From Pomacea canaliculata (taxonomy: Eukaryota > Mollusca > Gastropoda > Architaenioglossa > Ampullariidae): a DNA stretch of 64,000 nt. Below are positions 1 to 64,000 of the stretch, in pieces. The stretch spans positions 38,370,751 to 38,434,750 of the forward strand of contig NC_037590.1 in assembly GCF_003073045.1 (NCBI RefSeq). Reading direction: 5' to 3'. Both the position numbers and the translations under genes were made by a program. Numbering within the stretch: position 1 is the stretch's first letter; every line of letters starts with the position of its first letter. The notes beneath the pieces are model-generated. The model made no database searches. It saw nothing but the letters and a program-made list of their open reading frames with translations, and was not told the DNA's origin.

Positions 1-298
1 CCTCCAATAAAAAATACAAAAGGTTTTATAGATTTAAATCAGATAGTAGTCTACAACGTTAGACATTTATTTATATCTGAATGTACTATACAAGAGTGGA
101 TATTTATTTATACAAAACGTAGTATACAGCAGTGTACATTTATAATCATCATCATGTCCTTTCTCCGTGAGATCTTGCCTTCGTGCCTCTAAAAGTATGT
201 TTCTGACGTTTGATGACAAGTAATGAAGAAATTATACACACACACACACATTCCTCCACTCATACACGCACGCACGTACACACTAAGTGCCTTCTAAC

Positions 299-428
299 CG
301 GTTTCAGCAGCAATAGCGCCAAACAACATGGCGGGCAAGGCCATGACGATGCAGCCAATGGCCGCGATGTACGACAACAACTGCGCGTTGAAGGCTGTCT
401 TTGCTGACAACACCCGCTGGAAGTAAAC
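299..428 (-). CDS. SLC5A7: High-affinity choline transporter, coding exon 6 (last exon inside the window)
   Basis: This 130-base exon starts after TTTACAG and reads [20 protein letters not shown], then [20 protein letters not shown], then AET. It covers residues 248-290, including a membrane helix ([21 protein letters not shown]). The probable donor is ACCG|GTTAGA in sense. The transporter normally runs to about 580 residues, so roughly the C-terminal half, with the remaining helices and the endocytosis-signal tail, must lie left of position 1. In the rest of 1-298 I see no further exon, only AT-rich intron sequence and a CA-rich tract at about 236-252. Confidence 0.92.
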
Positions 429-1002
429 CTGTAAACAAATAAACTGAACATCTTAACCAGTGGCTGCAGTAGACTGGCTTCACATGTTGTGGATACATTT
501 CATTATCATAGGATGGATGGCGGTTATGGTCTGTAAGCGATTGTAATTATTTTATTTGACAAGATCAGAAAATTAAATCCCGCTTCTATCTGTCTTTTTC
601 TTCTTATTCATTTTTCCCTTATTTTTTTAAAGGTTAGACATAAAATATATGGTGCATCTTTGTGAGGGATGGTGACGAGGTTGGAGGGGTTGTTGTAGTG
701 CAGAGCTATATTTAGTTGCCTGCTTCTTCCTCGTACAAGACAACAAGATAGATTTTTCACTCATTAGTCAAAGTTCTTTCTCTGAGACATCCTTGAAAAA
801 ATAATTCGTTGACAGTAGAATGGTCACATCCCATCGGGTAATTCTCTTCTCGGAATAAACAACAAAATGCACAACAATCAATTCATACAATGGTAATACA
901 TGTATTATGTCCGCAACTCTCTATCTATAAGTCCGTCTTTGTTGTCTTTATGCATATTTAACTTGTCTGAAAAGGGATTTTCACATAAACCGTTGACCTG
1001 AC
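429..1002 (-). other. Choline transporter intron 5
   Basis: AT-rich intron with donor GTCAGG at its 5' side and acceptor TTTACAG at its 3' side (minus-strand sense). I see no repeats or secondary coding sequence in it. Confidence 0.7.
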
Positions 1003-1155
1003 CTGCCATGGGACGCCCCCAAAGATGACAACCAGGTAAGAGTCGATGTAGTAGCCAGACCACGTGGGGTCCACACTCTTGATCCACACCTCAGTCGCGT
1101 TGGTGGTCAGTGGGCTCACGGCTTTGTGGGCCATGGCGAAGGGGAAACTTGCCCA
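1003..1155 (-). CDS. SLC5A7: High-affinity choline transporter, coding exon 5
   Basis: This exon is exactly 51 codons in phase 0, starting after TTTTGTCCAG. It reads WASFPFAMAHKAV, then a variable extracellular loop containing an N-glycosylation sequon (NAT), and ends DSYLVVIFGGVPWQ. The loop carries WIKSVDPTWSGYYID, comparable in length to the extracellular loop between membrane helices in CHT1. The FGG.PWQ motif and the following YFQRV in exon 6 are family-wide. The donor is CAG|GTCAGG. The intron to exon 6 is about 570 bp. Confidence 0.93.
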
Positions 1156-1435
1156 CTGGACAAAACCCACCACAGCAAGTTATGTATGTTTCCAGATTTG
1201 TTTGCAGACTACGTGTGACCTAAACATCAAGTCAGCACCTGTAATATGTCCAAAGTCTTCATTGTACATAACCTAACAACAACACATCATGAGGTGCAAC
1301 TGTCGTCGTCATGTTTTTACTCTGTTTAAAACAAAGCCAGGCTGTTTAATTTCATCATGAACGATTGTAAGAAGGGTGTGGATTGGTGGGGAGGCTTGAG
1401 AGAGGGCGAGGAGGACACGGGGAGCGGTACAGTAC

Positions 1436-1584
1436 CAGCCCGATGAAAATGCAGAAGAGCTGGACGACGTCAGTGTAGGCCACGGAGTACAGTCCACCAA
1501 TCAGCGTGTAGAAGAGCGCTATGCAGGCCGACACAATGATGGCGGGCTGGGGTGGGATCTCCATGATCACCGACAAGGTGGCGC
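1436..1584 (-). CDS. SLC5A7: High-affinity choline transporter, coding exon 4
   Basis: This 149-base exon follows GATTACAG and encodes residues 147-196. It contains [20 protein letters not shown] and then [20 protein letters not shown], followed by [21 protein letters not shown] is one of the most conserved SLC5 stretches and lies in a core membrane helix. The exon closes in phase 0 at GGGCTG|GTACTG. A second GT six bases on (GTACCG) is less attractive because the family has Trp immediately after GL, and that Trp starts exon 5. Upstream and downstream intron sequence shows nothing coding. Confidence 0.93.
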
Positions 1585-3484
1585 CTGTAATCAAAAACCG
1601 CCAGCACGCGCGTTAAGCAGCGTCTCCATGTCGACGATGACGTCATCAAAGGAAAGCGATGATGCCATCGTGTGGCAGTGATGACGTAATATGATGCAAC
1701 TGATGATAGTGACGAAATGGTCAATAGGAGGACTTATGGAGGGTTTTCATTACGATGCTGAATTGAGGACAACAGTCTTTTCCCAGTGCCCTTAAACTGT
1801 TTTAAAATTAACGTTTACCGTTGTTTAAAGACAACTGTTTCTTTCAAAGACTTACCCACATTCATTTGCATAAGCAAAAAAACATTCACAGAGTAATATA
1901 AAATGACAGATAGACAGGTGGGCCACACAGGCAGATTAACGAACAAACAAGCAATCAAACAGACGGATAGACACACTACTGCAAGTGCACACGAACGTAT
2001 ACGTATGGAGACATAAATCTCCGCCATACCATATATTGCGCGCACTACTAATTGCCATCACGGTTACATAGAAGACTGCCTATTAGGAAAATGCTACAAT
2101 TATGAGATAATTTTTTTCTTCAGTCATTACCTGTTCCTCCACCCACATTTCATGCCCCTCCCTCAGTCAGTAACCATCATGCTAAGGCCACGTCAGCGCT
2201 TAGTAAGAAATCTATTAGTGACAATTTCGTCTTTCCGTACTCTGTCATTTTAAGTATGGATTTTCATTTCGTCTTCCACAAAGAAGTTCATAAAGTTCCC
2301 TTTACAAGTATGTGCAGTAGATATAACATGTTATACACTATCGTCGCGTTGAAATCGAGCGTTACTGCTTTAAGATAAGAACTGACTCTATAATCTTACC
2401 TCTTCCGGAAGCAGACTTTCAGGATCAAGATCCCAAATCGTGTCAAGCTGCAAGCAACTGAAACATTTGCAGGTTGCTCGGAGTTGTACCACATCAGACA
2501 AAAGCAATCCCAACCAAACCAAACCAGACCCAACAGAGTTGAGTTAAACCAGCCAAACCAAACCTGGTCCTCCAAAGCAGACCTTCTTTAACCAAGCCAA
2601 ACCAAACCTCACCTAACCAAACCAAATCAGACACAGAAGACTGTGTCATTCTTTTGTAGATTATCTACTGAAAGTGAAAGTTAAATGACAAGCTCAGTGT
2701 ATTTTGCTATCCAGTCTGAATGAATAAATGGAGGCAAGAAAAAAATAAAAAAAGAAAAAAAGGAGGATACCGTAATGAGAGGGAGAGGAGAGGAAGATAA
2801 TGAGTGTGTGTGTGTGTGAGAAAAAGAGAGACAAAGAGACAGACAGAGGGACAGAGAGAGAGAGAGGGAGAAAAGTCCCGTTACATAATTTGGTTTCCTT
2901 TTACGTCTTTTGCGAAGGAAAGCAATAAAAGAAATTGTCATAAACTTAAGATATCAACCTCAGCCGGCAACATAAACCTAGCAACCGCCTAGTGTTTCCA
3001 GGAATCAATATGCTGCCGCGTGCTTGCAGTCAGAAGGTTAAACTGCCGCGCAGCGAAAATGTCGCGGTATTGATGACATCGCCAATTAGCAGGGGAAAGA
3101 AGCGGGACCAAGGGAGGTAATTCTGTAAAAGACACCGAGCATTATCCTTCCGCTGCAGCCACTTAGCGGTGCTGTGCATGATGAGAAGCTCGATGCATAA
3201 CTTAAGCTGTGGTCACATAAAGCTGTCCTATCTAATAAACCGATCTGTCGTGTAACATTTCCAACAAAAGCGTTTTAAAATTTTAATCCCAGTAGAAAAA
3301 CTCAACTTTGATGAATATATCGGGTATTTTTTTTGTACAAAATTCTAACTTATGTAGATTTCATGTAATTTAGCAATGTCAGCTAATGTTGCTCAATAGT
3401 ATCTTTCTTTAGTTATATTTTGTTAAGTTAAATGGTATTACTCGGTGGTAAAGGTGTCATTGCTAAATGAGGGCAAAGAGGACG
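1585..3484 (-). other. Choline transporter intron 3 with low-complexity tracts
   Basis: The intron between exons 3 and 4. It holds a CCAAAC-rich simple tract (about 2505-2620) and adjoining GT and GA/GACA microsatellites (about 2801-2873). Open frames across these tracts are a consequence of the repeats. The intron's 5' end (sense) is occupied by the 22-bp donor repeat. Confidence 0.6.
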
Positions 3485-3572
3485 CTTACTAAGGGCGGAC
3501 AAAACACTTACCAAGGGCAGACAAAACACTTACCAAGGGCAGACAAAACACTTACCAAGGGCAGACAGAACA
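3485..3572 (-). repeat. Four-copy 22-bp tandem repeat duplicating the exon 3 splice donor
   Basis: On the plus strand CTTAC recurs at 3485, 3507, 3529 and 3551, exactly 22 bp apart, each (except the leftmost) within CACTTACCAAGGGCAGACA. In transcript sense this is the last 13 bases of exon 3, CTGCCCTTG, followed by GTAAGTG, repeated three more times in the intron. The three exon-proximal copies are almost identical; the distal one has A rather than G before GTAAG. Use of the second or third donor would add 22 or 44 nt and shift the frame; the fourth adds 66 nt but crosses an in-frame TAA. Confidence 0.9.
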
Positions 3573-3711
3573 GCGCCTGTCCAGAAAACCTCGCCCATAA
3601 GTGCTGGAATGTAGATGAGTCCCCCCATGCGTTCCCCGTACTTCTGTTGAAAAGGGTCCAGCATGGTGACGTAGCCTTCTGTTCGCATCTTGTTCGCGAA
3701 GAACAGACCTC
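3556..3711 (-). CDS. SLC5A7: High-affinity choline transporter, coding exon 3
   Basis: This 156-base exon begins after CTGCTGCAG and encodes residues 95-146: [20 protein letters not shown], then [11 protein letters not shown] and [19 protein letters not shown]. It covers the intracellular loop and the third and fourth membrane segments; the [16 protein letters not shown] string is diagnostic of CHT1. The end CTGCCCTTG|GTAAG fits phase 1 with exon 4. Unusually, the last exon bases and the donor are tandemly copied every 22 bp further into the intron (see the repeat at 3485-3572), so alternative donor use is possible. Confidence 0.94.
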
Positions 3712-3852
3712 CTGCAGCAGAAAGAAGAAGTGAGAGCTTCGAGACATGAATATCACACGAATTAAACAAAATTTAAGAAGTTTACAGTGCAGTTGCACTG
3801 GTTAAATAAGTACACACCTGATGACGTACGCTCTTTTCTTCCCAACAAACTA

Positions 3853-4030
3853 CCTGGGCGGTCCGGTGAGCGACTGTCACAAATACAGCGAGGGTTGGGC
3901 GTCCTAGGTTCAGATCTCGTGTCAGGCACGTTGTTCTTTCTCTGCATGTGGCATCTGTTTACAGGGCTGGCTGCCTTGCCGTAATATATTCTTAGTTGCT
4001 GGCTCGGTGTGAAACACCAACCCCTCCCTC
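3853..4030 (+). mobile_element. tRNA-derived SINE (in choline transporter intron 2)
   Basis: The left part carries a B-box-like GGTTCAGATCTC preceded by a tRNA-like head, and the element finishes with CGGTGTGAAACACCAACCCC, the kind of tail common in metazoan tRNA-derived SINEs. The boundaries are approximate. It has no coding capacity. Confidence 0.6.
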
Positions 4031-4409
4031 CCCCCATTAACAAACTACCATCACTTCAAGGTGCAGCAATATACAAACTCGGAAAAAGTGGGGTTGCGAG
4101 ATATTTTTGTCCTAGATTTGTATTTTTCGGGCTGTGCCTCATCGTTGACTAATTTTGTGGACCTGACAGTCTGCCTCGATTTCACTTCATGGCATTAATT
4201 TTTTTAAAGTCAAAACCAGCTTTTCTCTTTTATTCAAGTAGAATCCAGTTGAGAGATTATGACAGAAATTGGAAGATCAAGTTTCCCCGAGTCGAGATGA
4301 TGTTTCTAAACATCGATTTGAACTTAAGTTTTCATAAAGAAAGAAAACTATGGATGTAGGTGAGGCTGACCACAGTCTCATTACAAAGTTACTTATTGCC
4401 ATTTCTTAC

Positions 4410-4517
4410 CGACGACCAAGCTGAGGGCGTAGCCGATGGGGGCCTGACACCAGGCTAACCCGCTGCGAACTATGATCTCGGCTGTTCCGTTGATGTAGGC
4501 CCCGCCCACCCATGTGG
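4410..4517 (-). CDS. SLC5A7: High-affinity choline transporter, coding exon 2
   Basis: This 108-base exon begins after TTGCAG and ends at GTCGTCG|GTAAG. With the split G from exon 1 it reads [14 protein letters not shown] and then [12 protein letters not shown]. The TWVGG..INGTAE stretch is a hallmark of choline transporters within the SLC5 family and forms the second membrane helix near the substrate and ion site. Residues 59-94 of the protein are encoded here. The intron before it is about 3.8 kb and holds a MITE, SINE-like copies and triplet repeats. No frame damage is seen. Confidence 0.94.
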
Positions 4518-4597
4518 CTGCAACAGACAAACGACCAGGAAATATTACTTTCTTGAGATGCTTTATTACTTTTTTTTTTTAGCTGAAAGATGGTGAT

Positions 4598-4700
4598 AAC
4601 AATGCTGACAACGACGACTACGATGACGACGACGACGACGATGATGATGAGGAGGAGGAGGAGGAGGGAGAAAAAGAAAAAGAGACTGGCAGAGGAGGAG
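4598..4700. repeat. Compound trinucleotide repeat (GAC)n-(GAT)n-(GAG)n
   Basis: Consecutive GAC, GAT and GAG triplet runs lie in choline transporter intron 1, about 80 bp upstream of the exon 2 acceptor. In transcript sense the tract is pyrimidine-rich, so it could influence acceptor strength. Apparent Asp/Glu-rich frames here are repeat artefacts. Confidence 0.85.
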
Positions 4701-4973
4701 AGACTAAGAAAGAAAACTACGCAAGTCATAGTGGTGACAGAAAACACTCGAGGGCTCCTTCCTTTGATGCCATTATTAGTGGGTCGTTCCAGAAAGGAAA
4801 TACGAAAAAAAGAAAGAAAGATCTCGAACATTTCTTTCTGCTACTGCCATTACCTGGATGCAGGTAGCAAAAAAAAAAAAAAAAAAGAAAGAAAGAAACT
4901 TAAAAAATAAAATAAGTAAACCAGCAAAAAAAGAAAAGAAAGAGATAGAGAGAAGAAAAAATACAGACAAATA

Positions 4974-5498
4974 CAGTGATACCTCGGTTCTCGAACATAA
5001 TTCGTTCCGGGAGGACGGTCGAGAACCAAATTGTTCGAGAACCGAAGCAATGAAACCCAAAGGAAATAATGGAAACTGGATTAATTCGTTCCAAGCCCCA
5101 GAAAATGCCTATTTACTGGCCTAATTTGTATATATGTAGAAAAACATGAGTCTCAACAAGAAATAAGAAATAAAAGTGTATTTATTAAAACAAAAAAATA
5201 AAATGTACAGTACAGTACAGTAAATTGTGTTTCATTTACTGTACCTTTACCAAACTTTATGGCAGGAGGGAATGAATGTGGAGGGAGGAGGGAAGGGGGA
5301 TGGTTATTGTCACTGATGACGCAAGCAAGGCGCGCTGGGCAGAATGAACGCCATTCGGCTCAACTCGGCTCAACTCGGACGTTCGGATGTTCGAGTTCCA
5401 AATATTTGTTCGAATTCAAAGACAAAATTTTCTCGAATTTCCTGGTCGAATACCGATTTGGTCGAAAGTCAAGGCGTTCGAGAACCGAGGTATCACTG
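4974..5498. mobile_element. pogo/Tigger-type MITE (Tc1/mariner superfamily), 525 bp
   Basis: Terminal inverted repeats read CAGTGATACCTCGGTTCTC at the left and its complement, GAGAACCGAGGTATCACTG, at the right. A TA dinucleotide flanks both ends (4972-4973 and 5499-5500), the target duplication expected for this superfamily. Near the left end a further inverted GGTTCTCGAAC / GTTCGAGAACC pair is visible. The interior has no transposase, so it is a non-autonomous copy. It lies in choline transporter intron 1. Confidence 0.92.
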
Positions 5499-5984
5499 TA
5501 AAGGAATAAAAAGGAAAGCAAGAAAAATTAAAAGGAAAAAAAAAAAAAGATAAAATATACAGAAAAAGAAAGATTTCTCAAGAAACCGGCAACTAATTTT
5601 AGACAGCCATTCAGCTCGCCATTCCGTCTGCCCAACTGGTCAACAAACACTCCGCCCACGTCCGCGGGTGGTCAGCGGGAGGTCGCAGAGTTATCGCTCT
5701 TTTTCTCCGATTACTCGGAAAACTTTTCAGAAATTCTTAACCGCACGCCGACCCCTGCAGGCCAGTGCGTGCACCCACGCACAGACACCCGGCAAAGAGA
5801 CTGGTGGGCGGCTGGAGCCTGCTTCATTAAAAGCTCCTCATGGCTGATGGATGGCTGGGCAGCAGGGGACAGCCAGGACCAAGGAAACAATGGTGGCGTG
5901 TTGATGGCGGCTCGGAACACTTCCAGCCCTCGCCAAATTCAAGCTAATAGCCCCAGAATAGCGCGGGTGAAGGAGGGGCTGTTA

Positions 5985-6110
5985 GTGTATCCCAGTGGGC
6001 GAAACACTCACTTGTAGACACAGCAATGAGTTCAAGTCCAATGAGTCCAAGGTTCGAATCACGCGTGGAAAAACAGATGTCGGCGCATTTTTTTTCGGGG
6101 AGGGGATGCG
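5985..6110 (+). mobile_element. tRNA-derived SINE fragment
   Basis: An A-box-like TATCCCAGTGG is followed about 50 bp later by the B-box-like GGTTCGAATCACG, the spacing of a tRNA-related pol III promoter. The cloverleaf is not maintained, so this is a SINE head rather than a tRNA gene. Ends are approximate. Confidence 0.5.
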
Positions 6111-7861
6111 GGGAGACACTTCGGTAGCCTCCATTTTGCCTCAGTGACCTATATTTCCTACCAAAATAAATTAACCTAGAAACCAGAATAGTGGCCAAGG
6201 GTGCAGTCAGTTCGATTATTGAACATGACTGGACATGACTATTGGCAGCGACGATGTCCAAGACAGAGAAACTCGTTGGCTATGGCAACCGTTTGATGTG
6301 TTCACAGAGGAATTGAACAACATAGTGGGACTTCCTGGAGTAACGGGTGAGGGTGACACTACAATCCACCCGATTGCTTACTATTCCATTGTCCGCTCTA
6401 CCTTCACGTCAGCCCTGTCTTCTATTCTTTTATTTTCATCGCAAATGTCATCATGACTTCATTATTTTGGTTTATCGTACTTTGATCGGTCTGCAGACAG
6501 TGGAAGCAGCATGCACTGTGGCAGGGGGGTAGATGAAATATTCGACTAGATGAAATAGTCAGGGAGATGTTTTAAGGGTAGACGAGATAGTCGGGTAGAC
6601 AAGAATGACGTAGTCCATCCCGCTTATCTTTATCTGAAATGCCGAACTCCTTCCCTCGGACTACAACTGCTGCAAAAGTCACGATTCCATCCCCCGCAGA
6701 TTTCCCCCGGGGGTCGGAGAAGCTTTCTGGACAGCGAGAATGAATTTTTTCTTCTTCCCTCTCTCCTTCCAACATAAGATCTAATCATAGTTCCCCCCTT
6801 TCCACCTATTTGCTAGAGTCAAGCCCACTGAGCCAGCGAGGGTCCAGTGCCCACCTTCACACGTTCTCCTTGTCTGCAGTGCGATGTTGCAGATGCAAGG
6901 GAGTGACAGAAGGAAGGAATACACAATAAGGTGTCAGACCTGAGGTGAGGATCAATATTCTATTTGCACTCAGTGGCAGATGGAAATTGCGGTCTGCCAG
7001 GGTATCGCCACTATTCACGTCTTGCCCGCGGCGATGACAAGTCCCATTATGCAACATCAGCACGGCAGCCATGATTCTTCCCTCTGTCATGCTTGATGGA
7101 GTGCCAAACGTCCTCGGTTCGCATTAGCGCAGGTGATATTTTACAAAAGAACCAAGATGGAGACGTGCTGGGAACGGAAATGTTTCTAATAACGGCGGCG
7201 ATATTTTGGATTTACCTCTACTGCGGTACTATTTCAGGAAAACTCTAATATTCTATCATTTCCAGCGATCGTCTAGTCCAACAATACACTCAGCTTTTTT
7301 TAACTACAAAATATTTTGAGCTTACCTCTAAAGGGCTGAAACTCTGGGCTCATTTATAATATTCAGGGCAAATGCTCAGCCCCTAGTGGATTTATTTACC
7401 CTCTTGCCTATCTTTCTAATGGGTGAGCACCTGTAGATGATGCACACGTCACCGCTGTCAAGTCCTTATTCAACCAGCGGAGAGGAAGCTGTGCACCCGA
7501 CTGACCGGACCAGGGTCTCCAAGTTCTCCATGACCGACAGCCTCACACGGATCCCGATTTAGAAGCTTGACAGATAAATGTGAGGGTCAGAGGGCAAAAT
7601 CAATATCGGGAGAGAGGGGAGAGGAGAAGAGAGAGAGAACGAGTGATTGGCCCATGAGAGATAAAAGAAGTGAGGGATTGGCCAATAAGAAACTGTGAGT
7701 TGGAAGTAAGCGGTGTCCGATCTTGCTTCTGCGGGTTTCCATGGTATTCGGTGATATCATGTGTGTCTGGAGCATACTGTATCGGAGAAGGGCATCGTCA
7801 GTGTGTAACTAACAATAATCACACGCACGAACGCACGCACGTTGTAATACACGCAACCAGT

Positions 7862-7965
7862 CCCGCTGATTGGTGGTTAGTACTCTCGCTGAGGAGCAGA
7901 AGGTGGCTGGTTCGAAACAAGCTCAAGCTTTTGGCTGTTACTTCCATCTGACAGCCCAGCAGCCA
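7862..7965 (+). mobile_element. tRNA-derived SINE fragment
   Basis: TGGTGGTTAGTACTCTCGCT resembles a tRNA D-arm (A box) and GGTTCGAAAC a T-arm (B box) about 30 bp downstream. The acceptor stem does not pair convincingly, which favours a SINE over a tRNA gene. It sits in intron 1 of the choline transporter. Confidence 0.5.
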
Positions 7966-8281
7966 CTTAACAGAAATGAGTGTCAGCGAAAGTAAGGGTA
8001 ACAGAAGGAGAGCGATGGGCCTCACCTTCCCAGGATATGGCCTAGACACTGTGAACCACTTCCGTTCATTGCCCCTACGTCCACTGGTCAGTCTGCACTC
8101 TCACCTGGACTGTGACGTCATAGGTCGGCTAATAATAGAGCGTGAAGGTTAATGAGGGTACGGCTACACCCAGTCATTCATCTGTCATCGTCAATGTTCC
8201 CATACCCAGTCGTCCACCTGTCAATGTGAATATTCCCACCCAACCACTTGTCATCGTGACTATTATCGCCCATCTGCTCAC

Positions 8282-8456
8282 CTGTCATGGTGAATATTCC
8301 GATCAGCAGCCCGATGTTGCGGCCGGCCAACATGACATTCTCGCTGTCGGCGGTGGCGCCCGTCTGTTTGGACTTGCGCGCTGCCCACAGGCCGACAACA
8401 ACGATGAGAAGGTAGAAGAAGATGATGGCGATCAGGCCGGGTATGTGGATGCCCAT
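8282..8456 (-). CDS. SLC5A7: High-affinity choline transporter, coding exon 1 (start exon)
   Basis: This is the first coding exon of a sodium- and chloride-dependent high-affinity choline transporter of the SLC5 (sodium/solute symporter) family, the protein that returns choline to cholinergic nerve endings for acetylcholine synthesis. It encodes 58 codons plus one base: a short N-terminus, first membrane segment (around [18 protein letters not shown], residues 7-24), a basic loop with RKSK, and the start of the second membrane segment ending in GIFTMT. I chose the Met at 8456 because [11 protein letters not shown] has the same length and layout as the family N-terminus; an in-frame upstream Met at 8477 would add seven residues. 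The exon ends at a good donor (ACAG|GTGAG in sense). Phase 1 joins exactly with the next exon. No promoter or 5' UTR exon is recognisable upstream. Confidence 0.93.
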
Positions 8457-8659
8457 AGTAGACAATGGTGGATACACCCGTCAAAACACAAATTTTTGGT
8501 TGAGAAACGGCGGGAGATCTGAAATAAATAAGACAACATTTGTGTTTTTGTTGTGGCATGGAAAATATGAATGTTTTAATGACATGAAAAGTTCTGATCC
8601 TTCTGATCCAGATAATAGTAATCACACGAATTACTAGCATTACTAAGATCTCTCGAGCG

Positions 8660-8671
8660 AGACAGACAGAC

Positions 8672-8756
<85 letters not shown>
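8660..8756. repeat. (GACA)n microsatellite
   Basis: About 24 GACA units with one GATA interruption near the left end. It lies just upstream (in transcription sense) of choline transporter exon 1. Open frames across it on the minus strand come from the repeat. Confidence 0.97.
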
Positions 8757-8758
<2 letters not shown>

Positions 8759-11700
8759 GAAAGATAGACCGACAGTCAGCCAGTTTTACTAACACCTTGG
8801 AGCAAGACATGAGAGTCCCCATTAATTACAGACCAGAGAGATAATCAGCACAGTTCGATGGAGACTGCCGCGGGATGCGAAGCAGCCATGAGTAGCAACA
8901 GGTCTTCGATATAAGGATCGGGTATTCTCCGGGTCGTATCTGCCAACCATTCTATCGCCAAAAACAACTTCATCCAAAAGTTTATTGTACCAGCGACAGT
9001 CAACTCGCCCACTTGTTCTCGGCTGTCTCGTTTGACCTGACCGCCACCTTCCCGGCATCCATTGGAAGACAGTTGATTATCCGTTACCGCTAACAACCAG
9101 TTGCTAGTAAATGTTTTTTGTAATGTCTAACTGGTATTTTAAAATACATGTAGCAGGCGCTAGTGTCAAGCACAAAGAGCTCGAAGTGTACAACACACAT
9201 GTACAACACACCCTCGTTGACATAATCGAAAGCAAGAGTGGGACTGTGCCAGCCACCAGACGAGTTCTTCCACGCAGAAACGAGTTCTGGACGTCAAGAA
9301 CACTTAATGGCGATGTCATCTGAGGCCAAGACTTTTTCTCCTGCTGTGTTGACATTTTCATTCCCATGCACAGCTCTAGTAATTTTCTGCAATTTTGTCG
9401 ACGTGGCGGAGCGTTAATTTGAGAATTTTTCATTTTCTCGTTTGTTTCGTTCAACAAAGCATATGTCCATACATTTTCCCAAATTGAAAAATCTGTAACA
9501 TTTTTTTTCAGTAAAGAAAACGATCCAAATGAGACTCAGTGAAGAAACAACACAAAAATCAACTGGTTCTGTTAAAAAGAATTTGAAGACAATCCTCCAT
9601 GATCACACGAACCGTGCGAACCTCACCGGCTCGGTAAGAGGGAGGCTTACTTCACGTTGGGATGATGAAATCTTCAAATCAATAAAACAGATTTTTTTTT
9701 CTCCCTCAAGTGATGAGCTTGGTCTCGAAAATCGATGTTGCTATTCTGTAGATGCTGTGGATTGTCCAGACCTTATGGGGATGTATGGCTGCGTGAAACA
9801 GTGTCTTGTCTGATCTTGCCGCGAGATTGGTTGGCAGCAGCATGGGTCACCTCTTGAAAATGAGAGCTAGAAATAGGGGATGGAGCAGATGATCACGAAC
9901 TCTCGACTGTGTGATACTTTATCCCGTTGTCACAAATGATGAATGCTTGATTATTTATTGTCATCGCCTTCACCAGCAGCAGCTTCGTCGTCGTTGTGGT
10001 AGCAGTAGCGTTAACGTCTTCGCTGATGTCATTGTCATCACGCCTTATCACCACTACCAAAGCAAGATTGGTAGTAGCAGCACGATAATTGCATTGGTTA
10101 ACAACCCAGACCCCTACTTCTCCTTGGAAAGTTAGTGGGGTTACGGGCCCTTTCAAATTGTCTGTCCTTAACAATACCTCGGGTTTTTTATCATCCGATT
10201 GTTGTTGAGGCAAATGACCAGGATGAAGTATTACATTAAAGGTCTCATTGACTGCAATTTGTCCATTAATAGGGTTGAGATCGGTACGAAACACTGTTTC
10301 CCTAAATAATGATTCATAAACAAGTGTTTACAAGGAAAACAGCTCCACCTGTTCCCAAAGATGGAAGTCTTTTCTCTAAAGACTGCTCAGTGTGCCCCAT
10401 TCTCAGCAAGGAGCGGGGTTCTTAAGATGGGGTGGGGTAGGGAGCAAAAGAGAAAAAGAGAGACGTGAGAGAGGGGTGGATGCAGCAATCAAAGGGCACT
10501 TAAAATGGAGTCTGGCCCAGGTAATGGCTTTGGTGACCAGGCAACGACCAGTGTGAGCTGGAAACAAGACGAATTCGCTCACAGACTCAGGCGCAGCCAT
10601 CTTGGAGAATCTCACAGAGTTTGTTTCTCCTGTGCTTGGCTCATCTGACAAGCGAGTGTGGGTTCATAGGCGTGCATGTGCGTGTGTGCACGTGTTCCAC
10701 AGCCTTAAACTCACCTAAAATGTTCACACACACACACACAAGATTAATGATGTTGCTCATTATCGTGGCAAAAAGTTTCCTTTTGTTCCCTTTCTCTTTT
10801 CCCTAAAGCTTGATAAGAGCTGCTCGGTTTCTTTCTGACTGCGTTTATTTTGTGTTCCATCCTATTCCACCAAGGCCCCTGACAAGCATAACTCATGACA
10901 TGTCTCGAGGTGGGGAATTCAATAATTCAACCACGCTGCAGGACCCACAGGCATTTGCCACTTTGTCCAGAAAGTCACAGACCAGAAACAAGATCTCTCT
11001 GGAGAGAAGTCATAAAAAGACTGGTTTGTCTTGTGCGCATGCGTGTTTCCTATCCGCTTTGCACATTTCCCCAAGCATGCAGAAATTTGTTGGAGCGCAT
11101 TTTGCCACTTTTGCATCCTCCACTTAGGACCGGAAAGCAAATTTCAAAATGTCATTGTTTTCTTGGGAAAATGGAAATCCCAACTCACAGTGTATTGTTC
11201 TATTTACACCTGTCATGGGGTCAACTCAGATACTAGTGAATACTGTCACAGTGTCCTGAGAACAGCTATCAGAAGACTGTTCTGTTAAACTCTACCAATG
11301 CACTTTCCTCTCATTTTTAATGAGAAATAAAATCCAGCAAGATTTTAAAAACTCATTTCATCTTATAAAAGAGGGTTTGTGCCTTTGGATATTCCCATAC
11401 TTGGTACCTCGACTGGCTCCGACTTGATTTAGGATGCTTACCGATCCTCTCCACCGGAAGAGATCAATACCACCAGACCCTCCTCCCGTCCTCCTTATCG
11501 ACGCAGTCAGCTACCTAACACTCACCGCAACCTCTGCAGCGAAAATACAGGGGTTGAGGAAGGGGGTAGGCAAGGAATCACACATTAGTCTGCTTCACTA
11601 TAATTTGACACGAAAAATATCTCCTAATGTTCTGCTAGGGACTGGGAAATGGTCCACAATGATGGCTTGCTGGATGCTGCTACAAAACCCGTGATGGAAT

Positions 11701-12221
11701 CAGCTGATTTGGTAGTAATGCGTTACATTCTGTAAACGAGTAAATTGTATGTTTGATTATCAGTCTTTGTTTGAGGCTAACAGTTAAATAAATTTGTTAA
11801 CCGGCTACACAAAATACCTAATGGTGAATCTTTCTAATGCTGATATAAAACCTCAACGAATATTGTCCCTCCCAAATCCTCTACCATGAACGCTGCCTCA
11901 TTGTAAGAAAATAAAGAAAGAGTAAAAAACATAGCATGAATCATCATTATCAGATATTAGTCAGGGTTACTGGCTTCTGTCTCCCAGATCTTTTAATTTG
12001 TTATTGCCATCTGAAGTACACTTGCCAGGCATTGTTTTAAAATATCCTTGACATTCACCCTTGACCTCAGAAACTCTTGCAAGTACAGACATGAAGTATA
12101 GCAAAGACTGCAATCGTGTGAATCCGGGAATAAAATCCCTTTTACAACATTGTTGTTTGGCATTTCCCTGTGAGTGGCTGTCGGACTGCCTTTGCCTTCA
12201 TAACATTTGTGCGCCGTAGAA
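8757..12221. other. Intergenic DNA upstream of the choline transporter
   Basis: No gene is supported. Apparent frames of 70-130 codons have no recognisable domain and no GC3 bias. There is a short CA run at about 10724-10741. Confidence 0.5.
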
Positions 12222-12288
12222 TGTGATTACTCATTGGGAATGGGAATGTGATTACTCATTGGGAATGGGAATGTGATTACTCATTGGG
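12222..12288. repeat. Short tandem repeat, 25-bp unit
   Basis: The unit GTGATTACTCATTGGGAATG plus GGAAT occurs about 2.7 times in perfect head-to-tail order. Confidence 0.9.
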
Positions 12289-12501
12289 GCAGTTCAGTAC
12301 GGAAACTTCGGCTGGGGATCGCAAATCATCAGTAACACCTTCAGCAGATTTTGTGTATCTACAGATATTTACTGCAAAGCTTGGAAAAGCCTGTGACAAA
12401 CACACACATACACGGGTACGTAGCAAAGAAAGGTTAGAACAAATTAAATCAATGCCGGCAACGGGAAAGACATTATGGTGGTCAGACAGACCTCATTCTC
12501 T

Positions 12502-12566
12502 CCACACCCACCACACACACCCACCACACACACACCACACACACCCACCACACACATACACACACA
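12502..12566. repeat. CA-rich microsatellite (CACACCAC variants)
   Basis: Irregular CACCACACACAC units. The His/Thr/Pro-rich open frame across this tract is a repeat artefact. Confidence 0.85.
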
Positions 12567-15500
12567 GAAGGAGAGAGCGCCTCTGCAGTCCTAAGATGTG
12601 CTAAATTAAGGCCCTTGGGCAAGGTAGTTTAAGGCCAACGTTGATGCAAAGGGAGCTAATCGAGGACAGTTCGAGGGCTCCGCATCCTGCTGTGCGGCTG
12701 AACGGGCGGAATCAATGGAAATTTCAATAATCATCTTGGATAATGAAGGACGCGACAAACCTCGCTCCATTAGAAAGTTGTCAGTCCTGACTTGCAGGCT
12801 CCTTAGGTCATTAGAGTTGTCTGTCCGCAATCTCAGGTGTGTCTGTACGCCAATTATTCTATCTGTCCAGGCTTGCCTAGTTTTCTGATAGAAATCTGTG
12901 TATCTGATTTGCAGACTTCTCTAAATTATCTGTCTACCTATGGATTGTGTATATTTTTGTTGAATTATCGATAGAAGCATCAACTACTTACATTTATTTA
13001 CATCAGTTTTGTTTAGTTTACAACAAGCTTTTGTATGACTTTCGGTCTTGGGTAGTTGTAATGGATGACAAATCATTTTTATATAACTACAAATCAAAAC
13101 TGATCATCATTCTTGCATCGGAAACATTTTACCGCAAAATTAACATACCTTGCGAAATATTCTTTTCTGGGAAAGAGCTTCCTCTCACTATGGAGATGAA
13201 AGGCAATGAAAGAATAAAGATCCCGAGAAAATTATTGACGATCAGTCCTGTCAACAGAGGGTAGGTACCAGACCAAAGACCTACAATATTTTGTATATTC
13301 ACAACAAAAGAGTATGACAAATCCCAGCATAGGATATTTTTCTACAATACAAAGAAATCTTAAATAAGTGAGTTTGGATAGATTAAGCAAACATCGCTCT
13401 ATGCCTCTGACTATAGAGTCGTCTGCTTCTTGAGGGTCAATGGAAGGCCAACCAGTCGAAGAGGAGTGCATTATGCATGGTCGCTAGATCCCCCTAACCC
13501 TTGTGGCATCAAAACGATAGAGACGAGGGAATAAGCAAGGCTAGATACCTGTTTAGATACCGGCGTCAAAGCTGCAGCAGCATCGGAGGCAAGCCAAGGA
13601 GCCGGACTTGCAGTCACCTGCACGATGGCTTGACGAAGAGGAACACAATGGCTGCGATGCAGTCCCTTGTCCAGCCCTCCTTGCGAAGGTTTCTGGCTCA
13701 CCACCCGAAGTCAAACGCTTCACACCACGAACGACGGTACAGCGACTGACCGTTTTCGGCGGGGGTTGTGGTAGCTGCGGCTAGCGGTGATCAATGCACA
13801 TTCCCGCCCCCTCTCCCTCCTCTTTCCCCTTCCCCCTCCCTCACCTCCTGCGTGCTTGCCGCACGTGCCGGCCTGTGGTCGATACGTCCTCGCTCCTGGC
13901 TCATCCTCGCGCCATTTTGGTCCACCGCCGCTACCACACACACAGCAGGGTGGGCGGCTTGCCGCCGGTACCTTTCTCAGTCTAGCTTTTAAAATAACAT
14001 TTTGTCGCGAGGGGTTGGCAGGGAAGGTATCGGTGATGCAATCATTGACCACAAAAATAAATTGGAGGAAGATCCAAGGTGATGGCTACTAAAGAACACA
14101 CGCAGGTAGCGGCAAGGCGGACTACAATCAAAGCAGACGACTGTAGACGACTGTAAAGAGGCTGAGACTTTTGGTCGGCTACGGCTATTTCTTGATTTAT
14201 CTTCACAAATGTGTAAAAAAAGGGATTTCTGAGCTACCAATAATGAAGAGCGTGTGACAAAAAGGACAAGCATTATTAAAGTGTCTTTGGCGGCTATACG
14301 CAAGGATCTGAATGCAAGGAAGAATCCTGAAAATTTGTCGGCGGCATCCTTTGTAACCCTCCAACCCTACCCATTCACACAAGGGTGTCTTGGGTACATT
14401 CACATGCAAGCTCATAAGTAGATGCTTGCTCAGCCATCTTCCCCTTCCTCTCACACGTATCCATCCAACAGACCTGTAAGACATGTATCTCCCCGTCTGC
14501 TCACCCTGACATTTCGCCGATTAATGTGCTTGGTGTGAATGGACTATCAATCCTGATCACATTCTCTGTATTTATTTATTAACACACGGGCAAACCTTTC
14601 CGTGTGGATTTTAAATCCTGTTACGGCCATCGCTGTCTGTGGTTATACCAGCGACACCCGATGCCCGCGGATGGATTTTTTAATCTTCTCCAAAAGGTCA
14701 AGGAAAGTGTAGGAGAGAAGAGATCGATAGATCGAGCAAACGACATCGTCGACATATCAAATGAAGCAAAATGTGTCCATGAGAAGCAAGACGACATCAA
14801 AGGCGGCACGACGAGGGAGGATTGTTCATCCAATTAATGTCGCTTTGTCCTGAGAGGGAGGCCATGGATTTTTCTCTGATGATCAGCTCAGGTTTCAGGT
14901 CCGGGTGGATGGGATAAAAATACACTGCACCCACCTTGCGGAAGTCGGTAATTTTAGTCCTACGCAGTCGTGGCTTGGAACTGATCGTGATAAACATACA
15001 TTGTTCGGGCATCTCAGACTAGACAGTAGCCATGACTAGACAACTAGAGACTAGTTCGGGAGTTGCAGCAACTCAGTCCATCCTGGGGTACGGCTGACAC
15101 AGTCGCTTTGTTAAAATAAATTTTAAAAAAAACTATATAACAAACTACAACAGGAAAGTGAACGCAAAACTACTTTCTTTTTTGGTTAGAAATTGAAAAT
15201 GGAAGAAGGAAAGGTTTGAATATTATTGTGACTGAGTGAGCGAACACACACATAAGCGTGCGAAAGAGAGAGAGACGGAGAAAGCGAAAAGGTAAAAAAT
15301 GCAGAACGCAATCAACTTCTGAAAAATAACTACACAGTTTCTTTTTTTGGAAAAGTACTTACTTTTGAAGATTTAGGCTAGCCTCGAATGAAACAGCCTG
15401 ATCTTCTGTATTCAGAAACCTGTTTCTCTCAAACTAGGATCGAATCCCCGTCGTGGACTATTCGTCATCAATCTACCCAGGGTGTGGAGAAAGTCTTGTG

Positions 15501-16295
15501 GGTGTTGGACTCAAACCTCAGACGGTTGTACAACTCGATAGCCAATCATCTCGCTTGGTCCAAGGTAACCTGGGTGGCCTGCGACAGAAAGGAATCCCTG
15601 TTAGAGACATACCCGACAGACCACGGGTGCTGATCAATAGCCATTACATTCCTGTTTGCTTTCTCTGTCTCCTACTCACCCCTCAGTCTGTCCGCCCGCC
15701 CACCCACTAATGTGTTCTTTTAATGATGTAATGACAGATGCTGACAATATTCCACCATGACAGAAGGACATATGTAATAATACTGTTGGGTGGTTACATT
15801 GCCGCATTGTGTGTAAATCTCGTTGCTGGTGTTAAATATATTAAATATAAATATTAAATAGAAATAGCGATCTCAAACTATATTTATGAAAGTACTTCAT
15901 CCCTGTGAATGTGTTTTATTTCTACTATGTCTTCTCTCCTAGTTCATTACTACATTATTACTACACAATTACAACAGACAAATCCTGCTCTCCACTAATT
16001 ACTATAATATTACTTCACGATTACAATACTTCAGTTCTTCTCTCAGCTGTGTCTCTCCCACCAATACTACACAAAGGCTGTTGTCTTACTGTCACGTGAT
16101 ACACACTACGCTTTTATGGCCCCCATACCGACTTACAGCAGGAACTCGTTGTCATGGCAACATCTCATGGCCACACAGAGATCGAACTGTGAGCTCACTT
16201 TTCTCCCACCGCACCCCTACTCCTACCCCTCTAGTGTCGTGCGACCGTCCACCCTTCCTCTTCCTCAGCCAGACCAACCTTTGGCCGACCTCCAC
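12567..16295. other. Intergenic DNA, no supported gene
   Basis: The stretch includes a GC-rich part with a long pyrimidine tract (about 13800-13855) and an AT-rich part. A GGATCGAATCCCC string at about 15440 resembles a B box but has no convincing A box. I see no exon with recognisable homology. Confidence 0.45.
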
Positions 16296-16391
16296 CACGA
16301 CTGGTAGATGAAGGTGTCGATGACCAGTGGACGAGGGTGGGTGTCGGGGTAGAAAGCCGTCACACGCGTGTCGAAGATAAGGATTCTGAGA
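16296..16391 (-). CDS. Orphan coding-like fragment, possible exon of unknown gene
   Basis: In minus-strand sense an acceptor-like TTCTTTAG is followed by codons for LRILIFDTRVTAFYPD and then THPRPLVIDTFIYQSW. Most third positions are C or G (ATC TTC GAC ACG ... GTC ATC GAC ACC TTC ATC TAC CAG), like the choline transporter exons in this window and unlike surrounding intergenic DNA. The only donor at the expected end is a weak TG|GTGGAGG. I do not recognise the family. It could be an exon of an unseen gene, a processed fragment, or chance. Confidence 0.3.
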
Positions 16392-19300
16392 CTAAAGAAC
16401 CGAGGGTGGGTGCGAGGGTGGGCTCTGGTGCCTAGCAGCGAGTTCTGTGGACAGCAAGCGGCCATGCTTGCGGAAATTCTAACATTCACTCGGAAGTAAA
16501 AACTAAATTGAACAGTGTAGGCAGGCAACTAAGAAACTTTCCTTTTATCGCATTTAATTTGATCTTTGAGTGAAAGAGCTTTATATTTGGTAGGGTAAAG
16601 TTTCTAGCACCTGATAAAAATATACCAAGCATAATTTTGTTAATTATAATAGCTTTTTTTCAAAAAAGTGAATTATTTCAAATATTAATACAACGAGAGG
16701 GTTCTTTTGGAACTTATTTCAAGACGAAACAACGATTTCTATTTGTTCTTGTTTCTTTAAACTGTGACTTTGATTTTTGTTTGTTTTTCCTGTGATATCA
16801 TTAGCTTCAAATGGGTTATTTCCCTTCATTTTTAAGTTAAGAGTGTTTGTACATATACTGGACAGTTTTGTATTTCACATACATACAGAAAATTATCAAT
16901 ATCTCAGATATTCTTTTCCAGCAAATATCACGGCAGTAGCCTTCCAAACAAACAAACAAACAAACACTTCACGCTTCTGCCAACATGAAAGCAGCACCAA
17001 GTTGACGACGGAAAACTTACAAAAGGACAGATAACACTCGTTAGTGGTCTCCAGCGATTTAAAGAAAGCATTTGACACATCGGCGCATCTAACACCACAT
17101 TAATGACACACAGAAAGGACATGCAAACAATGAACACAAATGCATGGGGACACCCAGGGTACAAAGTAAACATCTCTCTGTTTCAAAGCTATTACGAACT
17201 TCGTGCATCTCAAAGTGGGGGACATCGATTCCAGCCCCAGAGGAAACGGAAGAGAAAAAAGAAAGGAAGGAAACAGATTGTGTGTTTGTGGTTGCAGTGG
17301 ATGGTTCGCAGGTCATTCACATGGTCCACATAGGACAAGAAAAGGTCATTGACGTGTGCCTCAAACCGCTTGAACTCTGACCTCGTAGCTTCCCTGACCC
17401 GGACTGACAGTCACATGACGACGCAAAGAAAACTCGTAAATGCCAAAATAAGGTAGATGTAAATGAAAACATCGATAGTTGTTAACTATTAACCTGAACT
17501 CGGCGACGGATACTCACGAAACCTTCTTACCTTTGGTGGATGAAAAAATCAAAGAACGAAATAACACACCGACAAGCAGGCAGGTAGGCAAATAATTTTC
17601 AATATTGCTTCTAAACTCAGCTACCTCGTCTGTGACATTTAGCATCGGTGGTCGCCAAGGAGTCTGATGCACCGGAATTAGAATTGTTGTACCCGGGGAG
17701 AGGTTCATAAAACTTTCTGCTTTATTGCGGAGTCTGAGAGTGTGTCTGTGGCTGTCGTTTGGAGGATGGTTCGAAATGGTTCATAAAATTATTCGGGAGA
17801 GTGTGTCGCTGCGGCAACAGGGCCATGAGACAAGTCCACAACTCAAGCCAGTGGAGTGGTTTCCCTTGAGCTAAGTGGTCCTGCTGTTGATGACAATTCA
17901 TCCTAAATCATACAAAACCTCGAGTGCTTTACTGAGCATTTAGAAATTGGTAGAATTGCTGCTTCATGCCAAAATAGCAACAAAGGCCATATCAGGGAGA
18001 GGCACTTGTCCCTGTGAAACAAAGTTGTGACTGAAGAAAAATGGTGTGCCGGTGACAAGATTCGAACACAGGACAACCTCGCTGTACAGGTGACGAACCA
18101 TTGCGACAGAAGACCCAGAAGGAATTATTTATTCTGTCAATTACATTCCATGGGTCAGATGTTTGTAAGTGTGGCAAAGCATGGCAGGTCCGTTTAGTTG
18201 ACTGGAAGAGAGCATTGACAGACGTCCTGTCACGTGTAGGCCTGTCACAGCCACCAGACCTGCAATTGTTCTTTAACCGTATTGCAACCATGCTTGATTG
18301 ATGGCAAATGCTGCTAAGACGGCCATCTAGACATTGGTGTTAGCCCACGCCCATACCCGCCATACAGCAGTGCAAACACGGGTTTCTCAAGGCTCTTCAA
18401 CCTCCGCACGCAATCAAACGCCCGATACCCGAGCCGCAAGAATCTTCACGTCTCTGTACTCGGACCCTAAGTTAATCTTCGCAATTTTCTTGTATACCCA
18501 GAGTCAAGATATCTGCTATTGTGCTATTATTGGAATTAATAACACATATCCTATAAGTACCTCATTAATCAGGTGAAGATGGAAAATGTGAATAAATTCA
18601 GAACCAAGACGCCTCACGGACCTTTTTCCCGTGGCGAATTCACAAGTTTGCTGTGGGGTGTGGCGGAAGGTGGCGGTCCCCGATTCAACAAACGTCCATG
18701 GCCATCGACAGGCATTGATTGAGGGCAGCCTGGTACCCGTGTAAATAGCAGCAAGGAAATAGGCCCCATGGCGGCCAAGGGAAACAATCTACTACACGCC
18801 AACACTTGTCGCTAGCCAATCAATTCTACCACGTGATCTGGCTTCCGCCTTCTGCCTTTCTCGCTTTAATTAACCACCTTTGTGGCGAGAAAGTTAAACA
18901 GACATGTTGTAAAATGTAGACTTAGAAGTTTCGCGTTTTATATTTGTCACCAACAGCGTTAATACCCACAATGAGTTCTCTACCTTTACTAGTCAGCCAA
19001 TATCGTCATCGATAAATATAGAACTGGACAATTCTCCCATCCAGACTAATCCATTCTTTTTTTGTCCACCCATCAGCCATATAAATAACCAGGCCTTTCT
19101 ACCGCCACAGAAGCCCAGAAACAATCTATAAAAAGGGACTTAATAACTCCCTGTCAAAATAACCGAAATAAAAGCGAGAGAAGGACAAAGACGTTGAATA
19201 AAGAAAGGAAAGCCATACATGTTATTTTTTTTTTAAACACTTATCGACAGTCAAACTTCTGTTCTTTTTCAAAAAGCTCATTGAATTTTTTTTTAGCAGA

Positions 19301-19993
19301 TTCATTGGGGTTAGTCGAACCCAACCTCCTTGTTGACCGGTTTGTCAAACTGGAAATAACAGGATAATGGAACTTCCTGTGGTATCCATGGCTTGACAAA
19401 AATCTTTTTCTTCAGGAAAATAGTTGTCTGACGTACTTAGTTAATAAGATATATACTTTCTTCGCTTTCTTGGCTTATTAGAAATCAAAAACACAACTGA
19501 TGACATCAAGCAAGTATAAGTAACACATAGACAATACAAACAACACGTAGACAGTACAAACATAACAACAGTACAAGGCCGGCAACTCAAGAACACGAAG
19601 CATGGCTGCAAGATGGAGATTCTTGCGATGGATTTCACAGTATCGATCTCTCGAGCTTTTTCTGACCTGCCTGATGGCAAGAACGCCTCGGCCCTCACGT
19701 GCTTTTTATAGTGCAGTCACTTCCTGTGGCGTATCACTCCGCGCTATGAATTATTAACGCTCCTTGTTACCCGCCATGCAACACGAAACGATAATTACTG
19801 GCATCAGGTTGCTGGCGGGACTGTCAACAAACGCCAGACCGCGAAACAAAAAGGAACTTGTTCTCGGCACTACATTTTTAACACCTGACTTTTTGTAATT
19901 GTGGAGAAAAGAAACCAGAGAAGGGTCGATTCTTAGAGGTTGGCTAGAAATTATCTTGATGTAGACTTCCTTCGTAGTGTTAAAGGTTTAGTG
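16392..19993. other. Intergenic DNA with a SINE-like fragment
   Basis: Mostly AT-rich. It contains an AAAC tract (about 16949-16967) and, at about 18005-18105 on the minus strand, a tRNA-like piece with the B-box-like TGTTCGAATCTTG. No gene is supported. Confidence 0.45.
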
Positions 19994-20192
19994 CAGACCT
20001 GGGCAAACGCCGGCCCGCGGGCCGGATCCGGCCCGCCTCCTGTCTCTGACCGGCCCGCCCGCTGGCCGCCCACCAGTAAATATACTATATATACAGTATT
20101 GGATAAAACTGAGTTAACTATATTAGTCCGGCCCTCTAGAACCATCCCAGTTTCTCATCCGGCCCCTTGGGAAAATTAATTGCCCACCCCTG
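19994..20192. mobile_element. hAT-type MITE, 199 bp
   Basis: The element begins CAGACCTGGGCAAACGCC and ends with the complement-like AATTGCCCACCCCTG, imperfect terminal inverted repeats of hAT type. An exact 8-bp target duplication, GTTTAGTG, flanks it (19986-19993 and 20193-20200). GGCCCG-rich sub-terminal repeats (CCGGCCCGCGGGCCGG) lie inside. There is no coding capacity. Confidence 0.93.
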
Positions 20193-20579
20193 GTTTAGTG
20201 GGATGTACATTGTTTTCTTAATGAGTGGGTAAAGATAGGTACAATCAGAATCCACGATTTTACAACCCACCTTTCCGTTCTCGAGATACATGCCTACAAA
20301 TATCCCCAAGCACATAAAGACATTAAAATGGGGACCACGATTGCACGCAGTTGTTGTTGTCTCAGTCCTCCCACTGAGTGAGGTCTTCACAGTGTAAAGG
20401 TATTATTGATATTATTATTCGTGTATCTCAAAAACGCATAAAATTTACTACATAAACCAACCTGTACCTTCCAAATTGTTTTAAAAAATAATTATTACAA
20501 TGAGATACGAACTCATGCGCCCGAAGGAAGAACCTCTAAATAATCACAGAGATGGAGGTGGGTATTGAAGGGAAAAGAA

Positions 20580-20846
20580 AGCCAAATGTAAAGGCCATCC
20601 CCTAATATTTTCAGGTCTTTTTCGGGTTGAGGTGTTAGAAACCTCAGTTTTCTCGGGATCAGCTTTATGTGAGGGCGGGTTACATCTGCTCTCCCTCGCT
20701 ACCTTTCTTTCTCCAACCCTCTAAGGAGTCAGGTACTCATTCCCGCCAGCTGGGTTGACTGGGGGAAGTTTGCTGCGCTAGTCGGGCATTGAACCAGCGC
20801 GCTCTCAGTTTGGACGCCAGTGCTCTACTTGGCTATCCGCTAGAGA
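20580..20846 (-). mobile_element. tRNA-derived SINE with conserved central domain
   Basis: On the minus strand a tRNA-like head is clear: TAGCCAAGTAGAGCACTGG (A box) followed by TGGTTCAATGCCC (B box). The body continues with CAACCCAGCTGGCGGGAATG and then AGTACCTGACTCC, a layout shared by widespread animal SINEs. The 3' end near 20580 is approximate. It is full-length or nearly so. Confidence 0.78.
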
Positions 20847-22189
20847 AAGAGAAAGCCAAGATTGCTCTCAAAATTTACAGTTTAGCTCAAATCTTTTCAA
20901 GAATCTTTTGCGCGGAGGGACATGAAGGCTCTAGCAGTCTGCTAAGGTTTTTCACTACTATAATCGACTTAGCCAGCTAACCAGCTCCTAGTGTCGTGTC
21001 GTGCACTCGGCCCCAAGCTCCTAATTAAGCTTTGCATGCAGTGACGTGTTCTCGTCGTCAACTGTCGACACAGGCAGAGGACTGGCACGCGCATCAGTCA
21101 CGTGCCTGCGGATTCCATGCCACGCCTCACCTGTCACACTGACAGAGCCTCTCAGTGCAGCATGGCTCAGTGCACTCAGACCAACAGGTGTCAGTGGAAA
21201 AAACATCTATTTGTCCGCATTCATCTCGCTGAACAGTGCAGTTGTGCAAACCGAGCTAGATAAATGTCATACTTCATTAATTTTATTTTTTTATTCCTTG
21301 GTGAGGTCATCCTTTCCACTCCTATCTTTTCAACACTCGTCAAATAAAACCGAACAAAGTAAAGATTTTGAACAGTTATATCTCTTCAAAATCTACTTTA
21401 AAAAATAAGTATTTTTTAAAGCTGCTAAAGTTGCTAAATGACAAAAAACTGTTGACATGTATGATCCGAAGAAAAAAAATTAAAGAAAGAAAAATAGACG
21501 AAGAAAGAAAGAGAGGTGGAGGAAGAAACAAATCTGTGGTGAGTAGAACCACTGTGTCACCCTCGTTGCTACGTTGCTGGTGCAGGACAAGGGTAGAAGG
21601 ACTAAATAAACTGCCTGCAACGACTGCTTCCACATTGATCCCCACCGTTGGCTGTGCGGCCGTTTACGACATTCGGTCCGATCTGCCGACTTCAATTTGT
21701 TTGTCGATGGCCTAATGTTCTAATGATATGGGTTCCCACACTGCACAGGATTTTATGTAAATAACAAAATTCCTAGAATGTTGCAAGTCCGCAGTTCACA
21801 TTCCTGTCCCTACAACCACCTCATTCAATGCGATGCTGTCGATACCGATAAAATATTTGTGGTGTCTGGTAGATGTGAGTGGCTCAACGTGCATAGGCCA
21901 CGGCATGCCTTAGTGTCTTTTCTTCTCTCGCCTGCATGCTAGGGTTATAGTCTAAGAAACGGTTTTTATAATTTATCCATTCTATTTTTAACTATTTCTA
22001 GGCCTTTTAGTTGATTTTTTATAATGACGGGCTCCATTCCACATGAACAAGAGAACAGTATTTTTAAAAAAATAAACATTCGTCATCTAAAAACTAAGAT
22101 GTGTGAGCGCGAAGATGAAGAACTAAATTGAATATAATGCTTTCATTTGTGGCTTGAGTACTATGAATATTTCTCACACAACGGCACTC
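20847..22189. other. Intergenic DNA, no supported gene
   Basis: AT-rich sequence with short purine-rich tracts (about 21470-21530). I see neither exon-like sequence nor clear repeats. Confidence 0.45.

Positions 22190-22254
<65 letters not shown>
22190..22254. repeat. (GACA)n microsatellite
   Basis: Sixteen uninterrupted GACA units. Confidence 0.97.
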
Positions 22255-22791
22255 TGAGAATACTTACCGTCTCACACACCAGCGCTTCAATCAGGAGGGA
22301 CAGGCGTATCAGCATAGCACCAGGAGTGATCTCCCCCTGACTTGGCACGATGAGCCTCGGAGGAGGTGGACTCGATCGCTCCACCTACAGCTTCCTGTGT
22401 CCGGCGGATGTCCTGCTGTCGTGTCCGTGGTTTTCAATGTGCACCGCGATCTCAGTCTCCTGTGGTCCTTCTAGTCTGCTTGAGATTCCAGTGTTCCACG
22501 ATCCCAGCCTCCCCCTGTGGCTGTCTGGCTGGCTGGCTGGCTGGCCCTCTGAGTTTCCGGTGTTCTGCGATTGCAGGGACCACACCGGCGCTCGCCAAGC
22601 CGCATTGATTTCCTCGTCCCTACAACCTCGCCGCCATCGCCGCCATCGCCGTGCAGCGGCTGTGTTCACTCAGGCATCAGAAATCAAATCAACTTTGCTA
22701 GCCAGCAATTCTATTCATGGCCAGCTACTACTGAGATGTCGTACAAACCTGAATGTTCTGTAGTCTGCTTTGAACAAAACCAAACCTTGTC

Positions 22792-22830
<39 letters not shown>

Positions 22831-22832
22831 TT
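22792..22832. repeat. (TTAT)n microsatellite
   Basis: About ten perfect TTAT units. Confidence 0.95.
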
Positions 22833-23541
22833 GGTCAATAGTATTTCATCTTCTTGACATTTTTCAAATTCCAAAGTTGCTGTATCAAGGGTTGGTTGTC
22901 ATTATTATAAGTTAAGTTAATAAAATAAGAAGTTAATTTTAACTGACCATCTTGTATAATTGTGTTATGTTTACAGCAGTTCTTTGGTGTATAATGACTC
23001 CGACAGTTACTTCACTCTTGCTCTTGAACCAAATAAAAAACCAATAAAGAATCAATCAATCTTTCTGGTCATACCGACTAGACTGTGTATTTACTTATGT
23101 CTCGCAATCTGAGTAGATTGTAGTCATGTGGGTTAGTCTGTTATGTAAGAGTCTGTTAACCCTGAGCGCCTCAGAACAACGGCAAACAAGAGGGGGAGGG
23201 AAAAAAGGACAGAAAGAGAAGGTATTCAGGGTCAAAAAGAAAAAAATCCTAGGAAGAAAAGAGAGAAGGTATGAGAGGACAAAAAGGAAAGACATCCGTC
23301 AACAGAATAAGGTTTTTGGAGACAAAGAGAAGTGTTGTGGGTGCAGATGAAGAAAGCCACACAGCCTGTGAGCGGCGAGGTAGAGAAGGTGGAAGCTTCT
23401 GGTGAGAGTGAAAAAAGTGCAGTGACTTAATTTGTTCACGCCTGCCAGGCCGTGAGAGCGTGTTCGATATTTCCTTCTTCATGGCGAAAAAAGCCGATCA
23501 ATGTTTTACCAATGCTCCGATCAGCTGCAGCGGGAAGGACA

Positions 23542-23593
23542 ATCGTCGTCGTCGATGTCATCATCATTATCGTCGTCGTCGTTGTCGTCGTCC
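23542..23593. repeat. (CGT)n/(CAT)n triplet repeat
   Basis: Interrupted CGT, CAT and CGT triplet runs; serine-, valine- or arginine-rich frames over it are artefacts. Confidence 0.85.
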
Positions 23594-24285
23594 TTCTATC
23601 GTGCTTTTTTCTTTGTTTTTTCATTTATTTTCTTCATTGTCTTTTTTCATCCCTTCGTCCTCACTTCTCCATTGACTTTAGACAGGCAGAAGACACAGAT
23701 AAGACCTGTGGCGGATGTATTCACGATCATGCAATCTCAGATGATCTCAGATGATGGGAAGCCGACGCCCAGAGGTCTCTGCAGGACTGCACTTTGGTGC
23801 CAGTGAGATGGAAGCCTCTTCACAGGACGTCTTCCGGCTTGTAGGCGCGACAGTCGGGGTCAAGAGGTCGTTCAGACGTCACTCACAAGACCCTTCCCCT
23901 CCTTCCCCACTTCCCTCCTCCCTGTCCGCGATCCTGGATTCCAGTCGCCTAAACCTTTCCTGGAACTTTTGTTTGGAGTGAATATAATGGGACAGTTTGG
24001 TCCTTCCAGTCATACATACAAGACATGTAAATCTGTTAGATGCCGATGAGCACACCTTGTGTAAGAAAGAGTAAAGAAGGGGAGGAAAAAAGAACAACAG
24101 AATTAATTAGTTGATAATTTTACACACAGTTCTATTCCTGCTAACGAATTGATGCTACCAGAAATCAGTTTCTTTTAATTCCCTTTAAAGCCTTGCGTTG
24201 TTGTGTCTTATGGGTGAGCCAGTCTGGGTTATCGACACAGGCAGCAGCTTCCTCAACGAGAATCAGGAAACAGTTGGTCGGGTGG

Positions 24286-24322
24286 AGGGGGTGGTAGGGG
24301 TGGCAGGGGTGGTAGGGGTGGG
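24286..24322 (+). repeat. G-run cluster, potential G-quadruplex
   Basis: Five runs of three to five G separated by 1-5 bases (GGGGGTGGTAGGGG, TGGCAGGGG, TGGTAGGGG, TGGG). The spacing satisfies the usual intramolecular G-quadruplex pattern. Confidence 0.75.
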
Positions 24323-25604
24323 AGAGTGGAGGACGTCTTAGACGGGATTTTCCCATAAAACTTCCCAACCCATCGCATGCACACAGACTGATGGAGGAGA
24401 CAGGATAGGCAGACGATCACATTTAGTAGACATCTAGTGACATCAGCTTGCCCACTCCAACTCAGAGAAAGTAAACACACCCACGCACTGCCGTACAGCA
24501 ACGCCAACGCCAGCGCCAGCAACTGCTCTGCTGCAGGCTGCGACAGATGGCGGTGAGGCTAGTGACCTGAGGTCATCCTCTCGGTCTGAAGCATCTTGCC
24601 ACGGTTTTAAATTAGCCGGTAAACCGCACTTTAATGCCCTGATAAGTACACTGAACAGGTCGCGAGGGGGAATAGCTCTGTGAGAACTTGGGATAGGGAG
24701 GCAGACTACCATAAAAAAAAAACTTGCAGCCTGGTTAGTGGTAATGATCACATGACAGTGTGTGCATGAGAGAGAGAGACGGGGGAGAGAAAGAGGGACA
24801 GACTGATTTACGTGAGCGAGTTCCTGCCCAATAATAACACAGTTCATATGTTACTGACAATATGTGAAATCTTGACCAGACTTATTAAAAAGAGAGCCAT
24901 CTACTTGAAAACCTGTTGAAATAAGTATGAGTTAGCTTTTGTTTTGTGTCAGCAAATCTTTGAGTTGCCTTTTATTTATTTTTTTAACTGAACAAACTAA
25001 ACAAACATTAGTGTCACCTACTAAAAACTGGATTATATGGAAAGCAGCAGCATGAAAAAAAAAAGCTGATTAACTCAAAACAAGACCATTGTCTCTTCCA
25101 TGAAGAAGCACAAGACATTAAGAATACATGTTAGCTCGCCCACAAACACTTTGTAGTGTTTCTATTAAGTGTCATTAAAAACCATAAGAAATTAGGAAAT
25201 ACTTCTATAACAGCTTTTGTTCCCAGATCACATTCAGATTTTTCTGCTTCCCTGAGAAGCTCGATCTTTAGAAAGCACTGGTAGAGGAGAGCAGAGCTGG
25301 ACAGCAAGTTGAAGAAAAGAAAACTTTGTCACAAAAGTCGACAGCCACTCCCCGAAGACAAATCGGATTGAGGTTTGATGATAGAGGTTAGGATGGTGGA
25401 GAGGGTGGATGGATAAAGATGGGGTGGAGTGGTGGAGGGTGTTGGATGGTATAATGGAAGCAGAAGGTTCCTGATGGCATCTGGAGAGAAGGCAGAAATG
25501 GGCTGAAGCAAGGGGGACAATTACACAGCAGCTGATGTTACTACATCAGCATCAGCGACTACACAAAGAACTCTCAGCTCTCGACTGAGCATGCGGAACA
25601 AAAA
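24323..25604. other. Intergenic DNA left of copy A
   Basis: A purine-rich tract (about 25378-25452) and AT-rich sequence; no gene is supported. The sequence after 25604 has counterparts elsewhere in the window, but this stretch does not. Confidence 0.5.
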
Positions 25605-26256
25605 CACAAAAAAACAACAAACAATGAGATAACCTGAGCACTCGTGCACCCTTAGCGCACAAACGCTGACTCCTGCCAATGACCTACAAATCCTTGTTTC
25701 TTCTTCTTCTTGCCTTCCATGAAGATAACGCCCTGCTCGAATGTTTTGCTGATTCCTTTGGAGTTCACTGAAGAACATGAATCGCGAAACTTATTTGAAC
25801 TTTAAATTTGCATTAAACTTTATATAAAGTCTTATCTCCCATCTCTCAATCTTTCTTTCTCTCTCCTTTTCACATCTCTATGATTATCCCCTCTTCGACC
25901 AACCTATTTTTTAATCTCACTTCTCACTAACCTTTCTGTAGCCCCCTCCCCCCATCTCTCTCTCTCTCAACTTTTCCTAACCTCTCTTTTTCTTTCTACT
26001 CTTTCTCTACGTTTTGTATCACTGTAACAGAAAATCTCTTGCCAGTAAGTTACAAAACATTCACTACAACTGCACGGTTACGATATCTACACTCACATTC
26101 TACTCTTAGAATGTTTAATGAGTCTTGTTGATGACTATTTTAAAACGATTGCACTAGAAAGTTGTGAATCATATGGTGGACTTTAGAGAAGATGAAGATG
26201 GTCAGTAAAACAGGATGAGGGCTTACAGAATAAAATGTTGCTGTTTGGTTCGAAAT

Positions 26257-26479
26257 GAGTACAGGTGTCACTCTGAGATAAAGTACCGTAGTCACTCTAG
26301 AATATGTACACATGTTATTTTAGAATAAGTACCGAAGTCACTCTAAAATAAGTATAATAAGTCCTGGGGTCGCTCTAGAATAGATACTGGGGTCAAGTTA
26401 GGCTTGGTACCCGGAGTCCCTCTAAAAAAGGTCCTGGTGTCATATCGACAGGTAGTACTGGGGTCACTCTAGAAAAGGT
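26257..26479. repeat. Degenerate ~25-bp tandem repeat upstream of the PDZ gene (copy A)
   Basis: About nine diverged units of the form AGTACTGGGGTCACTCTAGA separated by 3-8 A-rich bases. It lies about 0.75 kb upstream of the PDZ start codon. Matching tracts are at 38126-38348 and 56973-57190. Confidence 0.8.
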
Positions 26480-27201
26480 TTGTGGCATAAAGGAGACGGA
26501 AAACAGCAATGTGGATACCATTTTTTCGTTTGTTTTTTTTTGTTTTTGTTTTTTTTTTTTTTCATTTCAGAAGTATTGATATCGTCTCCACATGAGGAAT
26601 TGTGTTCTCCAAATTCTTCTTATTATTATTCGGTGGAAGCCATTCTGTTAAAAGTTACACCTCCTACCCAACTCATTACCACCTTCGCCCACTCTTTGCG
26701 CCAGTTAACGGATGTTTACTTTTAAAACTAGTTGTACCCAGCAAGTGTAGCAGCCGACACGAAAACAACAAAGATTACGAATAATAATGTCCCTTCCCTA
26801 TTTTACTGATTAACAGCTCAACACGTTGTCTGCAGACCGTCGGCGCCATGCAGTCCTGTGTGGAGCTCGTACAAAGGCAAGACATCGAAAAGCCAGCAGA
26901 AGAAAAGCAAGAGGGTGGAAAGAGGGAGAAACAGGGAGCTGGGGGGAGGCCTGACGAGGTACAGCGGGCGACCTGCCAAAGGGAACATCGGTGTGGAAGT
27001 TGCTGTAAGAGCTGCCAGCGGCTCAGTCTGGCGACGGCACAACGATGGTGCTGATGATGACAGCAACGACAACATCAACGTAAGCCCGCAGGCTCGCTGT
27101 TTCGACCGAAGGAGTGTTTTTCACGCGGGAGTGTTCCACACATACAAACACAAATATTATACAGGGACGCGCGCTTTCTTGCTTTGGCTATTCTGACTGG
27201 C

Positions 27202-27321
27202 ATGGATTACAGTGACTGTGTGTACGTGTGCCTGCGGAGGACAACTCCAGTCAGCCGTGGGGTTTTCGTCTCATGGGGGGCTATGACCAGGGCCAGTATT
27301 TGTACGAAAAATTAGGACCAA
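27202..27321 (+). pseudogene. PDZ-domain gene, exon 1, damaged copy A
   Basis: The start ATG and codons for MDYSDCVYVCLRR match copies B and C. One G is then missing (CTGCGGAGGACAAC instead of CTGCGGAGGGACAAC), which shifts the frame before the PDZ carboxylate-binding loop. At the 3' end TACGTTGCCAAG|GTAAGG of the other copies is replaced by TACGAAAAATTAGGACCAAG and then TAAGG, so the normal donor is also lost. Given the many single-base indels in this region, a consensus error is as likely as real decay. Confidence 0.7.
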
Positions 27322-30300
27322 GTAAGGGTGTGTGATAACAGTTAACAATAAAGTAAACCGAAACACTCCGACAAGCCTGGAGCTTCTTTCTGTGTATCCT
27401 CAGCTCAATAACTTTAGGCATAATTCTACCTCATCATCATTGTCATCATCATCATCATCATCATCATTATCATCTTCGTTACTTGTATTATTATTGTTGC
27501 TATTTTGTTTTCTTAATCCCTGTTGCTATTATCGGCGCGGACATACCTGTATACACTGACGTTGGTGCGGTCGGCAGGAAAGACGAGAAAAGTGTTTGTA
27601 CAAAAGGATGAAAGCAACAGTCTTGACTGAGAAACGAGTTCCGAGAGCTGTTGCAGTGCATGCTTTTGTCTGCTTTTGATCTTTCTCGCACATTTACATT
27701 CACACACGTGCAAGTATTTAGATGCAATCCTTCAGTGGTCACGCGAGCACGCGCGCACACACACAAACAAATCAAGTGCTGGCTCGGCGTTGTACACTTC
27801 CCAGCACTTCTCAAAATCTGTTTTATTGTTAATGGCCTCCAGCGGCAGGTCAGGTCGGGTGTCTGCAAGGAGGGTAGGGGTTGGTGAAGGATGAGGAGAG
27901 GCGAAGGCGAGCGCGTGCATGTACAGACGTTTAACGTTCACTTGCCTACGTCACTGAACACTTAAAAGTCTTTCAGTCGTGTGTGTAGAACGATATGCCG
28001 ATGTTCTCTTTCTTGACTGCTGAGATGATGAAGATGCCTGGTGTATGTATGTGTGTGTGTGGCCAGACTTTGCAAATGTCTTGGTCTTAGCTGCCAGGAA
28101 AGTTGGTAAAGTAGAAAAGGTCAAGACTCCCTATAACCTAACGACAGCAAGTGGTCCACCGTATCAAGAAACAACGAGATAAATATTGTCATCGTCTCAT
28201 CGTCATCACCGTCCTTGCATGATCGCCAGAAATCAACACCCACACTTTCCAGATCCAAGCACCCACCTACCTACAACCACCACCCCACCCGAACATACAC
28301 ACCCACGCAAACAGGTTAAGTACCAACACCCAGCTAATCGCACCAACAGGCAGCGCGCTAGAGAGTCAAGCGTTTGTGTACCCGCACGCGCCAGCATCTT
28401 TTTCTTCTTGTTTGCTGGTTTGCATTAACGTGGGCGTTAGCTGTGGGCTCGTTACAGACGTGCTCGGCGATAAACAGGTCTCGTGCGCGAGGAGAGAAAG
28501 TAAAATGCGCAGCGTCACTACAGTTGAATCGCGGGCACGTGACCATGAGTGGCAAACAGAGACAAACGCTGGCGAACACGCAGCACGTCCACAGGACTGG
28601 CGTTAGTTTTTCGTCTGCCATGCAACGAGGAGGTGGTGGGTGGGGAAATGCGGGTACCCAGGGGAGGGGAGTTGATGATCAATGTACTCGGTGAATCCAT
28701 AAACTAGCACCGTGTGAGCGTCTCGACGCGTACAACTTGTTCGTCTGTGGTTTAGTTTTTTTCTGTACATGAAGACACGTGCATCAGGTTGCAGGTAAAA
28801 CCTAGTTTCAGCTCGCAGCACGCGGAGATCGACTGTTTGTCGCCATTATAACCAACTGCACGTGGGGCCATACATCTACCCCATGTATCTGTCGAGACAC
28901 GACCACCTTGAACTCGTTGGCGAAATTACAAATATTAAAGTTCGCCTCAAGATCTCCTGTATGTACGACTGACACTTTTTTTGAACTGGCGATAAACATG
29001 TCTCGTGTGCTGAACACACGGAGCGGGGAAATGCATGTAATTCATGGAGTCTCGAAACTCGTACAAAAGAAAAAATATAATTTGTAGGTTTTGTAGACGC
29101 TTGACAGTAACTCACAGCCTTTCTCCCTTTATATCTATCATCTCTTAAACTCACCCATCCACTTACCTCCCCAACACACACTCTACTTTTTTTTTATTCT
29201 TATTCCATCCTTCAGAAAACAGGTTTGCTACCGTGGATGCTCAGTGACAACTTGTCTCTCACTCCTGTACCTTTGTATACAGATCTTACCTTGCTTATCT
29301 CTAGCGGTTGTGCAGGTCAGAACCAAACTGGCGATATCCTGTTGGAGATGAGTGCAGCCTTTTCTTAACAGGTGTTGTACATTTGTAGCCCTAACACCTA
29401 CAAAAACAATAGTCTTCTCCCGCTAACCGCAAAACGTTTCGCTAAATGTTCTAGTAGGGCTGCACGGTGCGTCCTTAGGGGAAACTGCGAAACTTGTTTC
29501 TTCCACCATCCATCTTGTGTTCCCCGACACCCTTCTGACTGGGTACGAGTAGGATTTATAGTGAGTCTGGCTCTGTTCTCGTCGGTCACTTCAATCATTT
29601 CGGTCATGCACGTGTCCTACCTGCTTCCTGTGCAATGGGTTTTTAGTCGGTTTATGTTTTATGCAAAAATATTGTCAGAGATATGAACGTTAGAATTTGT
29701 GGTTTTTTCATTTCTTCAAATCACTAATGACTTACTTTAAGTATTTTATAAATTATAATATTAAGGAAACTGTTATGTATACGAAATGCTTTAAACACAC
29801 ACACACACACACGAGCGCGCTAACATTCACAAATATCCCTTCTTCCATCTGGCACCATCGAATAACACTCACCTTCCAATGTCTTGTCTTTATTTTATGA
29901 CAGTCTGTGGTTTGGCAAACAGCCTGAATCTGACAAACCTTCTAGAAGTTTCCGTTATACTGCAATCTCAGCATATATCTTGGGTCATACTGCTGCTAAC
30001 ACATGTCTCATCTGCCCAGTGCAGAATGTATGTCGGAGGCAAGAATGAATGAGCAGACAAGTTTACTTTATTACAGCAATTACCGGTGTTAGAAAAGGAT
30101 TGTTCGTTAAAGAACGAAACACAATATCTATGCAGGCGTGAAATAAATGTTGACTAATTATTGTCAGAGTAAATCAAATAAACATTGTAAGACAGCACCG
30201 CATATATATAACTGTCTATCGATCTCTCTATCTCTATAAATGTAAATTTTTAATGAGACTTTATTTAGGCCTGGAAGTTTACGACATTAATATTTTCAAA

Positions 30301-30650
30301 ACTAATCCCAGGAGTCTATAAATATCGAGGTTTCAATGCAAAAAGTCCACACACAAGTTCTTATCTTTTTAAACCTCCCCATCTGTTCGTCCCGTCCGTC
30401 TTATCTCTCGATTAAAAAAAAAGTATTTCACTCGGCTGTTTCACTCAACTAGAAAAAAAGACAACTACGACGACGATGATGATGGAATTGAATTCGCAAG
30501 TTATACTTGTAATGGGAAACCTGAAATAATGTTATTCTGCCTATTAGGCAAGTGATGCTCATCTTGCAAGTATAAGCCTCCACACTCGAATTCTCAGACT
30601 GAACCTGGAGGTGGACTTTGAAGCTTCACATTTTCTTGCCTCTGTTGCAT

Positions 30651-30818
30651 GTCAACCCCGAAGTCTCGCCGAGAAGTTTCACCTGCAGGCCAGGTGATGC
30701 GTCAGGCGGATCGGACAATTTGCCAAGCGCTGTACCTCAACCTGACCAGGCCAAAGCTGCGAGATTCCTGCGAGCCGGCAACGAGCTGCGAACTGATGCA
30801 TAAGGAGGGTGTCAATAG
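30651..30818 (+). pseudogene. PDZ-domain gene, exon 2, damaged copy A
   Basis: This matches the second PDZ exon (compare 52667-52828) but the acceptor reads GTTGCAT instead of GTTGCAG, and several single-base gains and losses break the frame (for example GATGCGTCAGGCGG against GATGGCGTCATGCGG). The 3.3-kb distance from exon 1 equals that in copies B and C. Confidence 0.7.
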
Positions 30819-31294
30819 GCGACAGATCGCATTTTTCTAATGTACCTCCTTCCTCTCGTTTCACTTATACGCGGCAATCATTGGATGTCTGTTCTTGTAA
30901 TGTCGCATGATCATGAAGCGATTTTACAGTAGATTGAATGGTGATTTGGTTTCTCTTTGGTTTCTGCCCATTTGCACGACAGCAAATATTTACTCAGCTA
31001 AAGGACGTCGATGCTCAATGGCTGGACATCAGTTTCTCAGCGGATTCACAGGAGCTAATAAAACCCCAATAACCCAATGCCCAAAACATTTACTTGACAG
31101 TAAAAATTGCAGACATGATTGTCACTTCTTTTAGTATTCGGAGACTAACAACAGTACAACAGCTTATTTGACAGGTGTTTCATTTGCAGAAGTACTATTT
31201 AAAATTCATATTTTTTTTTTTAAAAAATTCCACAGGATGGTTACCGACTTATCATTCATCACTTGTTATGTACAATTGGTTTATTTTTTTCCCT

Positions 31295-31357
31295 CTACAT
31301 TCATAACATGCGTCAGAGGGGCAGTCCAGAGCCATGACGTCACAGGGTTCGAAGCCC
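31295..31357 (+). mobile_element. SINE head, truncated by the assembly gap (copy A)
   Basis: GCGTCAGAGGGGCAGTCC followed by the B-box-like GGGTTCGAAGCCC. The same element continues beyond this point in copies B and C; here the contig ends inside it. Confidence 0.55.
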
Positions 31358-31457
31358 NNNNNNNNNNNNNNNNNNNNNNNNNNNNNNNNNNNNNNNNNNN
31401 NNNNNNNNNNNNNNNNNNNNNNNNNNNNNNNNNNNNNNNNNNNNNNNNNNNNNNNNN
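31358..31457. other. Assembly gap, exactly 100 N
   Basis: One hundred consecutive N, the usual placeholder for a scaffold join of unknown size. The two sides hold inverted copies of the same locus. An open frame that appears to cross it has no meaning. Confidence 0.99.
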
Positions 31458-33054
31458 TAACAAAAACAATCCAAGAAATACACATCTGAAAAACCACATA
31501 ACATTAACAGTCATGAATACAGCTCACTCATCAATATTCAGAATTTATCAGCAAGCAGAAAGCCTTTCAGAATATGGAACTCGACAGTTAATTAATCAAT
31601 TCAAGTGAAAACCAACCGAATTTTCTCGATCGGCAAAAAAGTCATTAAAAACAGGCTTCAGACAACACACAAACTCTATTAAAACAGTTCCCATACTCGA
31701 CGAGTTTTACTTTGTGAGCCAACGCCACCACACGACGCCACTGGTGTTCCCTTCAGAGACTCCACCTAAATATAACTATGGAATATTCGACCATACAGAT
31801 ACGATCACTTATATATTATGAAAGTCAACTTCAAACACCAAATATACAACAAATGTACATAAGTTATCCCTTTAAACTGGACCCTAAACTATTACATAAC
31901 TTTGAACCAAAGGACGGCGATGGAATGTAAAGGAACTGTAAAGCGGAATCAAGGAAATCGAATATTAGCTTCAGACAACTTATTTTCACATCTAAAGAAC
32001 ACTACTACAAAAAAAATGGCCAAATAAATTAACATGTACAAGAAATGTACGAGCGACTTCACCCTGAAAAATTTAAAAAAAAAAAATGACATAGCATGTT
32101 GTGCTCGCCCTTTCAGTTTCATTATCGGCTCATACAGTCATGGTAAAAGTTAAACTAATTAACACCTAAACATCAGGAAGAGAAACCAGCTATAACCCCC
32201 ATGTCTTATAGATAATTACACAACACAATCAGATTATATATATCACTCGCATTTTCTTCCACACAAGGTAACTTGGTGTACAATTACAGTACGGAACGAA
32301 TAAAGCGGGGAAGTAGGACAGGAAAAAACCCACCAAAAATTACTTAGGAAGATCAAAAGTGATGAAAGAGGCCACAGAAAATAGTAAATCCTCTTCCCCA
32401 GCCAACTCTTCTCTTGAACATTACACAGAGAGAGACCGATTGCAGATTAAGAGGAGTGTTTGTTGTTGTTATTCACACTTTAAAAAGCGAAATTATCTTC
32501 TCAGCCGTTGACAGAAACTGAAAGGCGCGTGATTATTGCAGGAATGGAATCAGTTGAGTTGATTTCAGTTCCAAACCACACATTACAAGGCGAGCACAAC
32601 CTAGAAACCCGTTGGCGGTCATATTCTGAGAGGCGTAGAGGATTGTCTGTGTCACGTGATAAGAGCAGTGGCAGCAGCCACATCCGTGTCCTGCAGTGCT
32701 TGACGTCATTATGAGCGACATACGGGTCAGTCGACGGCGGTTGGATCTTCCAATCTCTTAGTTCTCTGTTAGAAGAAAAAGTCACACAAACCAATAATTA
32801 TTATCGCAGGAAATCGTTATGAGTTTAAACGGTCATTAGAAAAAAAAAGGCTGCATTCCCTCTTAATGATATGAATAGGCGCCTGTGATAAATAACAAAA
32901 CAGCAAATTTTAATTAGAAATTCTTTTTGTTTGGAACAATGAACTCTTATGTGGGCAGCAATGAACGTCTGTTGAATGGTTGGTTTTTTTCTGTCTTCCT
33001 GGAGAAAACTCATCAGCTGTAGTACTCTTTGCTCTCGAAAGTGCTGACGCATTC

Positions 33055-33305
33055 AAATTATCTCGCACCGTACGAAGACTTTCATTCCAACTTCTCGCTT
33101 ATGTCTCGCAACCGTACCGTTTACAGCTTCCACAAGGCATCGGTGAGATGCGGAACATCTGCTCTGATGGGTGGGATGTGCGGCGCCTCTGTACTGAGTT
33201 GGGCTCTCTCTCCCACCACAGCTCGGGGCTGGCCTTGGGCTCGAACCGGTGACGTCATGGCTTCTGGTTACTGCCCTCTGACCGCATCTACTGGTTATGA
33301 TGTGG
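33055..33305 (-). mobile_element. tRNA-derived SINE (copy B)
   Basis: On the minus strand an A-box-like TGCGGTCAGAGG is followed by the B box GGTTCGAGCCC, then a body ending near GTTGCGAGACATAAGCGAG. It lies downstream of PDZ exon 2. Boundaries are approximate. Confidence 0.55.
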
Positions 33306-33817
33306 AGGAAAGAAAGTAACACTTATTACAATAACAATGAGAAGATGATAGTCGGTAACTACTCTGTGGAATTCTAAGGGGTAAAGATATATTTGTTTAT
33401 GAATAGTTACTGTCTGCGAAATGAAACACTATGTTTAAATATATGCTGTTAGTTACGTTGTTTATTCTCGAAATATAGCATGAAAGAGCAAACATGTCTG
33501 CCAATTTGACTGTTTCAAGTAAATGTTTTGTGGCATTGGTATTGGGGTTTTATTTAGCTGCCTGTGATGTCTCGCTTGAGAACTGATCGTCCAGCCATCT
33601 GCAGCATCGACATCTTTAGCTGTACTGTAAATATTTCGCTGTCTGTTGCAAGGGCTATCGGTTAAACCAAAGAGAAAACAATCACAATCCAACACGGCAC
33701 TTGTAAAAACCTCGCTTCATTTGATCATCGGACATTACAAGAACGACAATCCAATGATTGCCACGGTATAGTGAACGAGAGGCAGGTAGGTCACATAGAA
33801 AATGCCGGACTCTGTCG

Positions 33818-33985
33818 CTATGACAACCTCCTTAGCATCAGTTCCAGCTCGTTGCCGGCTCGCAGGATTCCCGCATTTGGCCTGGTCATGGTTGAGGTTT
33901 ACAGCCGCTTGGTACTTGTCCGATCCGAATGACGCCATCACTGGCCGCCCAGAGGTGAAACTTCTCGGCGAGACCCGGGGTTGAC
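33818..33985 (-). pseudogene. PDZ-domain gene, exon 2, damaged copy B
   Basis: This matches the intact exon at 52667-52828, but one G is missing at the acceptor junction (GCAG|TCAAC), two bases are missing near PRSLAEKF, and extra bases appear around LRPGD and VPALYL. The frame is therefore broken several times, mostly by indels rather than substitutions. The downstream half (AGNELELMLRR) matches well. Confidence 0.75.
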
Positions 33986-36900
33986 TGCAACAGAGGCAAG
34001 ATGAGCTTCAGTCCACCACCAGGTCAATCTGAGAATTTGATGCGGAGGCTTATACTTCAAGCTGAGCATCACTTTGCCTTTTTAATAGCAGAATAACATT
34101 TATTTCACGTGGTTCCATTAACAAGTATAACTTGCGAATTCAATTCCATCATCATCGTCGTCGTAGCAGTCTTTTTTTCTGTTTGAGTGAGACAGTGAGT
34201 GAAATACTTTTTTTTTTAATCGAGGGGTAAGACGGACGGACGGATGGACCGATGGACATGGGGAGGTTTAAAAAGATAAGAACTTTGTATAAGGTTTTCT
34301 TTGAATTGAACCTCGATATTTATAAACTCCTGGGATTAGTTTTGAAAATATTAATGTCGTAAACTTCCAGGCCTAAAATAAAAAAGTCTCATTAAAGTTT
34401 ACATTTATAGAGATAAAGAGATAGATACAGACAGTTATTATCGCTGCGTGCTGTATTACAATTGTTCATTTGTTTACTTTGACAGTCAACATTTATTTCC
34501 ACGCCTGCATAGATATTGTGTTTCGTTCTTTAACGAACAATCCTTTTTCTAACACCGGTAATTGCTGTGATAAGAAATGTAACTTCTGCTCTCATCTTGC
34601 TTCATCTTGCCCCGACATACATCTGCACCTGGGCAGAGAGCAATTGTGTTAGCCAGCAGTATGACCCAAGGCATTGCTGAGATTGCAGTATAACAGAAAC
34701 TTCTAGAAGGTTGTCAGAGTCAGCTGTTGCCAAACCACAGACTGTCATAAATAAAGACAAGACATTGGGAAGAGGAGTGTATTCGATGGTAGCCAGATGG
34801 AAGACGGGATATTTGATGGTTAGCGCGCGGTGTGGTGTGTGTTTAAAACATTTCGTTACATAACAGTTTCTTAATGTTATAATTTATAGAATACTTAAAG
34901 AAGTCATTAGTGATTTGAAGAAATGAAAAAACCCCACAAAATTCTAACGTTCATATCTCTGACAATATTTTGCATAAAAACATAAACCGACTAAAAACCC
35001 ATCAGGAACAGGTAGGACACGTGCATGACCGAAATGATGAAGTGACCGACGAGAACAGAGCAGACTCACAATCCTACTCGTCCCAGTCAGGGTCGGGAAC
35101 ACAAGATGGATGGGTGGAAGAAACAAGTCGCAGTTTCCCTAAGGGACGCCCATGCAGCCTACTAGCATTCTAGCGAAGATGTTTTGCGGTTAGCGGGAGA
35201 AGACTATTGTTTTGTAGGTGTTAGGGCTACAAATGTACACACCTGTAAGAAAGTGCACTCATCTCCACAGATATCGCCAGTTTGGTTCTGACTGCACAAC
35301 CGCTAGAGATAAGCAAGGTAAGCATCTGTATACAAAGGTACAGGAGTGAGAGACAAGTTGTCACTGAGCATCACGGTAGCAAAACCTGTTTCTGAAGGAT
35401 GGAATAAGAAAAAAAAGTAGAGTGTGTGTTGGGGAGTGAAGTGGATGGGTGAGTTAGAGAGTGATAGATATAAAGGGAGAGAGGCTGTGAGTTACTGTCA
35501 AGCGCGTCTACAAACCTACAAATTATATTTTTTTTCTTTTGTACGAGTTTCGAGACTCCATGATTACCATGCATTCCCCGCTCGGATGTTCAGCACACGA
35601 GACATGTTTATCGCCAGTCTCAAAAAAGTGTCAGTCGTACATACAGGAGATCTGAGGCGAACTTTAATAATTTGTAATTTCGCCAACGAGTTCAAGGGTG
35701 TCGTGTTCGACAGATACATGGGTAGATGTATGGCCACGTGCAGTTGGTTATAATGGGCGACAAAAGTCGATCTCCGCGTGCTGCGAGCTGAAACTAGGTT
35801 TTACCTGCACCTGATGCACGTTCTTCATGTACAGAAAAAAACTAAACCACAGACGAAACAAGTTGTACGCGTCGAGACGCTCACGGTGCTAGGTTTATGG
35901 ATTTCACCGAGTACTTTGATCATCACTCCCTCCCCTGGGTACCGGCATTTCCCACCCCACCCCACTCCTCGGTTGCATGGCAGACGACTAACGGCCAGCT
36001 CCTGTGACGTGACTGCGTGTTCGCCGCGTTGTCTCTGTTTGCCACTCATGGTCACGTGCGCCGATCAAACTGTAGTGACGCTGCGCATCTTACTTTCTCT
36101 CCTCGCGCACGACTGTTTATCAGGCCGAGCACGTCTGTAACGAGCCCACAGCTAACGCCCCGTTAATGCAAACCACAAACAAGAAGAAAAAGATGCTGGC
36201 GCGTGCGGGTACACAAACGCTTGACTCTCTAGCGCGCTGCCTGTTGGTGCGATTAGCTGGGTGTTGGTACTTACCTGTTTGCGTGGGTGTGTATGTTCGG
36301 TGGTCGGGGGTGGTGGGGTGCCTGTAGGGTAGGTGGGTGCTTGGACTGGAAAGTGTGGGTGTTGATTTCTGGCGATCATGCAAAGGACGGTGATGACGAT
36401 GAGGACGATGACAATATTTATCTCGTTGTTTCTTGATACGGTCCGACCACTTGCTGTCGTTAGGTTATAGGAGTCTTGACCTTTTCTACTTTACCAACTT
36501 TCCTGGCAGCTAAGACCAAGACATTTGCAAAGTCTGGAACACACACACACATACATACATGCCAGGCATCTTCATCATCTCAGCAGTCAAAGAAGAGAAC
36601 ATCGCATATCGTTCTACACACACGACTGAAAGACTTTTAAGTGTTCAGGACGTAGGCAAGTGAACGTTAAACGGTCTGTACATGCACGCCCGCTCGCCTT
36701 CGCCCTCCTCATTCCTTCACCAACCCCTACCCTCCTTGCAGACACCCGACCCTGACCTGCCGCTGGAGCCATTAACAATAAAACAGGATTTTGAGAAGTG
36801 CTGGGAAGTGTACACGCCGAGCCAGCACTTGATTTGTTTGTGTGTGTGCGCGCGTGCTCGCGTGAACCTGAAGGATTGCATCTAAATACTTGCACGTGTG

Positions 36901-37282
36901 TGAATGTAAATGTGCGAGAAAGATCAAAAGCAGACAAAAGCATGCACTGCAACAGCCTCTCGGAACTCGTTCATGCTCAGTCAAGACTGTTGCTTTCATC
37001 CTTTTGTACAAACACTTTTCTCGTCTTTCCTGCCGACCGTACAACGTCAGTTATACAGGTATGTCATCGCGATAATAGCAACAGGGATTAAGAAAACAAC
37101 AATAGCAACAATAATAATACAAGTAACGAAGATGATAATGATGATGATGATGATGATGATGACAATGATGATGAGGTAGAATTATGCCTAAAGTTATTGA
37201 GCTGAGGATACACAGAAAGAAGCTCAGGCTTGTCGGAGTGTTTCGTTTACTTTATTGTTAACTGTTATCACACCACCCTTAC
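33986..37282 (-). other. PDZ gene intron 1 (copy B)
   Basis: The 3.3-kb intron between PDZ exons 1 and 2. It contains an (ATG)n tract (about 37133-37172), short GT/CA runs and no recognisable exon. Matching introns are at 27322-30650 (inverted) and 52829-56160. Confidence 0.7.
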
Positions 37283-37396
37283 CTTGGCAACGTACAAATA
37301 CTGGCCCTGGTCATAGCCCCCCAAGAGACGAAAACCCCACGGCTGACTGGAGTTGTCCCTCCGCAGGCACACGTACACACAGTCACTGTAATCCAT
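37283..37396 (-). CDS. PDZ-domain protein, start exon (copy B)
   Basis: Thirty-eight codons in phase 0, starting MDYSDCVYVCLRRDNSS and running into QPWGFRLLGGYDQGQYLYVA, then Lys. PWGFRL.GG is the carboxylate-binding loop and first strands of a PDZ domain that begins at the very N-terminus, as in PDLIM/Zasp- and synaptopodin-2-type muscle and cytoskeletal proteins. The donor is AAG|GTAAGG. I start at this Met because PDZ-first proteins of this type have a similarly short leader; an open frame extends further upstream but has no recognisable content. The LIM or other downstream domains are not in the window, so the exact family is unresolved. Confidence 0.78.
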
Positions 37397-38125
37397 GCCA
37401 GTCAGAATAGCCAAGCAAGAAAGCACGCGTCCCTGTATGTATATGTATGTTTGTATGTGTGAACACTCCTCGTGAAAAACACTCCACCGGTCGAAACAGC
37501 GAGCCTGCGGGCTTACGTTGATGTTGTCGTTGCTGTCATCATCAGCACCATCGTTGCGCCGTCGCCAGACTGAGCCGCTGGCAGCTCTTACAGCAACTTC
37601 CACACCGATGTTCCCTTTGGCAGGTCGCCCGCTGTACCTCGTCAGGCCTCCCCCCAGCTCCCTGTTTCTCCCTCTTTCCACCCTCTTGCTTTTCTTCTGC
37701 TGGCTTTTCGATGTCTTGCCTTTGTACGAGCTCCACACAGGACTGCATGGCGCCGACGGTCTGCAGACAACGTGTTGAGCTGTTAATCAGTAAAATAGGG
37801 AAGGGACATTATTATTCGTAATCTTTGTTGTTTTCGTGTCGGCTGCTACACTTGCTGGGTACAACTAGTTTTAAAAGTAAACATCCGCTAACTGGCGCAA
37901 AGAGTGGGCGAAGGTGGTCATGAGTTGGGTAGGAGGTGTAAACTTTTAACAGAATGGCTTCCACCAAATAATAATAAGAAGAATTTGGAGAACACAATTC
38001 CTCATGTGGAGACGATATCAATACTTTCTGAAATGAAAAAAAAAAAAAAAACAAAGAAACAAACAAACAAACGAAAAAATGGTATCCACATTGCTGTTTT
38101 CCGTCTCCTTTATGCCACAAACCTT

Positions 38126-38348
38126 TTCTAGAGTGACCCCAGTACTTACCTTGTCGATATGACACCAGGACCTTTTTTAGAGGGACTCCGGTACCAAGCC
38201 TAACTTGACCCCAGTATCTATTCTAGAGCGACCCCAGGACTTATTATACTTATTTTAGATGACTTCGGTACTTATTCTAAAATAACATGTGTAACATATT
38301 CTAGAGTGACTACGGTACTTTATCTCAGAGTGACACCTGTACTCATTC
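38126..38348. repeat. Degenerate ~25-bp tandem repeat (copy B)
   Basis: About nine diverged units of TCTAGAGTGACCCCAGTACT with a short AT spacer, upstream of the PDZ start. It is the inverted counterpart of 26257-26479. Confidence 0.8.
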
Positions 38349-38994
38349 GAACCAAACAGCACATTTATTCTGTAAGCCCTCATCCTGTTTTACTGACCAT
38401 CTTCATCTTCTCTAAAGTCCACCATATGATTCACAACTTTCTAGTGCAATCGTTTTAAAATAGTCATCAACAAGACTCATTAAACATTCTAAGAGTAGAA
38501 TGTGAGTGTAGATATCGTAACCGTGCAGTTGTAGTGAATGTTTTGTAACTTACTGGCAAGAGATTTTCTGTTACAGTGATACAAAACGTAGAGAAAGAGT
38601 AGAAAGAAAAAGAGAGGTTAGGAAAAGTTGAGAGAGAGAGAGATGGGGGGAGGGGGCTACAGAAAGGTTAGTGAGAAGTGAGATTAAAAAATAGGTTGGT
38701 CGAAGAGGGGATAATCATAGAGATGTGAAAAGGAGAGAGAAAGAAAGATTGAGAGATGGGAGATAAGACTTTATATAAAGTTTAATGCAAATTTAAAGTT
38801 CAAATAAGTTTCGCGATTCATGTTCTTCAGTGAACTCCAAAGGAATCAGCAAAACATTCGAGCAGGGCGTTATCTTCATGGAAGGCAAGAAGAAGAAGAA
38901 ACAAGGATTTGTAGTCATTGGCAGGAGTCAGCGTTTGTGCGCTAAGGGTGCACGAGTGCTCAGGTTATCTCATTGTTTGTTGTTTTTTTTTGCG
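38349..38994. other. PDZ upstream region between the 25-bp repeat and the minisatellite (copy B)
   Basis: Contains a purine-rich tract (about 38590-38755) and a short poly-T at the array edge. It may include promoter sequence of the PDZ gene, but no core element is identifiable. Confidence 0.4.
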
Positions 38995-41655
38995 CGGCGT
39001 GGTGCTCCTGCCAGTGCCCGACCCACACACCCGGCAGCCGGGTGGTGCTCCTGCCAGTGGTAAAGCTGGTGCCGACCCACCCACACCGCCTGGTAGCTGG
39101 GTGGCTGGTGGTGCTCCTGCCCAGTGGTAAAGCTGGTGCCGACCACCCACACCCGCCTTGCAGCCGGGTGGTGCTCCTGCCCAGTGGTAAAGCTGGTGCG
39201 ACCCACCACACCCGCCTTGCAGCCGGGGTGGTGCTCCTGCCCAGTGGTAAATGCTGGTGCCGACCCCACCCACACCCGCCTTGCAGCCGGGGTGGTGCTC
39301 CTGCCCAGTGGTAAAGCTGGTGCCGACACCCACACCGCCGTGCAGCCTCTCCTGCCCAGTGTAAAAGCTGGTGCCGACCCACCCACACCCGCCTTGCAGC
39401 CGGGTGGTTGGTGCTCCTGCCCAGTGGTAAAGCTGGTGCCGACCCACCCACACCCGCTTGCAGCCGGGGTGCTGCTCCTGCAGTGGTAAAGCTCTGCCGA
39501 CCACCCACACCCGCCTTGCAGCCGGTGGTGCTCCTGCCCAGTGGTAAAGCTGGTGCCGACCCACCCACACCCGCCTTGCAGCCGGGGTGGTGCTCCTGCC
39601 CAGTGGTAAAGCTGGTGCCCGACCCACCCACACCGCCTTGCAGCCGGGGTGGTGCTCCTGCCCAGTGGTAAAGCTGGTGCGGACCCACCCACACCCGCCT
39701 TGCAGCCGGGTGGTGCTCCTGCCCAGTGGTAAAGCTGGTGCCGACCCACCCACACCCGCCTTGCAGCCGGGCGGTGGTGCTCCTGCCCAGTGTAAAGCTG
39801 GTGCCGACCCACCCACACCCGCCTTGCAGCCGGGGTGGTGCTCCTGCCCAGTGGTAAAGCTGGTGCCGACCCACCCACACCCGCCTTGCAGCCGGGGTGG
39901 TGCTCCTGCCCAGTGGTAAAGCTGGTGCCGACCCACCCACACCCGCCTTGCAGCCGGGGTGGTGCTCCTGCCCAGTGGTAAAGCTGGTGCCGACCCACCC
40001 ACACCCGCCTTGCAGCCGGGGTGGTGCTCCTGCCCAGTGGTAAAGCTGGTGCCGACCCACCCACACCCGCCTTGCAGCCGGGGTGGTGCTCCTGCCCAGT
40101 GGTAAAGCTGGTGCCGACCCACCCACACCCGCCTTGCAGCCGGGGTGGTGCTCCTGCCCAGTGGTAAAGCTGGTGCCGACCCACCCACACCCGCCTTGCA
40201 GCCGGGTGTGCTCCTGCCCAGTGGTAAAGCTGGTGCGACCCACCCACACCCGCCTTGCAGCCGGGTGGTGCTCCTGCCCAGTGGTAAAGCTGGTGCCGAC
40301 CACCCACACCCGCCTTGCAGCCGGGGTGGTGCTCCTGCCCATGGTAAAGCTGTGTGCGACCCCACCCACACCCGCCTTGCAGCCGGGGTGGTGCTCCTGC
40401 CCAGTGGTAAAGCTGGTGCGACCCACCCACACCCGCCTTGCAGCCGGGTGGGTGCTCCTGCCCCAGTGGTAAAAGCTGGTGCCGACCCACCCACACCCGC
40501 CTTGCAGCCGGGGTGGTGCTCCTGCCCCAGTGGTAAAGCTGGTGCCGACCCACCCACACCCGCCTTGCAGCCGGGTGGTGCTCCTGCCCAGTGGTAAAGC
40601 TGGTGCCGACCCACCCACACCCGCCTTTGCAGCCGGGGTGGTGCTCCTGCCCAGTGGTAAAGCTGGTGCCGACCCACCCACACCCGCCTTGCAGCCGGGG
40701 TGGTGCTCCTGCCAGTGGTAAAGCTGGTGCCGACCCACCCACACCGCCTTGCAGCCGGGGTGGTGCTCCTGCCCAGTGGTAAAGCTGGTGCCGACCCACC
40801 ACACCCGCCTTGCAGCCGGGGTGGTGCTCCTGCCAGTGGTAAAGCTGGTGCCGACCACCCACACCCGCCTTGCAGCGGGGTGGTGCTCCTGCCAGTGGTA
40901 AAGCTGGTGCCGACCCACCCACACCCGCCTTGCAGCCGGGGTGGTGCTCCTGCCCAGTGGTAAAGCTGGTGCCGACCCACCCACACCCGCCTTGCAGCCG
41001 GTGGTGCTCCTGCCCAGTGTAAAGCTGGTGCCGACCCACCCACACCCGCCTTGCAGCCGGGGTGGTGCTCCTGCCCAGTGGTAAAGCTGGTGCCGACCCA
41101 CCCACACCCGCCTTGCAGCCGGGTGGTGCTCCTGCCCAGTGGTAAAGCTGGTGCCGACCCACCCACACCGCCTTGCAGCCGGGTGGTGCTCCTGCCCAGT
41201 GGTAAAGCTGGTGCCGACCCACCCACACCCGCCTTGCAGCCGGTTGGTGCTCCTGCCCAGTGGTAAAGCTGGTGCCGACCCACCCACACCCGCCTTGCAG
41301 CCGGGGTGGTGCTCCTGCCCAGTGGTAAAAGCTGGTGCCGACCCACCACACCCGCCTTGCAGCGGGGTGGTGCTCCTGCCCAGTGGTAAAGCTGGTGCCG
41401 ACCCACCCACACCCGCCTTTGGTGCTCCTGCCCAGTGGTAAAAGCTGGTGCCGACCCACCACACCCGCTTGCAGCCGGGGTGGTGCTCCTGCCCAGTGGT
41501 AAAGCTGGGCCGACCCACCCACACCCGCTTGCAGCGGGTGGTGCTCCTGCCCAGTGGTAAAGCTGGTGCCGACCCACCCACACCCGCCTTGCAGCCGGGG
41601 TGGTGCTCCTGCCCAGTGGTAAAGCTGGTGCCGACCCACCCACACCCGCCTTTGC
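38995..41655. repeat. 62-bp minisatellite array, copy B (~43 units)
   Basis: The unit contains GGTGGTGCTCCTGCCCAGTG, then GTAAAGCTGGTGCCGACCC, then ACCCACACCCGCCTTGCAGC and CGG. Units from about 39840 to 40200 are almost perfect; others have single-base losses. Because 62 is not a multiple of three and the minus strand of the unit lacks stop codons, all three minus frames stay open for about 900 codons and each cycles through the same 62-residue peptide. GC content is far above that of the flanks. Copy A lacks the array entirely. Confidence 0.97.
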
Positions 41656-42001
41656 GCCACCAGCCGCTTGCACCCCTGCCTGGACAGGGCTGGGCCATCA
41701 TGTTAGCGGTTGCCTTGAAAGAGAAACACCTCGGCTCCAGTGATTTTCACATTGAGGCTGAAATACACGAACTTTGTGTAAGCTGAAGATAATTTGTTTA
41801 CATGTCCGCTGAAGCCGTAGAATAGTGACTCGACCTTTTGGCAGCATGTAACAACAGTTAGTTTATGTCTTACAATGAAATCAAATAAATTGGATTTATT
41901 ATTACAGGTTATGTTCTTGTAAAATAAAGTGGGTGCCATGCTGGGGTCCTGCCTGCCTTTAGCCGAATCCCTCTGCCTGGCACTGGGTGCCCTCCGGCCC
42001 T

Positions 42002-42056
42002 TGGTGGTGCTCTTGCCCAGTGGTGAAGCTGGTCCGACTCCACACCCGGCCCTCCG
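42002..42056 (+). repeat. Isolated diverged monomer of the 62-bp repeat (copy B)
   Basis: GGTGGTGCTCTTGCCCAGTG, then GTGAAGCTGGTCCGACTCCA, then CACCCGGCC: a single unit about 350 bp beyond the array edge. The counterpart in copy C is at about 61842-61892. It may be an older or ancestral monomer. Confidence 0.75.
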
Positions 42057-42589
42057 GCCCTCCGGCTCTCCTCCGCGTGGACATCATGGGCTGGAAGAAA
42101 AACTATATTTACAGTACGTCTTCAAAGTTAATTATTTTGCGAACCTTTCAGTGAAGCGTCTTGTTTTTTGTTTTTATAAGCTATCAATATAAATAAAATA
42201 ATTTCAACAGATAGCTGCTGACGTTTTGTGGGTTTTTATTAGTGATGTTTGTAACTCTACCATTTAATCACAGATTAGAGAAAATAAGCTACCCAAACAA
42301 TTCCTGATAATATTTGCCCACTTTGTAATGCCCCATCCCCCAGACTGACATTCCCGAGCACAAAAGCAGCACAAACATTTAGCTGTCTTTCGGAAAGTCA
42401 AGCGACAAAAGCAAAAGACCCTTAAACAACAATTCTTTGTGACATTCCTTCCTTCCACACAAAAGCAATGGCAAACTCAGGGTTTTTTTTCCAAGTGTCC
42501 TCCCACCTACAGACCACACCAAGCCTGACTATCACCTGATAAAAACTATCGGACTGGAACGGTTCAATTTGCATAATGGAATATTCGGC

Positions 42590-42990
42590 GGCAGGTTTTG
42601 TCTTTTTACATAACTTTTAGCATCTGGATCACCTAAGTGCTGTACCGAGCTTTCTATTGCTACCTCTCCACCTTCCTCTCTTGCATTGGATCCTCCCTCC
42701 CACAGACAGCCACACACGGACAACGGACATCCTCCCTCTGTGCCTCTAAGCAGTGGAACTCTCTTCCACATCACATTCGCCACTAGGACTACAAGGATAC
42801 ATTCAAACCTTTTCTAAAAACATATCTGTTCACAAAGTACTTTCCCTGAATTACTATTCTTAACTCCCTGGCAATACTCTCTGCCATGCTAACCGTCATG
42901 TAACGCCTCCATCTGACGTTTATAGTAGGGGGCGTAGTATTTGTCTTTAGCCAAAGGTGCAGCCCTGATCAGATTAATAAAAATTCACCG
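42590..42990 (+). mobile_element. 3' end of a non-LTR retrotransposon (copy B)
   Basis: The codons for QWNSLPHHIRH followed, after a stop, by DTFKPFLKTYLFTK match the C-terminal end of LINE reverse transcriptases (W-NSLP ... FK..LKTYLF). A 3' UTR-like stretch follows and ends near GATCAGATTAATAAAAA. Only the terminal 0.4 kb is present, typical of 5' truncation. The clade cannot be assigned; CR1/L2-like is likely. Confidence 0.5.
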
Positions 42991-43094
42991 ATTATTAACA
43001 CCATGGTTGTGTCCCTGGAAACAGTCGGGAGCTTTTCATCTGTGATTAACATCCGATAGGTAATCCTCCCCCTCCCCCTCACGATATCACTTTA

Positions 43095-43235
43095 CGCTGA
43101 ACCCTTGCTGACTCAGCCTCCTGCTGATCGCGGTGGGTTCAAACCCCGAGCTACGCACTGTGCAGGGGACGTCACCGACACGTGGAGTCTGTAAATCACA
43201 ACGACAAAAGGTCGACAACTGCCATTCTGTGGGTG
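43095..43235 (+). mobile_element. SINE-like fragment (copy B)
   Basis: GCGGTGGGTTCAAACCCCGAG is a good B box and T-arm, preceded by a weak A-box region (GCTGACTCAGCC). The counterpart is at about 62945-63080. Confidence 0.4.
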
Positions 43236-44225
43236 TCATAACCCTCCTTACCCCCCTGCCGCGCGTGCCCGCTTGTTAACTTGCTTCCATAGTCTGGGAT
43301 CTATGCATATTGTTTTCTTTTCTTTGGTTTTTTTTTGTCTGTAAATTTTATTATTTTTATTTTTTCCCAAATTATGTAAGGTCTCTATGTTCTAAAGTCC
43401 ATGTTTTGTAAATACTGAGAACGTAACCTGTGTCGTTGTATATTGAAAACCACATGCTGCCTTTATTTACAGCAAGACAGGTACTGTTTCACTCCACAAA
43501 CAAAACGGAGAAAAAAAATCCCAATAAAGGTAAAATATTTTATTGGGGGTGGGGGTGGGGTAGAGGAATCACGGTGGGTAAATATTATCAGGAATTGTCT
43601 GAGTAGGTTCGTTTCTCTACTGTGTGATCACTAATGAAAAGTTATAAAACGTCGGCAGCCAACTGTTAAAACACGCACACCCCCTCACGAACGCAAGAAA
43701 ACAGAGGACTACCCGATGCCAAAAAAAAAAAAAAAGTAGACATAAGAGGCTAGTAAGAAAAAGAAGGTTAAACTTCCCCTCCAAGACCCACGTGTAATTT
43801 AAATAAACAAATCTAGGTTAGTGAAGTGTGGGTGTGTCACTTGCTATATCATGAAAGGAATTATGAAAACAGTATTTTAACGTTAATATCTTTAAAGTGT
43901 GTAGCAAGGTGTCATTTGCGCGAATAAAATACAAGGATTATTTATACTAACTTATTAATATAAAAAAATTGGTTTCTACTATTTTTCTAACAATAATTTT
44001 TAGAAAAGTAAGCTACGCAATAGTAGTACGGAACAGGCTAACGTGCGCTCCTTAGACAGGCTGGCTTGATGATTGGGTTTTAATCTAGTCTTGCAGGAGA
44101 GTGCTTAACCCAGGGGTCTCAAACTCGCGGCCCGCGGGCCAACTGCGGCCCGCGAAACAAAAGTTTGCGGCCCCCACCTCAATATCAAAGTTTCATGTTA
44201 GTGCGGCCCGAGTTTGATACTGTTA

Positions 44226-44776
44226 CAGTCAAATCTCGCTACTATGCCACCTACCGGGACCGAGCAAAAGTGGCATAATACCGAGGGTTCGTAAAAACGG
44301 CTTTATTTGCTCAAGTTACCCGTCAGTCCAAAGCTCTCAAGAATCGTCGGCTTCGCTAGCTGTCTCCTCTCATTCTCCCCCTCACCTCTTCATCCTCCAC
44401 CCCTCCCAACCAGGCAACCACATCCGCGCACCTGCATCCTGTCGCTAGTCGACCCCCTCCCGCTCTCCCTGTCATGTGGCTGTCACCCGGCCAGCGACTA
44501 CCACCCCCACATTGCCACCCTCCACCCTCCCTGTGTGCGTGCTAGGTTCCATCCACCTAACTGCGATGTCCCACACTACCATACAGTATAGTAATCGAGC
44601 ACTGCGTGGAATTTCACAACTTGTGTCTTTTAACAGTCACAAAAAAAGTGGCATAGTAGCGAGAGTCTGGGGTGGCATAGTAAATTTTTTTTACATTTAT
44701 AGTCGGGACCGAGCAAAAGTGGCATAATACCGAGAGTGGCATAGTAGCGGGGTGGCATAGTAGGGAGATTTGACTG
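44226..44776. mobile_element. Nested pogo/Tigger-type MITE, 551 bp
   Basis: The ends read CAGTCAAATCTCGCTACTAT and the matching ATAGTAGGGAGATTTGACTG, flanked by TA on both sides (44224-44225 and 44777-44778). The motif GGGACCGAGCAAAAGTGGCA occurs near both ends in the same orientation. It has no transposase and lies between the hAT left end and the hAT coding region, so it inserted after, or travelled within, the hAT element. Confidence 0.9.
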
Positions 44777-45165
44777 TATATCTTCTCCTCTCTCGCTCCT
44801 TAGACTGCAACTTCCAGTTTCTGTCAACTGTCCTCTGGATGGTCCGGGCGGGTGGCCATAAATCTTGACCAGTGACACGTGGCCCGACGACTTCAAGCGG
44901 ACGGGCCGTTGGGAAAAAGTTGGGTGTCTGCCAGTTTCCATGAATCGGTCAACTTCAAAGGGAGGACTGGAGACACGCCACGCGGAGGGAGAAACATCTT
45001 AGCTTCTGCGTGAGAAAAAAATCCTCACTTTCAAACTGCTCGTTGGCGAAAGGAGGTCCGTCTCGAGAAACGTAAAGTTGTATGTAGTGAAGATAGGCCG
45101 TTTGTGTTGGTAGTTCAATGAGGTGTGCGGAACGAAAGTCAGTTTAAGTTTGCCATTGCACAACA

Positions 45166-47055
45166 GTGAGCCCGCAAAGACCTTTACGCACAGCTCCAAA
45201 CATGTTTTTTTCAAAGCCTGCAGTTAAGAGAAAGGTTGGTGATGAGCACAGACAATTTCAGGAAAAGTGGGAAGAGCAATATTTCTTTGTTGAGCACAGA
45301 GGCAGCCCAACGTGTCTTATTTGCACAGAGAAAGTTGCAGTGCACAAAGAATACAATTTGAAACGTGATTACACAACTAGACATGCTGAGGAGTATGCAA
45401 TACCAGGGAGATGAGAGAGTCAGCCGGGTTGCTAATCTCAAAACATATCTACTGAGGCAACAAAATTTCTTGAAGAAAGCAACAAAGAGAAATGACGCAG
45501 CAGTCGAAGCTAGCTACGTGGTTAGTGGGATGATTGCTAAAGCAGGAAAGGCCATTCAAAGAAGGTGAATTTTTTAAAAATGTGCATATTACAGGCTGCA
45601 AGTATTGTCTGTCCAGAAAAGAAAGGTCAGTTTAGCAACATCAGCCTTTCTGCCAACACCGTAGCAGAGCGCATTTCTGACCTGTCAACTGACATTTATG
45701 ATCAACTGTGTGAGAAAGCAAAATGTTTCATATATATATTATTTCATATTGTATACTCAGTCGCTCTTGATGAGACCACAGACATCACCGACACTGCCCA
45801 ACTCGCAGTCTTTGTCCGCGGTGTTGATGACACTTTTGAAGTCATAGAGGAGTTGTTCACAGTGATTCCAATGCATGGCCAGACCACCGCTCAGGAGATA
45901 TTTCACCAGCTGTGTGATGCCATTGAGAATGCCGGTTTGCCTTGGAGGAGGTTTGTTGGAATAGCAACTGATGGAGCGCCATCAATGACAGGGAGGAAAA
46001 ATGGACTGGTGGCACTTGTTCCAAAAAAACTGGAAGAGGAAGGTGTGGAGGAGGCCATTGCTCTGCACTGCATTATTCATCAGCAGGCTTTTTGCAGCAA
46101 ATGCCTGAAGTTTGACAATGTGATGTCTATCGTTGTGAAATGTATCAACCAAATCAGATCCAGGGGCTTAAAGCACAGAAGGTTTCGTGCTTTTTTAGAG
46201 GAAATGGAGTCAGAATATGGGGATGTGCTCTGCTTCACCGAGGTACGTTGACTCAGCAGGGGAAACATATTGAAGAGATTTTTTGAGTTGAGAGCCGAAG
46301 TGAAAGCCTTCATGGAGGAAGATGGGGTTGCTGTTCCTGGGCTAAGTGATCCAAAATGGCTCATGGACTTAGCTTTTTGGTTGATATGACACATGAGCTT
46401 AACGTACTGAACAAGAAGCTACAAGGTCAGGGGCAACTTGTCAGTGTTGCCTATGACAACGTGAGAGCATTCTCTACAAACTTATGTTATGAAAGCCCAG
46501 CTTTTCAGACAAACCTTTGCCATTTCCCAGCATGCAAGGCACTCATGGATGCAGGCACACCGTTCAGCGGGTGAAGAGTATGTGGATGTCATTTTGAAGC
46601 TAATAACAGCAGGAATTTGATCACAGATTTGCAGACTTCAAGACGCACAGAACCACATTTCAAATTTTTGCGGACCCCTTCTCCTTTGATGTGCAAGATG
46701 CTCCTCCTGTGCTTCAAATGGAGCTCATTGACCTGCAGTGCAACTCTGAACTCAAAGCCAAGTTCAGGGAGGTGAGTGGAAAAGCAGACAAGCTCGGGGC
46801 AATTTTTTGAGAGAGATGGCCCCTAGCTTCCCTGAGCTTTCCCGAATGTTCAAGCGGCACCATGTGTCTTTTTGGAGCACATACTTGTGCGAAAAGCTCT
46901 TCTTTACCTTGAACTTCAATAAGTCCAAGTACAGATCCAGACTTACTGATGAGCATCTTCAAGCCGTACGAGGGTCTCAACTCTTCCTCCCTTAAGCCAA
47001 ATGTGGCTTGGCTATGTGAGAGTAAGCGCTGCCACATCTCTAGCAGCAAGAAGTA
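45166..47055 (+). pseudogene. hAT-family transposase, degraded
   Basis: The translated pieces, spread over frames, give in order: a BED/zinc-finger-like region (CLICTEKVAVH ... TTRHAEEY, about 45310-45400); the first catalytic Asp context SVALDETTDITDTAQLAVF (about 45760); the second, FVGIATDGAPSMTGRKNG (about 45955); a cysteine/histidine motif LHCIIHQQAFCSKCL (about 46060); and a C-terminal dimerisation-like segment near FNKSKYRSRLTDEHLQAV (about 46915). It resembles the transposases often annotated as GTF2IRD2- or ZBED-like in animal genomes. Breaks include frame changes near 45400 and 45570, a stop at 46249-46251 where Trp is expected (EVR*LSRGN), a frameshift near 46370 and a stop near 46574. 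It is not expected to be active. Confidence 0.9.
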
Positions 47056-47727
47056 GGCAGAAGAAGCCATGTTCAAAACAGTTTATGTTCAATGTTCCAT
47101 TCATGTTCAGAAAGTTAAATGTTAAAGAAATGCTAATACAGACATTTGAATCTGAATAATAATAATTACATTTCTCTGGTCAGCAACTATATTTTCTTCA
47201 GTCTTCTATATCTGCTGTATTATTATTATATTTTCATTTTCAATTATTTATTTATTACTGATTGATTTATTTTTTCTTATAAATTTGTTAATTTATTTTT
47301 TATTTTTTAATAGATGAAAAATAAGACATTTTTGACATTGGAATGTTTTTGTAAGAGCTTTTCTTGTGGAAAACCTGATGCGGCCCAGCCTCATCCAGAC
47401 TCTGCCTCCAGTGGCCCCCGGGTAAATTGAGTTTGAGACCCCTGGCTTAACCCAACTTCGAACTATGGCTTGAGAGTTGTGTTATTACAGAGTGATTTCC
47501 CTTTAGTTTGCACTCTTATAAAATTTAATTTTGAAACTGTGTCTGCTAATGAACGTTACAAACTTGACATTTACAATGAGAATATACAACATTTATACCT
47601 TTAGAGTATTCAAATGAATTTGCTTATAAATTTGCAAAATACTAATAAGTGTTAAGCATTTATTAACACACACCTTTAAGAAAAAAAGTAGCAATTTTCA
47701 GTGGGTCAGATGACTGCCTCTGTCACT

Positions 47728-47848
47728 TACTCTGGTTTCTCTTCAACTCACGAGAAAATCTTTCGCCTTTTACTAAAGATTTCCGTGGAGAGGAACAACT
47801 TAATGAGTCTAATGACTTATTTTTCTCAGCCTTGCTCCTGCAGGGTAA
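47728..47848. repeat. 121-bp conserved block, copy 1
   Basis: Begins TACTCTGGTTTCTCTTCAAC and ends CTCCTGCAGGGTAA. It differs from copy 3 (50109-50229) at one base, although the flanks of those units are highly diverged. The end looks like a splice donor on the plus strand (CAGG|GTAA). Two plus frames and one minus frame are open across it. Confidence 0.85.
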
Positions 47849-48374
47849 CAATCAAAATGTCAAATTAATACACCAACAAACAACATAGATGCTAGTCTCA
47901 TTGCCTATTGGCGGGCAGCAATCGAATGCCTACCGAACACATTCATTACTTATTAATATATAATAATATAACGAAAAATATTTTGCTTAAACTGTTTGTT
48001 ATTAGAAGAAAGGAATAATAAAAACTTTTGGATAAGAAAAGATTATGCAACACTTTTTTCCCAAACAATTGTTTTAAACATTACGATGAAGACACTTAAT
48101 TGCTGGTAATTGAGTAATACTTTTCAGTGTCTGGAATGTATACCACGGCGAATATCCCCTGTGGGACCCCGGGGTAGGCTTGCCTAGCGAGCGTTGTAAA
48201 AATAGGGTCCCGGCCGCTGATTTTTTTGGTAAAGTAGTGGCAGGGCTAACAACCCCACCATGAAAAAAAAAAAAGCTTGTTACAGAAACTAACACCAGAG
48301 TATTCAACACGGATGGCGAGGGTAATGAAAAGAACGACGAATATAGGAATTTAGTTGGTGTATATACATTGTGG

Positions 48375-49600
48375 CTAGGTTAGTGAAATGTGGGTGTGTC
48401 ACTTTCTATATCATGAAATGAATTATGAAAACACTATTTTAACGTTAATATCTTTAAAGTGTGTAGCAAGGTGTCATTTGCGCGAATAAAATACAAGGAT
48501 TATTTATACTAACTTATTAATATATATAAAAAAAATTGTTTCTACTATTTCTCTAACAATAATTTTTAGAAAAGTAAGCTACGCAATAGGAGTACGGAAC
48601 AGGCTAACGTGCGCTCCTTAGACAGGCTGGCTTGATGATTGGGTTTTAAACTAGTCTTGAAGGAGGGTGCTTAACCCAACTTCGGACTACGGCTTGAGAG
48701 TTGTGTTATTACAGAGTGATTTCCCTTTAAATTGCACTCTTATAAAATTTAATTTTAAAACTTTGTCTGCTAATGAACGTTACAAACGTAACATTTACAA
48801 TGAGAATATACAACATTTATACCTTTAGAGTATTCAAATGAATTTGCTTATAAATTTGCAAAATACTAATAAGTGTTAAGCATTTATTAATACACACCTA
48901 TAAGAAAAAAAGAAGCAATTTTCAGTGGGTCAGATGACTGCCTCTATCACTTACTCTGGTTTCTCTTCAACTCACGAGAAAATCTTTCGCCTTTTACTAA
49001 AGATTTCCGTGGAGAGGAACAACTTAATGAGTCTAGTGACTTATTTTTCTCAGCCCTGCTCCTGCAGGGTAACAATCAAAATGTCAAATTAATACTCCCA
49101 CACACAACATAGATGCTAGTCTCATTTCTTATTGGCGGGCAGCAATCGAATGCCTACCGAACACATTCATTACTTATTCATATATAATAATATAACTATA
49201 AAAATATTTTGCGTAAACTGTTTGTTATTAGAAGAAAGGAATAATAAAAACTTTTGGATAAGAAAAGATTATGCAACACTAATTTCCCAAACAATTGTTT
49301 TAAACATTACGATGAAGACACTTAATTGCTGGTAATTGAGTAATACTTTTCAGTGTCTGGAATGTATACCACGGCGACTATCCCCTGTAGGACCCCGGGG
49401 TAGGCTTGCCTAGCGAGCGTTGTAAAAATAGGGTCCCGGCCGCTGATTTCTTTGGTAAAGTAGTGGCAGGGCTAACAACCCCACCATGAAAAAAAAAAAA
49501 AGCTTGTTACAGAAACCAACACCAGAGTATTCGACACGGATGGCGAGGGTAATGCAAAGAACGACGAATATAGGATATTAGTTGGTGTATATACATTGTG
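48375..49600. repeat. 1.2-kb tandem unit 2 (no transposon)
   Basis: A head-to-tail copy of unit 1, about 1,226 bp, with a few percent differences. It has the empty hAT target GCTTAACC at 48669-48676 and the conserved block at 48952-49072. Confidence 0.93.
48952..49072. repeat. 121-bp conserved block, copy 2
   Basis: Identical to copy 3 except for one A-to-G change (GAGTCTAGTGAC). Confidence 0.85.
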
Positions 49601-50429
49601 TCCTAAGAGAGAATAAAGGTTGTCTCCCATGCTGTCTGTCGATGGAGGACTATATGTGTTATCGACTACACTTTTCTCAGGCTCATGTTGTATAAACGTA
49701 ATATCCACTTGTACAAGTGATGGAAGCAACACCACACAAGTACAGAACCAGCTAACGTGCGTGTCTGGGACTGACTGTCTTGATGGTTGTGTGTTGGTCT
49801 GTCAGAAGAGTGCTTCCACCGAGAAACAACTCTGCACTGTCTGTAAAACTCTTTACAGAGTGCTTCCCCTTAACATTGCGTTTAATAATAAAGATTAAAT
49901 TTATATATTTCCTTCCAACTAAATTAAATCTCTTTACATTTACAACAAGAATTTTGTGTACTTATATTTATAACGGTATACAAAAACAAATTAGGTAATT
50001 ATTTTATACAATTGCAAAATTATAATAGCTTGTATGCATTTAGCTAGGGACACTTTTAAGAAATGAAATAACACTTTTCAGTGGGTCCTACCAAAGTCTT
50101 TGCTTAATTACTCTGGTTTCTCTTCAACTCACGAGAAAATCTTTCGCCTTTTACTAAAGATTTCCGTGGAGAGGAACAACTTAATGAGTCTAATGACTTA
50201 TTTTTCTCAGCCCTGCTCCTGCAGGGTAATCACAAACAAATGTCAGATACTTGCTCTTAATTCAAACTTCTCTAATTCCATGAATTGTCCCAGACACAGT
50301 AATAAGTCTGATGCATAGTTTCCATTTTTGAGTTGCGATAGAAAATAGTCCTAAGACGATCGTCAGTGTCGGTATTGCTCCAGTCTTGTAATCATGTTAG
50401 TTAAGATCAGTTATAAACAAAAGAAACGT
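49601..50429. repeat. Diverged partial unit 3 and B/C junction
   Basis: From about 49737 (GTACAGAACCAGCTAACGTG) to 50240 the sequence is a strongly diverged third unit, except for the 121-bp block at 50109-50229, which is nearly identical to units 1 and 2. Sequence up to about 50430 is unique, and copy C homology starts after it. Confidence 0.75.
50109..50229. repeat. 121-bp conserved block, copy 3
   Basis: The same 121 bp inside an otherwise diverged unit. The upstream TTTTCAGTGGGTC is shared by all three copies and could serve as a splice acceptor, although it lacks a good pyrimidine tract. Confidence 0.85.
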
Positions 50430-51924
50430 AGATTTTTTTTTTTTTAACCGGTAATATTTATTTGCTTAGCACGACCGACAAGGGTTACAAACAGTCCATT
50501 AAAACATCAAGAAATACACATCTTGAAATACACAATAACATAATCAGTTCATGAATACAGCTCACTCTCAAGGATATCAGAATATCAGCAAGCAGAAGCC
50601 TTTCAGAATACTGAAATCGACAGATAATAATCATGTCAATGAAAAAAGAATTTTTTTTTCATCGGCAGAACAAGCATAAAAAATGTTTACAGACATTATT
50701 AAGTTCTCCTAGAGGATTTACTTTGTTGAGAAACACTGTGTTCTTCGAGTATTACTATGGTTTCTGACATATGTTTCTTTATATTATGAAGTCATTGCTA
50801 TTTGTGTTTCTTTAAACTGGCCTAAACTTTATACTTTGAACAAAGGACGCTGGAATGTAAGGAACTGTAAACGGAGTCAGGAAATGATAATTAGCTTCCA
50901 TAATTTTTCTACATCTAAAGAAGAACTACCTACAAAGAAGTGGCAAATAAATAAATGTACAAGAAATGTGAGGTTACCCTGAAAATTAAAAAAAAAAAAC
51001 TGGTCATGTTGGTGTTCGCCCTTCTGTTTCTTTCGGCTCATAGTTGGTTAAAGTAACTATTACACCTAACATCAGGAAGAGAAACTCTATAACCTGTCCT
51101 TTATATATATATACAGTAGATATATATATCACCTCTTTTCTTCACACAAGGTACTGGTGTAATGGACAGTACGGGAACGATAAAGGGCTGGGAGTAGGAC
51201 AGGAAAACCACCAAACATTTACTTAGGAGATCAAAAGTGATGAAAGAGGGATGAACAATATAATCCTCTCCCCCAGCCAACTCATTCTCTTGTGAACATA
51301 CACGAGAGAGACGAGTTGCAAGTAAGATGGATGTTTGTGTTGTTATTCCACACTTTAAAAAAAGGCGAAATTATCTTCTCAGCCGTTGACAGAAAACTGA
51401 AAGGCGCGTGATTATTGCAGGAATGGAATCAGTGAGTCTGTATTTCAGTTCCAAACACACATTACAAGGTGGCACAGACCTAGAACCCGTTGGCGGTCAT
51501 TTCTGAAGAGGGTAGAACGGATTTGTCTGTGTCACGTGATAAGATGCAGTGGCAGCAGCAACATCCGTGTTCCTGCCAGTGCTGTGACGTCATTATGGAG
51601 CTGACATACGGGGCTCAGTCAGACGGCGGTTGGCTCTCTCAATCTCTTAGTTCTCTGTCAGAGAAAAAAAAGTCACACAAACCAATAATTATTATCGCAG
51701 AAATCGTATGAGTTTAAACCGGTCATTAGAAAAAAAGGTTGCATCCCTCCTTTAATGATCATGAATAGGCGCCTGTTTATAAATAATACAAAACAGCAAA
51801 TTTAAGTTCAGAATTCTTTTTTGTTTGGAACAATGACTCTTTGGGGCAGCAATGAACGTCTGTTGAAGGTTGGTTTTTTTCTGTCTTCCTGGGAAAACTC
51901 ATCAGCTGTACTGTTCTGCTCTCG

Positions 51925-52185
51925 AAAGTGACTGACGCATCAAATATCTCGCACCTTACGAGACTTTCATCAACTTCTCGCTTATGTCTCGCACCGTACC
52001 GTTTACATCTTCCACAAGGGCATCTGTGAGGATGCGGAAACATCTGCTCTGTGTGGTGGGATTGCGGCGCCCTCTGTACTGAGTTGGCTCCTCCTCCACC
52101 ACAGCTCGGGTGCTGGCCTTGGGCTCGAACCCTGGTGACGTCATTGCTTCCGGTACTGCCCCTCTGACCGCATGTTATGATGTGG
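51925..52185 (-). mobile_element. tRNA-derived SINE (copy C)
   Basis: Counterpart of 33055-33305. The minus strand has the B-box-like GGTTCGAGCCC downstream of a CGGTCAGAGGGGCAGT head. Boundaries are approximate. Confidence 0.5.
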
Positions 52186-52666
52186 AGGAAAAGAAATAAC
52201 ACATTGTTACAATAATGATGAGAATGATAAGTCGGTAACTACTCTGTGGAATTCTAAAAAAATATATTTGTAGAATAATACTTCTGCAAATGAAACACTA
52301 TGTTAAATATAGATGTTAGTAAGTTGTTTATTCTCGAATACTAGAAAGAAGTCACAAACATGTCTGCCAATTTTTACTGTATAAGTAAATGTTTTGGGCA
52401 TTGGGGTTATTGAGTTATTGGGTTATTGGGTTTTATTAGCTGCCTGTGAATTCTCGCCAAGAACTGATCGTCCAGACACCTGAGCATCGACTCCTTTAGC
52501 TGAGTAAATATTCGCTGTCTGTGCACGGGCAGAAACCAAATCACATTCAATCTACTGTAAAATCGCTTCATGATCATCGACATTACAAGAACAGACAATC
52601 CAATGATTGCCACGGTATAAGTGAAACGAGAGGAGGTAGGTCACATAGAAAATGCCGACTCTGTCG

Positions 52667-52828
52667 CTATGACAACCTCCTTAGCATCAGTTCCAGCTCG
52701 TTGCCGGCTCGCAGGATCTCCGCTTTGGCCTGGTCATGGTTGAGGTACAGGGCTGGTACTTGTCCGATCCGCATGACGCCATCACCTGGCCGCAGGTGAA
52801 ACTTCTCGGCGAGACTCCGGGGGTTGAC
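52667..52828 (-). CDS. PDZ-domain protein, second exon, intact (copy C)
   Basis: After the acceptor CTGTTGCAG the exon reads VNPRSLAEKFHLRPGD, then GVMRIGQVPALYLNHDQAK, then AEILRAGNELELMLRR, ending LS and TAG. This is the C-terminal part of a PDZ domain: the L.PGD.V.RI turn, the helix containing NHDQAKAEIL with the ligand-contacting His-Asp, and the final strand LELMLRR. It joins in phase 0 to exon 1 at 56161-56274. The exon either ends at the TAG at 52667, giving a PDZ-only product of about 91 residues, or splices at a weak donor GGAG|GTTGTC near 52677 into exons not visible here. Codons are GC3-rich and undamaged. Confidence 0.78.
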   Translation of the reverse strand, partial: VNPRSLAEKFHLRPGDGVMRIGQVPALYLNHDQAKAEILRAGNELELMLRRLS

Positions 52829-55800
52829 CTGCAACAGAGGCAAGATGATGAGCTTCAGTCCTCCTCCAGGTTCAATCTGAGAATTTTGATGCGGAGGCTT
52901 ATACTTCAAGATGAGCATCACTTGCCTTTAATAGGCAGAATAACATTATTTCAGGTTTCCATTAACAAGTATAACTTGCGAATTCAATTCCATCATCATC
53001 GTCGTCGTAGTTGTCTTTTCTTCTGTTTGAGTGAGACAGTGAGTGAAATACTTTTTTTTTTTAATCGAGAGATAAGACGGACGGACTGACGGACGGATGG
53101 ACATGAGGAGGTTTAAAAAGATAATAACTTTGTGTAAGGACTTTTTCATTGAACCTCGATATTTATAGACTCCTGGGATTAGTTTTGAAAATATTAATGT
53201 CGTAAACTTCCAGGCCTAAAATAAAGATCTCATTAAAGTTTACATTTATAGAGATAGAGAGATCGATACAGACAGTTATTATATATGTTGTATTACAATT
53301 GTTTATTTGTTTATTTTGACAGTCAACATTTATTTCCACGCCTGCATATTGTGTTTCGTTCTTTAACGAACAATCCTTTTTCTAACACCGGTAATTGCTG
53401 TAATAAAGTAAACTGTCTGCTCTCTAAGTTTGTCTGCTGTTGGTATCATTCATTCTTGCCTTCCGACATACATTCTGCACCTGGGCAGAGAGACAATTGT
53501 GTTAGCAGCAGTATGACCCAAGGCATATGCTGAGATTGCAGTATAACGGAAACTTCTAGAAGGTTGTCAGATTCAGGCTGTTTGCCAAACCACAGACTGT
53601 CATAAATAAAGACAAGACATTGGAAGAGGAGTGTATTCGATGGTAGCCAGATGGAAGAAGGGATATTTGATGGTTAGCGCGCTCGTGTGTGTGTGTGTGT
53701 GTTTAAAGCATTTCGTTACATAACAGTTTCCTTAATATTATAATTTATAAAATACTTAAAGTAAGTCATTAGTGATTTGAAGAAATGAAAAAACCCACAA
53801 AATTCTAACGTTCATATCTCTGACAATATTTTGCAATAAAACATAAACCGACTAAAACCCACTGCACAGGAAGCAGGTAGGACACGTGCATGACCGAAAT
53901 GATTGAAGTGACCGACGAGAACAGAGCTAGACTCACAATCCTACACGTACCCAGTCAGGGTGTCGGGGAACACAAGATGGATGGGTGGAAGAAACAAGTT
54001 CGCAGTTTCCCCAAGGAGCGCACCGTGCAGCCCTACTAGCATTTAGCGAAGACTGTTTTGCGGTTAGCGGGGAGAAGACTATTGTTTTGTAGGTGTTAGG
54101 GCTACAAATGTACAACACCTGTAAGCAAAGGTGCACTCATCTCCAACAGGATATCGCCAGTTTGGTTCTGACTTGCACACACGCTAGAGATAAGCAAAGG
54201 TAAGATCTGTATACACAGGTATAGGAGTGAAAGACAAGTTGTCACTGAGCATCACGGTAGCTAACCTGTTTTCTGAAGGATGGAATAAGAATAAAAAAAA
54301 GTAGAGTGTGTGTTGGGGGAGGTGAGTAAGTGGATGGGTGAGTTAGAGAATGATAGATATAAAGGGAGAGAGGCTGTGAGTTACTGTCAAGCGTCTACAA
54401 ACCTACAAATTTATTTTTCTCTTTTGTACGAGTTTCGAGACTCCATGAATGACCATGCATTTCCCCGCTCCCGTGTTCAGTACACGAGACATGTTTATCG
54501 CCAGTTCAAAAAAAAGTGTCAGTCGTATATACAGGAGATCTGAGGTGAACTTTAACAATTTGTAATTTCGCCAACGAGTTCAAGGGTGGAGATACATGGG
54601 GTAGATGTATGGCCACGTGCAGTTGATTATAATGGCGACAAACAGTCGATCTCCGCGTGCTGCAAGCTGAAACTAGGTTTTACCTGCAACCTGATGCACG
54701 TGTCTTCCTGTACAGAAAAAAATAAACCACAGACGAACAAGTTGTACGCGTCGAGACGCTCACAGGGTGCTAGGTTTATGGATTCACCTACTGAGTACTT
54801 GATCATCAACTCCCCCTCCCCTGGGTACCCGGCATTTCCCCACCCCACCCCACCTCCTCACTCTCGTTGCACGGCAGACGACTAACGGCCAGCTCCTGTG
54901 ACGTGCTGCGTGTTCGCCAGCGTTTGTCCCTGTTTGCCACTCATGGGCACGTGCCGCGATCAACTGTAGTGACGCTGCGCATTTTACTTTCGCTCCTCGC
55001 GCACGACTGTTATCGCCGAGCACGTCTGTAACGAGCCCACAGCTAACGCCCACGTTAATGCAAACCACAAACAAGAAGAAAAAGATGCTGGCGCGTGCGG
55101 GTACACAAACGCTTGACTCTCTAGCGCGCTGCCTGTTGGGTGCGATTAGCTGGGTGTTGGTACTTAACCTGTTTGCGTGGGTGTGTATGTTCGGGGTGGG
55201 GTGGTGGGGTTGTAGGGTAGGTGGGTGCTTGGACTGGAAAGTGTGGGTGTTGATTTCTGGCGATCATGCAAGGACGGTGATGACGATGAGGACGATGACA
55301 ATATTTATCTCGTTGTTTCTTGATACGGTGGACCACTTGCTGTCGTTAGGTTATAGGAGTCTTGACCTTTTCTACTTTACCAACTTTCCTGGCAGCTAAG
55401 ACCAAGACATTTGCAAAGTCTGGAACACACACACACATACATACATCAGGCATCTTCATCATCTCAGCAGTCAAAGAAGAGAACATCGCATATCGTTCTA
55501 CACACGACTGAAAGACTTTTAAGTGTTCAGTGACGTAGGCAAGTGAACGTTAAACGGTCTGTACATGCACGCGCTCGCCTTTCGCCTCTCCTCATCCTTC
55601 ACCAACCCCTACCCTCCTTGCAGACACCGACCCTGACCTGCCGCTGGAGGCATTAACAATAAAACAGGATTTTGAGAAGTGCTGGGAAGTGTACAACGCC
55701 GAGCCAGCACTTGATTTGTTTGTGTGTGTGCGCGCGTGCTCGCGTGAACCTGAAGGATTGCATCTAAATACTTGCACGTGTGTGAATGTAAATGTGCGAG

Positions 55801-56160
55801 AAAGATCAAAAAGCAGACAAAGCATGCACTGCAACAGCCTCTCGGAACTCGTTCATGCTCAGTCAGACTGTTGCTTTCATCCTTTTGTACAAACACTTTT
55901 CTCGTCTTCCCTGCCGACCGTACAACGTCAGTTATACAGGTATGTCATCGCGATAATAGCAACAGATTAAGAAACAACAATAGCAACAATAATAATACAA
56001 GTAACGAAGATGATAATGATGATGATGATGATGATGATGACAATGATGATGAGGTAGAATTATGCCTAAAGTTATTGAGCTGAGGATACACAGAAAGAAG
56101 CTCAGGCTTGTCGGAGTGTTTCGTTTACTTTATTGTTAACTGTTATCACACCACCCTTAC
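52829..56160 (-). other. PDZ gene intron 1 (copy C)
   Basis: A 3.3-kb intron, collinear with the copy B intron. It contains the (GAT)n tract at about 56009-56052 and a short GT run at about 53685-53701. No exon is recognised. Confidence 0.7.
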
Positions 56161-56274
56161 CTTGGCAACGTACAAATACTGGCCCTGGTCATAGCCCCCC
56201 ATGAGACGAAAACCCCACGGCTGACTGGAGTTGTCCCTCCGCAGGCACACGTACACACAGTCACTGTAATCCAT
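56161..56274 (-). CDS. PDZ-domain protein, start exon (copy C)
   Basis: Thirty-eight codons, identical to copy B except Met for Leu in PWGFRLMGG (ATG for TTG). Copy A also has ATG, so copy B carries the odd base. The donor AAG|GTAAGG is intact. With 52667-52828 this is the only copy in the window in which both PDZ exons are unbroken. Confidence 0.78.
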
Positions 56275-56972
56275 GCCAGTCAGAATAGCCAAGCAAGAAA
56301 GCACGCGTCCCTGTATGTATATGTATGTTTGTATGTGTGAACACTCCTCGTGAAAAACACTCCACCGGTCGAAACAGCGAGCCTGCGGGCTTACGTTGAT
56401 GTTGTCGTTGCTGTCATCATCAGCACCATCGTTGCGCCGTCGCCAGACTGAGCCGCTGGCAGCTCTTACAGCAACTTCCACACCGATGTTCCCTTTGGCA
56501 GGTCGCCCGCTGTACCTCAGCCTCCCCCCTCCCTGTTTCTCCTCTTTTCCACCCTCTTGCTTTTCTTTGCTGGCTTTTCGATGTCTTGCTTTGTACGAGC
56601 TCCACACAGGATGCATGGCGCCGACGGTCTGCAGAAACGTGTTGAGCTGTTAATCAGTAAATAGGAAGGACATTTTATTCGTAATCTTTGTTGTTTTCGT
56701 GTCGGCTGTACACTTGCTGGGTAAAACTAGTTTTAAAGTAATCCGCTAACTGGCGCAAAGAGTGGGCGAAGGTGGTCATGAGTTGGGTAGGAGGTGTAAC
56801 TTTAACAGAATGGCTTCACCAATAATAATAAAGAATTTGGAGAACACATTTCCTCATGTGGAGACGATATCAATACTTTCTGAAATGAAAAAAAAAAAAA
56901 AACAAAGAAAACAAACAAACAAACGAAAAATGGTATCACATTGCTGTTTTCCGTTCCTTTATGCCACAAACC

Positions 56973-57190
56973 TTTTCTAGAGTGACCCCATACTTACTTG
57001 TCGATATGACACCAGGACTTTTTTAGAGGACTCCGGTACCAAGCCTAACTTGACCCCAGTATCTATTCTAGAGCGACCCCAGGACTTATTATACTTATTT
57101 TAGAGTGACTTCGGTACTTATTCTAAAATAACATGTGTAATATTCTAGAGTGACTACGGTACTTTATCTCAGAGTGACACCTGTACTCAT
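56973..57190. repeat. Degenerate ~25-bp tandem repeat (copy C)
   Basis: Counterpart of 38126-38348, with several single-base losses. Confidence 0.8.
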
Positions 57191-57825
57191 TTCGAACCAA
57201 ACAGCAACATTTATTCTGTAAGCCCTCATCCTGTTTTACTGACCATCTTCATCTTCTCTAAAGTCCACCATATGATTCACAACTTTCTAGTGCAATCGTT
57301 TTAAAATAGTCATCAAACAAGACTCATTAAACATTCTAAGATAGAATGTGAGTGTAGATATCGTAACCGTGCAGTTGTAGTGAATGTTTGTAATTACTGG
57401 CAAGAGATTTTCTGTTACAGTGATACAAAACGTAGAGAAAGAGTAGGAAAGAAAAAGAGAGGTTAGGAAAAGTTGAGAGGAGAGAGATGGGGGGAGGGGC
57501 TACAGAAAGGTTAGTGAGAAGTGAGATTAAAAAATAGTTGGTCGAGAGGGGATAATCATAGAGATGTGAAAAGGAGAGAGAAAGAAAGATTGAGAGATGG
57601 GAGATAAACTTTATATAAAGTTAATGCAAATTTAAAGTTCAAATAAGTTTCGATTCATGTTCTTCAGTGAACTCCAAAGGGATCAGCAAAACATCGAGCA
57701 GGGCGTTATCTTCATGGAAGGCAAGAGAGAAGAAACAAGGATTTGTAGTCATTGGCAGGAGTCAGCGTTTGTGCGCTAAGGGTGCACGAGTGCTCAGGTT
57801 ATCTCATTGTTTGTTGTTTTTTTGC

Positions 57826-60800
57826 AGCCGGGCTGGTGCTGCCTGCTCAGTGGTAAAGCTGTGCCGGTGGTCTCCTGCCACCCACCCACCGACCCGCCTT
57901 GCAGCGGGGTGGTGTGCTCCTGCCCAGTGGTAAAGCTGGTGCCGACCCACCCACACCCGCCTTGCAGCCGGGGTGGTGCTCCTGCCAGTGGTAAAGCTGT
58001 GCCGACCCACCCACACCACCACACCCGCCTTGCAGCCGGGTGGTGCTCCTGCCCAGTGGTAAAGCTGGTGCCGACACACCCACACCCGCCTTGAGCCGGG
58101 GCGGGTGGGGCTCCTGCCCAGGGTCTGTGTCCGACCCACCCACACCCCGCTGCCCGGTGGTGCTCTGCCCAGTGGTAAAGCTGAGTGCCGACCACCCACA
58201 CCCGCTTGCACCGGGTGGCTCCTGCTTGCGGTGGTGCCGACCACCCACACCCGCCGGGTGGTGCTCCTGCCCAGTGGGTAAGCTGGTGCCGACCACCCAC
58301 CCCGCTGCAGCATTGCGGGGTTGCTCCTGCCAGTGTAAAGCCGGTGGTGGTGCCTTGCAGTTTTGGTGCGCCTCCTGCCCAGTGGTAAGCTGTGCCGGAC
58401 CCACCCAACACCGCCTGGTTGGTGCTCCTGCCCAGTGGTAAAGCTGTGCCGACCCAGCCCACACCCGCCTTGCAGCCGGGGGTGGTGCTCCTGCCGTGGT
58501 AAACCCGCTTGTGCCGACCCGACCAACCCGCCTTGCAGCCGGGGTGTGGCTCCTCCCAGTGGTAAAGCTGGTCCCGACCACCACACCCGCCTTGCAGCCG
58601 GGGTGGTAAAAGCTTGCCACCCCCCACACCCGTGCGCCGGGGTGTTGTCCCTGCCCCAGTGTAAAGCCCCCCACACCGCCTTGCAGCCGGGGGTGCTCCT
58701 GCCCAGTGGTAAAGTGGTGCCGACAACCACCCGCACGCCGGGTGGTTGCTCCTGCCCAGTGGTAAAAGACCCCACCCACACCGCCTTGCGGGTGTGCTCC
58801 TGTAGTGGTAAGCTTGGAGCGACCCACCCACACGGGTGGTGCTCTCGACCCCACTGCCCAGTGGTAAAGCTGGTGCCGACCCAACCCACACAAAATTTTG
58901 CGGAGAGGTGGGTGCTTTGCGCTTGGTGTCCGACCCACCACACCCGCGGGCAGGGAGGTGGTGCTCGGGATAAGCGCCCAGTGGAAAGCTATGGGATAGC
59001 CGACCACACCCACACCCGTGAGCCGGGGGTAAAGCTCCTGCCCAGTGTAAATAGCCAGTGGTAAAGCTGGTCTCCGACCCACCCACCACACCCGCCTGCA
59101 GCCGTGTTTGGTGCGCCTGCCCTGCCCAGGGTAAAGCTGGATGCCGACCACCCACACCGAAGGGGCCTTTCTTCGCTAGCGGTTGGTGCTTCCTGCCCAG
59201 TGGGCTAAGTGGATAAGCGTGGTGCCGACCCACCACCCCGCCTTGCACCCGGCCTTGCTTCACTGCAGCCGACCACCCACACCCTTGCAGCCGGGGGTTG
59301 TGCCTGCTGCTGCCCAGTGGTAAAGCTGGTGCCCGACCCACCCACCACCCGCCTTGCACCGGTGGTGCTCCTGCCCAGTGGTAAAGCTGGTGCCGACCCA
59401 CCCACACCCGCCTTGCAGCCGGGGGTGCTCCTGCCCAGTGGTAAAGCTGGTGCCGACACCCACACCGCCTTGCAAGCCGGGTGGTGCTCCTGCCAGTGGT
59501 AAGCTGGTGCCGGACCCACCCACAACCCGCCTTGCAGCCGGGGGTGGTGCTCCTGCCCAGTGGTAAAGCTGGTGCCGACCACACCCACACCCGCCTTTGC
59601 AGCCGGGGTGGTGCTCCTGCCCAGTGGTAAAGCTGGTGCCGACCCACCCACACCCGCCTTGCAGCCGGGTGGTGCTCCTGCCCAAGTGGTAAAGCTGGTG
59701 CCGACCCACCCACACCGCCTTGCAGCCGGGTGGTGCTCCTGCCCAGTGGTAAAGCTGGTGCCGACCCACCCACACCCGCCTTGCAGCCGGGTGGTGGTGC
59801 TCGCTGCCAGTGGAAAGGGGCTGTGCCGACCCACCCACACCCGCCTTGCAGCCGGCGGTGGTTGCTCCTGTGCCCAGTGCCCAGTGGCTAAAGCTGGTGC
59901 CGACCCACCCACACCCGCCTTGCAGCCGGGGTGTGCTCCTGCCCAGTGGTAAAGCTTGGTGCCGACCACACCCGCCTTGCAGCCGGGGTGGTGCTCCTGC
60001 CAGTGGTAAAGACACCCACACCGCCTTGCAGGTGGTGCCCCCAGTGGTAAGCTGGTGGGACCACCCAACACGCCTTGCAGCCGGGGTGTGTGCTCCTGCC
60101 CAGTGGTAAAGCTGGTGCCGACCCACCACACCGCCTTGCAGCCGGGTGGTGCTCCTGCCCGTGGTTAAAGCTGGTGCGATCCCACCACACCCGCCTTGCA
60201 GCCGGTGGTGCTCCTGCCGTGGTAAAGTGGTGCCGACACCCACACCCCTTGCCTTGAGCCGCTCCTGCCAGTGTAAAGCTGGTGCCACCCCCGACCACAC
60301 CCGCGCCGGGGTGGTGCTCCTGCCCAGTAAAAGCTGGTGCCGACCCACCCACCCCACGCCTTGCAGCCGGGGTGGTGCTCTGCCAGTGTAAAGCTGGTGC
60401 CGACCCACCCACACCGCCTTGCAGCAGGGGTAGTGGTAAGCTGGTGCGAGACCCACCCACACCCGCCTTTGCAGCCTTGTGGTGGTGCTCCTGCCCACGG
60501 TGCCGACCCACCCACCCCGCCTTGCAGCCGGGTGGTGCTCCTGCCCAGTGGTAAAAGCTGGTTCTGCCGACCCACCCACCACCCGCCTTGCAGCCGGGTG
60601 GTGGCTCCTGCCCAGTGGTAAAGCTGGTGCCGACCCACCCACACCGCTTGCAGCCGGGGTGGTGCTCCTGCCCAGTTGGTAGCTGGTGCCGACCCACCCA
60701 CCCGCCTTGACCCGCCTTGCGCCGGGGTGGTGCTCCTGCCCAGTGGTAAAGCTGGTGCCGACCCACCACACCGCCTTGCAGCCGGGTGGTGCTCCTGCCC

Positions 60801-61497
60801 AGTGGTAAAGCTTGCAGCCGGGGGTGGATGGTAAAGCTGTGCCCGACCCACCCACACCCGCCTTGCAGCTGGGGTTGGTGCTCCTGCCCAGTGGTAAAGC
60901 TGGTGCCGACCGACCCACACCGCGCAGCCGGGTGGTGCTCTGCCACTGGTGCCGACCCACCACCGCCTTGCAGCCGGGGTGGTTCTCCTGCCAGTGGTAA
61001 GCTGGTGCCCTGACCCCCCACCCACACGCCTTGCAAGGAAACCGGAGTGGTGCTCCTTTGGCCCAGTGTGTAGCTTGGTGCCGACCCACCCACACCCGCC
61101 GTTGCAGCCGGTTGTTGCATGGTAAAAAGCTGGTGCCGGGTGTGCTCCTGGCCCACCCACCACACCGCCTTGCAGCCGGTGGTAAAGGTGCTCCTGGCCC
61201 AGTGGTAAAGCTTGCAGCCGGGTGCCGACCACCCACACCCGCCTTGCAGCCGGGGTGTTGTGCTCCTGCCAGTGGTTAAAGCTGTGCCGACCCACCCACA
61301 CCCGCCTTGCAGCCGGGGTGGTGCTCCTGCCCAGTGGTAAAGCTGGTGCCCGACCACCACACCCGCCTTGCAGCGGGGTGGTGCTCCTGCCCAGTGGTAA
61401 AGCTGGTGCCGACCCACCCACACCCGCCTTGCAGCCGGGGTGGTGCTCCTGCCCAGTGGTAAAGCTGGTGCCGACCCACCCACACCCGCCTTTGCGC
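57826..61497. repeat. 62-bp minisatellite array, copy C (~59 units, disordered)
   Basis: The same unit as at 38995-41655, but the array is about 1 kb longer and irregular: units at 58090-59330 and 59930-61270 are interrupted by small deletions, insertions and fused half-units, while 59550-59800 and 61280-61497 are regular. The final unit and flank (GCCTTTGCGCCAACAGCCGC) match copy B. Confidence 0.95.
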
Positions 61498-61841
61498 CAA
61501 CAGCCGCTTGCACCCCTGCCTGGACAGGGCTGGGCCATCATGTTAGCGGTTGCCTTGAAAGAGAAACACCTCGGCTCCAGTGATTTTCACATTGAGGCTG
61601 AAATACACGAACTTTGTGTAAGCTGAAGATAATTTGTTTACATGTCCGCTGAAGCCGTAGAATAGTGACTCGACCTTTTGGCAGCATGTAACAACAGTTA
61701 GTTTATGGTCTTACAATGAATTCAAAATAAATTGGATTTATTAATTACAGGTTATGTTCTTGTAAAATAAAGTGGTGCCAGCTGGGGTCCTGCCTGCCTT
61801 TAGCCGAATCCCTCTGCCTGGCACTGGTGCCCTCCGGCCCT

Positions 61842-61892
61842 TGTGGTGCTCTTGCCCAGTGGTGAAGCTGGTCCGACTCCACACCCGGCCCT
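61842..61892 (+). repeat. Isolated diverged monomer of the 62-bp repeat (copy C)
   Basis: The same diverged unit as 42002-42056, with one base missing at the start (TTGTGGTGCTCTTGCCCAGT). Confidence 0.7.
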
Positions 61893-62429
61893 CCGGCCCT
61901 CCGGCTCTCTCCTCCGCGGGACATCATGGGCTGGAAGAAAAACTATATTAACAGTACGTCTTCAAAGTTAATTTATTTTGCGAACCTTTCAGTGAAGCGT
62001 CTTGTTTTTTTGTTTTTATAAGCTATCAATATAAATAATAATAATTTCAACAGATAGCTGCTGACGTTTTGTGGGTTTTATTAGTGAATGTTTGTAACTC
62101 TACCATTTAATCACAGATTAGCGAAAATAAGCTACCCAAACAATTCCTGATAATATTTGCCCACTTTGTAATGCCCCATCCCCCAGACTGACATTCCCGA
62201 GCACAAAAGCAGCACAAACATTTAGCTGTCTTTCGGAAAGTCAAGCGACAAAAGCAAAAGACCCTTAAACAACAATTCTTTGTGACATTCCTTCCTTCCA
62301 CACAAAAGCAATGGCAAACTCAGGGTTTTTTTTCCAAGTGTCCTCCCACCTACAGACCACACCAAGCCTGACTATCACCTGATAAAAACTATCGGACTGG
62401 AACGGTTCAATTTGCATAATGGAATATTC

Positions 62430-62830
62430 GGCGGCAGGTTTTGTCTTTTTACATAACTTTTAGCATCTGGATCACCTAAGTGCTGTACCGAGCTTTCTAT
62501 TGCTACCTCTCCACCTTCCTCTCTTGCATTGGATCCTCCCTCCCACAGACAGGCCACACACGGAAACGGACATCCTCCCTCTGTGCCTCTAAGCAGTGGA
62601 ACTCTCTTTCCACATCACATTCGCCACTAGGATACAAGTACATTCAAAACCTTTTCTAAAAACATATCTGTTCACAAAGTACTTTCCCTGAATTTACTAT
62701 TCTTAACTCCCTGGCAATACTCTCTGCCATGCTAACCGTCATGTAACGCCTCCATCTGACGTTTATAGTAGGGGGCGTAGTATTTGTCTTTAGCCAAAGG
62801 TGCAGCCCTGATCAGATTAATAAAAATTCA
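62430..62830 (+). mobile_element. 3' end of a non-LTR retrotransposon (copy C)
   Basis: Counterpart of 42590-42990. An extra T in CTCTTTCCACATC shifts the frame relative to copy B. Confidence 0.5.
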
Positions 62831-63650
62831 CCGATTATTAACACCATGGGTTGTGTCCTGGAAAACAGTCGGGAGCTTTTCATCTGTGATTAACATCCGA
62901 TAGGTTAATCCTCCCCTCCCCCTCACGATATCACTTTACGCTGAACCCTTTGCTGACTCAGCCTCCTGCTGATCGCGGTGGGTTCAAACCCGAGCTACGC
63001 ACTGTGCAGGGGACGTCACCGACACGTGGAGTCTGTAAATCACAACGACAAAAGGTCGACAACTTGCCATTCTGTGGGTGTTCATAACCCTCCTTACCCC
63101 CTGCCGCGCGTGCCCGCTTGTTAACTTGCTTCCATAGTCTGGGATCTATGGCATATTGTTTTCTTTCTTTTTGGTTTTTTTTTGTCTGTAAATTTTATTA
63201 TTTTTATTTTTTTCCCCCAAATTATGTAAGGTCTCTATGTTCTAAAGTCCATGTTTTGTAAATACTGAGAACGTAACCTGTGTCGTTGTATATTGAAAAC
63301 CACATGCTGCCTTTATTTACAGCAAGACAGGTACTGTTTCACTCCACAAACAAAACGGAGAAAAAAAAATCCCATAAAGGTAAAATATTTTATTGGGGGT
63401 GGGGGTGGGTAGGGAATCACGGTGGTAATATTATCAGGAATTGTCTGAGTAGGTTCGTTTCTCTATGTGTTGATCACTAATGAAAAGTTATAAAACGTCG
63501 GCAGCCAACTGTTAAAACACGCACACCCCCTCACGAACGCAAGAAACAGAGACTACCCGATGCCAAAAAAAAAAAAAAGTAGAATAAGAGGCTAGTAAAA
63601 AAAGAAGGTTTAAACTTCCTCCAAGACCCACGTGTAATTTAAATAAACAT

Positions 63651-64000
63651 CTAGGTTAGTGAAGTGTGGGTGGTGTCACTTGCTATATCATGAAAGGAAT
63701 TATGAAACAGTATTTTAACGTTATATCTTTAAAGTGTGTAGCAAGTGTCATTTGCGCGAATAAACTACAAGGATTATTTATACAATTATTAATATAAAAA
63801 ATTGGTTTCTACTATTTTTCTAACAATAATTTTTAGAAAAAGTAAGCTACGCATAGTAGTACGAACAGGCTAACGTGCGCTCCTTAGACAGGCTGGCTTT
63901 GATGATTGGTTTTAATCTGTCTGCAGGAGAGATGCTTAACCCAACTTCGAACTATGGCTTGAGAGTTGTGTTATACAGAGTGATTTCCTTTTAGTTTGCA
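63651..64000. repeat. Start of a 1.2-kb tandem unit (copy C), empty hAT site
   Basis: Begins CTAGGTTAGTGAAGTGTGGG as units 1 and 2 do, and continues to the window edge. GCTTAACC occurs once at 63934-63941 with no transposon, directly followed by CAACTTCGAACTATGGC as in the right flank of the occupied site. Confidence 0.92.

Follow-up and report, generated by a model that had tools for sequence, protein, structure and literature searches.

The features of this locus are best explained if a hAT transposon recently inserted, by a cut-and-paste move, into the first tandem unit of one copy (copy B) of a duplicated segment in the genome of Pomacea canaliculata, the transposon carrying a nested MITE that would have been excised again in other lineages of the same hAT family; to this explanation as a whole we give a probability of roughly 0.9. 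The window, by which we mean the whole 64,000-nucleotide stretch of DNA that was analysed, corresponds to positions 38370751-38434750 of NC_037590.1, and the genome searched comprised 440,159,624 bp in 24 contigs. As defined by its ends, its target duplication and its domains, the element occupies positions 44111-47444 of the window (3,334 bp, plus strand). Its left terminal inverted repeat, CAGGGGTCTCAAACTC, spans 44111-44126 (16 bp, plus strand), the perfect 16-bp right repeat lies at 47429-47444 on the minus strand, and matching copies of the 8-bp sequence GCTTAACC, of the form nnnTAnnn, adjoin the element on the left (44103-44110) and on the right (47445-47452), both on the plus strand. 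Both the perfect inverted ends and the perfect duplication had been claimed in the original prediction, and both were re-found in the sequence. Within the window, GCTTAACC occurs only at these two positions and at 48669-48676 and 63934-63941; by itself the 8-mer is not rare (a mean of 2.12 occurrences in shuffled sequence, with four or more in 16 of 100 shuffles), and the case for an insertion therefore rests on the flanks. These align over 300 bp and beyond, and a chance match of the 8-mer was rejected on that ground.

The two additional occurrences had been taken to be empty sites with matching flanks, and alignment bore this out. When the element is removed from the filled site, the flanks align with the second tandem unit of copy B (48669-48676, plus strand) with 285 matches, 15 mismatches and 2 gap columns, and with the first unit of the indel-rich copy C (63934-63941, plus strand) with 277 matches, 17 mismatches and 12 gap columns; both sites are thus true homologues of the filled one. 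Four further empty sites were found, namely in the second unit of copy C, which lies downstream of the window, in the first and second units of copy D, and in a paralogue on chromosome 6 that is ~96% identical over 1.9 kb. Copy D is an inverted copy ~38 kb downstream in which both tandem units are present. Against the flanks of the filled site, joined end to end, its first unit gives 300 matches, no mismatches and 1 gap column; over 2,001 bp there are 7 mismatches and 2 gap positions, and the difference between B and D grows outward, to 21 mismatches over 3.6 kb and to 48 in 4,960 positions over 5 kb. Since the homologous sites are empty, the insertion postdates the 1.2-kb tandem duplication as well as the splits of B from C and of B from D, and, judged by these alignments, it is younger than a B/D split with a divergence of ~0.35% near the site. 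With one filled site and six empty homologues, one of which shows no mismatch over 300 bp, the locus provides a clean test of an insertion in a lineage with a reported recent hAT expansion.

Insertion of hAT elements begins with a staggered 8-bp cut, and repair then duplicates the target. Following what is known of hAT biology, the transposase would have made such a cut at GCTTAACC and joined the element to it, with repair duplicating the 8 bp; the element landed in the first unit of B after the 1.2-kb tandem duplication had arisen and after B had split from C and D. The original prediction had likewise placed the insertion after the units had duplicated and after B and C had separated. This order is borne out by the empty sites, but the B/C split is of little use as a clock, given that copy C is indel-ridden and its contig perhaps redundant. 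Over 3.6 kb, C differs from B by 152 indels and 17 mismatches, whereas D differs from B by 16 indels and the 21 mismatches mentioned above (Fisher p ~3e-9 for the balance of indels to mismatches), and dating by B versus C was set aside for this reason. Copy C has what look like long-read-type consensus errors; on these counts D is the better comparator.

The contig that holds copies B and C extends from 31458 to 68235 (extended coordinates) and has one 100-N gap on each side. The left one is a scaffold gap at 31358-31457 (no strand assigned), exactly where copy A ends, and the second lies just to the right of the window, in the extended sequence. The relations among copies A to D are clouded by these two gaps and by the indel-rich sequence. 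The contig could represent a second haplotype that was joined in inverted orientation, or else a real tandem pair. We lean towards the former, i.e. towards an alternative haplotype or otherwise redundant piece of assembly set in inverted, such that the filled site in B and the empty site in D are alleles of a plain polymorphic insertion; presence of the element in one haplotype only is then the most likely state of this locus, and the polymorphism between haplotypes that the original prediction had offered as an alternative is plausible. The N gaps that flank the contig are consistent with this, as is the fact that outside the element nearly all of it matches its two neighbouring contigs in inverted orientation. 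The facing ends of the two neighbours, in turn, resemble each other (83-84% identity, with many gaps), and all three B-D differences (7/2,001, 21 over 3.6 kb and 48/4,960) fall within the heterozygosity of 1-2% given for this assembly in the available part of its description (PMC6129957). However, the contig has two copies of the unit (B and C), whereas the neighbours together seemingly have about one, which would fit a genuine tandem duplication as well. Moreover, one might expect the published filter, which applied to sequences of <200 kb with >50% aligned at >80% identity (PMC6129957), to have eliminated a contig of this kind.

Relatives of the element were found at at least 39 places besides the window among the best 40 of 74 candidates scored, and 32 of these 39 were fetched, most of them 94-97% identical to the window copy. 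The 8-bp duplication, the short inverted repeats and a C-terminal dimerisation domain are all features of the hAT superfamily. Counting the window copy, both ends were located in 29 copies, of which 25 have perfect 8-bp duplications, all distinct; the four copies in which an end was not located (L031, L036, L043 and L053) were left out of this count. TA occupies positions 4-5 in 25 of the 25 distinct perfect duplications (nnnTAnnn); position 2 is a T in 18 of them, and position 7 is an A in 19. Among the imperfect ones, L029 and L030 have one mismatch each and L033 has three, and L047 is one base off by the end coordinate used.

The transposase gene as assembled (45202-47053, plus strand) contains PF18658, a weak DUF4371 and PF05699, and, as the original prediction had noted, it is broken in several places, with 14 frame-changing indels and one in-frame stop relative to the copy L026. 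When its seven open pieces were scanned, the zinc finger PF18658 was found in one and the hAT dimerisation domain PF05699 in another, both above the Pfam cut-offs (for PF05699, 22.7 bits against a cut-off of 21.4, compared with 30.4 bits in L026); the match to DUF4371, in one piece, is below its cut-off, and phmmer against solved structures gave no hAT match. The search for an intact relative of the transposase was successful: 3 of the 32 fetched copies have uninterrupted frames from a shared start (L026, 612 codons; L032, 622; L038, 611), and a protein search with 159 matches returned, among the matches listed, further long open frames of up to 658 aa, the longest in a relative of 41% identity.

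Are the breaks in the window copy real? Ten of the 14 frame-changing indels are private, i.e. absent from the 31-32 other copies that cover the place, and the other four are each common to one copy, a different and indel-rich one each time (L031, L033, L035 and L048). The in-frame stop was found in 2 of 31 other copies. Furthermore, indels and mismatches of the window copy stand at 33:37 against L023 and 33:58 against L026, compared with 6:41 (L023 against L026), 10:40 and 5:47 in better-resolved pairs, an excess with p ~1e-4, 0.005 and 1e-4 in three comparisons and with indel-to-mismatch odds 3.5-6 times those of the better-resolved relatives; the ratio is not distinguishable from that in the nearest B-D flank (2:7; p 0.45). 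Because the indels are mostly private and in excess over better-resolved relatives, many of the breaks are probably consensus errors, an alternative that the original prediction had itself named for some of them. Other copies are affected in a similar way; the coding part of L050, for instance, combines 2 private substitutions with 9 frame-changing indels. L034, in which most of the coding part is deleted, was left out of this copy-by-copy indel table and of the tree described below. The locus thus warns that broken frames in repeat copies, when taken from a long-read assembly, may be consensus errors.

This bears on the proposal, made in the original prediction, that an already broken element was probably mobilised in trans. 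The existence of uninterrupted relatives that might supply a transposase agrees with the proposal, but that the element was broken at the time of the move is not secured. We regard it as possible, at odds somewhat worse than even, that the element was dead on landing and was moved by the transposase of another copy. In addition to the uninterrupted relatives, the private substitutions point in this direction: the window copy has 20 of them in 2,578 columns (24, i.e. 10+2+12, by another method), as against 5 B-only substitutions in ~4,960 positions of the flanks (Fisher p ~3e-6). Provided that C is a fair outgroup, the majority of the private changes would therefore predate the insertion, as expected of an element that had lived elsewhere before it moved. 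On the other hand, most of the frame-changing indels (10 of 14) are private, none of the groups of copies has them in common, and the indel excess described above points to consensus error instead. The excess of private substitutions is also not significant when compared with the whole B-D difference near the site (p 0.08), and the 48/4,960 of the wider B-D comparison is no lower than the rate within the element. Within our model of a recent cut-and-paste insertion, the transposase would probably have come from an uninterrupted relative, or from the element's own gene if its breaks are assembly errors.

Comparison of the copies revealed a second transposon inside the first, which the original prediction did not mention: a MITE of 551 bp at 44226-44776 (no strand assigned), with TA on both sides and with ends CAGTCAAATCTC that are perfect over 12 bp. 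It belongs to an abundant family of its own with 758 candidates; the best 40 were scored, and the 39 besides itself are 89-97% identical to it. The TA duplication, the inverted ends and footprints composed of end letters between two TAs are features of a Tc1/mariner-type MITE. At the position of the MITE, 33 hAT copies show 12 single TAs, which we call pristine, 9 MITEs (including that of the window copy, and some of them partly deleted), 5 CATG, 3 CAG, 3 CTG, and 1 CAG with a second insert. In the last of these, L036, the junction reads TA-CAG-TA and a second, 867-bp TA-flanked element sits in the right TA; the junction of L043 is pristine, and L031 has GA, not TA, to the left of its MITE. 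A count of exact junctions of four classes across the whole genome gave 46 pristine, 6 MITE, 3 CAG and 2 CTG, with 0 in reversed controls.

These junctions would be explained if a Tc1/mariner-type MITE entered the hAT progenitor at one TA, the target that is still single in pristine copies, and was excised at least two to three times in other hAT lineages, leaving CATG, CAG or CTG, which then spread together with the hAT copies. The minimum is set at two to three because CAG and CTG could both resolve from one excision. CATG between TAs we take to be a Tc1-type footprint. Each footprint class occurs in hAT copies with different flanks, and the scars were therefore probably carried to these places by hAT transposition. 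In a tree of 32 copies, run with the junctions of L036 and L043 labelled '?', the CAG copies fall into one clade with support of 100/99, whereas the other groups lack resolution; L036, with its CAG footprint, falls outside this clade. The tree needs 5 changes for MITE (8 rows), 5 for CATG (5 rows), 2 for CTG (3 rows) and 2 for pristine (11 rows), with poor support in places, and its well-supported branches force at most one change for any of these four; a single origin of each non-CAG junction class is thus allowed by the tree.

It is very improbable that CATG, CAG and CTG are random small indels in a lineage that never had the MITE. The sequences are admittedly only 3-4 bp long, and several copies have consensus errors, but at the MITE target they fill precisely the space between two TAs, they consist only of letters of the MITE ends (CA, TG, CAG and CTG), they are repeated at different loci (5, 3 and 3 copies), and two of them equal the Sleeping Beauty consensus footprints TACAGTA and TACTGTA (PMC4378557). 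Footprints of 2-4 bp are described as general for Tc1/mariner elements in the part of another report that treats them (PMC7913693). Going back to the hAT insertion itself, the six empty sites could in principle be excisions of an older insertion and not sites that were never filled. We reject this as hardly credible: hAT elements do excise, but their excision usually leaves altered duplications, whereas each of the six sites, which are spread over several copies and a second chromosome, has a single perfect GCTTAACC and no extra bases.

Taken together, the hAT insertion is an ordinary recent event of its kind, if a very clean one, and each of the processes involved is already known. As lineage tags, the MITE scars can put the hAT subfamilies into temporal order, and they suggest excision, and not insertion alone, of the MITE family while the hAT elements were expanding. 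L032 and L038, two of the three copies with uninterrupted frames, are MITE-free scar copies; L026, the third, has retained an internally deleted MITE. A more speculative and, in our view, unlikely extension would make the MITE a reversible hAT passenger: after a single insertion, placed between the left end and the transposase gene, it would have travelled with the hAT element to many loci, and several independent excisions would have followed, after which MITE-free scar lineages spread; as such it may have damped hAT activity, its removal restoring that activity. A literature search for TACATGTA with Tc1 found nothing related, and one for nested transposons with excision footprints and hAT found none on this subject by title.

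How does this compare with known systems? An expansion of DNA/hAT-Charlie elements in Pomacea canaliculata, with a peak of DNA transposons at ~4% divergence, is reported in the genome paper (PMC6129957); the superfamily is the same, and the peak may be set beside the 94-97% identity of the copies described here, although the two measures differ. In the accessible part of that paper, single insertions are not described, and neither are target duplications, empty sites or nested elements (PMC6129957). The nnnTAnnn target site is that of the Buster family of hAT elements in the available portions of two reports (PMC3517528, PMC3499496), and TcBuster, SPIN and Mar share with the snail family both the nnnTAnnn 8-bp duplications and the hAT dimerisation domain, the assignment here being made from the target sites. 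Mar also has ends beginning with CAG, as does the snail family. Unlike these systems, the snail family has ends of its own, and the window copy has a MITE nested inside it and, as assembled, a broken reading frame. As for the MITE, the accessible text on Sleeping Beauty (PMC4378557), on Stowaway MITEs in Triticeae beta-amylase (PMC1925063) and on ZB (PMC7913693) likewise shows two TAs that enclose a few bases of the element ends; in the Stowaway case, a single site has footprints of several kinds, and a further insert arrived later next to one of them, as found here. In contrast to Sleeping Beauty, Stowaway and ZB, however, the host locus of the snail MITE is itself a transposon, with the result that each footprint is found at several places in the genome.

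At L036, a relative of the window hAT transposon found elsewhere in the genome, the same spot is occupied a second time: an 867-bp element with the ends CAGTGATACCTCGG (L036:876-1742) lies within the right TA of the CAG footprint, the bases between two TAs at the nested-MITE position that we read as a Tc1/mariner-type excision scar. In the three relatives that carry CTG as their footprint (L038-L040), the match to the window element ends at about position 126 and resumes at 1028, the leader in between being different from that of the window element. Eleven further fetched places (L044-L054) form a hAT subfamily with an internal deletion in common, in which 115 is joined to 1185 and through which the start of the transposase has been lost; two of these, L045 and L047, have common flanking sequence and may represent a single locus in duplicate.

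Among the copies of the locally duplicated segment, B and C each contain a minus-strand open frame (37268-37786 and 56146-56649, respectively), and the two frames have one stretch in common, which by eye looks like a possible PDZ domain. Both also carry a GC-rich minisatellite array of 62/124-bp units, at 39034-41652 in B and at 57876-61492 in C; such an array is likewise found in the downstream copy D. Copy A (25607-31357) is inverted, its end coincides exactly with the N gap, and it is approximately 91% alike to B and C, with numerous single-base gaps.
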